From Syntrophales bacterium (GTDB lineage: Bacteria > Desulfobacterota > Syntrophia > Syntrophales > UBA8958), in contig JAOACW010000005.1 in NCBI GenBank assembly GCA_026417625.1, positions 1 to 64,000 on the forward strand: 64,000 nt of DNA, written 5' to 3'. Both the position numbers and the translations under genes were made by a program. The notes under the pieces are model-generated. The model saw nothing but the letters and a program-made list of their open reading frames with translations, did no database searches and was not told where the DNA came from. Positions within the stretch are counted from its first letter, which is position 1. Every line of letters starts with the position of its first letter. Below are positions 1-64,000 of the stretch, piece after piece.

Positions 1-276
<276 letters not shown>

Positions 277-352
277 TAAGCTAATCTAAAACATTTCTTT
301 TCACGTATGCAATTGTTGACAATACGTAAAGATTTTGAACTGAAAACAATGT

Positions 353-470
<118 letters not shown>

Positions 471-480
471 AATGCAATGA

Positions 481-513
481 CCCCCTTAAGTTTTGAGGGG
501 GTTTTTTATTTTT
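481..513 (+). terminator. rho-independent terminator of the rRNA operon
   Basis: The stem CCCCCT/AGGGGG with a 9-nt loop is followed by a T-rich tract (TTTTTTATTTTT). It sits about 10 bp after 5S rRNA and ends the rRNA transcription unit ahead of yebC. Confidence 0.9.
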
Positions 514-602
514 GGAATATTCTGATTTCTGTGGTATATCTTTCGTAGCTTACTCTTACGAATTCAGCCATAATAAACAATGAATTCTGAAGGAGAAAGT
601 TC

Positions 603-1355
603 ATGTCTGGCCATTCCAAATGGAGTACAATAAAGAGAAAAAAAGGGACCCTTGACGCGAAAAGGGGAAAGATTTTTACAAAATTGATAAGAGAGATAAC
701 TCTCGCTGCTCGATTAGGTGGGGGTGATCCTGATGGTAATCCGAGATTACGTCAGGCTATAATGGCGGCCAAAGATGAAAATATGCCTAAGGAAAACATA
801 GAAAGGGCAATAAAAAAGGCACTAGGAGAGGATGGAAGCAATATTAGTGCACTGGAAGAGATTACCTATGAAGGTTACGGTCCAGGAGGCGTGGCAATTT
901 TAGTTGAAGTTATGACGGATAATAGGAATCGGACAGCTGCAGAGATCAGACACATATTTTCCAAGTACGGGGGTAATCTGGGTGAAACTGGTTGTGTGTC
1001 TTGGATGTTTGAAAAAAAGGGCACTATTCTCATTGATAAAAAAGAAATTTCTGAGGATGAGATTATGGAAATAGCCCTTGAGGCTGGAGCTGATGATGTT
1101 AAAGAAGGGGAAAACGAGTATGAGGTCATAACTTCTCCAGGTGCTTTTGAAACAGTAAGAAAAGTTATTGAAGATCGAAGAATAAAAATTCTTTCAGCGC
1201 GAATTGGCATGGTACCGCTTAACACGGTGAAGCTGACCGGGGAGAAAGCGATACAGATGTTAAAGATGATGGAAAAGTTCGAAGACAACGACGATGTTCA
1301 AAACGTTTATGCGAATTTTGATATCCCTGATGAGATAATTGAGAAAATGAGCTGA
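603..1355 (+). CDS. yebC: YebC/PmpR family transcription or translation regulator
   Basis: The 250-residue product has the family hallmark N-terminus [14 protein letters not shown], the NPRLRQAI segment and the [11 protein letters not shown] helix, and the usual family length. Family members have been described as DNA-binding regulators and more recently as factors that help translation of proline-rich stretches; the sequence does not decide between these. An AGGAG ribosome binding site lies a few bases before the ATG. The stop codon overlaps the ruvC start by one base, the classical yebC-ruvC arrangement, so co-transcription with ruvCAB is expected. Confidence 0.97.
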
Positions 1356-1882
1356 TGGTTGTATTGGGAGTGGATCCGGGAAGTGTGGTGACAGGTTACG
1401 GCGTCATACGCAGCGAATCGAGCGATCTGATACCTGTCAGTTATGGTGAGTTCGTGGTTGGAAAAGGTGAAACTTTATCCTTTTTTTTGATGCGTTTATT
1501 TGAAAATTTGAAGAAGATTATAAACGAAACATGTCCCGATGTGATGGCTATCGAACAGATTTTTTTGGGGAAAAATGTAAAAAGTCTTATCAAGCAAGGG
1601 CATGTCCGAGGTGTAATCATTCTTGCAGGATCATCGTACGGTTTACCTGTGTATGAGTACAGTTCCTTGGAGGTGAAGAAAGCTGTAACTGGATATGGTC
1701 GGGCAGGGAAGAGTCAGGTACAAAGAATGGTTCAGAGGATACTCGGGATCACGGAAATCCCTGGAGAAGATGCAGCAGATGCGCTGGCTGTTGCCTTGTG
1801 TCATGTACAGCTGCAGGGCTTTTTAACGCGGATCAATATGGGTCAAATGAAAACTACATACGGAATGCCACGCAGGTTATAA
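1355..1882 (+). CDS. ruvC: Crossover junction endodeoxyribonuclease RuvC
   Basis: This 175-residue Holliday-junction resolvase has the RNase H-like fold and the four acidic catalytic residues in place: Asp7 (GVDPGS), Glu67 (AIEQIF), Asp139 and Asp142 (EDAADALA). It cuts junctions bound by RuvAB in recombination repair. The start shares a base with the yebC stop, and ruvA begins 2 bp after its own stop, so the three genes are translationally coupled. The last 20 residues are less conserved, as is usual. Confidence 0.97.
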   Translation: MVVLGVDPGSVVTGYGVIRSESSDLIPVSYGEFVVGKGETLSFFLMRLFENLKKIINETCPDVMAIEQIFLGKNVKSLIKQGHVRGVIILAGSSYGLPVYEYSSLEVKKAVTGYGRAGKSQVQRMVQRILGITEIPGEDAADALAVALCHVQLQGFLTRINMGQMKTTYGMPRRL

Positions 1883-1884
1883 AG

Positions 1885-2493
1885 GTGATTGCTCATATAT
1901 GTGGGACATTAGTTCAAAAAAACCTTTCTCAAATTGTCGTTGATGTTCATGGTGTTGGATACTTAGTGCACATTTCTCTTAACACATATTATGAACTACC
2001 CAATGTTGGCGAAAAAGTAACTCTTTATATTCACACTTACCTCCGGGATCATACAATTACTCTTTACGGTTTTTTGAGAAACGAGGAGTGTGTTATTTTT
2101 CAACAGATGATTTCTGTTTCCGGCATTGGCCCGCGTTTGGCGATGAATATACTGTCGGGTATGCCTTCCGTGGGTGAATTGATAAAAGCTATTTGTGACC
2201 GAGATGTGAAGCGTTTGACTGCAATTCCAGGGGTTGGCCGTAAGATGGGAGAACGTTTGGTCCTTGAACTTAAAGAGAGGGTTGATAAATTATCGGAGTA
2301 TTTAGCTGATGTGGGTGTTTATAGAGGAACGGACTATGAAAAGATTAAGGAAGACGTACTTTCCGCACTAATAAATTTAGGGTACAAAAAAAATCAAGCA
2401 AAGCTGGCTATTGAAGAAACTTTGGTGGAGCTAGACGATAAGCCCACGATGGAAGAGCTACTCAGGGGAACGCTTCGTAGATTGGCCAGTTAA
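1885..2493 (+). CDS. ruvA: Holliday junction DNA helicase subunit RuvA
   Basis: The 202-residue product carries the RuvA N-terminal OB fold (DVHGVGYLVHI), the two helix-hairpin-helix motifs (SVSGIGPRLAMNIL and AIPGVGRKMGERLVLEL) and a C-terminal domain that binds RuvB. The reading frame stays open upstream into ruvC, but homology begins at GTG 1885, which gives the usual family length and lies 2 bp after the ruvC stop behind a weak CAGGT. I therefore take GTG 1885 as the start. RuvA binds four-way junctions and loads RuvB. Confidence 0.95.
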   Translation: MIAHICGTLVQKNLSQIVVDVHGVGYLVHISLNTYYELPNVGEKVTLYIHTYLRDHTITLYGFLRNEECVIFQQMISVSGIGPRLAMNILSGMPSVGELIKAICDRDVKRLTAIPGVGRKMGERLVLELKERVDKLSEYLADVGVYRGTDYEKIKEDVLSALINLGYKKNQAKLAIEETLVELDDKPTMEELLRGTLRRLAS

Positions 2494-2502
2494 TTATTTG
2501 AA

Positions 2503-3525
2503 ATGTCTACTAGAAGTTCAATAATGTGGAAGTGTGAGGATGAGGAGTTAAGAAACTACGAGAGAACTCTCCGTCCGAAGAGTTTAAAGGAGTTTGTGGG
2601 TCAGGAGAAAGTGAAAAATAACCTTTCTATTTTTATAGAGGCGGCAAAGAAGAGGGGGGAAGCCCTTGACCATGTGCTTTTATCAGGACCGCCAGGGTTG
2701 GGAAAAACAACCCTAGCATATATAATAGCTAGGGAATTAAATGTGGATATTAAGGTAACTTCGGGACCGGTAATTGAAAGACCCGGTGATCTAGCTGCTA
2801 TTCTTACCAACCTCCAGGAAAATGACATACTTTTCATAGACGAAATCCATCGTTTGCCCCACATTGTTGAAGAGTTGCTCTATCCTGCGATGGAAGATTT
2901 CCATATCGATATTATAATCGGACAGGGCCCATCAGCGCGCTCCATGAAGTTGAAGATACCAAACTTTACTTTGATAGGAGCTACAACAAGGGCAGGACTT
3001 TTGACTTCACCTTTGAGGGATCGGTTTGGAATAAGTTTTCGGTTTGATTATTATTCGCCGGAGGAACTGAGTGTGATTCTTAAGAGATCGGCTCAAATAC
3101 TTTCTGTGCCTATTGATGACGAAGGTGCAATTGAGCTGGCAAAGAGGTCTCGTGGGACGCCGCGGATTGCGAACAGACTCTTACGGAGAGTTCGAGATTA
3201 TGCTCAGGTTCGGTGTGAGGGAGTAATTAATAGAAATGTGGTTATGGAAGCGCTAGACCTTTTTGAAGTGGATGATCGAGGTTTCGATGCTATGGATAGG
3301 TTGATATTACTCACACTCATAGATAAGTTCAACGGGGGGCCAGCAGGTATAGATAGTTTGTCAGCGGTAATTGGTGAGGAAAAGGCAACTCTTGAGGATG
3401 TGTATGAACCGTATTTGATTCAGGAGGGTTATCTCCAGAGGACAGCCCGTGGCCGAGTTGCAACTAGGCTTGCTTACGAGCATTTCGGTCGTGACTGGAA
3501 AGGAAACAATCAGGGTGGTCTTTAA
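2503..3525 (+). CDS. ruvB: Holliday junction DNA helicase motor RuvB
   Basis: The 340-residue AAA+ ATPase has Walker A GPPGLGKT (residues 62-69), Walker B with DEIH (113-116), the RuvB signature RPGDLAAIL and the C-terminal winged helix ending in [13 protein letters not shown]. It drives branch migration with RuvA. ATG 2503 lacks a clear ribosome binding site; ATG 2524 (MWKCEDEE) has a weak AGAAG in front and is an alternative. The spacing of 9 bp from ruvA supports one operon. Confidence 0.97.
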
Positions 3526-3531
3526 AGCATA

Positions 3532-4071
3532 ATGCACTCTGAAAAAACTATATTGCTGCACGTATGTTGTGGTCCCTGTACCATATACCCTTTGAAAAAA
3601 CTTTCCTCGGAAGGCTATGAGGTTATTGGGTTTTTCTTTAATCCCAACATCCATCCCTACTCTGAATATATAAGGAGGAGGGATGCTCTTTTAGCTTTTG
3701 CGTATCAAAAAGGGTTAAAGGTTATTCAGGAAGACAGGTATTTGCCGGAATTGTACTTTAGGGGGGTTGCCTTTCGTGAAGACACTCGTTGCTTTTTCTG
3801 TTATGAAATGCGTCTTCGAGAAACGGCGCAAAAGGCGAAAGAAATGGGAATAGATTCATTTTCCACAACTATGCTTTACAGCCGATATCAGAAACACGGG
3901 AAAATAAAAGAATTAGGGGAAAAAATAGCTCAGGATGTAAAGCTATCTTTTGTATACAGAGATTTTCGGGTTGGTTGGAAAGAAGGTATCGAAGAGTCCA
4001 GATCAAAGGGTATGTATAGACAGCATTATTGTGGTTGCATTTATAGTGAACGTGAGCGTTATAAATTTTAA
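3532..4071 (+). CDS. queH: Epoxyqueuosine reductase QueH
   Basis: The 179-residue protein belongs to the QueH (formerly DUF208) family, which reduces epoxyqueuosine to queuosine in tRNA using an Fe-S cluster and a second metal. The diagnostic cysteines are all present: Cys12, Cys13 and Cys16 (VCCGPC), Cys87 and Cys90 (RCFFC), and Cys167 and Cys169 (CGC). It begins 6 bp after ruvB and is probably the last gene of that operon. It is unrelated in sequence to QueG, which does the same reaction. Confidence 0.93.
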   Translation: MHSEKTILLHVCCGPCTIYPLKKLSSEGYEVIGFFFNPNIHPYSEYIRRRDALLAFAYQKGLKVIQEDRYLPELYFRGVAFREDTRCFFCYEMRLRETAQKAKEMGIDSFSTTMLYSRYQKHGKIKELGEKIAQDVKLSFVYRDFRVGWKEGIEESRSKGMYRQHYCGCIYSERERYKF

Positions 4072-4232
4072 ATGTGTCCATTTTGCAACACTGCGTTCGG
4101 TTGTATGTAGATAGTGGTTCCCAATCATTTCGAAAACATTGAGAAATTAAAGTATTAGTTTTTTATAGGTTATGGGTATGGTATTTGCTTTTGGTTCGGC
4201 AAAATTGGAAGTAGGGAGAAGAGTCTATCACA

Positions 4233-5159
4233 ATGGTAGTTGGGGAACAGAAAACTGTAGGTGACGTGATAAACTGTCGTGGTATTGGTTTGCACACTGG
4301 TCGAAAAGTGGGAATGGTTATCAAGCCGGCGATGGTCGATCAGGGTATTGTTTTTGTAAGAAAGGATCTCCCGGATGAACCTTTCATAGTAGCTCGTGTT
4401 GATGTTGTGAGAGATACAACTCTGGCTACGACCATAGGTTTAGACGGTGTTACAGTTTCTACAATTGAACATCTAATGTCTGCACTTAATGGAATGGGTA
4501 TTGATAATGCTATTGTAGAACTGGACTCTTATGAAGTTCCGATAATGGATGGGAGTGCGCTTCCTTTTGTCAATATGTTGAAAGAGGTGGGAGTGAAATT
4601 TTTGGGGAAACATAGGAAGGTGCTAGTTGTGAAAGAACCTGTTTCAGTTAGTGACGACAATGGTTCTGCAATGTTTTTGCCATCTAGCGATTTTAAGATA
4701 ACCTATACTATAGATTTCGACCATCCTCTGATAGGTCGTCAAACCTATACTCTCACTATGTCTGAGTCGAATTATGTTAATGAAATATGTGCTGCGAGGA
4801 CCTTTGGGTTCCTAAAGGATGTGGAGTACCTGCAAGCTGTTGGCCTTGCCCTCGGAGGATCGTTGAAGAATGCAGTTGTTTTAGATGAACGTCGTGTCAT
4901 CAATAAAGAGGGTTTGCGGTTCCCCGATGAGTTCGTTCGGCATAAGATACTTGATGCTATTGGGGATTTATCACTTCTGGGTTGTCCGGTAAGGGGTCAT
5001 TTCATTGCTTACAGATCCGGGCATCGTTTGAATAACATGCTTTTGAAAGAGCTCCTTCGGAGAAGGGAGGCATGGGTTCTCGTTGAGAGAGACAATGTTA
5101 CGGTTAGAGCAGATTCCCTTCGCATCGAGGGAATTACTGCACGTTTATCAACCTCCTGA
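4233..5159 (+). CDS. lpxC: UDP-3-O-acyl-N-acetylglucosamine deacetylase LpxC
   Basis: The 308-residue enzyme catalyses the committed step of lipid A synthesis. Zinc ligands His80 (TIEHLMSAL), His237 and Asp241 (HKILDAIGD), the catalytic Glu79 and the general-acid His264 (SGHRLNN) are all visible at positions matching the E. coli enzyme. An AGGGAGAAG ribosome binding site precedes the ATG. It stands about 160 bp from queH, so it probably has its own promoter. Its presence shows that the organism makes lipid A and so has a true outer membrane. Confidence 0.97.
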   Translation: MVVGEQKTVGDVINCRGIGLHTGRKVGMVIKPAMVDQGIVFVRKDLPDEPFIVARVDVVRDTTLATTIGLDGVTVSTIEHLMSALNGMGIDNAIVELDSYEVPIMDGSALPFVNMLKEVGVKFLGKHRKVLVVKEPVSVSDDNGSAMFLPSSDFKITYTIDFDHPLIGRQTYTLTMSESNYVNEICAARTFGFLKDVEYLQAVGLALGGSLKNAVVLDERRVINKEGLRFPDEFVRHKILDAIGDLSLLGCPVRGHFIAYRSGHRLNNMLLKELLRRREAWVLVERDNVTVRADSLRIEGITARLSTS

Positions 5160-5220
5160 TTTTCAGATATAAATACAATACCCTTGATTTTTCCCAGCTG
5201 TTTCCATACGATTAGTTGTT

Positions 5221-5817
5221 ATGTTTATTCCGGTGGAGGGGAAAAAATCATTTAAGAGACGCAAGGGTATTGTTTCTATTTTTTTTGTCCTTATTTTCTG
5301 TCTTATACTCTTCTCTACGTCTGCTGCAGAAAAGGCAAGTATAGTCGATATAGCAGTTACACCCCAGAATGGGGTATTGCTGGTGTTTGCGCGTCTTATG
5401 GGTTGTTTTACGTCGGGAATGGAATCAGCTATTATGGCTGGGGTTCCTATAACTTTTACTTTTTATTTTCGGGTTTACAAAGAAAGGTCTTTTTGGTTCG
5501 ATAATTGTATCGCCCAAACGGAAATCAAATACACTCTTAAGTACGACATTCTTAAGAAAGTTTTTTTCATTTATTCGTCAGTATCCTCTGAAAAAGTGGT
5601 TTTCTATGACTTGCAAAGTGCGGAAAAAGCAATGTCTGAGTTTACGGGCCGTATATCTCTTCAAGAGAATGTTGTTTCTGGCAATGATAACTATTATATA
5701 CTGATGAAGGTAAAATTGGATAATGTTAAACTTCCCTTTCAGCTGGAAAAGATCTTGTTTTTCGTGTCGTTGTGGGACTTTGAGACGCCATGGTACAAGT
5801 ATTATCTAAGGTTTTGA
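5221..5817 (+). CDS. DUF4390 domain protein (putative secreted or membrane-anchored)
   Basis: The 198-residue product starts with a basic stretch and one hydrophobic segment (about residues 17-36), a signal peptide or anchor, followed by a beta-rich domain. The layout and C-terminal motif ETPWYKYYLRF match my recollection of DUF4390, a family of unknown function usually found directly upstream of an NtrY-like kinase, exactly as here (6 bp apart). No catalytic motif is visible. The tight pairing suggests a periplasmic partner of the kinase, which is an inference. Confidence 0.75.
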   Translation: MFIPVEGKKSFKRRKGIVSIFFVLIFCLILFSTSAAEKASIVDIAVTPQNGVLLVFARLMGCFTSGMESAIMAGVPITFTFYFRVYKERSFWFDNCIAQTEIKYTLKYDILKKVFFIYSSVSSEKVVFYDLQSAEKAMSEFTGRISLQENVVSGNDNYYILMKVKLDNVKLPFQLEKILFFVSLWDFETPWYKYYLRF

Positions 5818-5823
5818 GGCGAT

Positions 5824-8022
5824 ATGAGTGACTACCTTGAACTGAAGGAGAAGAAAAGGCGGCGTCGCGAAAGAATATTAATTCCCGTTGTTTTCGCTGT
5901 CATCATAATCTTGACCTTTTTGGAGGTCAAGATTATGCGTCATGAAGTTCTGTTGCCCATTTCAGGTAATGTTTTAATTTTTGGTCTGATTAATATAAAT
6001 CTTGTACTGATAATTCTTTTGATTTTTTTAATAACGAGGAATGTTGTAAAGCTATTTTTCGAGACGAGAAAGGGTATTCTTGGCTCGAGGCTTAGAACAA
6101 AACTTGTTGGCGCTTTTGTTCTACTTTCTTTGGTACCTACCTTTGCTCTCTTCATCGTTTCAATAAATTTTTTGTCGTACAGTGTGGAAAGCTGGTTTAA
6201 TCTTAAAATAGGAGAAACACTGGATACTACGGTTGAATTAGCACAAAACGCTTATAATCAAACAGCAGATCATGCAAAGTTCTACGCGAGGCAAATAAGT
6301 AAAGACATAACCGAGAACCGTCTGTACGACCGAGACAGAGATATTTACCTGAAGACACTGATTTCTCAGAGGTTGGAGCGTTTTAACTTAAGTTATCTTG
6401 AAGTTTTTTTTGATAGTACAAGAGCGAAAGTTGTGGCTCAAAACCTCGCTACTGCTCCTATTGGATCAGTCGCAATAACTGCCAAAGAATTGGAAGATGT
6501 TTTTTCAGGCAAGGAGATATACACTGTAAATAGTTTTTCCACTGGTGATCTTGTTCTAGCTGTAGTGCCGGTTTATTCAGAACTTGCGGCTGACGAAATA
6601 GTAGGTGTGGTGATAGCGGGGCATTTCATACCAAAAGATATCGTTGATAAAATGGCGGCTATTACTAAAACATCTGAAGACTACAGACAAATTTTGCTCC
6701 TTAAACGTCCTATAAAGTTTAGTTATACTATAACATTGCTAGTAATTACGTTGCTTATAATTTTCTTGGCTACATGGTTTGGTATTGTGCTTGCGAGGGG
6801 TATCACCGAGCCAATACAGAGTCTTGCTGAAGCGACAAAGAGAATAGCTGCTGGTGACCTTGATTACCATATAAGTATCAAATCGGAGGATGAAATAGGC
6901 ACTTTTGTAAACTCTTTCAACTACATGACAAGGGAGCTTAAAAAGAGCAAAGAATCTCTAGAGATGGCCAATCTTAATCTCGAAAAGAGAAAAGCATACA
7001 TGGAAGCAGTTTTAAAGCACGTGTCCGCTGGTGTGATTTCTCTAGACAATCTGAATGTAATTTCCACGATTAATAAAGCCGCTGAGAATATGTTGAAAGT
7101 TAAGTCTGAGGAAGTTCTATATAGATTTTATGCGGATGTGTTTGGAACACAGATCAAATGCCTGATCGATGATCTTATTCAGGAGTTGAGTGAGAGTAGA
7201 GGTGAGGCAGTAGAGAAACAGATCGACATAGCCTCTGAAGATAGATCTATGTCGGTTCGGGCTACCGCCACAAGGATTTTGGATGATGAAGGTAACTCCC
7301 TGGGTGTGGTTATTCTTTTGGAAGACTTAACTCAGGTTCAAATAGCAGAGCGTGTTGCGGCATGGAGAGAGGTTGCCCGGAGGATGGCCCACGAAATTAA
7401 AAACCCCTTGACACCCATTCAGCTTTCCGCACAGAGGTTACAGAGAAAATACGGTGATTACTTAGGGGCGGAGGGATCTGTGCTTATGGAGTGTACTCAG
7501 ACTATAATAAATCAGGTGGATGTGCTTAAGAATCTCGTTAACGCTTTCTCCCGTTATGCCCGTATGCCTGTAACGTCATTGTCTTTGAATGATTTGAACG
7601 CTGCAGTTTCAGAAGTTGTAGCGCTTTTTCAGGATGCTCACAGGGATATCGTCTTCACCTTATCACGGGATGAGCAGCTGCCCCTTGTAAATATTGATCC
7701 GGAGCAGATAAAGAGGGTGATGGTAAATTTATTAGACAATGCTGTTGATGCTATAAAAGGGCCAGGAGGGCGGATCGAAGTTCGGACGATATACGATAAG
7801 ACGATGCGCAAAGCGATAGTTGAAGTTGCGGACAACGGTTGTGGTGTTCCGCCAAGCTATAAGGTTAAAATATTTGAACCTTACTTCTCTACAAAGAGGT
7901 CGGGTTCTGGTTTAGGCTTGGCAATTGTAAGCTCAATAATAGGCGATCATCGGGGACAGATAAGTATCCGAGATAATCATCCCGGAGGTACAGTTGTATC
8001 GTTCGAAATACCTGTGCTTTAG
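5824..8022 (+). CDS. NtrY-like membrane sensor histidine kinase
   Basis: The 732-residue kinase has several N-terminal membrane segments (about 20-40, 55-75, 95-120), a periplasmic sensor region, a further membrane helix near 300-325, HAMP (about 325-375), PAS (about 395-480), a dimerisation domain with phosphoacceptor His523 in MAHEIKNPLTPIQ, and an ATPase domain with N box NLLDNAVDA, G1 DNGCGV and G2 GSGLGLAI. This is NtrY architecture. The partner regulator follows 20 bp later. The stimulus cannot be read from the sequence. A perfect 13-bp inverted repeat lies within the early coding region (see findings). Confidence 0.93.
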   Translation: MSDYLELKEKKRRRRERILIPVVFAVIIILTFLEVKIMRHEVLLPISGNVLIFGLININLVLIILLIFLITRNVVKLFFETRKGILGSRLRTKLVGAFVLLSLVPTFALFIVSINFLSYSVESWFNLKIGETLDTTVELAQNAYNQTADHAKFYARQISKDITENRLYDRDRDIYLKTLISQRLERFNLSYLEVFFDSTRAKVVAQNLATAPIGSVAITAKELEDVFSGKEIYTVNSFSTGDLVLAVVPVYSELAADEIVGVVIAGHFIPKDIVDKMAAITKTSEDYRQILLLKRPIKFSYTITLLVITLLIIFLATWFGIVLARGITEPIQSLAEATKRIAAGDLDYHISIKSEDEIGTFVNSFNYMTRELKKSKESLEMANLNLEKRKAYMEAVLKHVSAGVISLDNLNVISTINKAAENMLKVKSEEVLYRFYADVFGTQIKCLIDDLIQELSESRGEAVEKQIDIASEDRSMSVRATATRILDDEGNSLGVVILLEDLTQVQIAERVAAWREVARRMAHEIKNPLTPIQLSAQRLQRKYGDYLGAEGSVLMECTQTIINQVDVLKNLVNAFSRYARMPVTSLSLNDLNAAVSEVVALFQDAHRDIVFTLSRDEQLPLVNIDPEQIKRVMVNLLDNAVDAIKGPGGRIEVRTIYDKTMRKAIVEVADNGCGVPPSYKVKIFEPYFSTKRSGSGLGLAIVSSIIGDHRGQISIRDNHPGGTVVSFEIPVL
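5904..5937 (+). repeat. perfect 13-bp inverted repeat inside the NtrY-like gene
   Basis: CATAATCTTGACC (5904-5916) and GGTCAAGATTATG (5925-5937) flank an 8-nt loop, 80 nt into the kinase coding region, within the first membrane helix. It forms a stable hairpin in the mRNA. Confidence 0.85.
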
Positions 8023-8042
8023 GTGGAGATTAAAGAGTAATT

Positions 8043-9419
8043 ATGAGCAAAACAATACTGGTAGTTGATGATGAAGTAGCCATTTGCTCCTCATTGGGGG
8101 CTATACTTAGAGATGAGGGGTACGATGTGATTACCGCGACGAGTGGTGAAGAGGCTCTCAAGATAATAGATGAAGAACTACCCGATCTTGTCCTTTTGGA
8201 TATATGGCTCCCTGGAATGGATGGGATTGAGACTTTGAAGGTCATAAGAGAGGAATACCCATCTATACGTGTGATAATGATGTCAGGTCACGGTACGATA
8301 GAGACAGCAGTGAAAGCAACCAAGCTGGGAGCGTTTGATTTTATAGAGAAACCTCTTCACCTGGATAAGGTTATCCTGCTCGTAAAGCACGCCCTGGATA
8401 TGGTGCATTTGGAAGAGGAGAATGTATTTCTTAAATCAAAAATTTCCCAGGATTATGAAATAATTGGGAACAGTCCGGCTACGATGGAATTGAAAGAAGC
8501 TATAAGTATTATAGCACCGACAAATGCATGGGTGCTCATTATGGGCGAGAACGGAACGGGGAAGGAGTTGGTAGCCAGAGCGATTCATCGTATGAGCCGC
8601 CGCGCTTCCAAGCCGTTTATTGAGGTAAATTGTGCTGCCATTCCTGAGGAATTGATAGAGAGTGAACTTTTTGGTCATGAGAAAGGTGCTTTTACAGGTG
8701 CGACTCAAAAGAAGAGGGGAAAATTTGATTTGGCTCATGAAGGAACGATATTTCTTGACGAAGTTGCCGATATGTCCCTTAAGGCACAGGCAAAGATACT
8801 CCGTATTTTGCAAGAGAAGAGGTTTGAAAGGGTGGGTGGAACCAAGATGATTCATGTAGATGTACGGGTTATTGCAGCAACGAACAAAGAGCTTGAAAAG
8901 GAGATGGAAAGTGGAAGGTTCCGCCAGGATCTTTACTATAGATTGAATGTTATTCCCCTCCATATTGCACCCCTGAGGGAACGAAAAGAGGATATTCCCC
9001 CTCTTGTTCACCATTTTTTGAAAGAGTTTTCGGTTAAAGAAGGTTTGCCGGAAAAGACTATAACGAGTGAGGCCATGGAAATCTTGATGCAGCACTCATG
9101 GCCAGGCAACGTAAGGGAATTAAAAAATGTTATCGAGAGATTGGTAATAATGGTCCCCGGAGATGTGATACGGGGGAGAGATATTCCGTTTCTGTCGCGG
9201 GGTAACCATTATGAGTCTTTGGAGAATTTCCCTTATAATTACGGTACTCTGAGGGAGGCTAAGAGGGAGTTTGAGAAACAGTTTATACTTAGAAAGCTGA
9301 AGGAATTTGATGGTAACATTTCAAAAACGGCGGAAGCAATAGGTGTGGAGCGAAGTAATTTACACAGGAAGATACGAAGTTATGGTATTGAAATAAAGGA
9401 AGACTCATATTTTTCTTAA
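8043..9419 (+). CDS. NtrX/NtrC-like sigma-54-dependent response regulator
   Basis: The 458-residue protein has a receiver domain with phosphoacceptor Asp53 (VLLDIWLPGMDG), an AAA+ domain with Walker A GENGTGKE (168-175) and the sigma-54 contact loop GAFTGA (215-220), and a C-terminal Fis-type helix-turn-helix (about 415-450, KTAEAIGVERSNLHRKI). It should activate sigma-54 promoters when phosphorylated by the upstream kinase. Its 3' end overlaps the convergent gene by 15 bp. Confidence 0.95.
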   Translation: MSKTILVVDDEVAICSSLGAILRDEGYDVITATSGEEALKIIDEELPDLVLLDIWLPGMDGIETLKVIREEYPSIRVIMMSGHGTIETAVKATKLGAFDFIEKPLHLDKVILLVKHALDMVHLEEENVFLKSKISQDYEIIGNSPATMELKEAISIIAPTNAWVLIMGENGTGKELVARAIHRMSRRASKPFIEVNCAAIPEELIESELFGHEKGAFTGATQKKRGKFDLAHEGTIFLDEVADMSLKAQAKILRILQEKRFERVGGTKMIHVDVRVIAATNKELEKEMESGRFRQDLYYRLNVIPLHIAPLRERKEDIPPLVHHFLKEFSVKEGLPEKTITSEAMEILMQHSWPGNVRELKNVIERLVIMVPGDVIRGRDIPFLSRGNHYESLENFPYNYGTLREAKREFEKQFILRKLKEFDGNISKTAEAIGVERSNLHRKIRSYGIEIKEDSYFS

Positions 9420-10364
9420 TTCGGCAATTGAAATGCTGTTGGAAGGTAGAAAAGGTAATCCTAGAAGTACCGTGATCATTATTGAGATGAAATGGTAGAT
9501 GATAGCAAATGAAAGAGCCAGATCCTTTTGTATGCCAAAGATGGAGAGTCCGAAAACACAAGCGTAGTGCCAATTTCCCAAATATCCAGGGGCAGTGGGT
9601 AGAGAAATCGCGGTTATCAGAATAATCATGACAGTTAGGGCGGCGATGAAAGAAATTTCCAGTCCAACAGCCTTGAGTGTGGAGTAGAGTGCAAGTGTAT
9701 TAACGAGCCAGAATAACAAGGAAAAAACGAAAGATCCTAAGAGAATTCTAGGCATTACTAGGATTTTTGATCCTTCCACGATGGAAAGTAGAAAGTTCCT
9801 TACTCTAGATTGGAAATTCTCTGATTGTGATAATCTATTCACAAGGGATAGTGGGTCATTGTTCAGTTTTAAAGTGAGTATGACCAAGGTGGATACAACA
9901 GTTAAAACCAGAATGAATATTACTACACTTGATTGAATTATCGAGTTTGGGAGGGGTATACAGAATAAAACGAAAACGAGGAATAATAGTAATGTGAGAA
10001 AGTCCAGGATTCTTTCCACGATTATTGTTCCCAGTGCGGTACCTGTGGGGATGTTACTTTTTTTAGAAATGAGGTATGGGCGAACCAGCTCTCCTAGGCG
10101 TGCAGGGATGGCTATTATGAAAAGAAAGCCTACATTTGTGACACTGAAGAGAGTGAAAAAATTTACCTTTTGTAAAGGACTAAGGAGAATACCCCATCGG
10201 TACGATCTTATCACTTGCATAATAATCATGAGGCTGGAAGCGAGTAGAAGATACCGAAATTTGATGTTTTGAAAGCCGTTGAGTACTGAGTCAATGGGTA
10301 TATCCCTGAAAGATAAATAAATGAGGAAAGAACTTATCACCGAGCCTACAATGAACTTCTTCAT
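9405..10364 (-). CDS. UPF0104 / lysylphosphatidylglycerol synthase-like integral membrane protein
   Basis: The 319-residue protein has about eight hydrophobic helices and the family motifs IPARLGELVRPYL and SLPTAPGYLGNWHY. The family (UPF0104, AglD/MprF membrane region) is linked to flippase or lipid-related functions, but the catalytic MprF domain is absent, so no reaction can be assigned. A GAGG ribosome binding site lies 8 bp before the ATG. It is last in line behind the exporter operon on the same strand, 49 bp away, and overlaps the ntrX-like gene tail to tail by 15 bp. Confidence 0.85.
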   Translation of the reverse strand: MKKFIVGSVISSFLIYLSFRDIPIDSVLNGFQNIKFRYLLLASSLMIIMQVIRSYRWGILLSPLQKVNFFTLFSVTNVGFLFIIAIPARLGELVRPYLISKKSNIPTGTALGTIIVERILDFLTLLLFLVFVLFCIPLPNSIIQSSVVIFILVLTVVSTLVILTLKLNNDPLSLVNRLSQSENFQSRVRNFLLSIVEGSKILVMPRILLGSFVFSLLFWLVNTLALYSTLKAVGLEISFIAALTVMIILITAISLPTAPGYLGNWHYACVFGLSIFGIQKDLALSFAIIYHFISIMITVLLGLPFLPSNSISIAELRKI

Positions 10365-10413
10365 ATTAGATCCTCTTCGGTTTGATGCGTAAAATCATAA
10401 ACCATTGATGAAA

Positions 10414-11535
10414 TCAATCAAGGCGCTTCTTAAAGCGTATTGTTGCCGCTGTGAGGAAGAATGTGCTCAGAACACCTAAGGCGAGAAACTGAGGCCACAG
10501 AATATCCATACCTATTCCCTTTAAGAATACACCTCTTATAATAACCAGTATGTAACGGAAAGGATTTATGTATGTGATCCACTGAACAACAATGGGCATG
10601 TTGGCGATGGGGAAGATGAATCCAGATAGCAACAGCGACGGTTGAATGAAAAAAAATGTGGTCATCATGGCCTGTTGTTGTGTTTCAGAAATAGTGGATA
10701 TAAAAAGACCAATTCCGATGCTGCTCAGAAGGAAAAGGAAAACTCCAAGAAAGAGGGCGAAAATGCTTCCGCGCATGGGTAAGTCAAACCAGTAGATCGC
10801 GAATAAAGCAACAAATATCATCTGAAGCAGAGAAATAATTATGTATGGGATCGTCTTACCTATTATAATTTCGTAGGCCTTTATGGGAGTGACTATTAGT
10901 TGCTCCATGGTACCCTTTTCCTTTTCTTTTATGATGGCCATGGAAGTGAATAGAAGAGAAATGAGCATGACAACAAATGCTACAATACCTGGGACGAAGA
11001 AATTTCTGCTATAAATATTGGGGTTGTACCATGTCCGCAGACGGAAATCGATGTTTGGGAACAAAAGCTCATGGGGGTATATTTCTTTCAAAAACTGCTG
11101 GTTTAGTCTCTCGATAATTGCTGTGGCATATGCCACCCGAGTGGCTGCCATGTTGCTTACTGAGCCGTCAACCAGTATCTGTACCTGGGCTGTTTCACCT
11201 CGACGTATCTTTTCGCTGAAATTAGGGGGAAACTTGATCACCATGTCTGTCTTGCCTTTCAGGAGTAGTTTTTCGTGTTCTATGGGCCAGTCATTTTCGT
11301 GAACAACCTTGAAAATTTTATTTCCCGTAAATGCATCTTTGGTGATTCTGCTCTCCCGACTTTTAGACTGGTCGTGTATCGCCAGTCGAATGTACTTAAG
11401 GTCAAAGTTTATCACATAACCAAAAACTATAATTTGAACGATAGGAACCAGGATGAGGATATGTCTGACTCTTTTGTCCCTAAACAACTGGGTAAACTCT
11501 TTGCGAATCATCTCCCCTAATCTAGTGAAATTCAC
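10414..11535 (-). CDS. ABC-2 type exporter permease (YbhR-like)
   Basis: The 373-residue ABC-2 permease has an N-terminal membrane helix, a large extracytoplasmic domain (about 50-175) and five to six C-terminal helices with the family motifs KEKEKGTMEQLIVTP and NPFRYILVIIRGVFLKG. The start overlaps the stop of the upstream permease by 4 bp, so the two are translationally coupled and probably form the heterodimeric channel of one exporter. Substrate is unknown; relatives export drugs, cations or lipids. Confidence 0.92.
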   Translation of the reverse strand: MNFTRLGEMIRKEFTQLFRDKRVRHILILVPIVQIIVFGYVINFDLKYIRLAIHDQSKSRESRITKDAFTGNKIFKVVHENDWPIEHEKLLLKGKTDMVIKFPPNFSEKIRRGETAQVQILVDGSVSNMAATRVAYATAIIERLNQQFLKEIYPHELLFPNIDFRLRTWYNPNIYSRNFFVPGIVAFVVMLISLLFTSMAIIKEKEKGTMEQLIVTPIKAYEIIIGKTIPYIIISLLQMIFVALFAIYWFDLPMRGSIFALFLGVFLFLLSSIGIGLFISTISETQQQAMMTTFFFIQPSLLLSGFIFPIANMPIVVQWITYINPFRYILVIIRGVFLKGIGMDILWPQFLALGVLSTFFLTAATIRFKKRLD

Positions 11536-12683
11536 TCAAGCCCCTCCTTTCTCAATTGTGCCCATGTAAGAAATCCTAGAAGTGAGGCCATTAATAGAAG
11601 CACAATGATGTCTGTCCATATCATTGATAGAGGGAGATCTTTAAGGTAAACGCATTTGAGAACGTCGATGAAATACGTGGCGGGAACCACATATGAAATG
11701 GGTTGTATGGGTGCCGGCATGTTTGTTATTGGGAATATGAAGTCGGAGAGAAGCATTGATGGCAGAAAGGTTACAAGTGGGGCTATCTGATTTGCGATTA
11801 ACTGGGATTTTGCCACAGTCGATATTAGTAAACCTAAACTTATGGCAACCCAAAGGTATAGCATAACGGTTAAAATTGTTACCCAGAAATTGCCCTTCAT
11901 AACTATACCAAACAGGAGCTGACCCAGAAGAATGGCTATCAAGACGTCAACAAGTGTAATGAAAAAATAAGGAAGAGCTTTGCCAAAAAAGAATTCACCA
12001 GCACTTATGGGCAATGTTTTAATGGTTTCCATGGTTCCATTTTCATATTCTCTTGCAATGACAAGTGAGGTAATCATTGCGCCGGCTATCATAATTATAA
12101 CCCCTATGATGCCAGGGACTATGAGGTTTCGACTTTCGAGATCTTCATTGAACCATATCCGAAATCTGGCTTCCAAAGGCGGTTTTAATAGTTCAATGCC
12201 CTGCCAGTTTAAAAATTCCATGAGGAGTTTTTTATTTTGTTTTTCAATAAATGCTGTAATGTAGGCTAGGGCAATGTTAGCAAAGTTTGGATCAGAACCG
12301 TCCAGTATAACCTGTATGGGAGCTTTACGGTTAGACTTTATATTTTCACTGAAATCATGAGGAATTGTTATAATTATCGCAACTTTACCAGCATCAAGGT
12401 AGTGCGATAATGTTTTATCGTTGTCAAAATGAGCGGTAACGTGAAAATAAGGCGAGGCTTCCAGGTGGCGTATAAAGTCGCGGCTGAGTAATGAACGGTC
12501 ATAATCTAAAACGGCAATTTCTACGTTTTCCACATCAAGACTTAATGCGTATCCGAAAAGCAGGGTGAGTAGAATCGGGAGAAAAAAGGATAAGTAAAGT
12601 CCCCGGAAATCTCTTATGATATGGTAGATTTCTTTCCTGGAAAGGGCGTAAATTTTCCTCAGAAACCCATCAACATTAGACAT
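11532..12683 (-). CDS. ABC-2 type exporter permease (YbhS-like)
   Basis: This second ABC-2 permease has about 383 residues, with the same plan: an N-terminal anchor, an extracytoplasmic domain, and C-terminal helices with ENGTMETIKTLPISAGEFFFGKALPY. The frame is open up to a TTG at 12701, but ATG 12683 starts one base after the ATPase stop and gives an N-terminus (MSNVDGFLRKIYALSRKEI) that aligns with the sister permease, so I prefer it. No strong ribosome binding site is visible, consistent with coupling to the upstream ATPase. Confidence 0.9.
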   Translation of the reverse strand: MSNVDGFLRKIYALSRKEIYHIIRDFRGLYLSFFLPILLTLLFGYALSLDVENVEIAVLDYDRSLLSRDFIRHLEASPYFHVTAHFDNDKTLSHYLDAGKVAIIITIPHDFSENIKSNRKAPIQVILDGSDPNFANIALAYITAFIEKQNKKLLMEFLNWQGIELLKPPLEARFRIWFNEDLESRNLIVPGIIGVIIMIAGAMITSLVIAREYENGTMETIKTLPISAGEFFFGKALPYFFITLVDVLIAILLGQLLFGIVMKGNFWVTILTVMLYLWVAISLGLLISTVAKSQLIANQIAPLVTFLPSMLLSDFIFPITNMPAPIQPISYVVPATYFIDVLKCVYLKDLPLSMIWTDIIVLLLMASLLGFLTWAQLRKEGLE

Positions 12684-12684
12684 G

Positions 12685-13452
12685 TCAAGTATTTGCAGCA
12701 ATAATGTTTATAAACGCATCGTTCAAATCGGCGTTTTTTCTATGGGGACAAGCCTGTGCTATGATTTCTTCCGGCATACCTGTTGCAACTATACGTCCGG
12801 CGTTCATCATTGCAATTCTGTTGCAATTTCTCGCTTCGTCCATGTAATGCGTAGTTAGAAGAACCGTAACACCTTCATCAGTTATTTGCTCGATAAGTTT
12901 CCAGAATCGCTTCCTCGTTGCAGGGTCCACTCCTGATGTCGGCTCATCAAGAAATAGTATTGAGGGTTTATGAATTAACGCGCATCCTAGAGCGAGCCGT
13001 TGTCTCCACCCCTGAGGGAGTTCACCGGTAATCCTTTTGCGCATATCCCCTACATTTGTCATTTCGATAATCCAGTCTATCCTCTCTCGCCATAGCGTTT
13101 TTGGTACGGTGTAGATTCCGAGGTAAAAGCGGAGATTTTCCTCAAGTGTAAGATCTTCATAAAGAGAAAACTTCTGCGACATATAACCTATAGATTTCTT
13201 TATCTCCTCCGTTTGAGTGTAAATGTTGAAGCCGGCTACCCATCCCTCTCCCGCAGTCGGCGTGATGATGCCGCAGAGCATCCTGATAGTGGTTGTTTTA
13301 CCCGAACCGTTCGCTCCTAAAAGTCCAAAAATTTCTCCCTTTTTTACAGAGAAACTGACTCCGTTAACGGCCGTAAAGTTGCCAAAGCGTTTAACAAGGT
13401 TGTTCACCACAATGGTTTCATTTTTTTCTTCCCTCTGCTGACCATTTGCCAT
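12685..13452 (-). CDS. ABC exporter ATPase subunit 2 (corresponds to C-terminal half of YbhF)
   Basis: The product is a 255-residue ATP-binding subunit with Walker A GANGSGKTT, Walker B LFLDEPTSGVDP and a normal H-loop (TTHYMDEA). The signature is not LSGG but ELPQGWRQRLA, a variant I associate with the second nucleotide-binding half of YbhF-type exporters. GTG 13461 is the upstream frame start, but ATG 13452 has GGTGA at a better distance. In E. coli both halves are one protein; here they are two adjacent genes. Confidence 0.92.
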   Translation of the reverse strand: MANGQQREEKNETIVVNNLVKRFGNFTAVNGVSFSVKKGEIFGLLGANGSGKTTTIRMLCGIITPTAGEGWVAGFNIYTQTEEIKKSIGYMSQKFSLYEDLTLEENLRFYLGIYTVPKTLWRERIDWIIEMTNVGDMRKRITGELPQGWRQRLALGCALIHKPSILFLDEPTSGVDPATRKRFWKLIEQITDEGVTVLLTTHYMDEARNCNRIAMMNAGRIVATGMPEEIIAQACPHRKNADLNDAFINIIAANT

Positions 13453-13484
13453 CTTTTTCACCCAGTTTGATTTTGGGATGTTTT

Positions 13485-14207
13485 TTATCGGTCATGTGCC
13501 TCAATTCTGGCTATCATTGCTGATTCGAGATCAGGGAAGTTATTTTGGAAAGAAGAGGGAGTGTCAAAAGTTAGTATTTTGCCCCTGTGCATTAGCGCGA
13601 GGAAATCGCAATAATTGACCTCATCGATGTAAGTTGTAGAAATAATTATGGTAATTCCTCTGTCCCTCATTCTATCCAAGATTCTCCAAAATTCTCTCCG
13701 GGAAACAGGGTCTACGCCGCTCGTGGGTTCATCTAGAATGAGAAGCTTGGGTTCGTTGACAAGTACGCATGCCAAAGCGAGCTTCTGTTTCATTCCTCCG
13801 GAAAGCTCTCTTGTCAATCTATCGGTAAAGGGTAACAGATTGGAAAATTTAAGATATTTTTCTTTCAATTCTTCTCTTTTGTGTTTTGGAATGCCATATA
13901 TATCCATAAAGAATTGTAAATTTTCTTGAACGGTGAGATCTAAGTATAGACCGAAACGCTGAGGCATATAGCCTATTAGGTTTTTAACTTTTTTCCTATT
14001 TTGGATTGGGTCTAGTCCGAAGATAGTAATCCGGCCAGAAGTGGGTGGGATCACCGTTGCGAGCATTTTGAGCATGGTGGATTTACCTGAACCATCTGAG
14101 CCAAACAGACCGGTGATCGTTCCTTCTTTTATTTCAAAACTCACGTTGTCGACGGCAACAATGGATGGGTGAAAGATACAGGACACACTTTCCACTTTAA
14201 CACACAT
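13485..14207 (-). CDS. ABC exporter ATPase subunit 1 (corresponds to N-terminal half of YbhF)
   Basis: The product is a 240-residue ATP-binding subunit with Walker A GSDGSGKST, signature ELSGGMKQKLA, and Walker B LLILDEPTSGVDP. The H-loop histidine is replaced: ISTTYIDE where the partner has TTHYMDE. ATG 14207 lies two bases after the stop of the membrane-fusion protein; an in-frame TTG at 14222 is the only upstream alternative. Together with the second subunit it should form a heterodimer with one degenerate ATP site (see findings). Confidence 0.92.
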   Translation of the reverse strand: MCVKVESVSCIFHPSIVAVDNVSFEIKEGTITGLFGSDGSGKSTMLKMLATVIPPTSGRITIFGLDPIQNRKKVKNLIGYMPQRFGLYLDLTVQENLQFFMDIYGIPKHKREELKEKYLKFSNLLPFTDRLTRELSGGMKQKLALACVLVNEPKLLILDEPTSGVDPVSRREFWRILDRMRDRGITIIISTTYIDEVNYCDFLALMHRGKILTFDTPSSFQNNFPDLESAMIARIEAHDR

Positions 14208-14209
14208 GG

Positions 14210-15220
14210 CTATCTTAACCAAGCGTCTGCAGGCATTCCTGTTTTCAGTTCTAGATGGGGATTGGGGATAGAGATCTTCACAAGGTAAACAAGTTTAACT
14301 CTTTCCTTTTTTGTCTGAATAATTTTAGGCGTGAATTCTCCCTCTGGAGATACAAATACAACCGTGCCCCTGTATACTTTATCCGGGAATGTATCCACTT
14401 TCACATCTACCGGTTGGCCAGGTTTTACCTTACCTATGTTGGTCTCTTCGACGAAGATCTTCAGTTCTACGTTTCGCAAGTCTGCAATTGTAAAGACTTC
14501 TCTTGAAGGATTAACTACTTCACCTGGTTCCACGTTACGGCTTGTGATAACTCCATCAAAGGGTGCTTTCAATTTTGCGTAACTTAGCTGAAGCTTGCAT
14601 TGATCGACCATTGCCTTTGCCTGGTTTATCTGGGCCTTTGTAGCCTCAATCTCCTTTTTAGTTGCGTCGATCTTGCCCAGATTTCCCAGAGCGGTGTGCA
14701 AGATTGCTTCAGCTTCCATCCGGCGAGCGCTAGCTGTTTCGGCATGGAGACGCACAGCATCTCTGTCCTTCTCAGAGACAATCTGCTGAACAAACAGGCT
14801 TTCGTATCGATTTTTGTTCCGCAAAGCATCTTCTTCTGTTTTCTTTGCTGCTTCTAGTGCGGCAGTAGCCCTTGTGACTTCCGCTGGTAGTGTTGTTGAA
14901 TAAATGCGAAGGAGCTGTTCCAGATACTGGTATGTTTTGGTTACCCTTTCCAGATTAGCTTTTGACTGATCGCACCACGTCTGTATTTCTGACGTGTCAA
15001 TTTCTGCAAGGGTTTGATCCTTAGTTACAAACTCTCCCTCTTTTGCATGAACAAAGGTAACACGGCCGCTTATCTGAAATGCGATACGCGATTCTTTTGC
15101 TTCGATTGTGCCTGAGTAATAGTTCTCTGACTGCTTGATCTTCCACTGTCCCCAATAAACGAGCAACGCTACAGTAATGAGCAGCCCAATGAAAGAAAAA
15201 ATTATAAACTTTTTCTTCAA
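14210..15220 (-). CDS. HlyD/YbhG-like periplasmic membrane-fusion protein
   Basis: The 336-residue protein has an N-terminal membrane anchor (about 5-25), a lipoyl-like barrel half (GRVTFVHAKEGEFVTKDQTLAEID), a long alpha-helical hairpin (about 80-205), the second barrel half and a beta-barrel domain (VDVKVDTFPDKVYRGTV). It is the adaptor of the following ABC exporter. The start is a TTG, supported by GAGGT 5 bp upstream. It begins 9 bp after lon on the same strand, so it is probably co-transcribed with lon. Confidence 0.93.
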   Translation of the reverse strand: MKKKFIIFSFIGLLITVALLVYWGQWKIKQSENYYSGTIEAKESRIAFQISGRVTFVHAKEGEFVTKDQTLAEIDTSEIQTWCDQSKANLERVTKTYQYLEQLLRIYSTTLPAEVTRATAALEAAKKTEEDALRNKNRYESLFVQQIVSEKDRDAVRLHAETASARRMEAEAILHTALGNLGKIDATKKEIEATKAQINQAKAMVDQCKLQLSYAKLKAPFDGVITSRNVEPGEVVNPSREVFTIADLRNVELKIFVEETNIGKVKPGQPVDVKVDTFPDKVYRGTVVFVSPEGEFTPKIIQTKKERVKLVYLVKISIPNPHLELKTGMPADAWLR

Positions 15221-15229
15221 CGGTTACCT

Positions 15230-17584
15230 CTAACTCGCCAGAAGACCTGCAGCTCTAAGAACGTCCATCGTATCATCCACGAATATGAATTCCATATCCC
15301 TTTTTGTTTTAGCTGGTATATCTTCAAGATCTTTCTGATTCCATTTAGGAAGGATGACTGTTTTTACGCCTGCCCGGTGGGCGGCGAGAACCTTTTCTTT
15401 TATGCCTCCAACGGGAAGAACAAGCCCTCTGAGGGTGATTTCCCCTGTCATGGCAATATTTTTCTTTACGGTTTTATTCGTTAAGAGGGATGTGAGTGCT
15501 GTGAGAATGGTAACGCCAGCTGATGGGCCATCTTTCGGTATGGCACCGGATGGCACGTGTATGTGGATGTCCAGTTTATCGAAGAAGTTTTTATCTATAC
15601 CGAGGGAATCTGCGTTTGATCTTATATAACTGAGTGCGGCGGTTGCCGATTCCTTCATGACATCTCCCAGTTGTCCCGTCATTGTGAGTCCTTTATTACC
15701 CGGCATAGCCGTCGCCTCAACGAACAACAATTCGCCACCTGTGGGTGTCCAGGCAAGTCCCATTACTACCCCGGGTTTTGAGGTTCTTATTGCTGTTTCT
15801 TGAAAAGTGCGGATTGGCCCGAGATATCGAGGCACATCCTTCTGACGGATAACTGTCTTCCCGGTGTAACCTTCAGCCACCGCACAGGCTACACCCCTGC
15901 AGATTGCCGCAATTTCCCGTTCCAGACCCCGCACACCGGCCTCTCTGGTATATCCTGATATTATTAGTTTGATAGCGCCGTTGGTAAAAGATATCCGTTC
16001 TTCCGTTAATCCATTTTCTCTTATCTGTCTTGGAATGAGGTATCTTCTTGCGATTTGCAGTTTCTCTTCGCTTGTGTAACTTGCTAGTTCAATGATTTCG
16101 AGGCGGTCTCTAAGTGCTGGAGGAATAGTGTCAAGAACGTTGGCTGTGGTAATGAACATTACGTGGGATAGATCAAATGGTAGATCAAGATAATGATCTA
16201 CGAAAGAGTAGTTTTGGGCAGGATCGAGTACCTCAAGGAGCGCCGATGAGGGATCACCGCGAAAATCGCTCCCAACTTTATCTATCTCATCTAGCATGAA
16301 AACAGGGTTGTTACTCTCAGCCCTTCTGATGCCTTGGATGATTCTTCCTGGTAAGGCTCCAATATAAGTACGCCTGTGCCCTCTGATCTCTGCTTCATCC
16401 CTAACACCTCCAAGAGCTATTCTCACAAACTTACGGCCTAGTGCACGCGCTATGGATTGTCCGAGGGAGGTTTTCCCCGTTCCTGGCGGACCTACAAAGC
16501 ACAAGATGGGTCCCTTAGTGTCCGGTTTCAATTTTCTCACCGCAAGGTATTCGATAATTCTTTTTTTCGGTTTTTCAAGGCCGTAGTGATCTTCATCAAG
16601 TACAAACCTTGCTTTTTTTATGTCCAGATTGTCTTCAGTATGTTCTCTCCAAGGTAGGGCGATAATCCAATCTAAATACGTGGACGAAACGGTATATTCC
16701 GCTGATGATGGATGCATCCTTTCTAGTCGGTTTAACTCCCTTTCAGCCTCTTTCCGCACCTCATCGGGTAGATCTTTCTCGGCAAGTCGTTTTCTGTACT
16801 CTTCAATATCTGGCCGTGCTTCCTCCGTTTCACCTAGCTCCTTTCGGATTGCGTTCAGTTGCTGCCTTAGGAAATACTCTCTCTGGCTTTTCTCCATGTC
16901 GCTTTTAACCTGGGATTGGATTTTATTGCCCAATTCCAGTATTTCTATCTGATGATTAACCAGACGCGTAACTTCTCGTAGTCTTTCTTTAACGTTCAGT
17001 ATTTCCAGCACAGCCTGCTTTTCCTCTGTGGTTACATTGATTATAGAGGCAACGAGATCTGCTAAAACTCCCGGTTCCGTAATGTTTTTTGCCATGGCTG
17101 CGAATTCTTGAGGCATAAATGGAGTCAATTTGACCACCCGGTCAAAGAGGTTGGTCAGGTTGACCATTAGTGCTTCAACTTCGATATCTTTGATTTCCTG
17201 ATCTTCCAGAGGTTCTATCCGAGCTTGAAGATAGGGCTGACCTTCGATGAATTCGATTATGCGGTACCTGCAAACTCCTTGCACCAGTAACTGCGCTCGC
17301 TTTTCAAATCCTTTTGCCATTTTCAAGATGATACCCACAGTTCCTATGCTGTAAAAGTCTTCAGGTCGGCAATTCATTTCTAGGGGTGGTTTCTTCGCAA
17401 GGATCAGTCCGATTAAACGGTCCTTTGCCATAGCTTCGTCAACTAACTGTAGGGATTGGTCACCGAAGACTTCCATAGGCATGAGCATTTTGGGGAAAAC
17501 TAGAATATTGAACATAGGAAGTATGGGGATTATTTCAGGAATTTGAATCGTTCTTATGTCATCTGATGTTCTAGGGTTAATCAT
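15230..17584 (-). CDS. lon: ATP-dependent protease Lon
   Basis: The product has 784 residues: the N-terminal substrate-binding LON domain, an AAA+ domain with GPPGTGKTS, and the protease domain with catalytic Ser in KDGPSAGVT (near 690) and Lys in GGIKEKVLAAHRAG (near 733). I chose ATG 17584, which lies after the hsp20 stop and has GAGG 5 bp upstream; an in-frame ATG at 17632 overlaps hsp20 and has its purine run directly against the start codon. Lon degrades damaged and regulatory proteins, so pairing with a small heat-shock protein is functionally coherent. Confidence 0.95.
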   Translation of the reverse strand: MINPRTSDDIRTIQIPEIIPILPMFNILVFPKMLMPMEVFGDQSLQLVDEAMAKDRLIGLILAKKPPLEMNCRPEDFYSIGTVGIILKMAKGFEKRAQLLVQGVCRYRIIEFIEGQPYLQARIEPLEDQEIKDIEVEALMVNLTNLFDRVVKLTPFMPQEFAAMAKNITEPGVLADLVASIINVTTEEKQAVLEILNVKERLREVTRLVNHQIEILELGNKIQSQVKSDMEKSQREYFLRQQLNAIRKELGETEEARPDIEEYRKRLAEKDLPDEVRKEAERELNRLERMHPSSAEYTVSSTYLDWIIALPWREHTEDNLDIKKARFVLDEDHYGLEKPKKRIIEYLAVRKLKPDTKGPILCFVGPPGTGKTSLGQSIARALGRKFVRIALGGVRDEAEIRGHRRTYIGALPGRIIQGIRRAESNNPVFMLDEIDKVGSDFRGDPSSALLEVLDPAQNYSFVDHYLDLPFDLSHVMFITTANVLDTIPPALRDRLEIIELASYTSEEKLQIARRYLIPRQIRENGLTEERISFTNGAIKLIISGYTREAGVRGLEREIAAICRGVACAVAEGYTGKTVIRQKDVPRYLGPIRTFQETAIRTSKPGVVMGLAWTPTGGELLFVEATAMPGNKGLTMTGQLGDVMKESATAALSYIRSNADSLGIDKNFFDKLDIHIHVPSGAIPKDGPSAGVTILTALTSLLTNKTVKKNIAMTGEITLRGLVLPVGGIKEKVLAAHRAGVKTVILPKWNQKDLEDIPAKTKRDMEFIFVDDTMDVLRAAGLLAS

Positions 17585-17597
17585 CTCATCCTCACAT

Positions 17598-18050
17598 TTA
17601 AGGTTTGGTAATAGGAACTCTCTTTCGGACATCCTCTTCTTTTCTCTTGGGAATGTGAATTTCCAGTAAACCGTTACTGTATACAGCCTCTATGTTTTCA
17701 AGGTCGATGGGTTCTGAGAATGTTAATTGTCGCTCAAAGTATCCGTAGGGTATCTCCGCGAGATGGTAACGTATTGTTCCTGGTAGGAAATTGTGGTCAC
17801 GTTTGCCATAGATTTTCACTTTTCGTTGACTTACCTCGAGGTGGATATCTTCTTTTCGCACGCCCGCGAGGTCGACAAGCATCAAAATCTCGTCAGGGGT
17901 TTCGTACATGTCTACGTGGGGACGCCATGTGTTGGTGCCCAAGGAAAAAAGGGAAGTGCTTGATACCAAGATTGTACCCTGGAGAAAATCAACCGTTTCC
18001 TCGTTCTCTGTTTGTTGTTCTTTATGAAATTTTATCTTTATGTAGCTCAT
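17598..18050 (-). CDS. Small heat-shock protein, Hsp20/alpha-crystallin family
   Basis: The 150-residue protein has an alpha-crystallin domain (about 45-140) with the conserved VDLAGVRKEDIHLEV strand pair and a C-terminal LEIHIPKR containing the I-x-I type anchor. ATG 18050 is preceded by GGGAG at 8 bp; an upstream TTG at 18065 would consume that site, so it is rejected. Its promoter is visible at 18078-18105. It is the first gene of a run through lon and the exporter. It prevents aggregation of unfolded protein, acting upstream of Lon or chaperones. Confidence 0.93.
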   Translation of the reverse strand: MSYIKIKFHKEQQTENEETVDFLQGTILVSSTSLFSLGTNTWRPHVDMYETPDEILMLVDLAGVRKEDIHLEVSQRKVKIYGKRDHNFLPGTIRYHLAEIPYGYFERQLTFSEPIDLENIEAVYSNGLLEIHIPKRKEEDVRKRVPITKP

Positions 18051-18077
18051 ATGAGTTACTCCCAAAAATTTTGAAAT

Positions 18078-18105
18078 ATCTTATCCGAGTATATGATGTT
18101 GTCAA
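18078..18105 (-). promoter_or_regulatory. sigma-70-type promoter for hsp20-lon
   Basis: Read on the minus strand: TTGACA (18105-18100), 16-bp spacer, TAAGAT (18083-18078), about 30 bp ahead of the hsp20 ATG. I see neither a CIRCE repeat nor a clear sigma-32 pair, so heat control, if any, is not visible here. Confidence 0.6.
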
Positions 18106-18205
18106 TCTAAAATATTGCTTGCTCCATTAGTCTGGAAAAAGAATGGTTGACCACTCGTTGTAAATTGGTTTAGTCTGTGAAAAAAGTCATTTTAAAAAGG
18201 TGATT

Positions 18206-18979
18206 GTGTTGTCCTGCCGAGTGTTCCTTGAAGCCTCGTGGCTCACCGATGTAGGATTAGTTAGGCCTATTAACGAAGATAGTTTGTACTGTGATGTTGA
18301 GAAGGGAATTTTCATCGTGGCTGATGGTTTGGGTGGACACAGAGCAGGTGAAGTTGCAAGTTCGCTTGCGGTCAAAATAATTGGAGATTTACTCCAGAAT
18401 AGTGTTCTCGATGGGACAACAATAGTCGATATACAATCCATTTTATCGGATGCTATTCTCCGAGCCCATAAAGAGATCAAGTTGAAAGGTACATCTGATC
18501 CCCGGTTGCACGGTATGGGTACTACTATTAGTATTGCTGTTGTGCGGGAAAATGAGGCAATAATCGCCCACTGTGGTGATAGCAGGGTATACCATTATCG
18601 CGAGCGTCTTCGAAGAATCACCATTGATCACACAATGGGAACCTACCTTGTTAGGGAAAAAGGAATACCAGAAAATTTTGTCCCTAGTTTCTATTGGAAT
18701 ATTTTGACAAAGTCGCTTGGAGCCGATGATGATCCTTCACCGGACATGAATATCGTAGAGTTGGAGGATAATGATATCTTGCTTCTCTGTACTGACGGTC
18801 TGACCGGTATGATATCGGATGATGAAATCGAAAGGGAAATTAAAATATACTCGAGCAACCTCAGATTTTTGGCGGAAAGGTTGGTGTCGGAGGCCAAGAT
18901 GAGGGGTGGCCATGATAATATCACAGTAATTGTAGTTAGATACATGTTGCGAAGCGGGCGTGATCTTTGGAGGAGGTAG
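18206..18979 (+). CDS. PP2C-type serine/threonine protein phosphatase (Stp1-like)
   Basis: The product is about 257 residues. Metal-binding and fold motifs are all present: VRPINEDSLY, VADGLGGHRAGE, GMGTTI, AHCGDSRVY, LCTDGLTG and the terminal GGHDNITVIVV. It removes phosphate from Ser/Thr of target proteins. Several possible starts (GTG 18200, GTG 18206, TTG 18209) cluster here; GTG 18206 is best placed relative to AAAAAGG (5 bp). The next gene begins 6 bp after its stop, so it sits at the head of a three-gene signalling operon, divergent from hsp20. Confidence 0.93.
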   Translation: MLSCRVFLEASWLTDVGLVRPINEDSLYCDVEKGIFIVADGLGGHRAGEVASSLAVKIIGDLLQNSVLDGTTIVDIQSILSDAILRAHKEIKLKGTSDPRLHGMGTTISIAVVRENEAIIAHCGDSRVYHYRERLRRITIDHTMGTYLVREKGIPENFVPSFYWNILTKSLGADDDPSPDMNIVELEDNDILLLCTDGLTGMISDDEIEREIKIYSSNLRFLAERLVSEAKMRGGHDNITVIVVRYMLRSGRDLWRR

Positions 18980-18985
18980 TATTCC

Positions 18986-19393
18986 ATGTGTAAGCCCGAA
19001 AATGAAATCTATCTTAAAGAGACGATTGTTCGTTTACGTGAGGCATTGGAGAAAGAACGTCAGTTAAGGGAAGATGCAGAAAATAGATTTGAAAGTATGA
19101 AGAATGAAGAAATAAGATATTTGCGGGAGACTATCCAAAAGATACGTGAAGAGATGGAACGCCTTTTATTAGAGAAGGAAAAGGAAAAACAGGAGGCAAT
19201 GAGTACTGCAATGAATGAAGTTTACCAACTTAGAGGCATGGTTGAGTGCCTGAGACGGGCATTAGAAGAAGAAAAGGCTCGGCACGATTCACAATTGGCC
19301 GAAATGATCCGACTCCATAGGGAAGAGATAGGTCAATTGCAGGATACAATAAAAGTACTGCGAGGCATTTTGGAGAACAATGAAAAGAAATAG
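18986..19393 (+). CDS. Small coiled-coil protein
   Basis: The 135-residue, strongly charged product is predicted helical over nearly its full length, with heptad-like leucine spacing, rich in Glu, Arg and Lys, and without signal peptide or membrane segment. I do not recognise a family. GGAGG precedes the ATG. Its 3' end overlaps the next gene (adenylate cyclase) by 14 bp and it follows the phosphatase by 6 bp, so it is likely a scaffold or adaptor between phosphatase and cyclase. That role is inference from position only. Confidence 0.8.
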   Translation: MCKPENEIYLKETIVRLREALEKERQLREDAENRFESMKNEEIRYLRETIQKIREEMERLLLEKEKEKQEAMSTAMNEVYQLRGMVECLRRALEEEKARHDSQLAEMIRLHREEIGQLQDTIKVLRGILENNEKK

Positions 19394-21671
19394 CCATCAA
19401 TTAAGTAATTTTGCCAACACTGCAGATACGGCTGTGTTGGTGCGCCTACACGAAGCGGAATTGCTCTTGAGTATATCCAGAACACTGGCTACTTTTGAAC
19501 AATTGGATGAGATGCTCAATTACCTTCTGAAGGTTACCACGAATGAAATAGGAGCAGACCGGGGAACGATTTTTCTCGAAGATACTGAAACGGGTGAGCT
19601 CTATTCCTATATTGCTCAAGGTGACTTAAGGTCTGAAATTCGCATACCTAGGGATTCAGGTATCGCTGGTTATGTTTTTACCTCAGGCAAAGCCGTGATT
19701 GTTTCAAATGCTTACAAAGACCCTCGTTTTAACAGAACGGTGGATGAGAAAACAGGTTATAAAACGAAGGATATTCTCTGTGTTCCCATACGAACGATGA
19801 AGGGCAAATTGCTTGGTGTTGCTCAGATGCTAAACAAAAAGGATGGTAAGTTTTCCAGAAAGGATATGCAGCTTCTTATGGCTATGACGTCTCAGGCGGC
19901 GATCGTGCTGGAAAGTTTCGATGTTATAGTCAGAATGCAAAAGGTTAGAAATCAGGAAATGGCTTTCTACGAGCTTGTATCCAGTATTACCGCGGAAATT
20001 GAGCTTGGAAACCTTCTCAAAAAAGTCATGTCTGAAGCCACAAAGATGCTAAATGCAGAACGTTCAACCCTTTTTCTGAACGATGAAAAAAGGGGTGAGT
20101 TGTTCTCAAAAATAGGTGAGGGTCTCGGGTCAATAGAGATACGATTTCCCAATAACATGGGTATCGCCGGTGCTGTGTTTACATCCGGTGAAACGATAAA
20201 TATACCATATGCATACGCCGATTTACGTTTCAATCCAGCTTTTGATAAGCAAACAGGATTTTTTACCAGATCTATTCTGTGTATCCCTGTGGTGAATAAG
20301 GCTGGTAAGATAATAGGTGTTACCCAAGTCCTGAATAAAAGGGGTGGGCATTTCACTAAAGATGACGAGGCCCGTTTACGGGCCTTTACCGCTCAAATTG
20401 CTATAGCTCTGGAGAATGCTAAACTTTTCAATGATATCCAGAACATGAAAAACTACAGTGATAGTATGCTGGAAAGCATGTCCAATGGTGTTATAACGCT
20501 GGATGAGAACAGAAAAATAGTTACATGTAACCAGGCAGCTTTGAGCATGTTTGGTATTACGCCAGCGGACATTCTCAATAAGAGAGCAGATGAATTCTTT
20601 TCAGAGAGCAACCAGTGGATAATGGAGAGGGTGAGGTTTGTGGAAGAAACGCGAAAGACGGATTCACAGATAGATGTGGTTTTGCGTACGGAAAAGGCTA
20701 CGATATCGGCAAACCTTACGATTTGCCCTCTCACAAGTGTAGAGGGTAAGCATCTGGGAACAATGATAGTAATCGATGATATCAGTGCTGAAAAGAGGAT
20801 GAAAACAACCATGTCCCGATATATGGATCCTATTTTGGCTGGTCAAATACTGGAAAGTTCAGAGGATATTCTTGGTGGTAAAAACATGCTGGCTACCATT
20901 CTTTTTTCAGACATCCGTCAGTTCACTGCAATGAGTGAGGCACTAGGTCCACAGGGGACTGTATCACTTCTCAATGAATACTTCACTCTGATGGTAGAGT
21001 GTATCCAAAAGGAGGGGGGTATGCTGGATAAGTTCATCGGTGATGCTATTATGGCAGCTTTTGGTGTGCCAATTCCTCACGAAGACGATGAAGATAGGGC
21101 GGTGCGAGCGGCTATAGCAATGGTGAAAACCCTTGACGAATGGAACAAAGAGAGGATCAAAAGAGGAGAGAAACCTGTTCAGATAGGTATTGGATTGAAT
21201 ACAGATATAGTTGTTTCTGGAAATATTGGATCACCAAGACGCATGGATTATACCCTAATAGGTGATGGAGTTAATCTGGCCTCCCGATTAGAAGGATTGT
21301 GCAAAAAATACTACGCCCGCATCCTCTTGAGTGAGCATACATACAGGAGACTAAAGGGTACGTACAGAATCCGGGAGGTGGACAGGGTTGTGGTAAAGGG
21401 GAAAAGTGAAACAGTGGGGGTTTTCGAGGTTCTTGACTATCACACCGAAAACTCGTTTCCAAACATGATGAATGCAATTGCGTACTTTCATGATGGGTTA
21501 AAACTATACAGAAAAAAAGCTTGGGATAAGGCAATCGATGCCTTCGCGGAGGCATCTCACCTTGTACCAACAGATCAGCTGAGTCGGGTATACATAGACC
21601 GTTGTCTTTACTTCAAACAGCATCCTCCGGGTGAGGATTGGGACGGTATCTGGATTATGGATGATAAGTAA
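19380..21671 (+). CDS. GAF-GAF-PAS class III adenylate cyclase
   Basis: The 763-residue soluble protein has two GAF domains (about 30-175 and 195-345), a PAS domain (about 355-470), a class III cyclase domain (about 500-690) and a C-terminal helical, TPR-like tail. The metal aspartates (FSDIRQFT and IGDAIMAAFG), the adenine-specifying Lys (LDKFIGD) and Asp (DYTLIGD) and the transition-state Asn/Arg (VNLASR) are present, predicting active cAMP synthesis. It likely senses a small molecule or nucleotide through the GAF domains. The tail ends in PPGEDWDGIWIM, shared with the second cyclase in the window. Confidence 0.93.
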   Translation: MKRNSHQLSNFANTADTAVLVRLHEAELLLSISRTLATFEQLDEMLNYLLKVTTNEIGADRGTIFLEDTETGELYSYIAQGDLRSEIRIPRDSGIAGYVFTSGKAVIVSNAYKDPRFNRTVDEKTGYKTKDILCVPIRTMKGKLLGVAQMLNKKDGKFSRKDMQLLMAMTSQAAIVLESFDVIVRMQKVRNQEMAFYELVSSITAEIELGNLLKKVMSEATKMLNAERSTLFLNDEKRGELFSKIGEGLGSIEIRFPNNMGIAGAVFTSGETINIPYAYADLRFNPAFDKQTGFFTRSILCIPVVNKAGKIIGVTQVLNKRGGHFTKDDEARLRAFTAQIAIALENAKLFNDIQNMKNYSDSMLESMSNGVITLDENRKIVTCNQAALSMFGITPADILNKRADEFFSESNQWIMERVRFVEETRKTDSQIDVVLRTEKATISANLTICPLTSVEGKHLGTMIVIDDISAEKRMKTTMSRYMDPILAGQILESSEDILGGKNMLATILFSDIRQFTAMSEALGPQGTVSLLNEYFTLMVECIQKEGGMLDKFIGDAIMAAFGVPIPHEDDEDRAVRAAIAMVKTLDEWNKERIKRGEKPVQIGIGLNTDIVVSGNIGSPRRMDYTLIGDGVNLASRLEGLCKKYYARILLSEHTYRRLKGTYRIREVDRVVVKGKSETVGVFEVLDYHTENSFPNMMNAIAYFHDGLKLYRKKAWDKAIDAFAEASHLVPTDQLSRVYIDRCLYFKQHPPGEDWDGIWIMDDK

Positions 21672-21713
21672 CCTCTGCGGTTTGAGGAGTGGGCCTTTCT
21701 AGACATGCAGTTA

Positions 21714-21749
21714 GGAGCTGCAGATTACACCTCAGGTAGCTGCAGCTCC
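21714..21749. repeat. 10-bp perfect inverted repeat beside tRNA-Thr
   Basis: GGAGCTGCAG (21714-21723) and CTGCAGCTCC (21740-21749) are separated by 16 nt. The element lies between the cyclase stop and the 3' end of the convergent tRNA-Thr gene. No T-run follows on either strand, so it is not a standard terminator. Confidence 0.6.
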
Positions 21750-21760
21750 AATAACTTCAC

Positions 21761-21836
21761 TGGAGCCGATGGGCGGATTCGAACCGCCGACCTAGTGATT
21801 ACGAATCACTTGCTCTGCCGGCTGAGCTACATCGGC
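21761..21836 (-). tRNA. tRNA-Thr (anticodon CGT)
   Basis: On the minus strand a 76-nt cloverleaf includes a 7-bp acceptor stem (GCCGATG/CATCGGC), the D-arm GCTCAGCCGGCAGAGC, an anticodon stem AGTGA/TCACT around loop TTCGTAA (anticodon CGT), the T-arm GGCGGTTCGAATCCGCC and an encoded CCA end. It reads ACG codons. It has a good promoter directly upstream (21847-21875) and stands alone between two signalling gene sets. Confidence 0.96.
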
Positions 21837-21846
21837 ATTGCATTTG

Positions 21847-21875
21847 CATTTATCTCACGTGCTCAACCTTGTCAA
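21847..21875 (-). promoter_or_regulatory. sigma-70-type promoter for tRNA-Thr
   Basis: Minus strand: TTGACA (21875-21870), 17-bp spacer, TAAATG (21852-21847). The expected start point is only about 4 nt before the mature tRNA 5' end, as is common for single tRNA genes. Confidence 0.7.
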
Positions 21876-22346
21876 GCCTATTATTATCAAACGTACGAAG
21901 ATGAAGTTCAACCGCATCCCTGACGTTGACATATAGATTCTGCTGTTTTATTATAAAAATGTAAGTAGTATCTTTTCCGTTTTGGTGTTCCGATCTCTTC
22001 GGTAACTTTTATTACTGTCCTTTGTTTCAGAAAAGGAGGGGCAGTCAACATAAAGGACAGAAAATAACATTCCCCAAGATTGGAGAGCTGATTTTTAATA
22101 CCTTTTGAACTGTTTTTGCGGCTATTGTTAATTGCTTTTCTTTGAATTTCCCTGTTTGTGGAGTGCACTATTGCATCGGTTATAATCTCATGAAAGTGAT
22201 ATGTATGAGGGGATTTATCTCTGAAGTTACGGAGGGGGTGATAAATGGTCCGTTGGGAGGATCGCTGATCAAAAAAATTACGGTTTAGATCATTTTTGTG
22301 TGGAAGAAATACGGGGTAGCTAAGAACGGGAAAGGAGGAAAATATA
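21876..22346. other. gene-free stretch upstream of the DUF3303-like gene
   Basis: About 470 bp without a convincing gene. A minus-strand frame stays open here but begins inside the following plus-strand gene, has no credible start or ribosome binding site, and resembles no family I know. I see no riboswitch motif. The promoter of 22347-22811 must lie in this stretch, but I cannot pick a clear -35/-10 pair. Confidence 0.5.
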
Positions 22347-22610
22347 ATGTATCTAATGATGATATGCACTTGGGATCCAAAGGATGAACGAGAGGTGAGG
22401 ACTCGTCGGGCCACATGGGAGTGGCCTGAGGAGGTGGAAGTCATATCGGAATTTTATGATTTGCAGGGTTGTCGTACGATCTATGTGATTAAAACAGATG
22501 AAAAAGGGTTGATAGCCACGAGGGCGGCGTGGATTGATATTTTGAGATTTGAGATATTCCCTGTATATCCCATAGGAGCCACTAAGGAGGCTTTGATGGG
22601 AAAAAAGTAA
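22347..22610 (+). CDS. DUF3303-like small protein
   Basis: This 87-residue protein begins MYLMMICTWDPKDEREVRTRR and resembles the DUF3303 type of small alpha/beta proteins (dimeric ferredoxin-like fold), whose function is unknown. A strong AAAGGAGG lies 8 bp before the ATG. It is followed 18 bp later by a 60-residue gene with an equally strong ribosome binding site, and the pair ends at a terminator, so this is a compact two-gene unit that looks well expressed. Confidence 0.7.
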   Translation: MYLMMICTWDPKDEREVRTRRATWEWPEEVEVISEFYDLQGCRTIYVIKTDEKGLIATRAAWIDILRFEIFPVYPIGATKEALMGKK

Positions 22611-22628
22611 AAGGAAAGGAGGGCAACT

Positions 22629-22811
22629 ATGGCTGCCTTTGAATTGAACCAGGAAGAAGCACGCCAGCTCCTGGAGGTTTTAGAACGATACTACCCTTCA
22701 CTGAAAATCGAGCTGGCCAATACTGATGACCGCGAACTACGTCGGGCATTAAAGGCCAGAGAAGTTTTCATGAGGGAAATGATTGTAAGGCTTAGAGAGA
22801 AGCTACGCTGA
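22629..22811 (+). CDS. Small helical protein of unknown function (60 aa)
   Basis: This 60-residue product is entirely helical in appearance and highly charged, with leucine-rich spacing (QLLEVLERYY and MREMIVRLREKLR). There is no signal peptide or metal motif. A strong AAGGAGGG ribosome binding site is located 8 bp before the ATG, and a rho-independent terminator follows 28 bp after the stop. I do not recognise the family. Co-transcription with the DUF3303-like gene is likely. Confidence 0.75.
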   Translation: MAAFELNQEEARQLLEVLERYYPSLKIELANTDDRELRRALKAREVFMREMIVRLREKLR

Positions 22812-22839
22812 GGGACTCTGTGTGATTAATTATAAGACA

Positions 22840-22872
22840 GGGCAGAGGTTAATCTCTCTGCCCTTCTTTATT
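22840..22872 (+). terminator. rho-independent terminator
   Basis: GGGCAGAG, an 8-nt loop and CTCTGCCC are followed by TTCTTTATT. It closes the two-gene unit 22347-22811 and separates it from the CHASE2 cyclase operon. Confidence 0.85.
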
Positions 22873-23005
22873 AAGTCTCGTAATTTGGGATAGTGTTCTC
22901 AGGTGTAATGTGTTTGGTGGCTCTATTTTGGTTTCGAAAGCGAAATTAGGAGAGAACCTTTCAGGGTTTATGGTCTGAGAGGTCTAACAAAAAATATTCT
23001 TTGCC

Positions 23006-23034
23006 TTGACATTGGTGTAACCTTAACTTAAGAA
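23006..23034 (+). promoter_or_regulatory. possible promoter for the cyclase-racemase operon
   Basis: A perfect TTGACA (23006-23011) is followed after 16-17 bp by TTAAGA/TAAGAA, a weak -10. It lies about 30 bp before the cyclase start. The -35 is convincing; the -10 is not. Confidence 0.4.
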
Positions 23035-23062
23035 CAGATTGTTTCAAAAATAACGCGCAGAG

Positions 23063-25354
23063 GTGTACGCCGTTTTAAGATTCATTTCCTTAAAAACGTG
23101 GTTGAAGGGAAAACTAGGGCAACTCACGAAGGTTTCACCCACAAAGATAACTGTTCTCATTATAATTATTGCCATCATTGCCTTTTTTATAGATCCACCG
23201 TTTATGAGATTTATGGAATTGAAATCCCTTGATTTGCGGCTAGTGTCCCGGGGTAGGCTACCCACAACTGATGTTGTTGTTATCGCAGCTATAGATGAAA
23301 AAAGTTTAGGTGAAATAGGACGCTGGCCCTGGTCGCGGAAGGTTATTGCGAAGTTGGTTGAAAAATTGAAGTCTGATGGGGCAAAGGCAATTGCATTTGA
23401 TATAGTTTTTTCCGAACCGGAAGAGAATCCTTCTATGAAGGTACTACAGGGACTCTCGGAAGAGCTCGGAGGTTTGGATTATGCTCTGAAAGACCGTTTA
23501 TATAAGGTAATAAAAGCGAAGCGTGATGACCTTAGTCCTGATAAGGTTTTGGCTAAAGCTATCGAGAGGACTGGAAATGTTACTTTGGGGTACTTTTTTT
23601 ATACCACAGCGAGAGAAGTGGCCCATCTGAAACCCGAGGAGATTGATATGGCAAGGGAGCTCATCAGTAACTCTCGGTATCCCATGGTCCAATCCAAAGG
23701 ACAGGTTGATGAAAGGAATTTGATCCACGCTTATGCGGCAGTGGCGAACATAAAGGAACTCTCAGAAGTCGCCGTTAACAGTGGCTACTTTAATGCATAC
23801 CCTGATTCTGATGGTGTTATTAGATGGTCCCCTCTAGTGGTAAAGTTTGGTGATGGTTACTACTATTCCCTGGCAATGGCGGCGTTGTTGCAATTTGCTG
23901 GTATGCCTATTGCGGGTGTTCGTCTAGCGGAATTCGGGGTTGAATCCATAATAGTGGAGAATATCTCAATTCCTGTGGATGAATCGGGAAGGATACTCAT
24001 AAACTACCGTGGACCGGCAAAGACGTTCCCCCATTACTCAATAACGGATATACTTCACAACCGTCTTCCGCCCGATACTTTAAGGGATAAGATTGTCATT
24101 GTAGGAGCGACAGCCACCGGTATTTATGATCTCCGGGTGACTCCTTATAGTAGCGTGTATCCCGGGGTGGAAATTCATGCAAACGTCATTGATAACATTC
24201 TGGTGGGCGATTTTCTGAAGCGTACCAATTTTACCATTTTTCTAGACATGTGCGCTATTATCGTTTTGGGGATGATTGTAGGCTTAACAATACCACGTTT
24301 AAAAGCAGTTTTGAGTGTTATTGTGACTTTGTCTTTTTTGATAACTTTTATCTTTGTGAACACACTTCTCCTCGCTAAGTATCGTATTTGGTTGAACATG
24401 GTTTACCCAGTTGCCACAATAATTGTTATTTACACATTCATCACAGTTTATCGTTACGTAACAGAGGAGATGGAAAAGAAAAGAATTCGCAGTGCATTCC
24501 AGTATTACCTTACGCCTGCTGTAATTAACGAGATACTCCAAGATCCCTCAAAGTTGAAGCTGGGAGGCGATAAAAAAGAACTTACTGTGATGTTTTCCGA
24601 TGTGCGCGGATTTACAACTATCTCAGAAAGCCTATCTCCTGAGGATCTAGTCAGTCTTCTGAATGAATACCTTTCGGAAATGACCAGGATTGTCTTCAAA
24701 TATGACGGTCTACTGGACAAGTATATTGGAGATGCCATAATGGCTGTGTTTGGTGCTCCCATTGACCAGCACGACCATGCTTTAAGAGCTTGTAAAACAG
24801 CTCTGGATATGATGGAAAAATTGAAGGCTCTTCAGGATAAGTGGGAGCAAGAGGGAAGACCCCGACTGGATATTGGAATTGGTATTAACTCCGGAGATAT
24901 GGTGGTAGGTAATATGGGTTCTGATATCCGGTTTGACTACACTGTGATGGGGGATAACGTAAATCTTGCTTCTCGTTTGGAAGGTATCAATAAGGAATAT
25001 GGAACGCATATCGTGATAAGTGAGTATACGTATGAGAGAGTAAAAGATCATATGTTCTGCCGGGAGCTGGATGCAGTGCGGGTTAAAGGCAAGAAAATGC
25101 CTGTAAAGATTTATGAGCTCCTGTGTGAGAGAGAAAATAAGGATGCACATGAAAAGTACGTTAAGGTTTTTGAGGAAGCTTTGGATGCTTACAGGAGTTG
25201 CCAGTGGGATCGAGCTATTGCCCTTTTCGAAAAGGTGATTCAGATCAAGGGGGAAGATCCTCCATCGGAAGTTTATATCAAACGCTGTTTAGATTTGAAG
25301 GAGAATCCACCGGACCAGCCGTGGGATGGTGTCTATACAATGACGAAGAAATGA
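23063..25354 (+). CDS. CHASE2-domain membrane adenylate cyclase
   Basis: The 763-residue protein has one N-terminal membrane helix (about 28-47), an extracytoplasmic CHASE2 sensor domain (about 50-395, with DVVVIAAIDEKSLGEIGRWPW and VSRG..PGVEIHANVIDNIL features), three further helices (about 395-470) and a class III cyclase domain (about 500-690). Metal aspartates (Asp513 in FSDVRGFT and IGDAIMAVFG), adenine-specifying Lys and Asp, and VNLASR are intact. The GTG start at 23063 has only a weak AGAGG overlapping it, so the N-terminus is uncertain. The racemase gene begins about 20 bp after its stop. Confidence 0.93.
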   Translation: MYAVLRFISLKTWLKGKLGQLTKVSPTKITVLIIIIAIIAFFIDPPFMRFMELKSLDLRLVSRGRLPTTDVVVIAAIDEKSLGEIGRWPWSRKVIAKLVEKLKSDGAKAIAFDIVFSEPEENPSMKVLQGLSEELGGLDYALKDRLYKVIKAKRDDLSPDKVLAKAIERTGNVTLGYFFYTTAREVAHLKPEEIDMARELISNSRYPMVQSKGQVDERNLIHAYAAVANIKELSEVAVNSGYFNAYPDSDGVIRWSPLVVKFGDGYYYSLAMAALLQFAGMPIAGVRLAEFGVESIIVENISIPVDESGRILINYRGPAKTFPHYSITDILHNRLPPDTLRDKIVIVGATATGIYDLRVTPYSSVYPGVEIHANVIDNILVGDFLKRTNFTIFLDMCAIIVLGMIVGLTIPRLKAVLSVIVTLSFLITFIFVNTLLLAKYRIWLNMVYPVATIIVIYTFITVYRYVTEEMEKKRIRSAFQYYLTPAVINEILQDPSKLKLGGDKKELTVMFSDVRGFTTISESLSPEDLVSLLNEYLSEMTRIVFKYDGLLDKYIGDAIMAVFGAPIDQHDHALRACKTALDMMEKLKALQDKWEQEGRPRLDIGIGINSGDMVVGNMGSDIRFDYTVMGDNVNLASRLEGINKEYGTHIVISEYTYERVKDHMFCRELDAVRVKGKKMPVKIYELLCERENKDAHEKYVKVFEEALDAYRSCQWDRAIALFEKVIQIKGEDPPSEVYIKRCLDLKENPPDQPWDGVYTMTKK

Positions 25355-25373
25355 CAAAAAAGGGGTTTTGCTC

Positions 25374-27323
25374 TTGCAGAGCACGCAGAGTTACAGAAGT
25401 TGGGTAGAAGTAGATCTCGATAATTTTGCAAACAACTGGAAAGAAATAAGAAGGATCGTTGGACCTGAAGTTAAGGTTCTTCAGGTGGTCAAGGCTGATG
25501 CGTATGGTCATGGATCGATTGAAATTGCAAAGGTGGCCCTTGAGAATGGAGCATACTGTTTAGGGGTCGCGAATGCCGACGAGGGTGTGCAACTCCGTAT
25601 TAGTGGAATTAGTGCTCCGATCCTCATCCTCAGTCCTTCTCCTGGGGGAGAGATTCGAGAGATAATTAAGTACAATCTGACGCCGTCAATTTCTGATATT
25701 TCATTCGCTAGAGATCTGCAAAAGGCATGTGCGAAAGCGGGGATGTGTATTCCTGTTCATGTGGAAGTTGATACAGGTATGGGGAGGGGGGGTATCCTAT
25801 ATAGTGAGGCTCTTAAGGTTATTAGAGAGATTGCAAGTATGCCGAATTTAACCCTGGAGGGAATATTCACCCATTTATCCTGTAGTGAGATTCGGGCGGA
25901 GTACAATGTCTATCAGTGGGAATTGTTCAGGCGTGTTCTCAAAGAGCTCGAGGCAAATAATATTAATGTTCCGATAAAGCATATGTCGAACAGTGGGGCT
26001 ATTCTAAACTATCCTGAGTTTAATCTAGACATGGTACGACCCGGTTTAATGTCCTATGGAATATATCCTTCCCTGGAGACAAGAGAGCGTGCCCAGCTCC
26101 ACCCCGTTATGGTTTTTAAAACGCGGATCGTTCTCATAAAGGATTTTCCGAAAGGTTACAGTATTGGTTACAACAGAACATATATAACAGAGAAGCCCTC
26201 CCGAATAGCAACGATTCCTGTGGGTTATGGTGATGGATATGGTGTGATTCTTTCAAATGCAGGTGAAGTGCTCATAAGGGGGAAAAGAGCCCCTGTGGTT
26301 GGAAGAGTCTCAATGGATATGTGCACAGTTGACGTATCCCACATACCTGGTTGTGCAGTGGGTGACGAGGTAGTCTTGATGGGATCGCAGGGTGATGAAA
26401 CTATCTCTGCGTACGATATAGCTAACAGGGTAAAAACCATAACCTATGAAATACTGTGCACTCTTGGTAAGAGGGCACCTCGCGTTTTTATACAAAGGGG
26501 TAAAACTAATGCAGTGCTTCCCCGGTTAAGGAGGATTTATGTGCCAGATGAAGAGAGATCCGTTGCTAGAATAAACAGTATAATCCGTATGTGTCTCCAG
26601 GCTAGAGTACGTAATGAGGAGTTAGGTGACGCCATATACTATGAAATGTTGGAGACGCTATTTGGTAAAGAGGATCGCAGTTTGGAACTGAGAGAAAATT
26701 TTCGCTATTATATTAAAGTCTGCGACCTTATTGATGAGGACGACCCCTTAGCGAGAGGGGGTTATCTCCAGTTCACAACGATAATTGAATATCGAAAAGT
26801 TTTGAGAAACGAGAGGTTCATCATAGGTTGTGCTTTAAATAGAGAGCAGCTTGCCAGTTTCTTTGAAGATCCCCGTTGTGAGTATCGATGGCTTCTAGAT
26901 GAACGTGATGTAGGGGTAAACGTAAAGAATAATTTTCGCGTTTCATCCGTAATCGTTGACAATATAGCAGTGCCAATTATTAGGAAATCATGTACCGATC
27001 GTGGTTTGGAAATCGAATGTGGAGCGGAGGAGCTGAAGAACAAAATTAATCAACTTGTAAAATTCTCTATTGAAATAGTTGCGTTAAAGTCAAAGAGCGA
27101 CAATATGTTTTCTGTGTATCTGGTGTACCCGACGAGAGGTTTGGAAATTGTTTTTGATCATGAGGGATCGAGTCTGCGCAATGTACGGGAGGTGAGTTTC
27201 TTTGCGGGTAAACGCCCATATCCGGAGGTGACGAAGTTGCCAAATAAATCCATAAGGATATACATACCAGATGATAACTGGATTTTCCCCAACAGTGGTG
27301 TGACTTTTGTATGGGAGGTGTAA
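25374..27323 (+). CDS. alr: Alanine racemase with ~260-residue C-terminal extension
   Basis: Residues 1 to about 385 form a complete PLP alanine racemase: Lys in VVKADAYGHG (near 40), catalytic Tyr in SIGYNRTY (near 266), GYGDGYG and GRVSMDMCTVD. It makes D-Ala from L-Ala. Ordinary racemases end here (360-390 residues), but this frame continues for about 260 more residues (nt about 26540-27323) with a helical part and a beta-rich part ending VTFVWEV; I recognise no domain. TTG 25374 lies 8 bp after AGGGG and is preferred over TTG 25368. The first ligase gene begins 12 bp later. Confidence 0.9.
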   Translation: MQSTQSYRSWVEVDLDNFANNWKEIRRIVGPEVKVLQVVKADAYGHGSIEIAKVALENGAYCLGVANADEGVQLRISGISAPILILSPSPGGEIREIIKYNLTPSISDISFARDLQKACAKAGMCIPVHVEVDTGMGRGGILYSEALKVIREIASMPNLTLEGIFTHLSCSEIRAEYNVYQWELFRRVLKELEANNINVPIKHMSNSGAILNYPEFNLDMVRPGLMSYGIYPSLETRERAQLHPVMVFKTRIVLIKDFPKGYSIGYNRTYITEKPSRIATIPVGYGDGYGVILSNAGEVLIRGKRAPVVGRVSMDMCTVDVSHIPGCAVGDEVVLMGSQGDETISAYDIANRVKTITYEILCTLGKRAPRVFIQRGKTNAVLPRLRRIYVPDEERSVARINSIIRMCLQARVRNEELGDAIYYEMLETLFGKEDRSLELRENFRYYIKVCDLIDEDDPLARGGYLQFTTIIEYRKVLRNERFIIGCALNREQLASFFEDPRCEYRWLLDERDVGVNVKNNFRVSSVIVDNIAVPIIRKSCTDRGLEIECGAEELKNKINQLVKFSIEIVALKSKSDNMFSVYLVYPTRGLEIVFDHEGSSLRNVREVSFFAGKRPYPEVTKLPNKSIRIYIPDDNWIFPNSGVTFVWEV

Positions 27324-27335
27324 GGGTATAAGAGA

Positions 27336-28391
27336 ATGAAGAGATTGCGAGTGGGTATAATACTGGGAGGTATGTCTTCAGAAAGAGAGGTTTCGTTGAA
27401 CAGTGGTAGAAACGTTTTCGACAATATGGATAGGGAGAAGTACGATCCCATTCCTGTATTTATGGATATGAAGGGCAAATTCTGGGTTCTTCCCTGGCAG
27501 TTGATTTCTCAGAACACAACGACGGACATTTCAGAGAGATTGGCAAAGGAGGCACGACCTATAGCTTACGAAGATCTCAAAGAAGAAGTGGATTTTGCCT
27601 TTTTATGTCTCCATGGAAAGTATGGAGATGACGGATGCATTCAAGGATTGCTTGAACTTCTCGGTATTCCTTATACTGGACCTGGGATTTTAGCTTCCGC
27701 ATTGGGGATGGACAAACATATTCAGCAAAGTATCCTCAAGTTTTCTGGTGTTGATGTTCCGGAGAGTCTTCTCATTGAGGAACGTGAATGGAGGGAGAAT
27801 TCCGAAAGAGTTAAAAAGGCACTTTTGGATAAGTTTTCTCTGCCTTTTTTCGTAAAACCGACCAGAGAGGGTTCCAGTGTAGGGGTTTCTGCTGTGCGAA
27901 AGGAAGATGACATATCACCCGCACTGGAGGCCGCGTTCAAGTGGGATTCGAGAATCCTGGCAGAAGAATATCTAGACGGAATAGAATTTTCTTGCATTAT
28001 CCTAGAAGAAGGTGACCAACTAAGGGTTCTCGATGTAACGGAAATTCATCCCCAGAGCGAATTTTACACTTACGACGACAAGTATATGCCGGGTAGGTGT
28101 AGGAAGTTCACGCCTCCCAAAAATATACCTAGGGAAGTGACAGAGAGAATAAAGGAAGAAGCAATAAAGGCGTACAGAGCCCTGGGATTTAGATCATATG
28201 GCAGAATTGATGGTTTTGTGTTAAAGGATGGGCGCATTTTAATTACGGACCCCAACTCATCATCTGGAATGGCACCTTCTTCCTTTTTCTTTGAGCAGGC
28301 AGCTAATGCAGGAATGTTACCTTCTATGATTATTAGTGCGCTTATTGAAAATTCATTGGCTATACACAGAGAGAAAAGGGGTCCTTTATAA
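27336..28391 (+). CDS. D-alanine-D-alanine ligase paralogue 1 (variant metal site)
   Basis: The 351-residue ATP-grasp ligase of the Ddl family has GGMSSEREVSLNSG with Glu16, the loop KPTREGSSVG with Ser180 (E. coli Ser150) and omega-loop DDKY with Tyr250 (E. coli Tyr216). The C-terminal metal/substrate motif is unusual: ITDPNSSSGMAP, where standard enzymes have an E-x-N-T-x-P-G-M pattern, so the Mg-binding Glu is Asp305. It may ligate D-Ala to D-Ala or to a related residue. AAGGG precedes the ATG. It lies between the racemase and an outer-membrane protein gene. Confidence 0.88.
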   Translation: MKRLRVGIILGGMSSEREVSLNSGRNVFDNMDREKYDPIPVFMDMKGKFWVLPWQLISQNTTTDISERLAKEARPIAYEDLKEEVDFAFLCLHGKYGDDGCIQGLLELLGIPYTGPGILASALGMDKHIQQSILKFSGVDVPESLLIEEREWRENSERVKKALLDKFSLPFFVKPTREGSSVGVSAVRKEDDISPALEAAFKWDSRILAEEYLDGIEFSCIILEEGDQLRVLDVTEIHPQSEFYTYDDKYMPGRCRKFTPPKNIPREVTERIKEEAIKAYRALGFRSYGRIDGFVLKDGRILITDPNSSSGMAPSSFFFEQAANAGMLPSMIISALIENSLAIHREKRGPL

Positions 28392-28411
28392 GAAAATTTG
28401 GAGGATTGAAG

Positions 28412-29188
28412 ATGAAAAAAAGACAAAAAGCTATCATGTGGTTATGTTTGGTTGTATCTTTTTTTGTCGTTCCGTATGCTGACGCGTTTGAAATAGGCGT
28501 TCGGGGTTATCTCTGGTTGCCCGATTTGAAAACAGCGGATGTTAAAACCATTCAAAACGGCATAGAAGGATCGTATATGGATGCTAAGGAGCTTTTAGGA
28601 CTCGGCAAAAAGATGAACTTTGCAGGTGAGATTTACGGCGGGATTGGGAGGCACCATGGTAGCATTATGTACACAACTGCTGGATTTTCGGATAACACTG
28701 TTCTCACGGCAGATGTAGTTTTCAATGGGGTGAAATTCAGTAAAAGTACGAATGTGAAGAGTGATTATTCGTATGACATGCTCGATCTTAAATATCAGTA
28801 CGATATTATCAACATGGAGAATCTACTAGCTGGTTTTTCTTTAGGGCCGATTTTGCAAGGAAAGTTCGTTTCCGGTGAATTGAAATTGAATTCGGCGACA
28901 ACGGGTGATCAGAGAAGAACTTACAACTCTGTTTTTCCCATGGTGGGTGTTGGTGCTCATATTGGTTTGGTTGCCAATTTGCTGGAGGCAAGGGTTCAGG
29001 TCACAGGTGGAGGTTACGGGAGTGATAATTATTCACTTGAGGGGCTCGCAGATGTGTCGGTTTCTCCTTTACCTTTTGTTGATATAAATGTTGGCTATAG
29101 AATAGTGAAAATTTTCGTGGACAAGAATGACTTCAAAATGGATCAGTTTTTCAGTGGGCCATACTTGGGATTAACAGTTGGGTTTTAA
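28412..29188 (+). CDS. Predicted outer-membrane beta-barrel protein
   Basis: The 258-residue product has a signal peptide (basic MKKRQK, hydrophobic core, PYADA cleavage), then alternating beta-strand pattern and a C-terminal GLTVGF ending in Phe, typical of outer-membrane barrels. The frame extends to a TTG at 28406, but ATG 28412 has GGAGG 7 bp upstream. I do not recognise a subfamily. It sits between two D-Ala ligase paralogues, 20 bp after the first and 16 bp before the second, so it belongs to their transcription unit. Confidence 0.8.
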   Translation: MKKRQKAIMWLCLVVSFFVVPYADAFEIGVRGYLWLPDLKTADVKTIQNGIEGSYMDAKELLGLGKKMNFAGEIYGGIGRHHGSIMYTTAGFSDNTVLTADVVFNGVKFSKSTNVKSDYSYDMLDLKYQYDIINMENLLAGFSLGPILQGKFVSGELKLNSATTGDQRRTYNSVFPMVGVGAHIGLVANLLEARVQVTGGGYGSDNYSLEGLADVSVSPLPFVDINVGYRIVKIFVDKNDFKMDQFFSGPYLGLTVGF

Positions 29189-29204
29189 TAAAAGGGTACC
29201 TCTT

Positions 29205-30272
29205 ATGGTGGAGAAAGAGAGAAAAAAACTTGTTGTCGGTGTTATTATGGGGGGACTCTCCTCGGAGAAAGAGGTGTCACTAGAAAGTGGCAGGAATATT
29301 TACAGCAAAATGGATCGTAGTTTATTTGAGCCTATACCAATTTTTATGGATAGCAAAGCACGGCTCTGGGAGATCCCCCTTAAGCTTTTGATGCGTAACT
29401 GCACTAAAGATATCGAGGAAGATTTGGAAACGGAGGCAAAAAGGATTCCCTATGAAGCCCTAAAGGATAGGGTGGACATCGTTTATTTTGGTCTTCACGG
29501 TAAATACGGTGAAGATGGGTGCATGCAGGGGCTTTTGGAACTTTTGGGTATTCCATATACTGGGTCAGGTGTGCTGTCATCTGCTATCGGTATGGATAAG
29601 TACATGACAAGGAAAATCCTAACCATGAGAGGTATTGATGTACCAAAATCCACGATCGTAGAGAGGAAGAAGTGGGAGAGTAGTGAGAAGGAGATGATTT
29701 TGAAACTCATTGAAGAGGAAATTAAGTACCCCTGCGTTGTTAAGCCGACCCGAGAAGGCTGTAGTACAGCAGTGAAAAAAGTTGTGTCATCAGAGGGGAT
29801 ACCCTCGGCTCTTGAAGGAGCTTTTGAGTGGGACAATATTGCATTGGTAGAGGAGTTTATCGAGGGCATAGAGGTGACCTGCGGAGTTTTAGGGCATGAT
29901 CCACCTATGGCCCTGATTCCCTCTGAGACGATCCCGACTGAAGATATTCTGACCCTGGAAGATAAATTTCTCTACGGTCAAGGGGAAAACAAAACTCCTG
30001 CTCGTGTACCTGAGGAAGTTCTGAAGAGGATTCAGGACACCGCCGTGGCAACTTTTCAAGCTCTTGATCTTAAGTGTTACGCGCGAATTGATATGTTTGT
30101 TCGCAAAGATGGCCGAGTCGCCGTACTTGAGGCCAACACGTTGCCGGGGATGACTCCGGCGACGGTTTTGTTTCATCAAGCTGCTGCTTTGGGGATCAGT
30201 CAAACTGATCTCATCACTAGGGTAATAGAGGCTGCTTTAGATGCTCATGCAAAGAAAAAAGGACCTCTATGA
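29205..30272 (+). CDS. D-alanine-D-alanine ligase paralogue 2 (variant specificity residues)
   Basis: The 355-residue Ddl-family ATP-grasp enzyme is preceded by AAAGGG 8 bp before ATG 29205; the frame extends to a TTG inside the previous gene, which I reject. Metal motif LEANTLPGMTP (Glu309, Asn311) is standard. Two substrate-site positions differ: PTREGCSTAV has Cys186 where E. coli DdlB has Ser150, and omega-loop EDKF has Phe255 where DdlB has Tyr216. Phe at that site is known from depsipeptide ligases, so D-Ala-D-lactate or another product is possible. Like paralogue 1 it ends in GPL. Confidence 0.88.
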   Translation: MVEKERKKLVVGVIMGGLSSEKEVSLESGRNIYSKMDRSLFEPIPIFMDSKARLWEIPLKLLMRNCTKDIEEDLETEAKRIPYEALKDRVDIVYFGLHGKYGEDGCMQGLLELLGIPYTGSGVLSSAIGMDKYMTRKILTMRGIDVPKSTIVERKKWESSEKEMILKLIEEEIKYPCVVKPTREGCSTAVKKVVSSEGIPSALEGAFEWDNIALVEEFIEGIEVTCGVLGHDPPMALIPSETIPTEDILTLEDKFLYGQGENKTPARVPEEVLKRIQDTAVATFQALDLKCYARIDMFVRKDGRVAVLEANTLPGMTPATVLFHQAAALGISQTDLITRVIEAALDAHAKKKGPL

Positions 30273-30351
30273 GGTAGTTAGTAAGATCTTTATCGTTTTA
30301 CAGACAGCGCCATATATGTCTTAAGATTTCATTTGGTTTCCGAGGATTGGA

Positions 30352-31155
30352 ATGAGGTTGTTTGTTTTCTTGTCAAGACCCTTTGTTACTGTGGGAAGCG
30401 CGGCGATCGAATGGGTAAACAGTTTAGGTGTGGCGGGTATTTTTCTTGTAATGGCCTTCGTAAAGATTTTCCGTCCTAAACAGTTCAGCAAAATTGTTCA
30501 CCAGATATATATAATCGGCGCCAGATCTACTATGATTATTATGCTTGTAGGATTGTTCACGGGAATGGTTTTAGGATTGCAATCGTACCATGCCCTTGTA
30601 AAGGTTGGAGCTCAAGGGGCTCTCGGTACGTTGGTTGCCCTCTCACTAGTAAGGGAGCTCGGACCGGTTCTTGCCGCTATAATGATCACGGCTAGAGCGG
30701 GGTCGGCAATGACTGCAGAAATAGGTATACAGCGTATCTCAGAGCAGATTGATGCTCTTTTAACAATGCGTATAGATCCTCTAGGTTTTTTGGTGAGTCC
30801 CAGATTGGCAGCCTCTATAGTATGTTTTCCCATATTAACTGCGGTATTTGATCTAATAGGGATTATGGGTGGTTTCATATCGGGAGTTTTGATTTTGGGG
30901 GCAAATGCGGGGACGTATTTTTATCGGGTTCAAACTAGTACGGATCTTAAGGATGTTACGGACGGTTTTATAAAGGCGTTAGTTTTTGCAATAATTGTGG
31001 CAACTGTATGTTGTTATCAGGGTTACTATGTGCACCAGAGAAAGGACAGTAAAGGGGCTAAGGCGGTTGGCATTGCTACGACTTCGGCTGTGGTTATATC
31101 CTGTGTGCTCATTCTTATCGCTGATTATGTGATTACTTCGCTTCTTCTGAAATAG
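30352..31155 (+). CDS. mlaE: Mla phospholipid transport permease MlaE
   Basis: The 267-residue permease has four to five membrane helices and the MlaE signatures GLFTGMVLGLQSYH and LVRELGPVLAAIMITARAGSAMTAEIG. It is the inner-membrane component of the Mla system, which moves phospholipids between the membranes. GAGG lies 6 bp before the ATG. The gene begins 80 bp after the second ligase and 11 bp before mlaF, heading mlaEFDCA. Confidence 0.96.
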   Translation: MRLFVFLSRPFVTVGSAAIEWVNSLGVAGIFLVMAFVKIFRPKQFSKIVHQIYIIGARSTMIIMLVGLFTGMVLGLQSYHALVKVGAQGALGTLVALSLVRELGPVLAAIMITARAGSAMTAEIGIQRISEQIDALLTMRIDPLGFLVSPRLAASIVCFPILTAVFDLIGIMGGFISGVLILGANAGTYFYRVQTSTDLKDVTDGFIKALVFAIIVATVCCYQGYYVHQRKDSKGAKAVGIATTSAVVISCVLILIADYVITSLLLK

Positions 31156-31166
31156 GGGTTGTTTTT

Positions 31167-32408
31167 ATGGTAACGCCTCTCATTGAATTCAGGGATGTCA
31201 CGAAGCGGTTTGGCGATAAGGTTGTGCTTGATAGAGTGAATTTAAAAATATACGAGGGAGAAGTGACGACAATTATTGGGCTAAGCGGTGCCGGGAAGAG
31301 TGTTCTGCTTAAACACATAATCGGTCTTCTTAAACCTGACGAAGGGATGATACTTTTTCGGGGCAAACCTTTGAACGAAATGGGAAGAAGTGAAGTTATT
31401 AATAGTTTTGGAAAAATCAGTTACATGTTTCAGGGTAATGCCCTTTTCGACTCATTGACGGTTTATGAGAACATTGCGTTACCACTTAGGGAAACCACAA
31501 AGCTTAGTAAAGCAGAAATTGACAAACGAGTTATGCGAAGGGTGGAACAGATGGAGCTTATGGATGCTGTGTACAAGTATCCATCTGAACTCTCAGGAGG
31601 TATGCAGAAGAGAGTAGCCCTCGCCAGGGCTTTGGTAACTGATCCTAATATCGTGTTATTCGACGAGCCCACGACGGGGCAGGATCCAGTAAGAAAGAAT
31701 GCTATACTGACGATGATCGCTCAGTACCAGAAGAGGTTTGGTTTCACAGCCGTTCTTGTAAGTCACGATATACCGGATGTTTACTTTATATCGAATAGGA
31801 TTCTCGCCCTGTATGATGGGCAGATCGTATTTCAAGGTACACCAGAGGAGCTCGAGAATTTTGATCACCCATTTTCCGATGAGGTGATTCGTAGCCTTGA
31901 AGAATTACAGAAAGAACTTACGGGATTATACAGTCTTCGACAATTCAAAATGCAGTATCTTTCCCAACTGGCAAGTGGTGAGAGAAAAGGTGTTTACTCA
32001 ATTATAGTATTTGAATTTTCCGGTTTGGATGAGATATCTGAAGTCGCAGATCAAGAAGCTGTACATACATTATTGAACCAGTTTGGAAAACAGATAGGAG
32101 GTTTTTTTGGTCCTCTCGCTGGTTTCTCAGCCAGGTATGGAAAGGACACCTATGTTACGGCCCTTCCTTATGCCACGTTCGAGGAGACCAGAATGGCTGT
32201 AGAGGATCTAATAACTGAACTTGAAAAAAGAGATATAGGTCCCTTTACTATTGAGCGGATCTCTGACCTAAAAAAGATTGTAGGGGTAGAATTTTTTGTC
32301 GGTATAGCCCATGGGGATCCTCTTACTGACTTAACATCGGTGATCCACAGTGCAAGGTCCCAGAGGGAGTTAAAAGCTGTTTTTCGGTGTAATGTGCGGG
32401 GGTGCTAA
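31167..32408 (+). CDS. mlaF: Mla transport ATPase MlaF with degenerate GGDEF-like C-terminal domain
   Basis: The 413-residue product has an MlaF-type ATPase in residues 1-245 (Walker A GLSGAGKS 38-45, signature LSGGMQKR, Walker B VLFDEPTTGQDP, H-loop His200). Normal MlaF ends near 270. The extra 140 residues (about 276-400) look like a degraded GGDEF fold: a YSIIVFEFSGL strand, RYGKDTYVTALP (323-334) at the RYGGDEF position, and FFVGIA at the usual I/V-GIA strand. The acidic catalytic residues are missing, so it cannot make c-di-GMP; it may bind a ligand or regulate the ATPase. The stop abuts mlaD. Confidence 0.9.
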   Translation: MVTPLIEFRDVTKRFGDKVVLDRVNLKIYEGEVTTIIGLSGAGKSVLLKHIIGLLKPDEGMILFRGKPLNEMGRSEVINSFGKISYMFQGNALFDSLTVYENIALPLRETTKLSKAEIDKRVMRRVEQMELMDAVYKYPSELSGGMQKRVALARALVTDPNIVLFDEPTTGQDPVRKNAILTMIAQYQKRFGFTAVLVSHDIPDVYFISNRILALYDGQIVFQGTPEELENFDHPFSDEVIRSLEELQKELTGLYSLRQFKMQYLSQLASGERKGVYSIIVFEFSGLDEISEVADQEAVHTLLNQFGKQIGGFFGPLAGFSARYGKDTYVTALPYATFEETRMAVEDLITELEKRDIGPFTIERISDLKKIVGVEFFVGIAHGDPLTDLTSVIHSARSQRELKAVFRCNVRGC

Positions 32409-32864
32409 ATGCAAAGGTATAGGATAGAGATGATTGTTGGCATCTTTATAGTGTTCGGCATTATTTGTATAGGATATATGACAGTGAAACTTGGAGATGT
32501 TTCCTTTATTAGTGACAATTATTATCCGCTGTACGCCAAATTTACCTCTGTTACTGGTTTGAGGGTGGGAAGTCCAGTACGTATGCTAGGTATAGACATA
32601 GGCAGAGTGGAAAGCCTCAAAATGGATCAGGAAAATCAGCAGGCCGTTGTGGAGATACGTATTCAGAAGGATATAAAGGTATATGATGATGCTGTGGCAT
32701 CCATTAAAACTGAAGGACTTATCGGAGATAAATACTTAAGCATTGATCCTGGAGGTTCGGGTAATGTTCTTTTGCCGGGAAGTTATATAACACAAACGCA
32801 ACCTGCGGTAGATATAGCAGATTTGATAGGCAAATATGCTTTTGGGGAGTTAAGAAAAGATTAA
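32409..32864 (+). CDS. mlaD: Mla substrate-binding MCE-domain protein MlaD
   Basis: The 151-residue protein has one N-terminal membrane helix (about 7-27) and a single MCE domain (SVTGLRVGSPVRMLGIDIGRVESL, KTEGLIGDKYLSIDPG). It forms the hexameric lipid-binding ring that docks on MlaE. The ATG follows the mlaF stop without a gap, so translation is coupled. The length is typical for the short MlaD form. Confidence 0.95.
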   Translation: MQRYRIEMIVGIFIVFGIICIGYMTVKLGDVSFISDNYYPLYAKFTSVTGLRVGSPVRMLGIDIGRVESLKMDQENQQAVVEIRIQKDIKVYDDAVASIKTEGLIGDKYLSIDPGGSGNVLLPGSYITQTQPAVDIADLIGKYAFGELRKD

Positions 32865-32879
32865 AAGGGGTCTTTTCAC

Positions 32880-33485
32880 ATGATGGTTAGAGCTTTTAGC
32901 TTTATTTTTTCATTTGTCTTATTATTTTTTTTGCCCTTTTCGGCATATTGCGGAGATCCAATGGATTTCGTGCAAAAGAATGTCAATCGAGCACTTGATG
33001 TTGTTCGTGATCCTACGTTGAAGGGGGAAGTTGCAAAAAAGAAGAAGCGCGATAAACTTCATGCCATTTACGAAGACGCTTTTGATAAAGAGGAATTTTC
33101 TCGGAGAACGCTGGGAAAGGATTGGAGCAGGTTTAACGAGGATCAACGTAAGCGGTTTGTTGAACTTTATCAGAAACTGTTGGAAAATGTTTACTCTGAT
33201 AAAATTCTCTCTTATGAATACAAAGATGAGAAAGTGATGTTCGATCGGGAAATCATTCATTCTCCTAATTTTGCAGAAGTGTATACTAGGGTTATAACAC
33301 CTTCGAAGGTTATTCCCGTCTCCTACCGGTTAATCCAGAAGGGGGGTAGATGGAAGATATATGATGTGACTATCGAGAATGTAAGTCTTATTCAGAATTA
33401 CAAAACACAGTTTCGCGAGCTTCTCGCGAAGAATACCCCTGACCAATTTCTCAATATACTAGAGGAAAAGGTCAAGGGTAAGTGA
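32880..33485 (+). CDS. mlaC: Periplasmic phospholipid carrier MlaC
   Basis: The 201-residue protein has a signal peptide (cleavage near SAYCG) and the MlaC/Ttg2D fold: FSRRTLGKDWSRFNEDQRKRFVELYQKLLENVY and YRLIQKGGRWKIYDVTIENVSLI. It ferries phospholipid across the periplasm between MlaA and MlaFEDB. AAAGGGG lies ahead of the ATG pair (32880 or 32883). The 3' end overlaps mlaA by 4 bp. Confidence 0.95.
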   Translation: MMVRAFSFIFSFVLLFFLPFSAYCGDPMDFVQKNVNRALDVVRDPTLKGEVAKKKKRDKLHAIYEDAFDKEEFSRRTLGKDWSRFNEDQRKRFVELYQKLLENVYSDKILSYEYKDEKVMFDREIIHSPNFAEVYTRVITPSKVIPVSYRLIQKGGRWKIYDVTIENVSLIQNYKTQFRELLAKNTPDQFLNILEEKVKGK

Positions 33486-34366
33486 GATATATGTTCATAT
33501 TGAATTGGACTACCCGGCTTGTTTTTTTAACGGTTCTAGTTGTGTCATTTATTTTTTCTGGTGCGTTTTTTATTAAAATTCACCCTTGCGCGTGTGCAGA
33601 AGAAAAGGTTTCCCATAATGAACGATCCTTACATCAAGTACCTGAGGAACCTCCCTCCATCGTGAAACAGATAGAGAATGCGAGAGATATAGACACTGAG
33701 GAAGAAGAACGTATAGAAATCCCTGATCCATTGGAACCGTTCAACCGTGTGATGTTTACCTTTAACGATAAACTGTATTTCTTTGTCCTTAAGCCCATTG
33801 CCCAAGGTTATAGTAAGGTTTTGCCGGAGAAAGTGCGTGTCTGTGTGAAAAATTTCTTTTCTAATATTTTGTTTCCTGTGCGTTTAGTCAATTGTTTTTT
33901 ACAAGGAAATGCCGAAGGTGTTGCAGCGGAACTGGCGAGATTTACTGCAAATACAGTATTTGGGTTGGGGGGGGTTATTGACTTTGCCTCTAGGGAAGAC
34001 ATAAATATACCCAAGTGCGATGAGGATTTTGGTCAAACATTAGGATCCTATGGTCTGGGACCTGGTTTTTATATAAACTGGCCCTTCTTAGGTCCTTCGA
34101 GCCCCCGAGATACTGTAGGGTGGATTGGTGATTCTCTCCTTTATCCTTTTCAGTACGTAAAACCGTGGTATGTGTCGATAACGACAAAGGTATACGACAA
34201 GGTAAACGACACCTCACTTAGAATTGGTGATTATGAAGCTCTCAAAGAGGCAGCTGTGGATCCTTATGTAGCTGTTCGAGATGCTTACGCCCAGTACCGG
34301 TACCAAAAAATAAAGGAGAAAATCATAAAGAACCAAATGCAAATAAGGGAAGGTTATGCTCCTTGA
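33482..34366 (+). CDS. mlaA: Outer-membrane lipid-asymmetry protein MlaA (VacJ)
   Basis: The product is 294 residues from GTG 33482 (GTGA overlap with mlaC; ATG 33491 is an alternative). The VacJ core is clear: DPLEPFNRVMFTFNDKLYFF, FGLGGVIDFASR, and GPFLGPSSPRD-like GLGPGFYINWPFLGPSSPRD. MlaA removes stray phospholipid from the outer leaflet. The N-terminus has a hydrophobic segment but no clean lipobox; PCACAEE looks more like a signal peptidase I site. A G8 tract within the coding sequence (33967-33974) could slip (see findings). Confidence 0.94.
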   Translation: MRYMFILNWTTRLVFLTVLVVSFIFSGAFFIKIHPCACAEEKVSHNERSLHQVPEEPPSIVKQIENARDIDTEEEERIEIPDPLEPFNRVMFTFNDKLYFFVLKPIAQGYSKVLPEKVRVCVKNFFSNILFPVRLVNCFLQGNAEGVAAELARFTANTVFGLGGVIDFASREDINIPKCDEDFGQTLGSYGLGPGFYINWPFLGPSSPRDTVGWIGDSLLYPFQYVKPWYVSITTKVYDKVNDTSLRIGDYEALKEAAVDPYVAVRDAYAQYRYQKIKEKIIKNQMQIREGYAP

Positions 34367-34423
34367 CAGAAGCGGGGATGTGTTTTTATTTTTTACTGAG
34401 AGAACGCGGAAGAGTTTTGGTAA

Positions 34424-34915
34424 GTGCGGCGTTACTTTAATTTTGAAGAAATGAGAATAGTCGGACAGTCATTCTATAAAGCAGAGCGGATTGTGTGCGA
34501 TTTTTACCGTTTAAAACACCACGAGATGAAAACGCTCCAGTACGATGTGTGTACTTTAGCTTTCTTAAAGAAGGATGAGTTTAAGGAAGATGTATTTGCC
34601 CATCTTTGCAGATACGAGTATGTTAATGGATATTTCTACCGCATATGTATTCACGATCATAGGATACTTGATGCTGTGGCTCGAGGTCATTCATTTATAA
34701 AATTTGCTCCTCTTATGCTCTACATTGCTGCGCATGAGCTGGTGCATATAGTACGTTTTTACCGAGGTGAGGCGAATTTCGATGTGCCCTTTGAGGAGAG
34801 AAAAAGAGAAGAGCAAATAGTTCATAGGATAACTGGCGATCTACTTTGTCCATATGTGGACTCAGAGATGAGATTGATTTTGGATTGTTTCAGCGAAAAC
34901 TACGCTCTCATCTAA
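34424..34915 (+). CDS. HExxH-motif protein, possible metallopeptidase-like
   Basis: The 163-residue protein has HELVH (an HExxH zinc motif) in LYIAAHELVHIVRFYRGE and a following EEQIVHRIT with a possible third ligand. No signal peptide. The family is not one I can name; I know similar small HExxH proteins in this class of bacteria only as hypothetical. The start is an uncertain GTG with a weak ribosome binding site. It precedes the FmdB-like gene by 32 bp. Confidence 0.65.
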   Translation: MRRYFNFEEMRIVGQSFYKAERIVCDFYRLKHHEMKTLQYDVCTLAFLKKDEFKEDVFAHLCRYEYVNGYFYRICIHDHRILDAVARGHSFIKFAPLMLYIAAHELVHIVRFYRGEANFDVPFEERKREEQIVHRITGDLLCPYVDSEMRLILDCFSENYALI

Positions 34916-34947
34916 GTTTCGACACAAAAACGAATGGAGGTGAGGTG

Positions 34948-35214
34948 ATGCCAATCTACGAGTACCGCTGCAAAAAGTGTGGTAGAGAATTCGAACTTTT
35001 TCAGAAGATCACCGATGTAACCGTTCCTTCATGTAAATTTTGTCAAGGTCCTGTTGAGAAACTTATTTCCCTTTCATCATTCCATCTTAAGGGTACAGGG
35101 TGGTACGTAACGGACTATGGTGGAAAGAAGACCTCTGGAAGCGAAGGTAAACCGGGTCAGTTGCAATCGGAGAGTGGATCCGAAAAAGCGGCGGATACTA
35201 ATAAAGATGATTAA
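34948..35214 (+). CDS. FmdB-family zinc-ribbon protein
   Basis: The 88-residue protein begins MPIYEYRCKKCGREFELFQ, the hallmark of the FmdB putative regulatory family, with two CxxC pairs (CKKC and CKFC) forming a zinc ribbon and a hydrophilic, low-complexity tail. GGAGGTGAGG lies just before ATG 34948; a longer upstream frame from inside the preceding gene is rejected. Function is unknown; family members have been proposed as transcription regulators. It is convergent with the DHH gene, 5 bp away. Confidence 0.88.
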   Translation: MPIYEYRCKKCGREFELFQKITDVTVPSCKFCQGPVEKLISLSSFHLKGTGWYVTDYGGKKTSGSEGKPGQLQSESGSEKAADTNKDD

Positions 35215-35219
35215 GACCG

Positions 35220-36263
35220 TTACTTTTGATTATTTATCTTTTTGCGGCGAAGTCGGTTAGCGAGGAATTGTTCGACCTCCTCCTGTCCGAGTTCCTTAGT
35301 TAGGATGTCTCTTAGATTCTCGAGGGGAATTTCTACGCGGGCGGCGCTCCGATGGCCGCCCGCATTTCCGAATTTACCAAAAGCTTCGCTGGCAATGGTT
35401 CCACAGTTGTGCCGATAACCGTCTCCTCTGAAAATGATTATCATCCTGTCTTTAATTATTCCGGCAACTACAACGTAATAAATATTTATTATTCTAAGAT
35501 AAAAGTCCGCCACTTGTACACAGACATCAGGACTTTCGACCCTGCCAAGGAAGCAGATAATCCTGTCTCGGTAGCGTCGACGGTGGAAAAACGCGTATTC
35601 AAAATAACGTAAGTATCTTTCCGGAATCTGATTTAACTCAATTCGCCTTATTAACTGTCTGTTGGCGCGGTTGAAACATAAATAGTAGGCGCTTATATCC
35701 TGGAAAGTCGCTTCTCTGTCGAAGTTGTTAGTATCGGACTTTATACCGTAAAAAAGAGCTGTATATAGTGTTCTAGATATCCTAATTTTGGACGCTAGAA
35801 GGTATTCGAGTAAGATCGTGGAAAGGGCACCGTATTCTGTTCTCACATCGGCAAGTTCAGCATGCCATACGGAATTAACGGGGTGGTGATCGATTACAAT
35901 CTGAGGCTGTACCCCCGCTAGTAGATTGCCGAAGAAGGTTGGTTGTGCATCCACGATGGCGACTAGTCGATACTCCTTGATATTTACTTTACTGAGGGGC
36001 AAAATATTAATTTTCATGGCTTTGATGAACTCTAAATTTTGCTGTCTACGGATCGGCTCTGTGGAAACGAGAACGGATTTTGAAAGTCCTACTGTTTTTT
36101 TGAACAATTCTTGTATCGCCATGGCTGAGGCTATGGCATCTGGGTCTGGGCTTCCATACATGAGCACGGCAAGTGAGTCGTTAGTTCTGGCCATGGACTT
36201 TAGTTTGAAAACGTTAAAAATAGTTTCTTCCTTCCGGGTTAACAGAGCTTCTATGGTTTTCAC
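35220..36263 (-). CDS. DHH/DHHA1-family phosphoesterase (NrnA-like)
   Basis: The 347-residue protein has a DHH domain (VIDHHPVN; SPDPDAIASA; GIKSDTNNF) and a C-terminal DHHA1 domain (GTIASEAFGKFGNAGGHRSAA). Relatives hydrolyse nano-RNA, pAp or cyclic dinucleotide products. The first motif is usually HxNPDxD; here it is YGSPDPD, so the first metal-binding His is Tyr. The subgroup may therefore use an altered metal site or a different substrate. It stands alone between convergent fmdB and divergent thrC. Confidence 0.85.
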   Translation of the reverse strand: MKTIEALLTRKEETIFNVFKLKSMARTNDSLAVLMYGSPDPDAIASAMAIQELFKKTVGLSKSVLVSTEPIRRQQNLEFIKAMKINILPLSKVNIKEYRLVAIVDAQPTFFGNLLAGVQPQIVIDHHPVNSVWHAELADVRTEYGALSTILLEYLLASKIRISRTLYTALFYGIKSDTNNFDREATFQDISAYYLCFNRANRQLIRRIELNQIPERYLRYFEYAFFHRRRYRDRIICFLGRVESPDVCVQVADFYLRIINIYYVVVAGIIKDRMIIIFRGDGYRHNCGTIASEAFGKFGNAGGHRSAARVEIPLENLRDILTKELGQEEVEQFLANRLRRKKINNQK

Positions 36264-36513
36264 TGATTGCTAAACCTCTTTTTTGGAATATATTTAGATA
36301 TACCATCAAGTTGAGGATCTCCTAAGCGTCTTCCCTTGGGCAGGACGATTTGTTTCAGGGATACAGATGCATGAAGTGTGTTTTGTATTTAGGTTAACGA
36401 TGTTGGGTGTATGCTTTTTCATTTGCTTTCAATCAAGTTTGGTAGGAATTTTAAAAGAATCTTTTTCTTTGTCAAGATTATGTGAAAATAATTTGGTTCA
36501 TTTTTGTTGTGCC

Positions 36514-36543
36514 TTGACAATAGCTGTAGCCATGTCCTAAATA
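36514..36543 (+). promoter_or_regulatory. sigma-70-type promoter for thrC, probably leaderless mRNA
   Basis: TTGACA (36514-36519) is followed after 18 bp by TAAATA (36538-36543; CTAAAT one base earlier gives a 17-bp spacer). The thrC ATG at 36551 lies only 7-8 bp after the -10, where transcription should start, and no ribosome binding site precedes it. Confidence 0.65.
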
Positions 36544-36550
36544 AGACACC

Positions 36551-37945
36551 ATGATAAGATACTATAGTACCAATCGGAATATATCAGGGCTCTCTGGGAT
36601 TAAGCCCTTCTCTAAACTTGTGAGTTTTCGAGAAGCTTTATTGATGGGCCAGGCTCCAGATGAAGGTCTTTTTATGCCTGATAGTATCCCAAACCTCGAT
36701 CTAAGAGAGGTTATGAGGCTCAAAGGTAAACCTTATACTGAGGCCGCTTTAGCAGTACTCTATGCTTTTTTGGAAGATGAGATCTCACGAGATGTTCTTC
36801 GGGATGCTGTGGAGGATGCTTACAATTTTCCAGTGCCTCTGGAAAAAGTTTCCGAAAAGGTATTCATAATGAGGCTTGATCAGGGACCAACAGCTTCTTT
36901 TAAGGATTTTGCGGCCCGGATGATGGCTCGGCTAATGAGCATTTTTAGGGGAGGCGAGGAAAGACTTCGCGTGCTTGTTGCGACATCTGGAGATACTGGT
37001 AGTGCGGTAGGGGAGGCATATAAGGGTGTTCCTGGGATTGATGTAATGATACTTTATCCGCAAAAGGAAGTAAGTCTCAGGCAGAAGAGGCAGCTTGACG
37101 GCATAGGTGGTAATGTTCGCGCTGTTGCTGTTGATGGTAAATTTGACGATTGTCAGAATCTGGTAAAAGAAGCTTTTGGTGATCCTTCTTTAACCTTTCT
37201 AAATCTAACTTCGGCAAATTCGATTAATGTTGGCAGGATTCTGCCGCAGATTATTTATTATGTTTATGCCTATGCCCAGCTTGCCTCTGAGGGCGAAGAG
37301 ATTATCTTTTCTGTCCCTTCTGGTAATTTTGGTAATGCTTTAGGATGTGAGTTGGCACGAAGGATGGGAGTTCCTATTAGAAAGTTGATTATGCCCACCA
37401 ATGAAAATGATGAGTTCCCTCGTTATTTGAAAACGGGTGTTTATGAGAAAGTGTCACCCTCAAAATCTTGTATATCATCAGCGATGAATGTGGGACATCC
37501 GAGCAATCTGGCCCGTTTTTTTGATCTCTACGGAGGGACGATAGATCGCAACGGCAGGGTCTACCGCTACCCCAATCGTGATGAAATGAGGAAGTACATT
37601 TATTCGGTGAGCGTATCGGACGAAGAAACCAAGAGAACCATAATTGAGGTTTTTAATAAATATGGAGTTCTTCTGGAACCCCATGGGGCGGTGGGTTGGA
37701 GAGGACTAGAATTCTACTTAGAAGATACCGGTGATGATGCTTTGGCTGTTGTTTTGGAAACAGCCCATCCTGCAAAGTTTCCAGAAGTAATACGCGAACT
37801 TTTGGGGTTTGATCCAGAGATGCCACCCAGCTTGAAAGGTATAGATGAGAGACAGGGGGAGTGTTTTCATATACCCGCCGATTACAGGGCCTTTAAGGAT
37901 TTTCTCCTCACATTTGGGGTTTCGGGAGGATGCTTAAGCACATAA
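36551..37945 (+). CDS. thrC: Threonine synthase
   Basis: The 464-residue PLP enzyme converts O-phosphohomoserine to threonine. The visible motifs are SFREALLMGQAPDEGLFMPD, the PLP lysine in TASFKDFAARMM, SGDTGSAVGEAY and the glycine loop SGNFGNALG. The length and N-terminus match the longer, E. coli-like type, which supports ATG 36551 as the true start despite no ribosome binding site. Its stop lies 4 bp from that of the convergent peptide-binding protein. Confidence 0.96.
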   Translation: MIRYYSTNRNISGLSGIKPFSKLVSFREALLMGQAPDEGLFMPDSIPNLDLREVMRLKGKPYTEAALAVLYAFLEDEISRDVLRDAVEDAYNFPVPLEKVSEKVFIMRLDQGPTASFKDFAARMMARLMSIFRGGEERLRVLVATSGDTGSAVGEAYKGVPGIDVMILYPQKEVSLRQKRQLDGIGGNVRAVAVDGKFDDCQNLVKEAFGDPSLTFLNLTSANSINVGRILPQIIYYVYAYAQLASEGEEIIFSVPSGNFGNALGCELARRMGVPIRKLIMPTNENDEFPRYLKTGVYEKVSPSKSCISSAMNVGHPSNLARFFDLYGGTIDRNGRVYRYPNRDEMRKYIYSVSVSDEETKRTIIEVFNKYGVLLEPHGAVGWRGLEFYLEDTGDDALAVVLETAHPAKFPEVIRELLGFDPEMPPSLKGIDERQGECFHIPADYRAFKDFLLTFGVSGGCLST

Positions 37946-37949
37946 GGGA

Positions 37950-39632
37950 TTACTGCGTCATCACGTAGCGCTGCTCTTCTTTTGGTACATACCACTTGAT
38001 GAAGTTGTGCATAATACCTTGTGGAGCTGGTTCCACACCACGGAAGCGTTTGTGGACAATCGGTAATGCGTCAGGTATGAAAAGGAAAAGATAAGGTTGT
38101 TCTTCCGCGAGGATCTCCTGGATGCGATTGTAATAGAGTTTTCTCTTTTTCTGGTCAAAAGTGCTGCGCCCTTTCTCTATAAGTTCATCCACCTCTCTGT
38201 TTCGAAAGGAAATGAAATTAAGTTCGTATGGTCCGGTTTTACTTGAGTGCCACACATCAAAAAGATCAGGGTCAGGTGGTATTGTCCAGCCCAGTATGAC
38301 GGCGTCGAATTTTCTCTTCCCAATAAAGTCGTTCACCAATGCGGCCCACTCAAGAACTCTTATCTTTACTGCAATGCCCACCTCACCAAGGCGTTTCTGA
38401 ATTATTTCTGCACATTTGATTCGGACCTCGTTTCCCTGGTTTGTTATTATTTCAAACTCAAAAGGCTTCCCATTTTTATCCAGAATACCGTCACCGTTTG
38501 TATCAACCCAACCTGCTTTTGCTAAGAGTTCTCTTGCTTTTGTTGGATCGTAAGGGTATCGTTTTACATCTGGATTGTATGCCCACATATCTGGTTTGTA
38601 AGGACCAGTTGCTTCGTGGCCCAAACCTAACAGAACTCCTTGAATTATCTCTTCTTTGTTTATAGCGTGAGCTATGGCCTGTCTAACAGTTCTGTCTTTG
38701 AAGAGAGGATTTTGAAGGTTATAGCCTAGGTATACGTATGAAGAAGACAGATATCGGTACTTGTTGAAATTTTTTCTAAAAAGATTGTTTTCGGTTTGTC
38801 TGCGATACTGGAGTGGAGTGAGGCCCATTTGGTCTATGCCATTTGCCCTCAGTTCAAGGAACATCGTTGCAGAATCGGGAATCACCCTCATTACGTATCC
38901 ATCTATATACGGTCTACCCTCAAAGTAGTCTTTGTTTGAGGAAAGAACTATTTTCTGTCCTCCAACCCACTGCTTGAAGCAGTACGGTCCTGTTCCAATG
39001 GGATGTCTTGCCAGGGGGGATGTTGTTATATCTTTACCTTCTAGAAGATGTTTGGGTAAGATGGAAATGTTCCAGCTCATAAGGGCAGGTGCGAAGGGTT
39101 TTTCATAAGTCACACGGAATGTGTAGTCGTCTAACGCTTCAGCCCTCTTAACTTTTTGGAAATCACCTGCGTATGGAGTGGGTGTGGATGGATCTGTCAA
39201 AAGCTTGTATGTGAAAAGTGCGTCCTGGGCTGTTAAAGGATACCCATCGTGCCATCTTACGTTTTTTCTTAGGTGGAATGTTATCGTTAATCCATTCTTT
39301 GATATATTCCAGGATTCAGCTAGATCCCCTACAATATTGAGATTTTTGTCGTATTTGACAAGGCCGTTGTAAATGAGACCAGCGATTTGATGAGATGTGC
39401 TATCGGATGCCAGTATGGGGATAAGATTAGTAGCGTCTCCGAGTGAACCAACTACGATTAAATCACCGTATGCTGGTGAAAATTCAGTGACAATTTTTTC
39501 ATTTTGGGTTTTTTCTGGAGCACCACATGAAATGGTGATTGAAAAAATAAGTAGCATAATGAAAAAGATGTGTTTTTTGTATGTTGATATTTCTGTGTTC
39601 ACGCTTTGAAGAAACTTATTGCCGAAAGTCAT
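37950..39632 (-). CDS. Peptide/oligopeptide-binding lipoprotein (solute-binding family 5), orphan
   Basis: The product is about 560 residues with a signal sequence ending in a lipobox (SITISCG) and the SBP family 5 fold: NLIPILASDSTSHQIAGLIYNGLV, LTFHLRKNVRWHDGYPLTAQDALFTY-type region, GTGPYCFKQW and DPTKARELLAKAGW. No ABC permease or ATPase is nearby. The first 20 residues before the hydrophobic core are long for a lipoprotein signal, so the start may be further downstream. It is divergent from cimA. Confidence 0.9.
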   Translation of the reverse strand: MTFGNKFLQSVNTEISTYKKHIFFIMLLIFSITISCGAPEKTQNEKIVTEFSPAYGDLIVVGSLGDATNLIPILASDSTSHQIAGLIYNGLVKYDKNLNIVGDLAESWNISKNGLTITFHLRKNVRWHDGYPLTAQDALFTYKLLTDPSTPTPYAGDFQKVKRAEALDDYTFRVTYEKPFAPALMSWNISILPKHLLEGKDITTSPLARHPIGTGPYCFKQWVGGQKIVLSSNKDYFEGRPYIDGYVMRVIPDSATMFLELRANGIDQMGLTPLQYRRQTENNLFRKNFNKYRYLSSSYVYLGYNLQNPLFKDRTVRQAIAHAINKEEIIQGVLLGLGHEATGPYKPDMWAYNPDVKRYPYDPTKARELLAKAGWVDTNGDGILDKNGKPFEFEIITNQGNEVRIKCAEIIQKRLGEVGIAVKIRVLEWAALVNDFIGKRKFDAVILGWTIPPDPDLFDVWHSSKTGPYELNFISFRNREVDELIEKGRSTFDQKKRKLYYNRIQEILAEEQPYLFLFIPDALPIVHKRFRGVEPAPQGIMHNFIKWYVPKEEQRYVMTQ

Positions 39633-39716
39633 ATGGGGTTCTTTGCTTTTTTCCGGTTAAGAGATTTTTAATGTGTTTCTATATTAGATTAATCCTAATC
39701 TCAAAAGGTTTTTGAT

Positions 39717-39745
39717 TTGACAATGCCTTTATTTTTTTATATAAG
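39717..39745 (+). promoter_or_regulatory. sigma-70-type promoter for the cimA attenuator
   Basis: A perfect TTGACA (39717-39722) with 17-bp spacer and TATAAG (39740-39745) form the best-matched promoter in the window. Transcription should begin near 39752, 17 nt before the leader-peptide ATG. Confidence 0.85.
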
Positions 39746-39768
39746 TTAGCACCAGTAAGAATTAGACT

Positions 39769-39849
39769 ATGCGTTATTTTACGATTTCCATAATGATTTG
39801 CGGGTGCATAATTAGGCCACAAAATAGGGGGCCTGATGAGGCGCGATAG
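39769..39849 (+). CDS. Isoleucine leader peptide of cimA (26 codons)
   Basis: The frame ATG 39769 to TAG 39849 encodes 26 residues with isoleucine at codons 6, 8, 10, 14 and 15. Five Ile in ten codons is far above expectation. The frame lies between the promoter and the terminator, and its last two Ile codons (ATA ATT, 39808-39813) overlap the start of the first strand of the protector hairpin, where a stalled ribosome would act. The ribosome binding site is weak (TAAGAA). Confidence 0.8.
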   Translation: MRYFTISIMICGCIIRPQNRGPDEAR

Positions 39850-39908
39850 TGTTCTTTTTTAGAATATAAAGATCCGCCGTCAGGCCCTTCCTGGCGGCGG
39901 ATCTTTTT
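39812..39908 (+). promoter_or_regulatory. Ile-responsive transcription attenuator (protector, antiterminator, terminator)
   Basis: Three alternative pairings are visible. Strand 1 TTAGGCC (39812-39818) pairs with strand 2 GGCCTGA (39830-39836). Strand 2 CCTGAT plus GGCG (39832-39837, 39840-39843) pairs instead with strand 3 CGCCGTCAGG (39875-39884). Strand 3, within AAGATCCGCCG (39869-39879), pairs with CGGCGGATCTT (39895-39905), giving an 11-bp terminator stem with T-run to 39908. A ribosome stalled on Ile codons covers strand 1, which frees strand 2 to block the terminator. Confidence 0.85.
39869..39908 (+). terminator. attenuator terminator hairpin before cimA
   Basis: Perfect 11-bp stem AAGATCCGCCG/CGGCGGATCTT with an inner CAGG/CCTG pairing and a TTTTT tract, ending directly before the cimA AGGAGG. 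Its position only makes sense as a conditional terminator. Confidence 0.92.
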
Positions 39909-39921
39909 AGGAGGTATGCCT

Positions 39922-41502
39922 ATGTCATTCGATGTGATAGTCTATGACACAACACTACGAGATGGGACGCAGGGTGAATCCATCAGTTTTACTGCGGAAG
40001 AAAAACTGAGAATTGCGTGTTTTTTGGATGAACTTGGATTCCATTACATTGAAGGGGGTTGGCCAGGATCGAACCCAAAAGATGCCCGATTCTTCGAAAT
40101 GGCAAAAACCGTCCATTTTAAGAACGCAAAATTAACAGCATTTGGAAGTACAAGAAGATCCGATTTGAGCGTGCATGATTGCCCCAATATAAGAGCTTTA
40201 CTAGCTGCGGAAACTCCTACGGTTACCATTTTTGGAAAAACGTGGGATCTTCATGTAACAGAGGTCCTTAATGTTTCTTTAGACGAGAATATAAGGATGA
40301 TTCGAGAAACGGTAACTTTTCTCAAGGACAGGGGAAAGGAAGTCATCTATGATGCAGAGCATTTTTTTGATGGGTTTAAAGAAAATCCTTCTTATGCTGA
40401 GAAAACTATCATAACCGCTTTGGAAGCTGGTGCGGATATGATTGTGCTGTGCGATACCAATGGTGGAAGTCTTCCCTATGAAGTGGAGGACATTGTGAGA
40501 AAGGTAAAAGAAATTGTTCCGTGCAAAAAACTTGGAATACACGCCCATAATGATGGAGGTCTGGCTGTTGCGAATACGTTAACTGCGGTACTTTGCGGCG
40601 CAAGTATGGTTCAGGGGACGGTTAATGGGTACGGAGAAAGGTGTGGTAATGCGGATATCATTTCAGTAATTGCTAATTTGCAGTTGAAAATGGGAAAACG
40701 ATGTCTTTCAGATGATGCACTGTCGAAACTCACGAAATTGTCAAATTTCGTGAGTGACATTGCGAATGTACCACCACTGAACTCACGGCCTTTTGTGGGT
40801 AAGAGTGCTTTTGCGCATAAAGGTGGAGTTCATGTGAGTGCTATAATAAAGAACAGACGGGCATATGAACACATTGACCCCCGTTTGGTGGGTAACATGC
40901 AAAGGGTTATTGTTTCTGATCTTTCTGGTAAGAGCAACATTGAGTACAAAGCAAAGGAATTGGGTATTGATTTAGGATCCAATAGTGATTTGAGTAGAAA
41001 AATTGTGGAGGAAATTAAAAAGTTGGAAGACGAAGGTTTTTCTTTCGATGCTGCTGATGGTTCTCTTTCCTTGCTCGTTAAAAAACTGGCTGGTCAATTT
41101 AGAGAGCCTTTTACGTTGGAACGTTTCAGCGTGATTTCTTCAAAAACAGCCAACCACCCATCGCATGCTCAGGCTGTGATTAAAATTTCTGTTGGTGATG
41201 AGGAAGAATTAACCGCGGCGGAGGGGAATGGGCCAATAAATGCCCTGGACAATGCTTTGAGGAAAGCTCTTTTAAAATTCTATCCAAGACTGAAAGAGAT
41301 GCATCTGACAGATTTTAAGGTTCGCATCGTTGAAGGGAGCGAGGGGACAGCTGCAAAGGTACAAGTATCTATTGAGTCACAGGATGGTGAAGAAACCTGG
41401 AGCACCATAGGGGTTTCTGAAAACATTATAGAGGCAAGTTGGTTTGCCTTGGTGGATAGTATACATTACAAATTGGAAAAAGATGAGCGGAAAAAGGTTT
41501 GA
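39922..41502 (+). CDS. cimA: (R)-citramalate synthase
   Basis: The 526-residue member of the LeuA/CimA family condenses pyruvate with acetyl-CoA to citramalate, the threonine-independent route to isoleucine. Motifs: DTTLRDGTQGESISFT, IEGGWPGSNPKD, LCDTNGGSLP, HAHNDGGLAVANTL and a C-terminal LeuA-type regulatory domain (SLLVKKLAGQF..). The CimA-specific GGWPGSNPKD separates it from LeuA. The ATG 39922 lies 7 bp after AGGAGG; ATG 39916 is too close. The upstream Ile leader supports the assignment independently. Confidence 0.95.
   Translation: MSFDVIVYDTTLRDGTQGESISFTAEEKLRIACFLDELGFHYIEGGWPGSNPKDARFFEMAKTVHFKNAKLTAFGSTRRSDLSVHDCPNIRALLAAETPTVTIFGKTWDLHVTEVLNVSLDENIRMIRETVTFLKDRGKEVIYDAEHFFDGFKENPSYAEKTIITALEAGADMIVLCDTNGGSLPYEVEDIVRKVKEIVPCKKLGIHAHNDGGLAVANTLTAVLCGASMVQGTVNGYGERCGNADIISVIANLQLKMGKRCLSDDALSKLTKLSNFVSDIANVPPLNSRPFVGKSAFAHKGGVHVSAIIKNRRAYEHIDPRLVGNMQRVIVSDLSGKSNIEYKAKELGIDLGSNSDLSRKIVEEIKKLEDEGFSFDAADGSLSLLVKKLAGQFREPFTLERFSVISSKTANHPSHAQAVIKISVGDEEELTAAEGNGPINALDNALRKALLKFYPRLKEMHLTDFKVRIVEGSEGTAAKVQVSIESQDGEETWSTIGVSENIIEASWFALVDSIHYKLEKDERKKV
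40728..40755 (+). repeat. perfect 12-bp inverted repeat inside cimA
   Basis: ACTCACGAAATT (40728-40739) and AATTTCGTGAGT (40744-40755) flank a 4-nt loop within the cimA coding sequence. No T-run follows. Confidence 0.85.
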
Positions 41503-41551
41503 GTAGTTTCGCTTTGTTGTAAAATCGAATAATTTCTGGTACTGGTGATTC

Positions 41552-42160
41552 ATGATAATTGCTATAAACAGTCAAAACCCACAGTTGCGTCTCATCAGAA
41601 AGGTTGTGGAATGCCTGAAGGCAGGGGGAATAATTATATATCCCACCGACACAGTATACGGACTAGGTTGTGATTTATTAAATAAGCGGGGTATAGAAAG
41701 AATATACGAAATCAAGAGAAAAAGTAAAAAGCAACCTCTGAGTTTTGTTTGTGCTGACCTTAAGCATCTGAGCCAGTATGCTATAGTTTCTGATTTTGCC
41801 TACAGGGTTATGCGCCGATATTTACCAGGTCCGTACACTTTTATTTTGCCCGCCTCTCGGTTGGTTCCCAAGATTATTTTACCAAAGAGACAAACTACGG
41901 GAATTCGGGTTCCTGATCATCAGATATGCCTTGCAATTGTTCGTGAATTGGGACGTCCGATAATCAGTACGAGTGTAAAAAATGAAGAAGGGGAGTTAAT
42001 GAATGATCCGATATTGGTTCATGACAGATTCAAACACCATGTAGACTTGGTCATTGATGGCGGGATAATTCCAGCTCAACCATCAACGGTAATTAGCCTT
42101 ATCGATGATACAGTAGAAGTGGTTAGGATTGGAAAGGGTGATGTGAGGTCGTTTTTGTAA
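41552..42160 (+). CDS. Sua5/YciO/YrdC-family protein
   Basis: The 202-residue protein has the YrdC fold with the conserved YPTDTVYGLGCDL and IKRKSKKQPLSFVC and PGPYTFILPA motifs. Sua5/TsaC enzymes make threonylcarbamoyl-AMP for tRNA t6A; the close relative YciO has similar motifs and unclear role. Length and the KQPLSF form lean to the YciO/Sua5-short type, so the exact role is open. It begins 49 bp after cimA and ends 24 bp before rng on the same strand. Confidence 0.88.
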   Translation: MIIAINSQNPQLRLIRKVVECLKAGGIIIYPTDTVYGLGCDLLNKRGIERIYEIKRKSKKQPLSFVCADLKHLSQYAIVSDFAYRVMRRYLPGPYTFILPASRLVPKIILPKRQTTGIRVPDHQICLAIVRELGRPIISTSVKNEEGELMNDPILVHDRFKHHVDLVIDGGIIPAQPSTVISLIDDTVEVVRIGKGDVRSFL

Positions 42161-42184
42161 AATGTGTGAGGGAATAATCTGGCT

Positions 42185-44089
42185 ATGAAAAAAGTAATGC
42201 TGATAAACGCTGTGCATCCAGAGCAGAAAAGAATGGCTATTGTTGAGAATGGAAGGCTTGTAGAATACAATGTTCAGATGTCTGTTCGAGAAAATATAAC
42301 GGGTAACATTTACAAAGGTATTGTTATGAAAGTTGAAAAAGGGCTGCACGCAGCTTTTGTTAACTATGGTGGAAGGAAAGATGGTTTTTTGCCCCTCAAG
42401 GATGTTAGTCCAGAGTATTTTCGTGTTGTTGGTGAAGGTTCTGAAGATGGGAGACGTTACCATACTCTGCTCAGACCAGGACAGGAAGTGTTAGTTCAGG
42501 TTTTAAGAGACGTTGGTGAGAAAAAAGGGGCTCTTCTTACAACGTATATTTCTCTTCCCGGAAGATATCTAGTTTTACTTCCAAACAAATCAAGTGCTGG
42601 GATTTCCCGTAAGATCGAAGGAGAGGAAGATCGACGCAGATTGAGAGAAATAATGAGCCAAATTAATTTGGAAGAGGGGATGGGGTTTATTGTACGAACG
42701 GCGGGAATCAGCCGCACAAAACAGGAATTGCTTAGAGATTACCAACACCTGTATCGTTTATGGAAGCAAATACAGAAATTGGCTAGGGAATTACCCGCTC
42801 CAGCTCTTATATATCAGGAAAGTGATTTTGGCATCAGATCTTTACGTGATTACTATACAAGTGACATCGAGGCAATCTGGGTTGATGATATTGAAACTTT
42901 TCGTAAGATGAGAGAGTATTTGAGGATTGTTTCACCCCGTAACCAGAATATAATCAAGCTGTATGTGGAGAAGATTCCTATTTTCGATAAATACGAGATT
43001 GAGGAACAGGTTAATCAGATCTACCAGGAAAGGGTGAATCTAAGATCTGGGGGTTACATAGTTATAAAGCCGACGGAGGCAATGACAACTATAGACGTAA
43101 ATTCTGGAAAGGCGTCCAACAAGAAAAATATTGAGGAGACAGCTTTTCGAACAAATTTGGAGGCAGCAGAGGAGATAGCAAGACAGCTTCGGCTTCGCGA
43201 TATAGGTGGTTTGATTGCTATAGACTTTATTGATATGAAAGATAGGTATCACCGGCAAGAAGTGGAAAGGGCATTTAAAAGGGCCATTAGTTTGGACAGG
43301 GCCAGAATACAGATGTTAAAGATCTCTAAATTTGGGATACTAGAGTTGTCCCGTCAGAGAAGGCATTCAAATATTCAGGAGATATGTTTTGTTTCTTGTC
43401 CTCACTGCAAAGGAACTGGGTTACGCCCCACGGTGGAATATTTAGCTCTCGGGGTTTTCAGGAAAATTGAGTCAAAAGCCGTAACCGGTGAATATACTGC
43501 TCTTAAAGTTTCCCTTCCACTTGCCATTGCGGATTATCTTTTGAATAATAAGCGGAGCGAATTGCTTGGGCTTGAAGCTGAATATGGAATGTCAATTCGA
43601 ATCTCTGGAAACCTGGATTTATCCTGGGATGAGGTGCGTATAGAATGCATAGAAAGAGATGGGTTGATGCTCAATGATGGTGATTTAAGCGACATGGGTT
43701 TAGCTGGAGTTCAAAGTGACTTTGATTTGTGGAACACAGAAACAGAGTGTGGGCGATTGGCGGATGCGTTTGAGGTAACACACGAAAGTAAGCATAACAA
43801 GAAACATCCACGGAGGATGGAAAGGGGATCTACCTTACATAGTGATACAAATTCCGCTTACCAAGTTGTGTGTTCTTTCCCTGGACAGGATGACTTCGTG
43901 CCGGAGGACATGGATTATTATGTCTCCCAAGACAATGCGAAATCAGAATGTAAAGAGTTACCCCACGAATCAGAATGTGGAGATCTACCCACCACAGAGT
44001 CTGTAGTTACAGCATCTAAAAGTCCGGATAGGAAAGGGCGGAAGAGAAGGACTTTAGATAAGTGGGAAGGATCTCCTACAAAAGTGTAA
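42185..44089 (+). CDS. rng: Ribonuclease G/E family endoribonuclease with extended C-terminal tail
   Basis: The 634-residue product has an S1 domain (about 37-120), an RNase H-like region and a DNase I-like catalytic domain with Asp304 (TIDVNSG) and Asp347 (IAIDFIDM), and the zinc-link CPHCKGTG. RNase G normally ends near 490-510; here about 120 extra residues form an acidic, low-complexity tail with a basic end (RKGRKRRTLDKW). That recalls a short RNase E-type scaffold region, though no known interaction motif is visible. It matures rRNA and starts mRNA decay. Confidence 0.94.
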   Translation: MKKVMLINAVHPEQKRMAIVENGRLVEYNVQMSVRENITGNIYKGIVMKVEKGLHAAFVNYGGRKDGFLPLKDVSPEYFRVVGEGSEDGRRYHTLLRPGQEVLVQVLRDVGEKKGALLTTYISLPGRYLVLLPNKSSAGISRKIEGEEDRRRLREIMSQINLEEGMGFIVRTAGISRTKQELLRDYQHLYRLWKQIQKLARELPAPALIYQESDFGIRSLRDYYTSDIEAIWVDDIETFRKMREYLRIVSPRNQNIIKLYVEKIPIFDKYEIEEQVNQIYQERVNLRSGGYIVIKPTEAMTTIDVNSGKASNKKNIEETAFRTNLEAAEEIARQLRLRDIGGLIAIDFIDMKDRYHRQEVERAFKRAISLDRARIQMLKISKFGILELSRQRRHSNIQEICFVSCPHCKGTGLRPTVEYLALGVFRKIESKAVTGEYTALKVSLPLAIADYLLNNKRSELLGLEAEYGMSIRISGNLDLSWDEVRIECIERDGLMLNDGDLSDMGLAGVQSDFDLWNTETECGRLADAFEVTHESKHNKKHPRRMERGSTLHSDTNSAYQVVCSFPGQDDFVPEDMDYYVSQDNAKSECKELPHESECGDLPTTESVVTASKSPDRKGRKRRTLDKWEGSPTKV

Positions 44090-44099
44090 TCCCAACTTT

Positions 44100-44912
44100 T
44101 TATGTTCCTAGAGTACGAGATCTAAGTGTTGCTGCTTCCACTGCAGCCATCAGCGCTGCCCGAATTCCTTTCTCTTCCATTGCTCTGATACCAGCAATGG
44201 TGGTTCCACCTGGGGAGGTGACCATATCTTTCAGCTGACCTGTGTGGTAGTTTCCTTTTAATACCATGCGAGCTGCACCGAGTAGTGTTTGCGCCGCGAG
44301 TTTAACGGCGACATCTCTGGGAAGTCCCATCTGGACGCCTCCATCGGACAGGGCTTCGACGATAATAAAGCAATAAGCAGGTCCACTACCACTCAATCCG
44401 GTTACTGCATCCATTAGTTCCTCTTTTACAAGCACTGTTTCCCCGACTGCATCGAAAATGTAACGTGCAATGGCAAGATCGTCTGCGGTGGCATTTTCAC
44501 CTGCAGATAGTGCTGTCATTCCTTCACCTACCACGAGAGGTGTATTGGGCATTGTCCTTATTATGCGCGTTTTTTTTCCCAGTTTTGATTCAATGAATCC
44601 AATCTTGATCCCAGCAGCAATGGAGATGATGAGCTTCGTTTCGTCAACGACGTCCGAGATTTCATCAAGAACTTCACCCATATTTTGGGGTTTTACCGCT
44701 AAAATGGAGATGGACGTTTCCCTGACCCCCTGACGATTATCCTTCGTTGTTCTTACACCAAATTTACTCTCTAATTCTGAAAGACGTACCTCGTCAATGT
44801 CTGTTACGTAGATGTTTGTAGCTGAAATGACGTTTTTGGAGAGCAATCCTTCAATTAGGGCACTGCCCATCTTTCCACCGCCAATAACACAAATTTTTTT
44901 GTCTGATAACAT
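44100..44912 (-). CDS. proC: Pyrroline-5-carboxylate reductase
   Basis: The 270-residue enzyme makes proline from P5C with NAD(P)H. The Rossmann motif VIGGGKMGSALIEG, the ILAVKPQNM strand, RTMPNTPLVVGEGMTAL and GLSGSGPAYCF are all present. The frame extends to a GTG at 44921, but GGGAGG 8 bp before ATG 44912 decides the start. It is transcribed opposite to its neighbours. Confidence 0.95.
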   Translation of the reverse strand: MLSDKKICVIGGGKMGSALIEGLLSKNVISATNIYVTDIDEVRLSELESKFGVRTTKDNRQGVRETSISILAVKPQNMGEVLDEISDVVDETKLIISIAAGIKIGFIESKLGKKTRIIRTMPNTPLVVGEGMTALSAGENATADDLAIARYIFDAVGETVLVKEELMDAVTGLSGSGPAYCFIIVEALSDGGVQMGLPRDVAVKLAAQTLLGAARMVLKGNYHTGQLKDMVTSPGGTTIAGIRAMEEKGIRAALMAAVEAATLRSRTLGT

Positions 44913-45045
44913 AGGTTTCACCTCCCAGTTTTTTTAATTAATTCATCAAGTGTAAGCAAGGTGTCAATGATAATTTTTGTGATTGGAGATTGCGAGATTT
45001 CCCTCAAATATGTTAGGACAGATACAAATTTCGGAGGGTCAACAA

Positions 45046-45825
45046 ATGATAGAAAAGAGGAATGTAAAGGGAATTGAGCTTGCGTGCTGGAGAAACAGAG
45101 ATGAGTGGAAAGAAGGAGATAATTTTGTGGTGTTTATTCACGGATCTGGAGGCAATCACACAAATTGGTATTACCAGTATACAGCTTTCGGCTCGCAGGT
45201 AAACGTCGCGGTTCTTGAGCTCCCAGGCCATGGAAGTTCTCAGGGCAGTGGTGAGTCAACTGTAGAGGCCTACGTTGATTGGGTTAGAGCTGCTCTGGAA
45301 ACCTTTGAGATTAAGAAACCTGTACTTGTAGGGCACTCTCTCGGAGCGGCGATTGCATTGACCTATGCCATAAAGTACGGCGGAGATCTGGTGGGCATTG
45401 TGCCTGTGGGTGGTGGTGTGAAGATGCCCGTCAACCCTGAGATTCTCGAGGGATTGCTCAAGGATCCAAGACCTATTTTTGAATTTGTTGCAAAGATCTC
45501 CGTGTCTAAAAAGAATCGCGAGCGTTTTTTTGAATCTCTACTCAACGATTTCTTAAAGGTACCACCCATGATTTTTCGTGGAGATCTCATCGCGTGTAAT
45601 AGGCTCGATATATCGGAAGCTGTAAAAAAGATAAATGTGGCGTCGCTAATAGTGTGTGGAGCTGAGGACAAGATGACGTCTCCTAAGCTATCTGAAGAAC
45701 TAAAGGCTTCCATTCCAGGTAGCAGACTTGTTATTATAGAGGATGCTGGTCATTTTGTTATGATGGAACAAGCGCAAAAGTTCAACGAAGTTTTAGGTCA
45801 ATTCATTGAGGAGCTTACCCAATGA
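45046..45825 (+). CDS. Alpha/beta hydrolase
   Basis: The 259-residue alpha/beta hydrolase has an oxyanion-region HGSGGNHTNW, the nucleophile elbow GHSLGAA, catalytic Asp in GAEDKM and His in GHFVM. The substrate cannot be told; closest general types are esterase-like. GGAGGG lies about 8 bp before ATG 45046; the longer frame from 44983 is rejected. Its stop overlaps the yggT ATG by ATGA, so the two are coupled. Confidence 0.88.
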   Translation: MIEKRNVKGIELACWRNRDEWKEGDNFVVFIHGSGGNHTNWYYQYTAFGSQVNVAVLELPGHGSSQGSGESTVEAYVDWVRAALETFEIKKPVLVGHSLGAAIALTYAIKYGGDLVGIVPVGGGVKMPVNPEILEGLLKDPRPIFEFVAKISVSKKNRERFFESLLNDFLKVPPMIFRGDLIACNRLDISEAVKKINVASLIVCGAEDKMTSPKLSEELKASIPGSRLVIIEDAGHFVMMEQAQKFNEVLGQFIEELTQ

Positions 45826-46121
45826 TTGCTATGAAAAACCTTCTTCTCGCTTTTTCGAAAGTACTCGATATAGTATTCACCCTTTTTATGTGGATCATAA
45901 TTTTTAGGGCGGTTATATCTTGGGTGAATCCTGATCCATATAATCCATTTGTTCAATTCCTCTACAGGACTACGGAACCTGTCCTTGGCCCAATAAGGCG
46001 GGTTATGCCCTTTAGAGGGACAGGCATAGATCTATCACCTCTTGTTGCCATTTTACTCATTTATTTCTTGCAGACCTTTCTGGTGAGAACGTTAACACAG
46101 CTTGCTTTAGATGGCATGTAG
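45822..46121 (+). CDS. YggT-family membrane protein
   Basis: The 99-residue protein has two membrane helices around the family motif SWVNPDPYNPFVQFLYRTTEPVLGPIRRVMP. The YggT family has been linked to cell-shape, osmotic or division functions without a defined reaction. The ATG overlaps the hydrolase stop, and its 3' end overlaps the YggU-like gene, so it sits in an overlapping trio. Confidence 0.9.
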   Translation: MIAMKNLLLAFSKVLDIVFTLFMWIIIFRAVISWVNPDPYNPFVQFLYRTTEPVLGPIRRVMPFRGTGIDLSPLVAILLIYFLQTFLVRTLTQLALDGM

Positions 46122-46431
46122 GATGAAAACAAAAAAATTAGAAAAGAGTGTAACATTTAATGTAAAGGTTGTTCCTCGCTCCTCGCAAACGGAAATAGTA
46201 GGTTTCTTCGATGGTGAATTGAAAGTAAAAGTAAAGTCTCCTCCCGTTGATGGACGTGCAAATGGTGAAGTTATTTCTCTCATTGCTTCAAGTTTAGGTG
46301 TCAAGACTGAAGATGTCACAATTATAAAGGGAGAATCCGCCTCTAGAAAGGTCATCCGTGTTAAAGGTGTGGAAGGTGAAGGTCTTATAAATATTTTCAA
46401 GCATAAATTTCACCGGAAATATCAATCCTAG
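46111..46431 (+). CDS. YggU/DUF167 family protein
   Basis: The 106-residue product has the DUF167 pattern VVPRSSQTEIVGFFDGELKVKVKSPPVDGRANGEVI and IKGESASRKVIRV. Its function is unknown; it is frequently next to yggT, as here (11-bp overlap). ATG 46111 or ATG 46123 may be the start; neither has a good ribosome binding site. Confidence 0.9.
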   Translation: MACRMKTKKLEKSVTFNVKVVPRSSQTEIVGFFDGELKVKVKSPPVDGRANGEVISLIASSLGVKTEDVTIIKGESASRKVIRVKGVEGEGLINIFKHKFHRKYQS

Positions 46432-46451
46432 TTACAGTTGGTTAATTGACG

Positions 46452-48038
46452 ATGAATGAAGTTCCCGTAAACAGGGAGAACGCTCAAATAGCTCGGGCTG
46501 CGGGAGTTGTAAGCGCCATCACAATGTTTAGTCGGATCCTTGGTTTTCTCCGGGACATGGTGGTTGCTTGTTTCTTTGGAGCGGGTTGGAAAACAGATGC
46601 TTTCTTTGTAGCTTTTAGAATACCGAATCTTTTACGCCGTCTTTTAGCGGAGGGTTCATTAACAGTTTCTTTTGTTCCCGTGTTTACGGAATATTTGAGA
46701 AATAGATCAACACGAGCGGCACTAGAACTGGCAGAAGTTGCATTCACCCTCCTTTCCATCATCCTTTTGATTGTGACTTTTCTGGGTGTTGTTTTTGCGC
46801 CCCAAATAGTGATCCTCATGGCGCCTGGATTCATGAACGTGTCCTCACAGTTCGAGCTGGCGGTCTCACTGACACGTTTTATGTTTCCTTACATCTTTTT
46901 CATATCACTTGTCGCACTATGTATGGGTGTACTGAATTCTTTTCGTCATTTTGCGGCTCCTGCTTTTTCCCCGGTTATCCTCAACGTTTCTATGATCTTG
47001 TGTGCCCTTTTTCTACGTGATTTTTTTGCCGAGCCCATCTTTGCACTTGCTATTGGTGTCATTATTGGAGGTTTCTTGCAACTTGCCATTCAGATTCCAT
47101 TTCTCCTATTGAAAGGTGTAAACGTAAGACCAAATTTTACCTTCAATCATCCAGGTATTAAAAAGATTGGAAAGATGATGCTTCCTGCTGTGTTTGGAGC
47201 TGCTATCTATCAGATAAATGTTTTTGTCGGTACGATACTTGCCTCCCTGTTGCCAAAAGGTAGTGTGTCTTACCTTTATTATGCCGATAGAGTTGTGGAA
47301 CTGCCCCTAGGAGTTTTCGCCATAGCTGTGGGGACTGCTGTGTTGCCTAGTTTTTCTACTCAGGTAGCACGGGGAAGCATTGAAGAAATGAAAATGACCA
47401 TCTCTTTTTCGTTGAGATTGATAATGTATATAGCTATCCCTGCAACTGTGGCCATGATTTTACTCCGGGAACCAATTATTAGTGCTCTTTTTGAACGTGG
47501 AGCTTTCGATAGAATATCAACAACAAGAACGGCAGAAGCACTTTTGTTCTATTCACTTGGTCTCTGGGCGTTTTCTTCAATCAGGGTAATTACATCGGCT
47601 TTTTATTCTTTACAAGATGCGAAGACTCCAATGAATGCGGCGATCATTGCTCTTGTGATAAACATTCTCTTCAGTGTTGTTTTGATGTATCCCATGAAGC
47701 ATGGGGGGCTTGCACTTGCGACGTCCATTGCATCTGCGGTAAACGTGGTAATTCTAGGAGTTAAACTGAGGGTAAAAATAGGCAGCTATCTTGATAATGC
47801 GTTCTGGTTCTCTATTTTGAAAATAGTACTTTCTTCTTCAGTAATGGGTGTTTCGCTTGTTCTTTTTGATTATCTGATACCCTGGAAGGGATGTTTATCG
47901 GTGTATCAGAAGATCTTTTACCTTTTTGGCTGTACCTTTTTGGGCTTGTTTGTTTTCATTGGTTCATCTTTGATTTTGAAGTGCCAAGAGATATCCATGA
48001 TGATTGATTCACTTAAAACAAGAACTAAGACGATATAG
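46452..48038 (+). CDS. murJ: Lipid II flippase MurJ
   Basis: The 528-residue protein of the MOP/MviN family has about 14 membrane helices. Motifs: SRILGFLRDMVVACFFGAG, TDAFFVAFRIPNLLRRLLAEGSLTVSFVPVF, and YYADRVVELPLGVFAIAVGTAVLPSFS. It flips lipid II for peptidoglycan synthesis. I prefer ATG 46452 over the in-frame TTG 46446. It begins 20 bp after yggU. Confidence 0.96.
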   Translation: MNEVPVNRENAQIARAAGVVSAITMFSRILGFLRDMVVACFFGAGWKTDAFFVAFRIPNLLRRLLAEGSLTVSFVPVFTEYLRNRSTRAALELAEVAFTLLSIILLIVTFLGVVFAPQIVILMAPGFMNVSSQFELAVSLTRFMFPYIFFISLVALCMGVLNSFRHFAAPAFSPVILNVSMILCALFLRDFFAEPIFALAIGVIIGGFLQLAIQIPFLLLKGVNVRPNFTFNHPGIKKIGKMMLPAVFGAAIYQINVFVGTILASLLPKGSVSYLYYADRVVELPLGVFAIAVGTAVLPSFSTQVARGSIEEMKMTISFSLRLIMYIAIPATVAMILLREPIISALFERGAFDRISTTRTAEALLFYSLGLWAFSSIRVITSAFYSLQDAKTPMNAAIIALVINILFSVVLMYPMKHGGLALATSIASAVNVVILGVKLRVKIGSYLDNAFWFSILKIVLSSSVMGVSLVLFDYLIPWKGCLSVYQKIFYLFGCTFLGLFVFIGSSLILKCQEISMMIDSLKTRTKTI

Positions 48039-48104
48039 TAGAAGTTGACTTCCAGAAATTATGATGATACGCAATCTATTAAGAATTCCAAGCGGGGAGA
48101 TTAA

Positions 48105-49388
<1,284 letters not shown>

Positions 49389-49399
49389 AAGTTATTGTT

Positions 49400-49485
49400 G
49401 GAGGGATGGCCGAGTGGTCCAAGGCGGCGGTCTTGAAAACCGTTGACCGAAAGGTCCGCGGGTTCGAATCCTGCTCCCTCCGCCA
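49400..49485 (+). tRNA. tRNA-Ser (anticodon TGA)
   Basis: The 86-nt tRNA has a 7-bp acceptor (GGAGGGA/TCCCTCC), anticodon loop CTTGAAA, a long variable arm (GACCGAAAGGTC) typical of serine tRNAs, and encoded CCA. It begins 11 bp after the serS stop. Confidence 0.96.
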
Positions 49486-49500
49486 GAGATGAAAAATTAA

Positions 49501-49594
49501 GGAGAGATGGCTGAGAGGCCGAAAGCGATCGCCTGCTAAGCGATTGTACGCCCTAAAAGGTGTACCGCGGGTTCGAATCCCGCTCTCTCCGCCA
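49501..49594 (+). tRNA. tRNA-Ser (anticodon GCT)
   Basis: The 94-nt tRNA has acceptor GGAGAGA/TCTCTCC, anticodon stem ATCGC/GCGAT around CTGCTAA, an extended variable arm and encoded CCA. It is a different serine isoacceptor, 15 bp after the previous one. Confidence 0.96.
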
Positions 49595-49605
49595 TGGAAT
49601 ATTAG

Positions 49606-49679
49606 GCGCCCGTAGCTCAGCTGGATAGAGTATCAGACTACGAATCTGAGGGTCGCACGTTCAAATCGTGCCGGGCGCA
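49606..49679 (+). tRNA. tRNA-Arg (anticodon ACG)
   Basis: A 74-nt tRNA with acceptor GCGCCCG/CGGGCGC, anticodon stem TCAGA/TCTGA around CTACGAA and T-arm GCACGTTCAAATCGTGC. The three bases after the discriminator are TCA rather than CCA, so the CCA end must be added by enzyme. The ACG anticodon needs TadA editing to inosine. Confidence 0.95.
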
Positions 49680-49691
49680 TCAGTATAAAGC

Positions 49692-49714
49692 GGGTTGGAT
49701 GTGAGATCCAACCC
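49692..49714 (+). repeat. 9-bp perfect hairpin after the tRNA cluster
   Basis: GGGTTGGAT and ATCCAACCC flank a 5-nt loop, 12 bp after tRNA-Arg. There is no T-run, so it may be a weak terminator or a processing signal that protects the tRNA precursor 3' end. Confidence 0.6.
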
Positions 49715-49730
49715 TGACATAATAGTTGGC

Positions 49731-50012
49731 ATGTCGAGGCCTCATAGTACAGAGAAAAACATAGAGCAGGAGATTGCTTCACTCCTAGATATAAAATACG
49801 AAGCTCTCTTTCTGCAGCATCTGATCTTAGATGGACCAGTTGAGAGATATCCCCAAATTGAGGCCGCATTTGATCAGTTGGTCGATAGATTTTACGAGGA
49901 AAATAGATCTCTAATTACCCCGGCACAGTATGAAGCTGCCAAGAACTCAATAGAGTATTTCATATTCTATGTAGATCAACTAATTGCGTTTTACAAAGAA
50001 TCAGGTTTGTGA
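49731..50012 (+). CDS. Small helical protein of unknown function
   Basis: The 93-residue product from ATG 49731 (MSRPHSTEKNIEQEIASLL) is helical and acidic with several aromatic residues near the C-terminus; no signal peptide. I do not recognise the family. The longer frame upstream runs through the hairpin after tRNA-Arg and is rejected. No clear ribosome binding site. Its 3' end overlaps the convergent transglutaminase-like gene by 22 bp. Confidence 0.6.
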   Translation: MSRPHSTEKNIEQEIASLLDIKYEALFLQHLILDGPVERYPQIEAAFDQLVDRFYEENRSLITPAQYEAAKNSIEYFIFYVDQLIAFYKESGL

Positions 50013-50740
50013 ATGTATCCAAAACTTAGGTCTCTTTTATTTTGTGTTTTTTCAGTTTCTAGCTCCGCCTCTCTATCGAAAGAACCGGTTCGATATTGCC
50101 GGTCACTGTCGAAATACACAGGATAGTGTTTTTTAAACATCATTATAATTTTTTCATATGGCACATCAGTGTAGGGGCCATGATCAAAAATGTATTCCAT
50201 GTGTCTCCGTCCTTCCTTGTCAAAAGGATGAAAGATTGCGTCTTCTTCACCGTTAAAGTCTAATGGTTTAACCTTAAACTTTTCGCATAGGGAAAGATTG
50301 AACGTTGGTGTGACCTTAATCCACCGGTTGTTTATGTAAAATTCCGAATATCCATGGAAATAAAAAACATCCGTCTTCATAAGACGACGTAGCCTCTCCG
50401 TTGTTAGATGGTTTCTTACATCAGCAAAGCGAAGTCTGGTGGGTATGCCCTGTGATCGCGCCGCTGCAGTTAACACAATTGCCTTGGCAACGCAGTATCC
50501 ATAACCTTTTCCGATAATTGTACTTGCTCTGAAAGCTTCCTTCGAAAATTCGATTCTATAAGGATCATATATTATCTTGTCTCGCACTGCATAGAAGAGT
50601 TTTACTGCTTTTTCCTTAATGGACATGGAATTTTCAACTGCATTTCTAGCGAAAGAAGTTACTATTGGGGAATCACTGTCAATGAAGTACGTTGGTTTTA
50701 GATAGTCATCAAAGTCGACACTGTTTGGTATTTCAGACAT
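49991..50740 (-). CDS. Transglutaminase-like (papain-fold) protein
   Basis: The 249-residue protein has a transglutaminase-core fold with Cys in GKGYGYCVAKAIVLTAAARS and His in FHGYSEFYINNRW. The catalytic Asp position that follows (usually DPT/DAT) reads VTPTFN, with Thr, a variant I believe is usual for this subgroup. No signal peptide, so it probably acts in the cytoplasm as a peptidase or is structural. GGAGGGG lies just before the ATG. Confidence 0.85.
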   Translation of the reverse strand: MSEIPNSVDFDDYLKPTYFIDSDSPIVTSFARNAVENSMSIKEKAVKLFYAVRDKIIYDPYRIEFSKEAFRASTIIGKGYGYCVAKAIVLTAAARSQGIPTRLRFADVRNHLTTERLRRLMKTDVFYFHGYSEFYINNRWIKVTPTFNLSLCEKFKVKPLDFNGEEDAIFHPFDKEGRRHMEYIFDHGPYTDVPYEKIIMMFKKHYPVYFDSDRQYRTGSFDREAELETEKTQNKRDLSFGYIHKPDSL

Positions 50741-50842
50741 GCCCCCTCCTTATTTAAATTTCGAGGTAGCGTTCAACCTTTTATACAATTTTACTGTTAT
50801 AAACAAGTTGATTTTTGATCTCTTTGCGAATACGATGTTTCT

Positions 50843-51631
50843 ATGGAAATGAGAGTATCACGTTTGGTGGTTTTGATAACGGTTGTTCTTCTTTTGTTGT
50901 ATGCTTTTCCCGCTGTGTCCGAAAACTTTCCAAAACCCCGGGGTGCGGTAAATGACTTTGCAGGAATTATACCTGCAGATGTCGAAGCGAAGATGGAGCT
51001 TCTAGCCAGGGAGGTGTGGTACAAAACGGGAACGGCCATTGTAGTAGCTACTGTGCCCACGATCGGAGATGAGGAGATCAATGATTATGTAAATAAACTT
51101 TATTCAACCTGGGGCATTGGTAAAAAAGGAGAGGATAAAGGGATATTGATTTTTGTAACGTTAAAAGAGAGAAAGTTACGCATAGAGACAGGTTACGGCG
51201 TGGAGGGGATCCTGCCGGATGGTATGGTAGGAGAAATTAGGGACAAATATATGATCCCGTATTTAAGGAAAGGGGATTACGGTACTGGTCTTTGGAATGG
51301 TATGGTTGCAATCGCAGATATAGTCGTAAAGGCATCAGGTAAAAGTCTGTCTGGCGATTATAGACACGCACCCCAAAACAGAGGTGTTAATAAGAAAATA
51401 TCGGAGCGAGGGTGGAATCCCTGGACAACGCTATTAGTTTTGTTTATTCTGTATATCATTTTCGGGACTCGCAGCGGGCGCCGCGTCCTGCCGTGGTTGA
51501 TTATAGCAAGTTTGGGAAGTGGGCGTCATTATCAAGGTGGGTTCGACAGTGGTTTTGAAGGATTCAGTGGAGGGTTTGGTGGTTTTGGTGGGGGTATGAG
51601 TGGTGGCGGAGGAGCAGGAGGGGATTTCTGA
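50843..51631 (+). CDS. TPM-domain (YgcG-like) secreted membrane protein
   Basis: The 262-residue protein has a signal peptide (ending near AVSEN), a TPM domain (VNDFAGIIPADVEAKM, LRIETGYGVEGILPDGMVG), a membrane helix (about 190-215) and a Gly-rich C-terminus. TPM proteins are membrane proteins of unclear function, often paired with LemA. Here a nucleotidyltransferase-like gene separates it from lemA, overlapping its stop by one base. Confidence 0.92.
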   Translation: MEMRVSRLVVLITVVLLLLYAFPAVSENFPKPRGAVNDFAGIIPADVEAKMELLAREVWYKTGTAIVVATVPTIGDEEINDYVNKLYSTWGIGKKGEDKGILIFVTLKERKLRIETGYGVEGILPDGMVGEIRDKYMIPYLRKGDYGTGLWNGMVAIADIVVKASGKSLSGDYRHAPQNRGVNKKISERGWNPWTTLLVLFILYIIFGTRSGRRVLPWLIIASLGSGRHYQGGFDSGFEGFSGGFGGFGGGMSGGGGAGGDF

Positions 51632-52371
51632 TGGGGATATTCAAACGTTACCCGGATAAACCAGAGGACATTTTTGAGGATTTAGTAGGAGATTACAAGA
51701 AAGTTTTTCGAGAAAATCTAGAAGGTATATATCTTTTTGGTAGCGGTGCCCGGGGAGATTACTTTCCCGGTAAGTCAGATCTGAACTTTCTAATTTTAGT
51801 GAAGGAAAATGCGCTTGCGGATCTAGAAAAAACTTTTGATGTTGTGAAGAAATGGAAAAAACGACGCGTTTCTGTGCCATATATTCTTACTAAGGGATTT
51901 ATAGAGAAGTCTCTTGATACCTATCCCATAGAGTTTCTTGAGATGAAGCTTCATCATGTCTGCGTTTATGGTGATGACGCGCTTGAGGCATTAAAAATTG
52001 AACCTTATCACGTTCGCCTTCAGCTGGAAAGAGAACTGCGGGGGAAAATAGTGCTCTTGAGAAGGGGCTTTTTAGAAGTGGAGGGTGCAGAGAGGGGATT
52101 GATCCATCTATTTAAGATTTCTGTGCCGGCTTTTTTAACCTATTTTGTTTCACTTCTCTACTTGAAGAACATTAGCGTACCGAAAGAAAGGGAAAAACTT
52201 ATAGCAAAAGTCGAGGAGCATTTCAGGTTAAGGGGTGATGTTTTTTCTAAATGCCTGAGGATTAAGGACGGAAATTACAAGCTAGAAAAGCAGAGCTTAC
52301 TTGCTCTTTTTAACGATTATGTAAGAGAGATCGAAAGATTCATCTCAATTGTCGATGAGATCCGTGTTTAA
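51631..52371 (+). CDS. MNT-type nucleotidyltransferase domain protein
   Basis: The 246-residue protein has an N-terminal polymerase-beta-like fold: LFGSGARGDYFPGKSDLNFLI with the GS...D-x-N pattern, where the second acidic residue of the classic DxD is Asn. The C-terminal half is helical. It resembles nucleotidyltransferase/HEPN-like proteins, but no partner toxin is seen. Its position between TPM and lemA, overlapping the first by one base, is unusual. Confidence 0.82.
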   Translation: MGIFKRYPDKPEDIFEDLVGDYKKVFRENLEGIYLFGSGARGDYFPGKSDLNFLILVKENALADLEKTFDVVKKWKKRRVSVPYILTKGFIEKSLDTYPIEFLEMKLHHVCVYGDDALEALKIEPYHVRLQLERELRGKIVLLRRGFLEVEGAERGLIHLFKISVPAFLTYFVSLLYLKNISVPKEREKLIAKVEEHFRLRGDVFSKCLRIKDGNYKLEKQSLLALFNDYVREIERFISIVDEIRV

Positions 52372-52395
52372 TTTCATAGGAGGTTTCAGATACCC

Positions 52396-52965
52396 ATGGG
52401 AAGGAGAATACTGTTAGGATTATTAGCGACCGTTTTGATTTTGGGGATTGCACTTTTTGTGTATGCCAGAGGTGTGTACAACAATTTTGTCGCACTTGAT
52501 GAGGCTGTTAAGAGTTCGTGGGCACAGGTGGAAAATCAGCTTCAGAGACGTTATGACCTTATTCCCAATCTGGTGGAAACGGTAAAAGGTTACGCAAAGC
52601 ATGAGAGGGAGGTTCTTATAGAGGTAACTAATGCCCGTGCACGTGTGGGAAGTGCAAGGACCGTAGAGGAGAAGATCCAAGCAAATAACGAACTTTCATC
52701 CGCACTGAGTCGTTTGCTCGTTGTGGTAGAACGTTATCCTGATCTTAAAGCGAACGCCAATTTTATTCGTTTGCAGGATGAGCTTGCTGGCACGGAAAAT
52801 AGAATCGCTGTGGAAAGGAGAAGGTACAACGAGGCAGTGCGTAATTATAACGTTGCGATACGTAGTTTTCCCGCTAACGTTTTGGCTGGTATTTTTGGTT
52901 TTGAAAAAGCAGCTTTTTTCGAAGCACCAGCCGCAGCGAAAGGTGCCCCACAGGTAAAGTTTTAA
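52396..52965 (+). CDS. lemA: LemA family membrane protein
   Basis: The 189-residue protein has one N-terminal membrane helix (about 5-24) and the LemA core YNNFVALDEAVKSSWAQVENQLQRRYDLIPNLVETVKGYA-like region, VTNAR and LSRLLVVVERYPDLKANANF. Function is unknown; it often pairs with a TPM-domain protein. AGGAGG lies ahead of the ATG. Confidence 0.94.
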   Translation: MGRRILLGLLATVLILGIALFVYARGVYNNFVALDEAVKSSWAQVENQLQRRYDLIPNLVETVKGYAKHEREVLIEVTNARARVGSARTVEEKIQANNELSSALSRLLVVVERYPDLKANANFIRLQDELAGTENRIAVERRRYNEAVRNYNVAIRSFPANVLAGIFGFEKAAFFEAPAAAKGAPQVKF

Positions 52966-53081
52966 CTGTGGTCTGGATTTAGAGTTGGGAGTATCGTCTG
53001 TTTTAAGGTATATGCTCAAATTTTAGTTTTTTCTGATTACCGGTTTGTGGTAGGGTAACAAAAAAAAGGGGGGGGTATTCA

Positions 53082-53900
53082 ATGAGGCGATTTAAAATCA
53101 TGTTGAGTGTTTTTTTGGTGGTTTTATTGACGTTTCCTGTTCATTTATTTGCTCAAGTGAAATCGGCATCGGGGTATGTGAGTATGGTTCAGGGGGACGT
53201 TTCCTTGGAAAGGGACGGAAAGATCATCAAGCCAACCGTTAGGCTCCCTCTACAGGTGGGGGATGTGATAGCAACTAAAAAAGGAGCAAAAATACAATTG
53301 ACCCTAAATGATGACAGCGTGATTACTATTAATGAAAATACAAGGTTTGAGATTCGCCAGTTTATCATAGAGGGTAACAAGAGAACGGGGAGGTTTGGTC
53401 TAGCTGTGGGTAGTTTAGTTTCCGATGTGAAGAAGTACATAGGCGGCGATAATGTATTTGAAATCCACGGTCCGCAGGCTGTAGCAGGTGTTCGAGGTAC
53501 GGTATTTGTGGTTACTGTGGTAATCGGGGCCAATGGTATCCCAACAATGACAGTCTCCGTGGTTTCTGGTTTAGTGTCCGTGGCCAGTGCAGCAGGTAGC
53601 GTGATTATAGGTGCTGGTCAAATGGCTACAGTTGTGGGTGCTGGTATGCCTAGTGTTTCGGCTGCAGCAGTTACTGGTGCAGCTGCTGTGACTACCCCGG
53701 TTGAAACAGCAGCTACTGGTGCAGCTGCTGCTGCAACTCCAGCGGAAGCGGCTGCTGCGGGAGCTGGGGTGACGGCAGGCACGGCCACTGTAGGTGGGGT
53801 AGGTGTCGGAACAATTGCAGTGGGTACTGTAGCAGCTGCCGCCGTGATTGCGGGAGTTGCCGAGGCGACAAGCGGAGGGACTTCAACTGCCCATCATTAA
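53082..53900 (+). CDS. Secreted FecR-domain protein with Ala-rich tail
   Basis: The 272-residue protein has a signal peptide (cleavage near HLFAQ), a FecR domain (about 30-165, SGYVSMVQGDVSLERDG, VGDVIATKKGAKIQLTLNDDS, FEIHGPQAVAGVRGTVF), and a long Ala/Gly/Thr/Val-rich tail. No sigma factor or TonB gene is adjacent, so this is a stand-alone periplasmic or surface FecR type. An A8G8 run serves as ribosome binding site 6 bp before the ATG (see findings). A terminator follows. Confidence 0.88.
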   Translation: MRRFKIMLSVFLVVLLTFPVHLFAQVKSASGYVSMVQGDVSLERDGKIIKPTVRLPLQVGDVIATKKGAKIQLTLNDDSVITINENTRFEIRQFIIEGNKRTGRFGLAVGSLVSDVKKYIGGDNVFEIHGPQAVAGVRGTVFVVTVVIGANGIPTMTVSVVSGLVSVASAAGSVIIGAGQMATVVGAGMPSVSAAAVTGAAAVTTPVETAATGAAAAATPAEAAAAGAGVTAGTATVGGVGVGTIAVGTVAAAAVIAGVAEATSGGTSTAHH

Positions 53901-53924
53901 AATTTAATCGAGGTAGCTGTGATG

Positions 53925-53962
53925 AACCCCGGTACTGATTGAGGTATCGGGGTTTGTTTTTT
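53925..53962 (+). terminator. rho-independent terminator
   Basis: AACCCCGGTAC and GTATCGGGGTT (one G-T pair) with an 8-nt loop, followed by a T-rich tract TTTGTTTTTT. It separates the FecR gene from the partner-switch operon. Confidence 0.92.
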
Positions 53963-54043
53963 AGAAATCTACATTGAAACGATTACTTGACCCCAAAGTT
54001 TGATAATGTTAGTTTCAGACTGCTACGATGGAGGTTTTTAACA

Positions 54044-54376
54044 ATGGCAGTTACTGTAAAAAAGTTAGGTGAGGCCACGGTAGTATCCCCGATTGGAAGG
54101 TTGGATACAATTTCTGCACCCGATTTTGGTAGGATTCTTGATCAGGTTATTGCAGGTGGAGAAAAGAGGATAATTGTGGATTTTAAAAATGTGGAATACA
54201 TAAGTAGCGCAGGTCTTCAGAGCATTCTTGCAGCTGCAAAGAAGTTAGAAACTTCAGGTGGTCAGTTGGATCTTGCTTCGTTGAAAGGGTCTGTTTTGGA
54301 GGTTTTTGAAATTTCAGGATTTACCTCTATCTTCAAAATCTACGACTCTGTTGATGTTGCTTTGAAAGATGTTTAA
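54044..54376 (+). CDS. STAS-domain anti-sigma-factor antagonist (RsbV/SpoIIAA-like)
   Basis: The 110-residue single STAS domain has the phosphoacceptor serine in VEYISSAGLQSIL. In the partner-switch scheme the unphosphorylated form binds the RsbW-like kinase. GGAGG lies 9 bp before ATG 54044; the longer frame from 53987 is rejected. The RsbW-like kinase gene begins 12 bp later. Confidence 0.94.
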   Translation: MAVTVKKLGEATVVSPIGRLDTISAPDFGRILDQVIAGGEKRIIVDFKNVEYISSAGLQSILAAAKKLETSGGQLDLASLKGSVLEVFEISGFTSIFKIYDSVDVALKDV

Positions 54377-54388
54377 CGGGTTGCTATC

Positions 54389-54847
54389 ATGAAATACTTG
54401 ATGGTTAATTATCCTGCTTCTATGGATTGTCTTGAAAATTTGATGAATGTCATATCATCGTGGTTAGTGGAAAACGGAATTAACCAAGATGGGGTATACA
54501 GGGTACAACTTGCTGTTGAGGAAGCAGTTGTCAACGTAATTAGGCATGCATATAAAGAAAGTAAAGGAGAAGTTGAGTTAAGGGCAAAACTCGAGGATGA
54601 TGACCGTGTTATTATAGAAATCATTGATATGGGAGTCCCCTTTGACGTCTGTTCACTACCTGATCCCGACTTGAGTTGTAAAAAGATATCTGAGAGAAAA
54701 ACAGGAGGGTTGGGTGTCCTCTTGATGAGAAGAATGGCCGAGAGCTTGAGTTATAGAAGAAAGGGCAATAAGAATATACTAACGTTGACCCTCAATCTTC
54801 GGAAGAAGTGTAATTTTCGCTCTGATGATATTTTTGCGGAAGTATGA
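54389..54847 (+). CDS. RsbW/SpoIIAB-like anti-sigma serine kinase
   Basis: The 152-residue GHKL ATPase has an N box (VEEAVVNVIRHAY), G1 (DMGVPFD) and G2 (GGLGVLLMRR). It should phosphorylate the upstream STAS protein. No sigma factor is encoded nearby, so the regulated partner is unknown. Its stop overlaps the next gene by ATGA, giving translational coupling. Confidence 0.93.
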   Translation: MKYLMVNYPASMDCLENLMNVISSWLVENGINQDGVYRVQLAVEEAVVNVIRHAYKESKGEVELRAKLEDDDRVIIEIIDMGVPFDVCSLPDPDLSCKKISERKTGGLGVLLMRRMAESLSYRRKGNKNILTLTLNLRKKCNFRSDDIFAEV

Positions 54848-55800
54848 AGAGAGATGATATTTTCCAGAAGGTCAGAGTTGAACGATATCTTAGAGCATCA
54901 GTGCTCAACGATGTTGTAGAGTTAGAAAAGAGGGTATGGAAAAAAGAGGGCTACCGTGAGGTTAATGCCCCCATGCTCTACTTTGAACTTGCGTATCTCA
55001 CCAATGGATTAGTGCTCACCGCCTTTGACGAGGGTATTTACTCGCCGGAAGAGAGAAAGGCTATGGCTGCGGAAGATCCATGGTATGAAGGTGATAAACC
55101 AATTGGCTTTTTAGCGGCGTTTGCGGACTTCGACGAAAATGGTCCTTTCTGGTATGGTGCGAGGATGGGCGTTGATGAGCGTTATCAGGATAAAAATGTA
55201 GGAGAGATTATACTTCATCATTTTTACGACTGTGCAGTTGAAAGGAAGATACCTAGGGTGCGTTGGACTTATGATCCCTTGCAGTCGAAAAATGGATACA
55301 TCTATCTGAGAAGAATGGGAGCTCTTGTGAGGGAAATAGGATTTGACTATTACAGTGCTGTGTTTACTAATGATCATTTCAATAGGGGTATCTCCACAGA
55401 CCGTTTCGTTGTGGAATGGTACATTAACTCAAGGCGAGTCCGATCGCGTATGGTAGATGGAATTGTACCCCAATTCGATTACTCGCTTCTTGTTCCGGAA
55501 CGAGTAGTTAATGAGATTATAATCGATGATAAGGGCCTTGAACTTCATGGTGGAAAATTCATCTTCAATTTGGAGAAAACACCAATTTTTGTTGAAATCC
55601 CCTTTGCACAAGAAAAATTGCTAAAATACAATAGGGAGCAGGCTCAGAGTATCCGTAACAAGTGTCGAGCACTTTTTATGCACTACCTTGCACGGTGTTA
55701 TATTGTGACTGATTTTGTCCTATTGAAGGATGAAAGTGGGAGGAGGAGAGCATTCTACCGTCTTGACAGTGACAAGGCATGGGAGGACCTCATTTCTTGA
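54844..55800 (+). CDS. GNAT-superfamily acetyltransferase (COG3375-like)
   Basis: The 318-residue protein shows a GNAT acetyl-CoA site region (GARMGVDERYQDKNVGEIILHHFYDCA) and resembles the large COG3375 type of predicted acetyltransferases. The substrate is unknown. It overlaps the RsbW-like gene at its start (ATGA) and the RsbU-like gene at its end (TTGA), so it is made in step with partner-switch proteins. This suggests it acts in, or is an output of, that pathway (inference). Confidence 0.85.
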   Translation: MKRDDIFQKVRVERYLRASVLNDVVELEKRVWKKEGYREVNAPMLYFELAYLTNGLVLTAFDEGIYSPEERKAMAAEDPWYEGDKPIGFLAAFADFDENGPFWYGARMGVDERYQDKNVGEIILHHFYDCAVERKIPRVRWTYDPLQSKNGYIYLRRMGALVREIGFDYYSAVFTNDHFNRGISTDRFVVEWYINSRRVRSRMVDGIVPQFDYSLLVPERVVNEIIIDDKGLELHGGKFIFNLEKTPIFVEIPFAQEKLLKYNREQAQSIRNKCRALFMHYLARCYIVTDFVLLKDESGRRRAFYRLDSDKAWEDLIS

Positions 55801-57470
55801 AGTTTCCCGTGATAAAAATTCAGACTAAATTATTCCTAGTTTTTCTTGGTGTTTCTCTACTACCCCTCATAATTTTTGGTTATATCACCCAAAGAGAAAT
55901 CAACGTAATAAGTGGTTATGCCGTTAAAGCCAGTAAATCGTTGGGCTACAGCGCAGCTAATGATAGTGTAGCAGCATTGGAAAATCTGGGCGTGGAAATT
56001 GTACGCCAAAAAGCGCGAGATGTGGCTCTTCAATGTAAAATTTTTTTAGATTACCACCCCAACATGACAATTTTTGATCTTCAAAAAAATTACGTATTCA
56101 ATAAGATCGCTGTTCAGCCCGTAGGAAATACGGGCTATACAATTGTATATGAGAAGAGAACGGGGATTATGCGCTTTCACCCCAACAGGAGACTCCGAAA
56201 CTTTGATATGCATAAGTGGAAGGATCTGTTGCCCGAATTCTGGACACTTTTTGAGAAGAGTTTGAGTGGTAATCCAGGTGGTGGGTACTACAACTGGAAG
56301 GATGCAGATGGTGTAATTAGGAGAAAATACATGTATATGACACCGATAGAGGGCACACCTTTTATGGTTGCAGCCACCACTTACATAGATGAATTTTCAA
56401 TACCTGCTCAAGAAACGCGTGCTCGAATAGCAAAAGCGACAAGTGACATCAGCGATGAGGTGAATAAAACGGTAAACACTATAAAAACGAATTTTACAGT
56501 GCTTTTCTTTATAATGGTTCTCACCGTTTTCTACACTTCTTTATTTCTCTCTCGCATGATTACAAATCCCATCCTCTCTCTTATAAAAGGTTCCAAAGCG
56601 ATCGGTCAGGGAGATATGAATTACAGGGTCTTTGTGCGAACTGGTGACGAACTCGAAGAACTGGCCAATTCATTCAATAAAATGGCCTCTGACCTTAGGC
56701 AGTATCTGGATTATATCAGAACTACAACTGCGGAAAGAGAAAAACTCCAAAAGGAGTTAGAAATTGCTCGGAATCTTCAGCAGAGACTGTTGCCCCATTA
56801 TGCTCCCTCAATCAGAGGGTTGGAAATTGCAGCTCACAACATCCCTGCTCAGGAAGTTGGAGGGGATTTTTACGACTTTATACCTGTTGATATCAACAGT
56901 TGGGGTTTTGTAATAGCAGATGTTTCAGGTAAGGGTATGCCCGCGGCTATATTTATGGGGTTATCCCGAACGATAATCAGGGCCAGTACCACTGGGTGCC
57001 GATCTTTGGCTGCAGCTATTAAACAGGCTAACGAACTGATATGCCGGGATTCGACATCAGGTATGTTCGTAACACTTTTTTATGCGGTTTACGATGAGGA
57101 CAACCGTCGTCTAAGATACGTTAATGCTGGTCATATACCACCTTTCCTCCTTCGTTCTTCGTCAGGTGAAATAGTTACTCTGAACGCGCGTGGCATAGCC
57201 CTTGGGGTTATACATGGCATTGACCTTCAAGAGGAAGAAATTTATTTGGAAAAGGGAGATGTGATAGTCTGCTTTACAGATGGGGTTACAGACGCAATAA
57301 ACGAACAGAATGAACCTTTTGGTTCTCAGAGGTTAGTTGAAATTGTTGAGGCGAACATAAATGCTGATGCAAATACCATTGTTAAGGTTATCGAGAGTGC
57401 AGTGCTAGAGTTTGTGGGTCACCACCGGCAATTTGACGATATAACTTTGATGGTGATAAAAGCGGTTTAA
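55797..57470 (+). CDS. Membrane RsbU/SpoIIE-type PP2C phosphatase with HAMP
   Basis: The protein has about 557 residues: a membrane helix (about 10-30), an extracytoplasmic Cache-like sensor region (about 45-235), a second helix (about 240-265), HAMP (about 265-320), a coiled linker and a SpoIIE phosphatase domain with metal motifs GGDFYDF, DVSGKGMPAA, FTDGVTDA and FDDITLMV. It should reactivate the STAS protein on an external signal. TTG 55797 has GGGAGG 9 bp upstream and a TTGA overlap; ATG 55779 would consume that site. Confidence 0.92.
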   Translation: MKFPVIKIQTKLFLVFLGVSLLPLIIFGYITQREINVISGYAVKASKSLGYSAANDSVAALENLGVEIVRQKARDVALQCKIFLDYHPNMTIFDLQKNYVFNKIAVQPVGNTGYTIVYEKRTGIMRFHPNRRLRNFDMHKWKDLLPEFWTLFEKSLSGNPGGGYYNWKDADGVIRRKYMYMTPIEGTPFMVAATTYIDEFSIPAQETRARIAKATSDISDEVNKTVNTIKTNFTVLFFIMVLTVFYTSLFLSRMITNPILSLIKGSKAIGQGDMNYRVFVRTGDELEELANSFNKMASDLRQYLDYIRTTTAEREKLQKELEIARNLQQRLLPHYAPSIRGLEIAAHNIPAQEVGGDFYDFIPVDINSWGFVIADVSGKGMPAAIFMGLSRTIIRASTTGCRSLAAAIKQANELICRDSTSGMFVTLFYAVYDEDNRRLRYVNAGHIPPFLLRSSSGEIVTLNARGIALGVIHGIDLQEEEIYLEKGDVIVCFTDGVTDAINEQNEPFGSQRLVEIVEANINADANTIVKVIESAVLEFVGHHRQFDDITLMVIKAV

Positions 57471-59081
57471 TCAGAGACAAAAAAGGAGATTTTTTCTTAG
57501 CACACGCCCGGGAAGATTGCCTGTGTGTTCTCCTTCATAAATTACGGGGATGCCATTTACTATAACATAAGGAATACCTTCCGGATAGCAATGAGGGTTC
57601 GTCCACGTTGCCCTATCGATTACTCGATCAGGATCAAAGATCACGATGTCGGCAAAGTACCCTTCCTTTAAGCATCCTCTCCCGTAAAGGCCAAATTTTC
57701 TCGCAGTGATGGAAGTCATTTTTTCAACTGCTTGCTCTAGGGTTAGTACCTTTTCCTCTCTTACATACTTTCCAAGAATGCGTGGAAAAGTGCCGTAAGA
57801 GCGGGGATGGGGTTTATCTTTGCCCAAAACGCCGTAGGGAGCCCTCGCCCAACCATCCGAACCGACAACCACAAGGGGATGCCGGATGATCCTTCTGAAA
57901 TTGTCTTCGTTTAGGGAGAAATTGATCATCCATACCTGGTTTTCCTCATCAATGAGTAAATCCCTTACGAAGATGAAAGGTTCTTTATTTGATTCTTTTG
58001 CAGCTTGGGCTATGCTCTTCCCCACTAGATGTCTATTCCTTTTGCTTGCCACTGAAGAAATTATCACGTTTTCCCATGAACCTATCTTATCTTCTCCAGC
58101 TTTAAAAAATGATCGTAAGAGTCCCTCGTAGGCTGGATCTTTAAGGTGGGCTAAAAACTCTTGAACTGAACCTTGCTGAACTGATGGAGGCATCAGTGTG
58201 CTAAGGAGTGTTGATGTAGCAGTGTAAGGGTACCTGTCGGCGAGAACCTCCATACCTGAGGATTTTTCTTCGGAAATTCGTGATAAAACCCAGTGAATCT
58301 TAGACCAGTTTCGCGGATATGCCAATTTTAAATGGGAAATCTGAAGACTGACCATGCTTTCCCGGGCTATCTCAAAGGTTTCTTCGATGGCTTCGGTTAA
58401 GAAGTCTGATTCATTTCGTATATGGCTGCTGTAAACACCACCGAAGGCAGACACTTCTCTGCAGAGTTCAATAAGTTCTTGTTTGTCGGCGAAACAACCG
58501 GGTACATATATGAGACCTGAGGATAAGCCAAAAGCACCTTTATCCAAGCATTCCCTTAGGATTGACTTCATCTCCGACATTTCATCTTTGCTTGGAGGTC
58601 TTGCATAATTACCCATAACGCAAGATCTCAGGGTGCTGTGGCCTAGGAGAGTGGCGTAGTTTAAAGAAATACCCCTGAATTCCAGCAAGTCGAAAAATTC
58701 TTCCATTGTGCGCCAGGTAATTGTAACACCATATAGGTTGTCGCAATAGTGATGTTTTTCCTCAAAATTTCTGAACGAGAGGGGAAACAATGTAAATCCA
58801 CAGTTACCCGCGATTTCTGTTGTAACCCCCTGGCGTATTTTGCTTTCGGCTCGAGGATTCACAATCAGTTCCACATCCGTATGACTGTGTGGGTCTATAA
58901 AGCCAGGTGCCACTACCATGTGACTAGCATCTATGACTAACTCCGCTTTGTACTCAGGGATATCCTTTTCAATTAGAACTATGCGATCGTGTTCGATGGC
59001 TATGTCTTTCGTTTGACCCTGGTTGCCAAGACCATCTATGACCAGACCGTTTTTGATAATTATTTGGTAATCTCGCTTCAT
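57471..59081 (-). CDS. N-acyl-D-amino-acid deacylase (D-aminoacylase)
   Basis: The 536-residue amidohydrolase has PGFIDPHSHTDV (HxH metal motif), GVTTEIAGNCGFT (metal cysteine), HIRNESD, QISHLK and a conserved GSDGWA. This is the D-aminoacylase family, which releases D-amino acids from N-acyl forms; related members cleave D-peptide or hydantoin compounds. It is convergent with the phosphatase gene, stops abutting. With the racemase and ligases elsewhere in the window it adds to a D-amino-acid theme. Confidence 0.92.
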   Translation of the reverse strand: MKRDYQIIIKNGLVIDGLGNQGQTKDIAIEHDRIVLIEKDIPEYKAELVIDASHMVVAPGFIDPHSHTDVELIVNPRAESKIRQGVTTEIAGNCGFTLFPLSFRNFEEKHHYCDNLYGVTITWRTMEEFFDLLEFRGISLNYATLLGHSTLRSCVMGNYARPPSKDEMSEMKSILRECLDKGAFGLSSGLIYVPGCFADKQELIELCREVSAFGGVYSSHIRNESDFLTEAIEETFEIARESMVSLQISHLKLAYPRNWSKIHWVLSRISEEKSSGMEVLADRYPYTATSTLLSTLMPPSVQQGSVQEFLAHLKDPAYEGLLRSFFKAGEDKIGSWENVIISSVASKRNRHLVGKSIAQAAKESNKEPFIFVRDLLIDEENQVWMINFSLNEDNFRRIIRHPLVVVGSDGWARAPYGVLGKDKPHPRSYGTFPRILGKYVREEKVLTLEQAVEKMTSITARKFGLYGRGCLKEGYFADIVIFDPDRVIDRATWTNPHCYPEGIPYVIVNGIPVIYEGEHTGNLPGRVLRKNLLFCL

Positions 59082-59220
59082 AAATTAACCGTACCACACT
59101 GAAATTTCCTAGGCAAGATTTTAAGGGAAGCTATCCATGAATAATCCTTGAAATGCTCTGTGAATACGGATATCTATAAGTTTTGAAGTTTGTGAAAGGC
59201 GTGTGAGCTTTTAAAAAGAT

Positions 59221-60366
59221 ATGTTTTTTCTTATACTTGTGACTTTTTTTATCGTGTATAGCATTATGCACGTGTACTTTTATATCAATTTATCAAGAGT
59301 TTTTTCTCTGGAATTAAAAGTGAAATTTGCACTCCTACTTTTTTTATTTACAATGGTTGTATCCCCGTTATTACTCACTAAAGCAGGGCCCCTCTTTTCT
59401 GAAACTATATCAGTGCTTTTGTTATATATATGTTATGTTTGGATGGGATTCATCTTCTTGTATGTGTGTATGAATTTACCTTTAGAATTTTATCGAAGCC
59501 TCAGCAAATTAAAACGATGGAATTCTTTATGTAGAATGGAGATTTGCTCAAAAAGAAATACCTTTTTTATGACATTATTTTTTTCTCTTGTACTAACATT
59601 TTACGGATACATTGAGGCACGGAATCCTGTCATTGAGAGATTTGAGATAAGGGATTCAAAGGTAATGCATAATTTTTTCCGTATTGTACAAATTTCTGAT
59701 CTTCACGCTGGCGTGATGACCGATAAAAAGAGATTAGAAAAAGTTTTTAATATGATAAGAGATAACAAACCGGATATTTTGGTAACAACGGGGGATTTTA
59801 TAGACAGATACAGTAGTAAACTTGATGAATTCTGCAGCATGCTTGCTTCCTTCAATCCGCCGTACGGTAAGTACGCCGTTTTGGGCAATCATGAACTGTA
59901 TGCTGGTATCGATGAATCAATTCGTTTTCTAAACGCATGTGGTTTTGAAGTACTTAGGGGATACGGTCGCGCCGTGAGTGATTGGTTTTATATTGCCGGT
60001 GTGGATGACAGAAGCATCGTGGAAGCAGGTTTGGCTACTGGTAAGACAGAAGATGAGCTTTTGATTGAAATTCCACCCAATAGTTATGCGGTTTTACTCA
60101 AACATAGACCTATTCCTGCTCCGTGTGGATCACGAAGCTTTAGTTTACAAATTTCAGGTCATACCCATGCTGGACAGATTTTTCCCTTCAATTTTGTTAC
60201 GTCTCTCTTTTTTCCTCTGCATGCGGGAAATTATGAAGTTCAATGTGGGATGTTTCTTCACGTGAGCAGAGGTACAGGTACATGGGGACCACCTATAAGG
60301 TTATTTTCGACTCCTGAAATTTCAATTATTGACCTTTTACCGGAAGGAAATGATGCTTCAAAATAG
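59221..60366 (+). CDS. Membrane-anchored calcineurin-like metallophosphoesterase (YkuE-like)
   Basis: The 381-residue protein has four membrane helices in the first 140 residues and a calcineurin-like domain with ISDLHAG, TTGDFIDR, LGNHELY and SGHTHAGQIFP motifs carrying the two-metal ligands. Relatives are UDP-diacylglucosamine- or wall-lipid-related phosphoesterases, but the substrate is not shown by the sequence. The stop overlaps the RNase HI start. Confidence 0.9.
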   Translation: MFFLILVTFFIVYSIMHVYFYINLSRVFSLELKVKFALLLFLFTMVVSPLLLTKAGPLFSETISVLLLYICYVWMGFIFLYVCMNLPLEFYRSLSKLKRWNSLCRMEICSKRNTFFMTLFFSLVLTFYGYIEARNPVIERFEIRDSKVMHNFFRIVQISDLHAGVMTDKKRLEKVFNMIRDNKPDILVTTGDFIDRYSSKLDEFCSMLASFNPPYGKYAVLGNHELYAGIDESIRFLNACGFEVLRGYGRAVSDWFYIAGVDDRSIVEAGLATGKTEDELLIEIPPNSYAVLLKHRPIPAPCGSRSFSLQISGHTHAGQIFPFNFVTSLFFPLHAGNYEVQCGMFLHVSRGTGTWGPPIRLFSTPEISIIDLLPEGNDASK

Positions 60367-60844
60367 ATCTTTAAAGGAAGTGGTTATGTACACAGACGGT
60401 GCTTGCCTGGGTAATCCTGGTCGTGGTGGTTATGGTGTTGTGCTATTGTATGGTAAGTTTCGGAAGGAAATATCAGGTGGTTACCGCCTTACCACAAACA
60501 ACAGGATGGAATTAATGGCTGTAATATCTGGACTAATGCAACTCAAAGAACCCTGCCGTGTCACGGTATATGTGGATTCCCAGTACGTTGTAAACGCGGT
60601 GAACAAAGGATGGGTCAAAAATTGGAAAAAAAATGGATGGAAGAGAAGTGGAAACAAAAAGGTGGCAAATGTGGACCTCTGGGAAAAACTCTTAAAACTA
60701 TGTGAGAGGCATGAAGTTTCATTTGTGTGGTTAAAGGGACACGATGGAGATCCCCATAATGAGCGTTGTGATGAGCTGTCCAGAGAGGCAGCAATGAAAA
60801 ACAACCTTCCAGAGGACCCGGGTTTTCTCGGGAATGTTGACTGA
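60353..60844 (+). CDS. rnhA: Ribonuclease HI
   Basis: The product is about 163 residues. The catalytic residues Asp (MYTDGACLGNPGRGGYG), Glu (NNRMELMAVISGL), Asp (VYVDSQYVVNAV) and Asp (NERCDELSREAA) are in the E. coli order. It degrades RNA in RNA-DNA hybrids. ATG 60353 gives the usual N-terminal extension before the first strand; AGGA lies 4 bp before it. It overlaps the metallophosphoesterase stop. Confidence 0.95.
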   Translation: MLQNRSLKEVVMYTDGACLGNPGRGGYGVVLLYGKFRKEISGGYRLTTNNRMELMAVISGLMQLKEPCRVTVYVDSQYVVNAVNKGWVKNWKKNGWKRSGNKKVANVDLWEKLLKLCERHEVSFVWLKGHDGDPHNERCDELSREAAMKNNLPEDPGFLGNVD

Positions 60845-60861
60845 ATCTTTGTTTGTGTTCG

Positions 60862-61980
60862 TTAGTTTGCTTCGCCTAGCCCCAGGAGGGAAACCACATA
60901 GTCGGCGATTGCGAGACTTGCAGTCAAACCAGGAGATTCAATACCGATAAGGTTAACGAATCCAGGAAGTCCTTTTTCTGTTTCCTCAGATATCAGGAAA
61001 TCACGTATAGGGTCCCCCGGCCCCTGGAGTTTGGGTCGTATTCCACACATCTCCGGCTGGAGTGAATCCTCTCTGACATTCGGCAGGTAAGTGCTGATAG
61101 CTTTGTAGAAATCACTCCGTCGATTCTCATCTACGGAGTAGTCAATTGATTCTACGTATTGTACGTCCGGTCCAAAGCGAACACGTCCGTTTAGATCTAC
61201 TGTGGCGTGAACGCCGAGACCTGCGTTAAGTTCGTGGGGTAGCGGGTAGATAAGATGGCTAATCTTTGGCGAAGGCGCTGCGGTGAAATAATTTCCTTTG
61301 CAGTACTTCAGTTTGTATTTGAGTACGTCAATATCCAATCCGGCGAGCATGGCTATCCTGTCAGAGTGAAGACCTGCGCTGTTTATTACAATGGGCGATT
61401 TGACTAGAAATTCATTGTTGTTCACTGACAGAACAAAACTGTTCCCCATTAAATCAACGTTTGTAACCTCTGAACGACATGCCAAAATGGCTCCTTCTTC
61501 TTCTGCGGACGCAAGTAACGAAAGCATGAATTTGTGAGAATCCACAATTCCGGTATCGGGTGAAAAAAGGGCAGCCACTGCTCTAACGTATGGTTCCATT
61601 AACGAAAGTTCCTTTCCTCCCACGTAGTAAATCTCACTTACACCATTTTCTTGAGCTTGTTTTTTGAGAATGTCCAATTTCTCTAATTCGTGAGAGTTTG
61701 TGGCTACGACCAGCTTACCCACCCGTCGGTGGGGTATCCTGTATTTTTGACACCATTCGTATAAAAGTTTCTTGCCTTTTACACAGAGTTTCGTCTTTAA
61801 AAAGTCAGAGGGGTAATAGAGACCTGCATGGATCACCTCGCTGTTGCGTGAGCTGGTCTCCATCCCTATTCGGGAATTTTTTTCAAGAATTACTATACGC
61901 TTTAATCTCCGGGCCAACCTCTGAGCAATGGCAAGACCAACGACACCTGCCCCTATGATAGCGGCGTTAAATTCGATCAT
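60862..61980 (-). CDS. FAD-dependent L-2-hydroxyglutarate oxidase/dehydrogenase-like (LhgO)
   Basis: The 372-residue FAD oxidoreductase of the DAO family has N-terminal dinucleotide fold IIGAGVVGLAIAQRLA, EKNSRIGMETSSRNSEVIHAGLYYP typical of LhgO, and the C-terminal RPKLQGPGDPIRDFLI and NLIGIESPGLTASLAIADYV. The LhgO pattern is strong; the substrate is likely L-2-hydroxyglutarate, but related acids are possible. Its start overlaps the UDP-glucose dehydrogenase stop by 4 bp. Confidence 0.87.
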   Translation of the reverse strand: MIEFNAAIIGAGVVGLAIAQRLARRLKRIVILEKNSRIGMETSSRNSEVIHAGLYYPSDFLKTKLCVKGKKLLYEWCQKYRIPHRRVGKLVVATNSHELEKLDILKKQAQENGVSEIYYVGGKELSLMEPYVRAVAALFSPDTGIVDSHKFMLSLLASAEEEGAILACRSEVTNVDLMGNSFVLSVNNNEFLVKSPIVINSAGLHSDRIAMLAGLDIDVLKYKLKYCKGNYFTAAPSPKISHLIYPLPHELNAGLGVHATVDLNGRVRFGPDVQYVESIDYSVDENRRSDFYKAISTYLPNVREDSLQPEMCGIRPKLQGPGDPIRDFLISEETEKGLPGFVNLIGIESPGLTASLAIADYVVSLLGLGEAN

Positions 61981-63359
61981 GCTTCCTTAAAATGGGTCAT
62001 AGGAGGTTTTCCTATCGCGTATACATTGAAGCCCAGACTGTGACAATATTCGTGGTCCAATATGTTTCGCCCATCAAAGATAAATGCCGGTTTACACATG
62101 TTTTCATAAATCCTTTTGAAGTCTAGGGTTCTGTATATATCCCATTCTGTCATTATAGCAATGGCATGTGCATCTTTTGCGGCTACATACGGATCCTCGG
62201 TAAATTCAACATGGCTTTTTTCTCCTAAGAGGTCCCTCTTCGCGTTTTCTAAAGCATAGGGGTCTGTTATAACCAATTGTGCTTGTTCCTCAATAAGTCT
62301 CCTAGCTATATACAATGCGGGACTTTCCCTTGTATCAGCTGTATTTGCTTTAAATGAAAAACCGAAGAGACAGATTCTTTTTCCTGCTATAGAATTAAAC
62401 ATAGCATTAAGCATGTTCGCTACAAATCTTTTCTGCTGAAATTCATTTATCCGGACAATACCTTCCCAGTAATCGGCCACCTCGTCCAAACCGTAGTATC
62501 TGCATAAGTAAACGAGATTGAGGATGTCCTTCTTAAAGCATGAGCCGCCGAACCCAACACTTGCGTTTAAGAATTTGTTCCCAATGCGGCTATCCATTCC
62601 TACCGCTTTTGCAACCATAGTTATATCTGCATCTGTTTTCTCGCAGATAGCCGAAACAGCATTAATAGATGATACCCTTTGAGCTAGAAAGGCGTTTGAC
62701 ACAAGTTTGGAGAGCTCACTACTCCAGGTGTCCATTGTAAGTATTTTTTCCTCAGGCACCCAGTGCCTGTATATTTCAACTATGGTGTTCTTCGCTTTCT
62801 CTCCACTCTCTGTTTTACGGTAACCGATGAGCACCCTATCAGGAAATTCCAAATCTCTTATCGCTGATCCTTCAGAGAGGAATTCAGGATTGGAAATGAC
62901 GTCAAAGTGGATATTTCTATGATGGGAGTTCAAGATGCGTTCCATAGCAAGTGCTGTCTTTACAGGTACTGTGCTTTTTTCTACAACAATTTTCGACGTT
63001 GATGAATTTTCAAGTATCTCCCTAGCTGTTTTTTCCCAGAACTGGAGATCTGCTGCCATGCCAGCCCCTACACCATAAGTTTTTGTTGGTGTGTTTACAC
63101 TTACGAATATAATGTCGTTATCCCTTATGGCCTGGGCTATATCTTTAGAAAAGAAGAGATTTCTGTTCCTTGTTTCTCTTATCAGATCTTCTAAACCCGG
63201 TTCGTATATAGGTAGTCTGTCGGAGTTCCAAGCTGCTATTTTTTGAGCATCGATATCAACCACGGTAACCCTGTATTCTGGGCATTTCTTGGCTATCACG
63301 GCCATTGTTGGACCACCTACGTGCCCAGCACCAATGCAAAGTATAGTCCTTTTCCACAT
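61977..63359 (-). CDS. UDP-glucose 6-dehydrogenase (animal-type)
   Basis: The 460-residue enzyme oxidises UDP-glucose to UDP-glucuronate. NAD fold ILCIGAGHVGGPTMAVIA, SVNTPTK, STVPVKTA and the catalytic Cys in GFGGSCFKKDI are present. The GAGHVGGPTMAV N-terminus and length are those of the longer animal/plant-like group, which is found in some bacteria. The next upstream gene, a UDP-glucuronate decarboxylase, uses its product. It is separated by 4 bp from that gene. Confidence 0.94.
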   Translation of the reverse strand: MWKRTILCIGAGHVGGPTMAVIAKKCPEYRVTVVDIDAQKIAAWNSDRLPIYEPGLEDLIRETRNRNLFFSKDIAQAIRDNDIIFVSVNTPTKTYGVGAGMAADLQFWEKTAREILENSSTSKIVVEKSTVPVKTALAMERILNSHHRNIHFDVISNPEFLSEGSAIRDLEFPDRVLIGYRKTESGEKAKNTIVEIYRHWVPEEKILTMDTWSSELSKLVSNAFLAQRVSSINAVSAICEKTDADITMVAKAVGMDSRIGNKFLNASVGFGGSCFKKDILNLVYLCRYYGLDEVADYWEGIVRINEFQQKRFVANMLNAMFNSIAGKRICLFGFSFKANTADTRESPALYIARRLIEEQAQLVITDPYALENAKRDLLGEKSHVEFTEDPYVAAKDAHAIAIMTEWDIYRTLDFKRIYENMCKPAFIFDGRNILDHEYCHSLGFNVYAIGKPPMTHFKEA

Positions 63360-63363
63360 GGAT

Positions 63364-64000
63364 TTATACCCCTAAAACTTTTCTAAAATATTCTATTGTC
63401 AGTTTTAGACCTTCCTCAATGGGGATACGTGGTTCCCAGGTAAGTACATTTTTAGCTTTTGTGATATCTGGTTTTCTTTGTATGGGGTCGTCTGGAGGCA
63501 AGGGATGAAACTCGATCCGTGATCGGCTACCGGTTAGTTTGATTATAAGTTCTGCTAATTCCAAAATGGTAAATTCTCTGGGATTGCCCAGATTAATTGG
63601 CCCTGTTATCGCATCAGGTGTGTTCATCAAACGAACTAAGCCTTCGATCATGTCAGACACAAAGCAAAAGGATCTTGTTTGGTCTCCTTTGCCATATACG
63701 GTAAGGTTTTTACCCATTAGCGCCTGAACGATAAAATTGCTGACTACACGTCCATCGTTAAGTGCCATTCTCGGTCCGTATGTGTTGAAAATTCTTGCGA
63801 TTTTTATTTTCACACCATTCTGACGCCAATAGTCCATCATCAAACATTCTGCTGCTCTTTTGCCTTCGTCGTAGCAACTTCTATTGCCTATTGGGTTGAC
63901 TCGCCCCCAATATTCTTCGGGCTGTGGATGTACTTCGGGATCACCGTAAACTTCGGAGGTGGATGCAAGCAGAATCTTTGCTCGTACCCGTTTTGCTATG
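63364..64000 (-). CDS. UDP-glucuronate decarboxylase (UXS-like), truncated by the window edge
   Basis: Minus strand, C-terminal 211 codons only; the frame runs open to the window end. Visible: [20 protein letters not shown], the catalytic [11 protein letters not shown] (YxxxK), [28 protein letters not shown] and [24 protein letters not shown]. This is the UXS-type SDR, which makes UDP-xylose from UDP-glucuronate. It and the dehydrogenase form a UDP-xylose route for surface polysaccharide. Confidence 0.92.

Follow-up and report, generated by a model that had tools for sequence, protein, structure and literature searches.

Two adjacent paralogues of the D-alanine-D-alanine ligase gene (ddl), here called A and B, on balance encode the two halves of one obligate, probably heterodimeric D-Ala-D-Ala ligase. 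They reside in a Syntrophales genome, within the 64,000 nucleotides analysed in this work, referred to below as the window. Residue patterns, status as sole Ddl, co-occurrence, tandem order, gene fusion and the presence of Pro275 in A upon loss of B are all observed; joint inheritance, fusion and opposite residue changes, taken together, point to one two-part enzyme. The relevant features of the window are the following.

25368..27323, plus strand: alanine racemase, 651 aa, the expected source of D-Ala, which adjoins A in many relatives (profiles, relatives).
27336..28391, plus strand: ddl paralogue A, 351 aa, partner of B (translation, profiles, alignment).
28248..28265, plus strand: altered metal/substrate loop of A, codons Asp305 to Ser310, with E270D and P275S in E. 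coli numbering (computed).
28406..29188, plus strand: ORF of 260 aa between A and B, with no Pfam match (ORF list, profiles, relatives).
29205..30272, plus strand: ddl paralogue B, 355 aa (stop-free ORF, family profiles, DdlB alignment).
29760..29762, plus strand: Cys186 codon of B, at the Ser150 site of E. coli DdlB (computed from the ORF; BLASTP alignment).
29967..29969, plus strand: Phe255 codon of B, at the Tyr216 site of E. coli DdlB (computed from the ORF; BLASTP alignment).

Both proteins exceed the cut-off of the Ddl model TIGR01205 (245.65 bits), B scoring 268.6 and A 282.3 bits, and both carry above cut-off the N- and C-terminal Pfam domains of the family (Dala_Dala_lig_N, Dala_Dala_lig_C). 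They are 46% identical to each other. The first-pass annotation had assigned to B a phenylalanine at the Tyr216 site and a cysteine at the Ser150 site, and both assignments were borne out. In the BLASTP alignment to E. coli K-12 DdlB (NC_000913.3), EDKFL of B pairs with EAKYL, and Phe255, not a tyrosine, fills the Tyr216 site; PTREGCS pairs with PSREGSS, and Cys186 falls at Ser150. The same sites were assigned by phmmer, run on PDB Ddl chains, and by MAFFT. The metal motif of B had been described as intact, and in the alignment it is, E309-A-N311 and TLPGM being unchanged. Arg255, Asp257, Glu270, Asn272, Lys97, Lys144 and Lys215 (E. coli numbering) are kept as well.

Residues were counted among relatives after removing duplicates with identical last 200 residues, the canonical rows (L127-L155 and L246-L248; the L130 row was re-entered as the L157 halves), and two stray pieces classed C (the L231 fragment, and L239); other fragments were retained, and gaps excluded. 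Phe216 is found in all the 130 readable B-type rows (133 rows, gaps set aside), and Cys150 in 130 of 132, the other two (L183 and L184) carrying serine. Glu270 and Asn272 occur in 129/129 rows, as does Pro275 (129/129). Lys97, Lys144, Lys215, Arg255, Asp257, Glu270 and Asn272 are present in all readable B rows, one row having an X at position 97. The constancy of Phe and Cys is far beyond chance, and the two residues are a family-wide mark of B, not a lone oddity.

The partner of B is no ordinary Ddl either: Asp305 and Ser310, previously overlooked, make A equally unusual. The A protein of the window retains Ser180 and Tyr250 at the Ser150 and Tyr216 sites; Glu270 and Pro275 are replaced by Asp305 and Ser310, the loop reading NSSSGM in place of NTLPGM. 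In the 125 A rows paired to a B, Ser150 is invariant (125/125), and so is Tyr216 (124/124 readable). Pro275 is found in none of the 125; Asp270 is found in 122, and Glu270 accompanied by His272 in the remaining three. Glu15, Lys97, Ser150, Tyr216, Arg255 and Asp257 are present in all readable A rows. A lacks His63, Asn272 and Gly276 at three loci (L119, L121 and L125), and Lys144 at another (L238). A canonical Ddl was searched for in the genomes of the first three loci, and not found; there, given the losses in A, B would have to supply the normal dipeptide, and is plausibly the likelier catalyst.

The genome to which the window belongs (1.79 Mb, 32 contigs) is 97.8% complete. Besides A and B, a PF07478 search retrieved five weaker matches; judging from size, score and partial coverage, these are presumably ATP-grasp enzymes resembling carbamoyl-phosphate synthase or biotin carboxylase. 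The dcw cluster resides on another contig and includes murF, murC, murB and ftsA, and the same search found no ddl match there. No Ddl other than A and B was thus found in the genome, and the pair is for this reason expected to make D-Ala-D-Ala. The MurF of the genome is of the ordinary kind (TIGR01143). A search for 2-hydroxyacid dehydrogenases gave one full-length match, best fitted by the phosphoglycerate dehydrogenase model (SerA-like), which fell below the whole-protein cut-off because only its 174-aa matched stretch had been scanned; the other matches were one adenosylhomocysteinase-like protein and two sub-threshold hits. By this family search no VanH-type D-lactate dehydrogenase was found in the 97.8% complete genome, and the VanX family (PF01427) gave zero matches. 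B scored 159.7 against the NCBIfam VanA cut-off of 775, 224.2 against 495 for VanG and 192.1 against 550 for the D_ala_D_lac model, and the cut-offs of the NCBIfam D-Ser ligase models were not reached. The dehydrogenase being SerA-like only, the VanX family unmatched and MurF ordinary, D-Ala-D-Ala is, on sequence grounds, quite likely the product, and a likelier one than a depsipeptide.

The surroundings of the pair are in part conserved. The C-terminal 275 aa or so of the racemase (past residue 375) have no Pfam match; alignments to its relatives extend over about 650 aa, with 57 to 69% identity. Upstream of alr-A-B resides a gene combining CHASE2 and adenylate/guanylate cyclase domains (23063-25354), retained alongside in many relatives. 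The 260-aa ORF occupies the same place in only part of the Syntrophales relatives, and is an inconstant neighbour of the pair. The gene 3' of B is mlaE-like. The mla genes following B (30352-34366) are about 30 to 50% like those found there in most relatives, and up to 76% like those of locus L074; the mla set next to B seems to differ between lineages.

The distribution of the pair was monitored in 60 Syntrophales genomes, including that of the window; the order was inferred from named relatives, and counts were made by hand on matches to E ~2e-9. A was found in 45 genomes, B in 44, both in 42, neither in 13. Both members are present in 42 of the 47 Syntrophales carriers, and in 7/7 carriers from Chloroflexota. 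Only B was found in G009 and G012, which are 78 and 88% complete, and only A in G024, G042 and G053, which are between 84 and 95% complete and split into 200 to 420 contigs; the five assemblies are all drafts, incomplete or fragmented. Of the 13 genomes lacking A and B, 9 carry a canonical-type Ddl sharing 28 to 37% identity with B, and none is found among the matches listed for the 47 carriers. Syntrophales genomes host either A/B or a canonical Ddl. G044 has the pair, and G028 and G055, which share its genus code, have a canonical Ddl. Among 148 sampled genomes of the phylum, pair-type matches come from the window itself only; the other genomes carry a single canonical-type match (three in G346), or none. 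Of 100 genomes from one class of Chloroflexota, 7 have both A and B, 88 have one different Ddl (identity no higher than 42%), and 5 have none; A alone or B alone was not found in these 100 genomes.

The nearest named relatives of B are MAGs of Syntrophales/Deltaproteobacteria. Of 78 named loci examined, nine outside Syntrophales have both genes adjacent, and in 9/9 A directly precedes B on one strand. Tandem A-B genes have been identified in Chloroflexota of the Anaerolineales (L108, L109 and L114), Patescibacteria (L116 and L124), Dojkabacteria (L119), Methylomirabilota (L117), Melainabacteria (L121), and at the unclassified locus L125. A MurF-Alr fusion adjoins the pair at L114; at L123 (Ardenticatenales) such a fusion adjoins B, and A is about 19 kb off. 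Mur ligases are close by at L119, L124 and L125, and FtsQ at L116. In 13 genomes checked, no Ddl match of ordinary strength occurs besides the pair or the fusion described below, with the exceptions of G061 and G069. G061 has, along with the pair, an extra match (L239, G061:C4:419800-421700), a Ddl-like ATP-grasp protein devoid of the Ddl motifs of the Ser150/Tyr216 region; G069 hosts two A-B pairs, on contigs C76 and C108.

In Cytophagales the two proteins are fused. At locus L130 an A-type and a B-type half make up a single ORF of 896 aa, and matches covering at least 870 of the 896 residues in one frame were found in 87 of 194 genomes of the order, a few being flagged with one in-frame stop; 9 of the 194 gave no match to the fusion. 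In all the fusions examined residue by residue (54/54), the N-terminal half is of A type, the C-terminal half of B type. Nine reduced genomes (G094, G110, G139, G194, G207, G219, G237, G246 and G254) have separate A and B genes, either unlinked or located on different contigs, and set hundreds of kilobases apart on one contig in G110, G194, G207 and G254; A and B are kept in genomes of about 1 Mb. In 14 A rows the B half is only a remnant. These carry Pro275 (14/14) along with Asp270 (14/14), and Leu282 in 11/14, at a position occupied by Phe in 118/125 paired A. The A-alone proteins of L177, L179, L181 and L182 are 550 to 645 aa long and retain at their C-terminus what is left of the B half; they are the fusion caught after losing its second catalytic domain. 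No second Ddl was seen in the 8 remnant-B genomes searched. The A-alone rows form one clade (8 rows in one tree, 6 in the other), and a single event is therefore probable. G166, which showed B only, with Ser150, suggested that B regains Ser150 whenever A is lost; this notion was rejected on account of the sister genome G237, which has the same Ser150 and yet carries A; Cys150 of B is thus not strictly tied to A.

In a quick tree built on all columns A (with A-alone nested within it), B and canonical Ddl are separate groups, the support of B being 99. Once the diagnostic columns were left out, A was still one clade (99/95), and canonical Ddl joined inside B with weak support; monophyly of B is allowed (p-AU 0.29). 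The simplest reading is one duplication, followed by the joint spread of A and B.

The predicted structure of B (mean pLDDT 92.1, pTM 0.90) has the Ddl fold. Its fold search retrieved DdlA (3i12, Z 43.5), VanA (1e4e, 41.5), LmDdl2 (1ehi, 40.6) and VanG (4fu0, 40.1), and for the B half of the fusion LmDdl2 is tied as nearest structure (Z 38.5, versus 38.4 for Thermus Ddl). Since Ddl, LmDdl2 and Van ligases score nearly alike, fold searches are silent on substrate. The natural fusion L166 (897 aa) was modelled by AlphaFold2 from an alignment of 51 of the 52 listed fusions, omitting L220, whose ORF starts at the stretch end, and reached a pLDDT of 86.6 and a pTM of 0.85. For two modules of equal size in free orientation a pTM near 0.5 is expected, as an estimate, and a fixed packing of the halves is hence predicted. 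One method, judged by pTM alone, suggests that the relative placement of the A and B halves is confidently predicted. The search for A-B covariation (54 and 39 pairs) gave no clear signal.

From these data we infer that A and B form a physical heterodimer, depend on each other and yield D-Ala-D-Ala; any assignment of the chemistry to one half or the other is likewise putative. The heterodimer would be laid out like the usual Ddl homodimer, and in Cytophagales its halves are one chain. The neighbouring alanine racemase would provide D-Ala to the complex, which would spend ATP on coupling it with another D-amino acid, most probably D-Ala; the dipeptide would be passed to MurF. B would contribute the intact ATP/Mg and loop residues and the Phe/Cys acceptor pocket, which may be tuned for work alongside A. 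A would contribute the usual Ser/Tyr acceptor residues, its altered loop plausibly making it rely on B.

The residues of B could be read in a different manner. In the accessible part of PMC7691350, Ser150 and Tyr216 are conserved in Ddl making D-Ala-D-Ala only, LmDdl2 has Ala and Phe in their place, and a DdlB changed at both sites acquires weak D-Ala-D-Lac activity; Phe versus Tyr divides the two activities in lactic acid bacteria, according to the available portion of PMC5996685. The link of Phe to D-Ala-D-lactate synthesis, proposed in the first-pass annotation, agrees with both sources, and on the LmDdl2 and DdlB data an altered acceptor pocket in B is fairly assumed; the model of B has the Ddl fold. 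The further step, that B makes a depsipeptide such as D-Ala-D-Lac, could count on the constant Phe and Cys, which tell of a retained function, and on the tie of the fusion's B half with LmDdl2. We hold it unlikely. The data lend no support to a depsipeptide ligase working next to an ordinary Ddl: A is atypical, the pair is the sole Ddl found, and the Van cut-offs are missed, that of the D-Ala-D-Lac model included (192 bits versus 550); the sole full-length 2-hydroxyacid dehydrogenase found is SerA-like, and no VanX family member was found. Pro275 is absent from A in all paired rows, at L119, L121 and L125 the normal dipeptide would fall to B, and rival products would not predict fusion and near-strict co-occurrence. 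A simple Van-type system was rejected, as cut-offs were missed and the VanX family and a VanH-type enzyme were not found. That A and B are independent ligases, forming different dipeptides (for example D-Ala-D-Ala, and D-Ala-D-Ser or one ending in some other D-amino acid) for two uses in the wall and no complex, is quite unlikely as well. Nearly all catalytic residues are found in both proteins, and the acceptor-side residues differ, as such a scheme would have it; the Cytophagales fusion, the tandem order and Pro275 in B-less A argue for dependence, and the NCBIfam D-Ser cut-offs were missed.

Other readings concern the share of work between the halves. One of them, most likely A, could be a regulatory or scaffolding pseudo-enzyme controlling B, for example as a sensor of ATP or D-Ala; this would be one particular form of the two-part enzyme, distinct only in the division of labour. 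A deviates at metal-loop positions in all paired rows, and further losses hit His63, Asn272 and Gly276 (L119, L121, L125) or Lys144 (L238). Such a role is nonetheless very unlikely, because six residues, from Glu15 to Asp257, are kept in every readable A row, and an A-only descendant is the sole Ddl seen in 8 genomes; A is thus generally no decayed enzyme. E. coli carries two Ddl, DdlA and DdlB, and an ordinary duplication could likewise have left a redundant pair here, drifting neutrally with no special link. This is hardly credible: the residue sets are opposite and near-invariant in more than 120 rows each, and they persist across phyla as well as in genomes of some 1 Mb; the fusion also speaks against it, and redundancy was rejected because the A and B sets are too constant.

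The two-part enzyme is thus the explanation that we prefer. Textbooks present Ddl as the product of one gene, and it is the target of the antibiotic D-cycloserine. The A-B pair is new as a variant of this known enzyme. In the openly accessible literature, at the level of titles and abstract openings, no two-part or fused bacterial Ddl is described; the accessible part of a paper on vancomycin and thermophiles (PMC4814524) has nothing on the group carrying A/B. Going by the names in the records, the proposed two-part form is present in no fewer than six phyla, and in one order of Bacteroidota it is fused. More tentatively, it is possible that several phyla swapped the one-gene Ddl for an obligate heterodimer of co-transferred paralogues, that the paired halves are singly inactive (A lacking the Pro275 loop, B lacking Ser150/Tyr216), that independence is gained only by reverting one's own lesion, as in the A-alone proteins of Cytophagales, and that the fused Ddl of plant chloroplasts is the same enzyme. 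A two-part Ddl, for its part, would change the annotation of Ddl genes and the use of F/Y-type vancomycin rules on sequences. As lesions are naturally separated between A and B, parts of the active site could be studied apart. The spread is known mostly from uncultured genomes; the idea can nonetheless be tested, through the fusions of Cytophagales and through a Syntrophales genome that is closed.

Known Ddl are single proteins, and crystals show dimers of one kind, according to the accessible part of PMC6899670. The pair resembles canonical Ddl (TIGR01205, PF01820/PF07478; E. coli DdlB) in fold, in the ATP/Mg residues of B, in alr adjacency and in being the sole Ddl. It differs in consisting of two diverged, nearly always co-occurring paralogues rather than one protein, in the lack of Ser150/Tyr216 in B, and in the lack of Pro275, and mostly of Glu270, in A. 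Compared to Y-type, D-Ala-D-Ala-only Ddl, B departs with Cys and Phe; Ser150 and Tyr216 of A fit, but Pro275 is absent. LmDdl2, the F-type D-Ala-D-Lac ligase of Leuconostoc (PDB 1ehi), shares with B the fold and Phe at the Tyr216 site; at the Ser150 site it is described as having Ala, whereas B has Cys (130/132) or Ser (2), and, unlike LmDdl2, B has a partner, in a genome where no VanH-type D-lactate dehydrogenase was found. VanA, VanG and VanC ligases belong to the same superfamily and fold as B (VanA 1e4e, VanG 4fu0); B misses the NCBIfam Van models widely, and its genome has no VanX-family match. The chloroplast DDL of plants (Physcomitrium, Arabidopsis) is described as two fused Ddl domains. 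By this description the plant fusion may resemble that of Cytophagales. In the accessible part of PMC9434261, the Fibrobacteres-Chlorobi-Bacteroidetes group is given as nearest to the Ddl of moss, and the moss pentapeptide precursors match those of typical Gram-negative bacteria.

Follow-up and report, generated by a model that had tools for sequence, protein, structure and literature searches.

A candidate isoleucine-sensing leader-peptide attenuator upstream of the citramalate synthase gene cimA in Syntrophales

Introduction

Transcription attenuation by leader peptides is a classical form of bacterial gene control, of which the enterobacterial ilv operons (ilvL/ilvGMEDA and ilvB) provide examples. 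Vitreschak et al. (2004; cited in PMC1262725) reportedly treated the leader-peptide attenuators of ilv operons. In attenuation of the trp type, the ribosome covers about 15 nt and kinetics decide the outcome.

Several leaders of related design have been described outside enterobacteria. The ilvB-II and ilvB-OMG motifs comprise an upstream open reading frame (uORF) with many branched-chain codons followed by an intrinsic terminator, and ilvB-OMG as well as the Leptospira ilvB motif have been reinterpreted as uORFs (PMC10272879). Candidate leaders with runs of Ile, Val and Leu codons and a terminator precede ilvB in Actinobacteria, and codon substitution in the Streptomyces coelicolor ilvB leader was without effect (PMC1262725). 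Leaders of ilvB have also been described in Corynebacterium. A histidine leader peptide is known for hisS-family genes of bacilli (PMC2965389).

We analysed here the region upstream of cimA, encoding citramalate synthase, in a Syntrophales bacterium (the source genome), using a window of 64,000 nucleotides, i.e., the whole stretch of DNA to which the coordinates below refer. Like the enterobacterial ilv attenuators, the cimA leader combines an ORF rich in the product amino acid with a protector, an antiterminator and a terminator that share strands, a stalled ribosome being the predicted sensor. It differs from them in that its target is the threonine-independent entry to isoleucine and in using Ile codons only; we claim no common leader sequence. 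The ilvB-II and ilvB-OMG motifs likewise place a branched-chain-codon uORF ahead of an intrinsic terminator, but they lie before ilvB and carry mixed branched-chain codons, whereas the cimA leaders carry Ile codons and match no Rfam family. The actinobacterial ilvB leaders share the branched-chain codon runs and the terminator but differ in phylum and gene. The hisS-family leader also consists of a leader peptide and a premature terminator found by comparison, but it senses histidine and belongs to Firmicutes. A literature search with partial coverage of subscription papers retrieved no report linking citramalate synthase to a leader-peptide attenuator, in line with a remark in the preliminary description of this DNA. 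The cimA leader is a known type of attenuator on an unusual gene target, by which cimA joins the known targets of classical attenuation; we consider the finding real and its interpretation supported.

Results

The leader region of cimA

All features lie on the forward strand; the helices were obtained by folding and the other elements were read from the sequence.

39717..39745, + strand: promoter, TTGACA (39717-39722), 17-nt spacer, TATAAG (39740-39745)
39769..39849, + strand: leader peptide ORF of 26 codons, MRYFTISIMICGCIIRPQNRGPDEAR*, with Ile at codons 6, 8, 10, 14 and 15
39808..39813, + strand: control codons Ile14-Ile15 (ATA ATT), near-invariant as ATAATT in relatives, where most columns are at least 90% conserved (alignment A1)
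39811..39818, + strand: strand 1, 5' arm of the protector, pairing with 39830-39837 (-11.5 kcal/mol for the segment)
39828..39847, + strand: strand 2, partner of strand 1 (protector) or of strand 3 (antiterminator)
39850..39867, + strand: spacer containing a small 7-bp hairpin
39868..39884, + strand: strand 3, 5' arm of the terminator, also used by the antiterminator (39872-39888)
39890..39906, + strand: strand 4, 3' arm of the terminator
39910..39914, + strand: GGAGG, Shine-Dalgarno sequence of cimA, about 4 nt past the terminator stem
39922..41502, + strand: cimA, citramalate synthase (TIGR00977 citramal_synth, 740 bits, cut-off 450)

Both the promoter and the 26-codon frame with its five Ile codons had been proposed in the preliminary description, and each part named there is present within 39717-39921. 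The exact TTGACA was present on the 5' side of 29 of the 34 homologous leaders, with a spacer of 17 nt in most of them. An in-frame TAG (39763) stands shortly 5' of the leader ORF, whose stop codon is at 39847 and whose Shine-Dalgarno sequence is weak in the source genome. For cimA itself, ATG 39922 is more likely to be the start than ATG 39916 because its spacing to GGAGG fits better. The neighbouring gene on the 5' side (37950-39632) is encoded on the opposite strand, and the hairpin of the leader is therefore not its terminator.

Mutually exclusive helices

The terminator (39868-39884 with 39890-39906) folded as 17 bp with -30.9 kcal/mol and the antiterminator (39828-39847 with 39872-39888) as 17 bp including small bulges. 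Since the segment 39872-39884 is common to both, the two helices exclude each other. The three helices of the preliminary description were thus all recovered, although with other extents: the protector (given as 39812-39818 with 39830-39836) folded as 39811-39818 with 39830-39837, the antiterminator (39832-39843 with 39875-39884) had been drawn too short, and the terminator (39869-39905, followed by a T-run) is longer than the 11 bp first assigned. The longer helices leave the logic of mutual exclusion through strands 2 and 3 unchanged. The T-run after the stem consists of five T (39904-39908), the first of which are paired.

The fold of leader and terminator was more stable than dinucleotide shuffles (z = -5.3, none of 200 shuffles being as stable), and the complementarity between the leader and the 5' terminator arm amounted to -29.4 kcal/mol (shuffle mean -16.7, sd 2.8, none of 2000 as strong). 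The homologous leaders share ancestry, so that shuffle counts overstate independence and the pair counts among relatives reported below do not represent independent events.

We then folded the leader with the bases covered by a ribosome masked, a check that had been recommended beforehand. Starting from 39827, as with a stalled ribosome, the antiterminator formed as long as strand 4 was absent or incomplete (up to about 39897), after which the terminator took over, as is needed for a competition during transcription, while the segment left free by a ribosome at the stop codon folded only into the terminator. The untranslated full leader folded as protector plus terminator. These outcomes matched the expectation of antiterminator upon stalling and terminator upon completion. 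At equilibrium the terminator was more stable than the antiterminator, and read-through must therefore depend on kinetics, which also holds for other attenuators. In the alignment, 18 nt separate the end of the last control codon from strand 2, and the stop codon begins 15 nt into strand 2; the geometry of the source leader is that of the classical trp scheme.

Proposed mechanism

The locus unites an Ile-rich leader ORF, an intrinsic terminator, an exclusive antiterminator, a protector beside the control codons and a suitably placed stop codon. It is very probably a transcription attenuator of the classical ribosome-mediated (trp) type, with charged isoleucine tRNA as its signal and cimA as its target. 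When Ile-tRNA is ample, the ribosome would read the leader through to the stop codon (39847) and cover strand 2, so that strands 3 and 4 would form the terminator and RNA polymerase would stop near 39908. Under a shortage of Ile-tRNA, the ribosome would wait at Ile14-Ile15, covering strand 1 and leaving strand 2 free; strand 2 would then pair with strand 3 ahead of the synthesis of strand 4, and RNA polymerase would continue into cimA. If the leader is not translated at all, the protector would form and the terminator would follow. The opening of cimA by a stalled ribosome that frees strand 2 had been postulated in the preliminary description; the folds agree with it, as do the comparisons described below. 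The parts, their exclusivity and conservation, the Ile excess and the link to cimA are observed, and from them we infer that the leader is translated, that transcription ends near 39908 and that the switch responds to isoleucine.

Conservation within Syntrophales

We searched for cimA in 60 related genomes and in public genomes and read the DNA upstream of it. The leaders of the order were closely alike, with an in-frame Ile run, the near-invariant ATAATTAG, strand 2 as GGCCTGATnnTGG and a terminator made of CCGTTATCAGG with CTGATAACGG. A covariance model was built from the aligned leaders (34 sequences in the alignment, 20 others being held out). Its top match in the source genome was the cimA leader; the next-best matches there, a terminator after the apparent end of mnmA and unrelated DNA, were rejected as a second leader of the cimA type. 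The model matched 129 of 149 sampled genomes of the order, covering 48 of 53 genera, many of them absent from model building. Where cimA was matched in full in a genome of the order, the leader match lay 3-184 nt upstream of the gene in 48 of 50 cases.

Both helices were preserved by the 34 leaders. The 14 modelled pairs of the terminator were 94% paired, six of them with double (compensatory) changes, against 29-48% in controls in which the partner was slid by one to three bases; the antiterminator was 90% paired, with three pairs showing compensatory changes, against 28-50% in the slid controls. The 20 held-out sequences gave similar values (93% for the terminator and 90% for the antiterminator). 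The protector was recognised by eye in the relatives, its register shifting between families. Relative to the first base of strand 2, the leader stop codon was at -11 to +15 nt in 34/34 leaders, a position from which a finishing ribosome would mask strand 2. Loss of the Ile codons or of the pairings in relatives, the outcome named in advance as speaking against an attenuator, was looked for; the in-frame Ile codons and the covarying exclusive helices were kept. In one relative (locus L100, genome G035), the promoter was followed almost at once by the cimA terminator and no leader ORF lay between them, so that the sensor is naturally deleted. Near the cimA of another relative we observed an Rfam fluoride riboswitch (L097:4310-4371).

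The comparison also bears on whether the hairpin acts mainly by hindering ribosome entry at the cimA Shine-Dalgarno sequence, in a translational or mixed attenuation, and not on transcription. The source genome alone might suggest this, its T-run being short and its model match standing 3 nt from cimA. However, the T-run counted 6-9 T in nearly all relatives (8-9 in most), and the distance from the match to cimA was usually 20-40 nt and up to 184 nt, as suits a terminator but not a hairpin that occludes the start. We therefore regard translational or mixed attenuation as improbable, although part of the control in the source genome could act on translation start, since its terminator with five T stands right before the Shine-Dalgarno sequence of cimA.

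Isoleucine codons of the leader

The source-genome leader has 5/25 Ile (binomial p about 0.04), which is weak evidence taken singly, and this number of Ile codons is lower than in most relatives. Across the 34 homologous leaders, Ile made up 263 of 887 codons (29.7%), compared to 6.7% in the cimA genes, while the shifted frames of the same leaders contained only 4.5% and 1.2% Ile. Leu and Val were each rarer in the leaders than in the cimA genes. For each leader we chose, among the reasonable frames across the core, the one richest in Ile, which gives a small upward bias for Ile; the excess is larger than this choice of frame could produce. Judged from the codons, the evidence is mild for the single ORF and overwhelming once the relatives are added. 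Leader peptides from the order include MKLNTIIGIIIIGIIRPDNTGA, MITIIIRPIIIIEGIILVSKT and MIRNIVSIIRPIIIIIIQDTSG, and between close relatives the differences consist of entire Ile codons, as expected if the frame is translated. The share of ATA among Ile codons was 25% in the leaders vs 11% in the cimA genes; we dropped the idea of a special role for this codon, which is also common (37%) in the long frames of the window.

Because the RNA is conserved in sequence in the region of strands 1 to 3, it could be taken for a ligand-binding riboswitch or a T-box acting on the same terminator, the short ORF being incidental. The leaders, however, matched no Rfam family at gathering thresholds, T-box and riboswitches included, and gave nothing meaningful at permissive ones, nor was ilvB-OMG or any other branched-chain leader among their Rfam matches. 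Moreover, an aptamer does not need an Ile excess confined to one frame, and the leader ORFs of sister orders change their codons along with the pathway. Such a regulator is highly improbable. A chance association between a plain intergenic terminator and an unrelated short ORF, to which the mildly unusual Ile count of the source ORF would be no obstacle, has a negligible probability given the order-wide conservation, the compensatory changes, the 30% Ile and an upstream gene that faces away and needs no terminator there, and is refuted by the comparative data.

The same core before other genes

Beyond the order, the covariance model matched 37 of 297 genomes in a sample of the phylum. Nearly all of the loci examined in this sample preceded cimA, ilvB or ilvD, two preceded a leuA-like gene, and one match (L172) had no branched-chain gene downstream. 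Many genomes of the order gave a second match, and most of those that we read precede ilvB. The attenuator core was thus recovered before ilvD (L153, L154, L157, L160, L164, L170 and L190), leuA (L159 and L162) and ilvB (L174-L178 and L180-L189).

The codon content of the leaders varied between these groups. The cimA leaders of the order contained 31% Ile, 2% Val and 5% Leu, and those of other orders of the phylum (L007, L008, L010, L011, L013, L017, L027, L156, L161, L163 and L165-L169) contained 17% Ile, 11% Val and 22% Leu. The peptide encoded by the latter is longer and conserved, follows the pattern IIVIISATGI..SLLLLLLVVRLK.PGLIMT and mixes Ile, Leu and Val. Outside the order, Ile, Val and Leu amounted to 22, 13 and 17% in the ilvD leaders and to 13, 23 and 13% in the two leuA leaders.

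The family behind the cimA leader is order-wide and probably phylum-wide. We lean slightly towards a scenario in which one core (strand 2 CCTGATAATGG against strand 3 CCGTTATCAGG) is common to cimA, ilvB, ilvD and leuA throughout the phylum, its specificity being retuned by swaps of leader codons while the RNA switch stayed fixed, and the cimA copy of the order being narrowed from Ile/Leu/Val to Ile alone. Together, the Ile leaders of cimA, the Val leader of ilvB in the source genome (see below) and the mixed Ile/Leu/Val leaders of ilvD and leuA in other orders form a series in which changes of attenuator specificity can be studied.

The branched-chain pathway in the source genome

The source genome contains an ilvB-N-C-D operon (G000:C1:129982-134934, loci L193 and L197). 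The leader of ilvB, MAMGTPSCGIVNVVVVRRGTAAR, is Val-rich (GIVNVVVV), with GTA for every Val codon, and is followed on its 3' side by its own antiterminator/terminator pair and then by a second inverted repeat. In this genome, the choice of leader codon follows the pathway, Ile for cimA and Val for ilvB.

No threonine deaminase was found in the source genome, the weak matches corresponding on inspection to a fused cysteine synthase and to a protein resembling TrpB. The genes leuC, leuD and leuB are present as a leuCDB operon, before which we saw no leader, and no leuA scored above the family cut-off. Since leuC and leuB are present and threonine deaminase was not found, cimA appears to provide the entry to the isoleucine pathway, and citramalate appears to be the only such entry in this genome, the assembly being 97.8% complete so that a gap is possible. 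The leuCDB operon may serve the citramalate route only, in which case the source organism is possibly a leucine auxotroph, or leuA may have been lost in an assembly gap. The leader is independent support for annotating cimA as a gene of isoleucine synthesis. It also provides direct sequence evidence on how anaerobic, largely uncultured bacteria would control the route from pyruvate via citramalate by which they appear to make isoleucine. At G000:C3:152400 (locus L195), a single frame of about 777 codons joins a cysteine synthase to a cysteinyl-tRNA synthetase.
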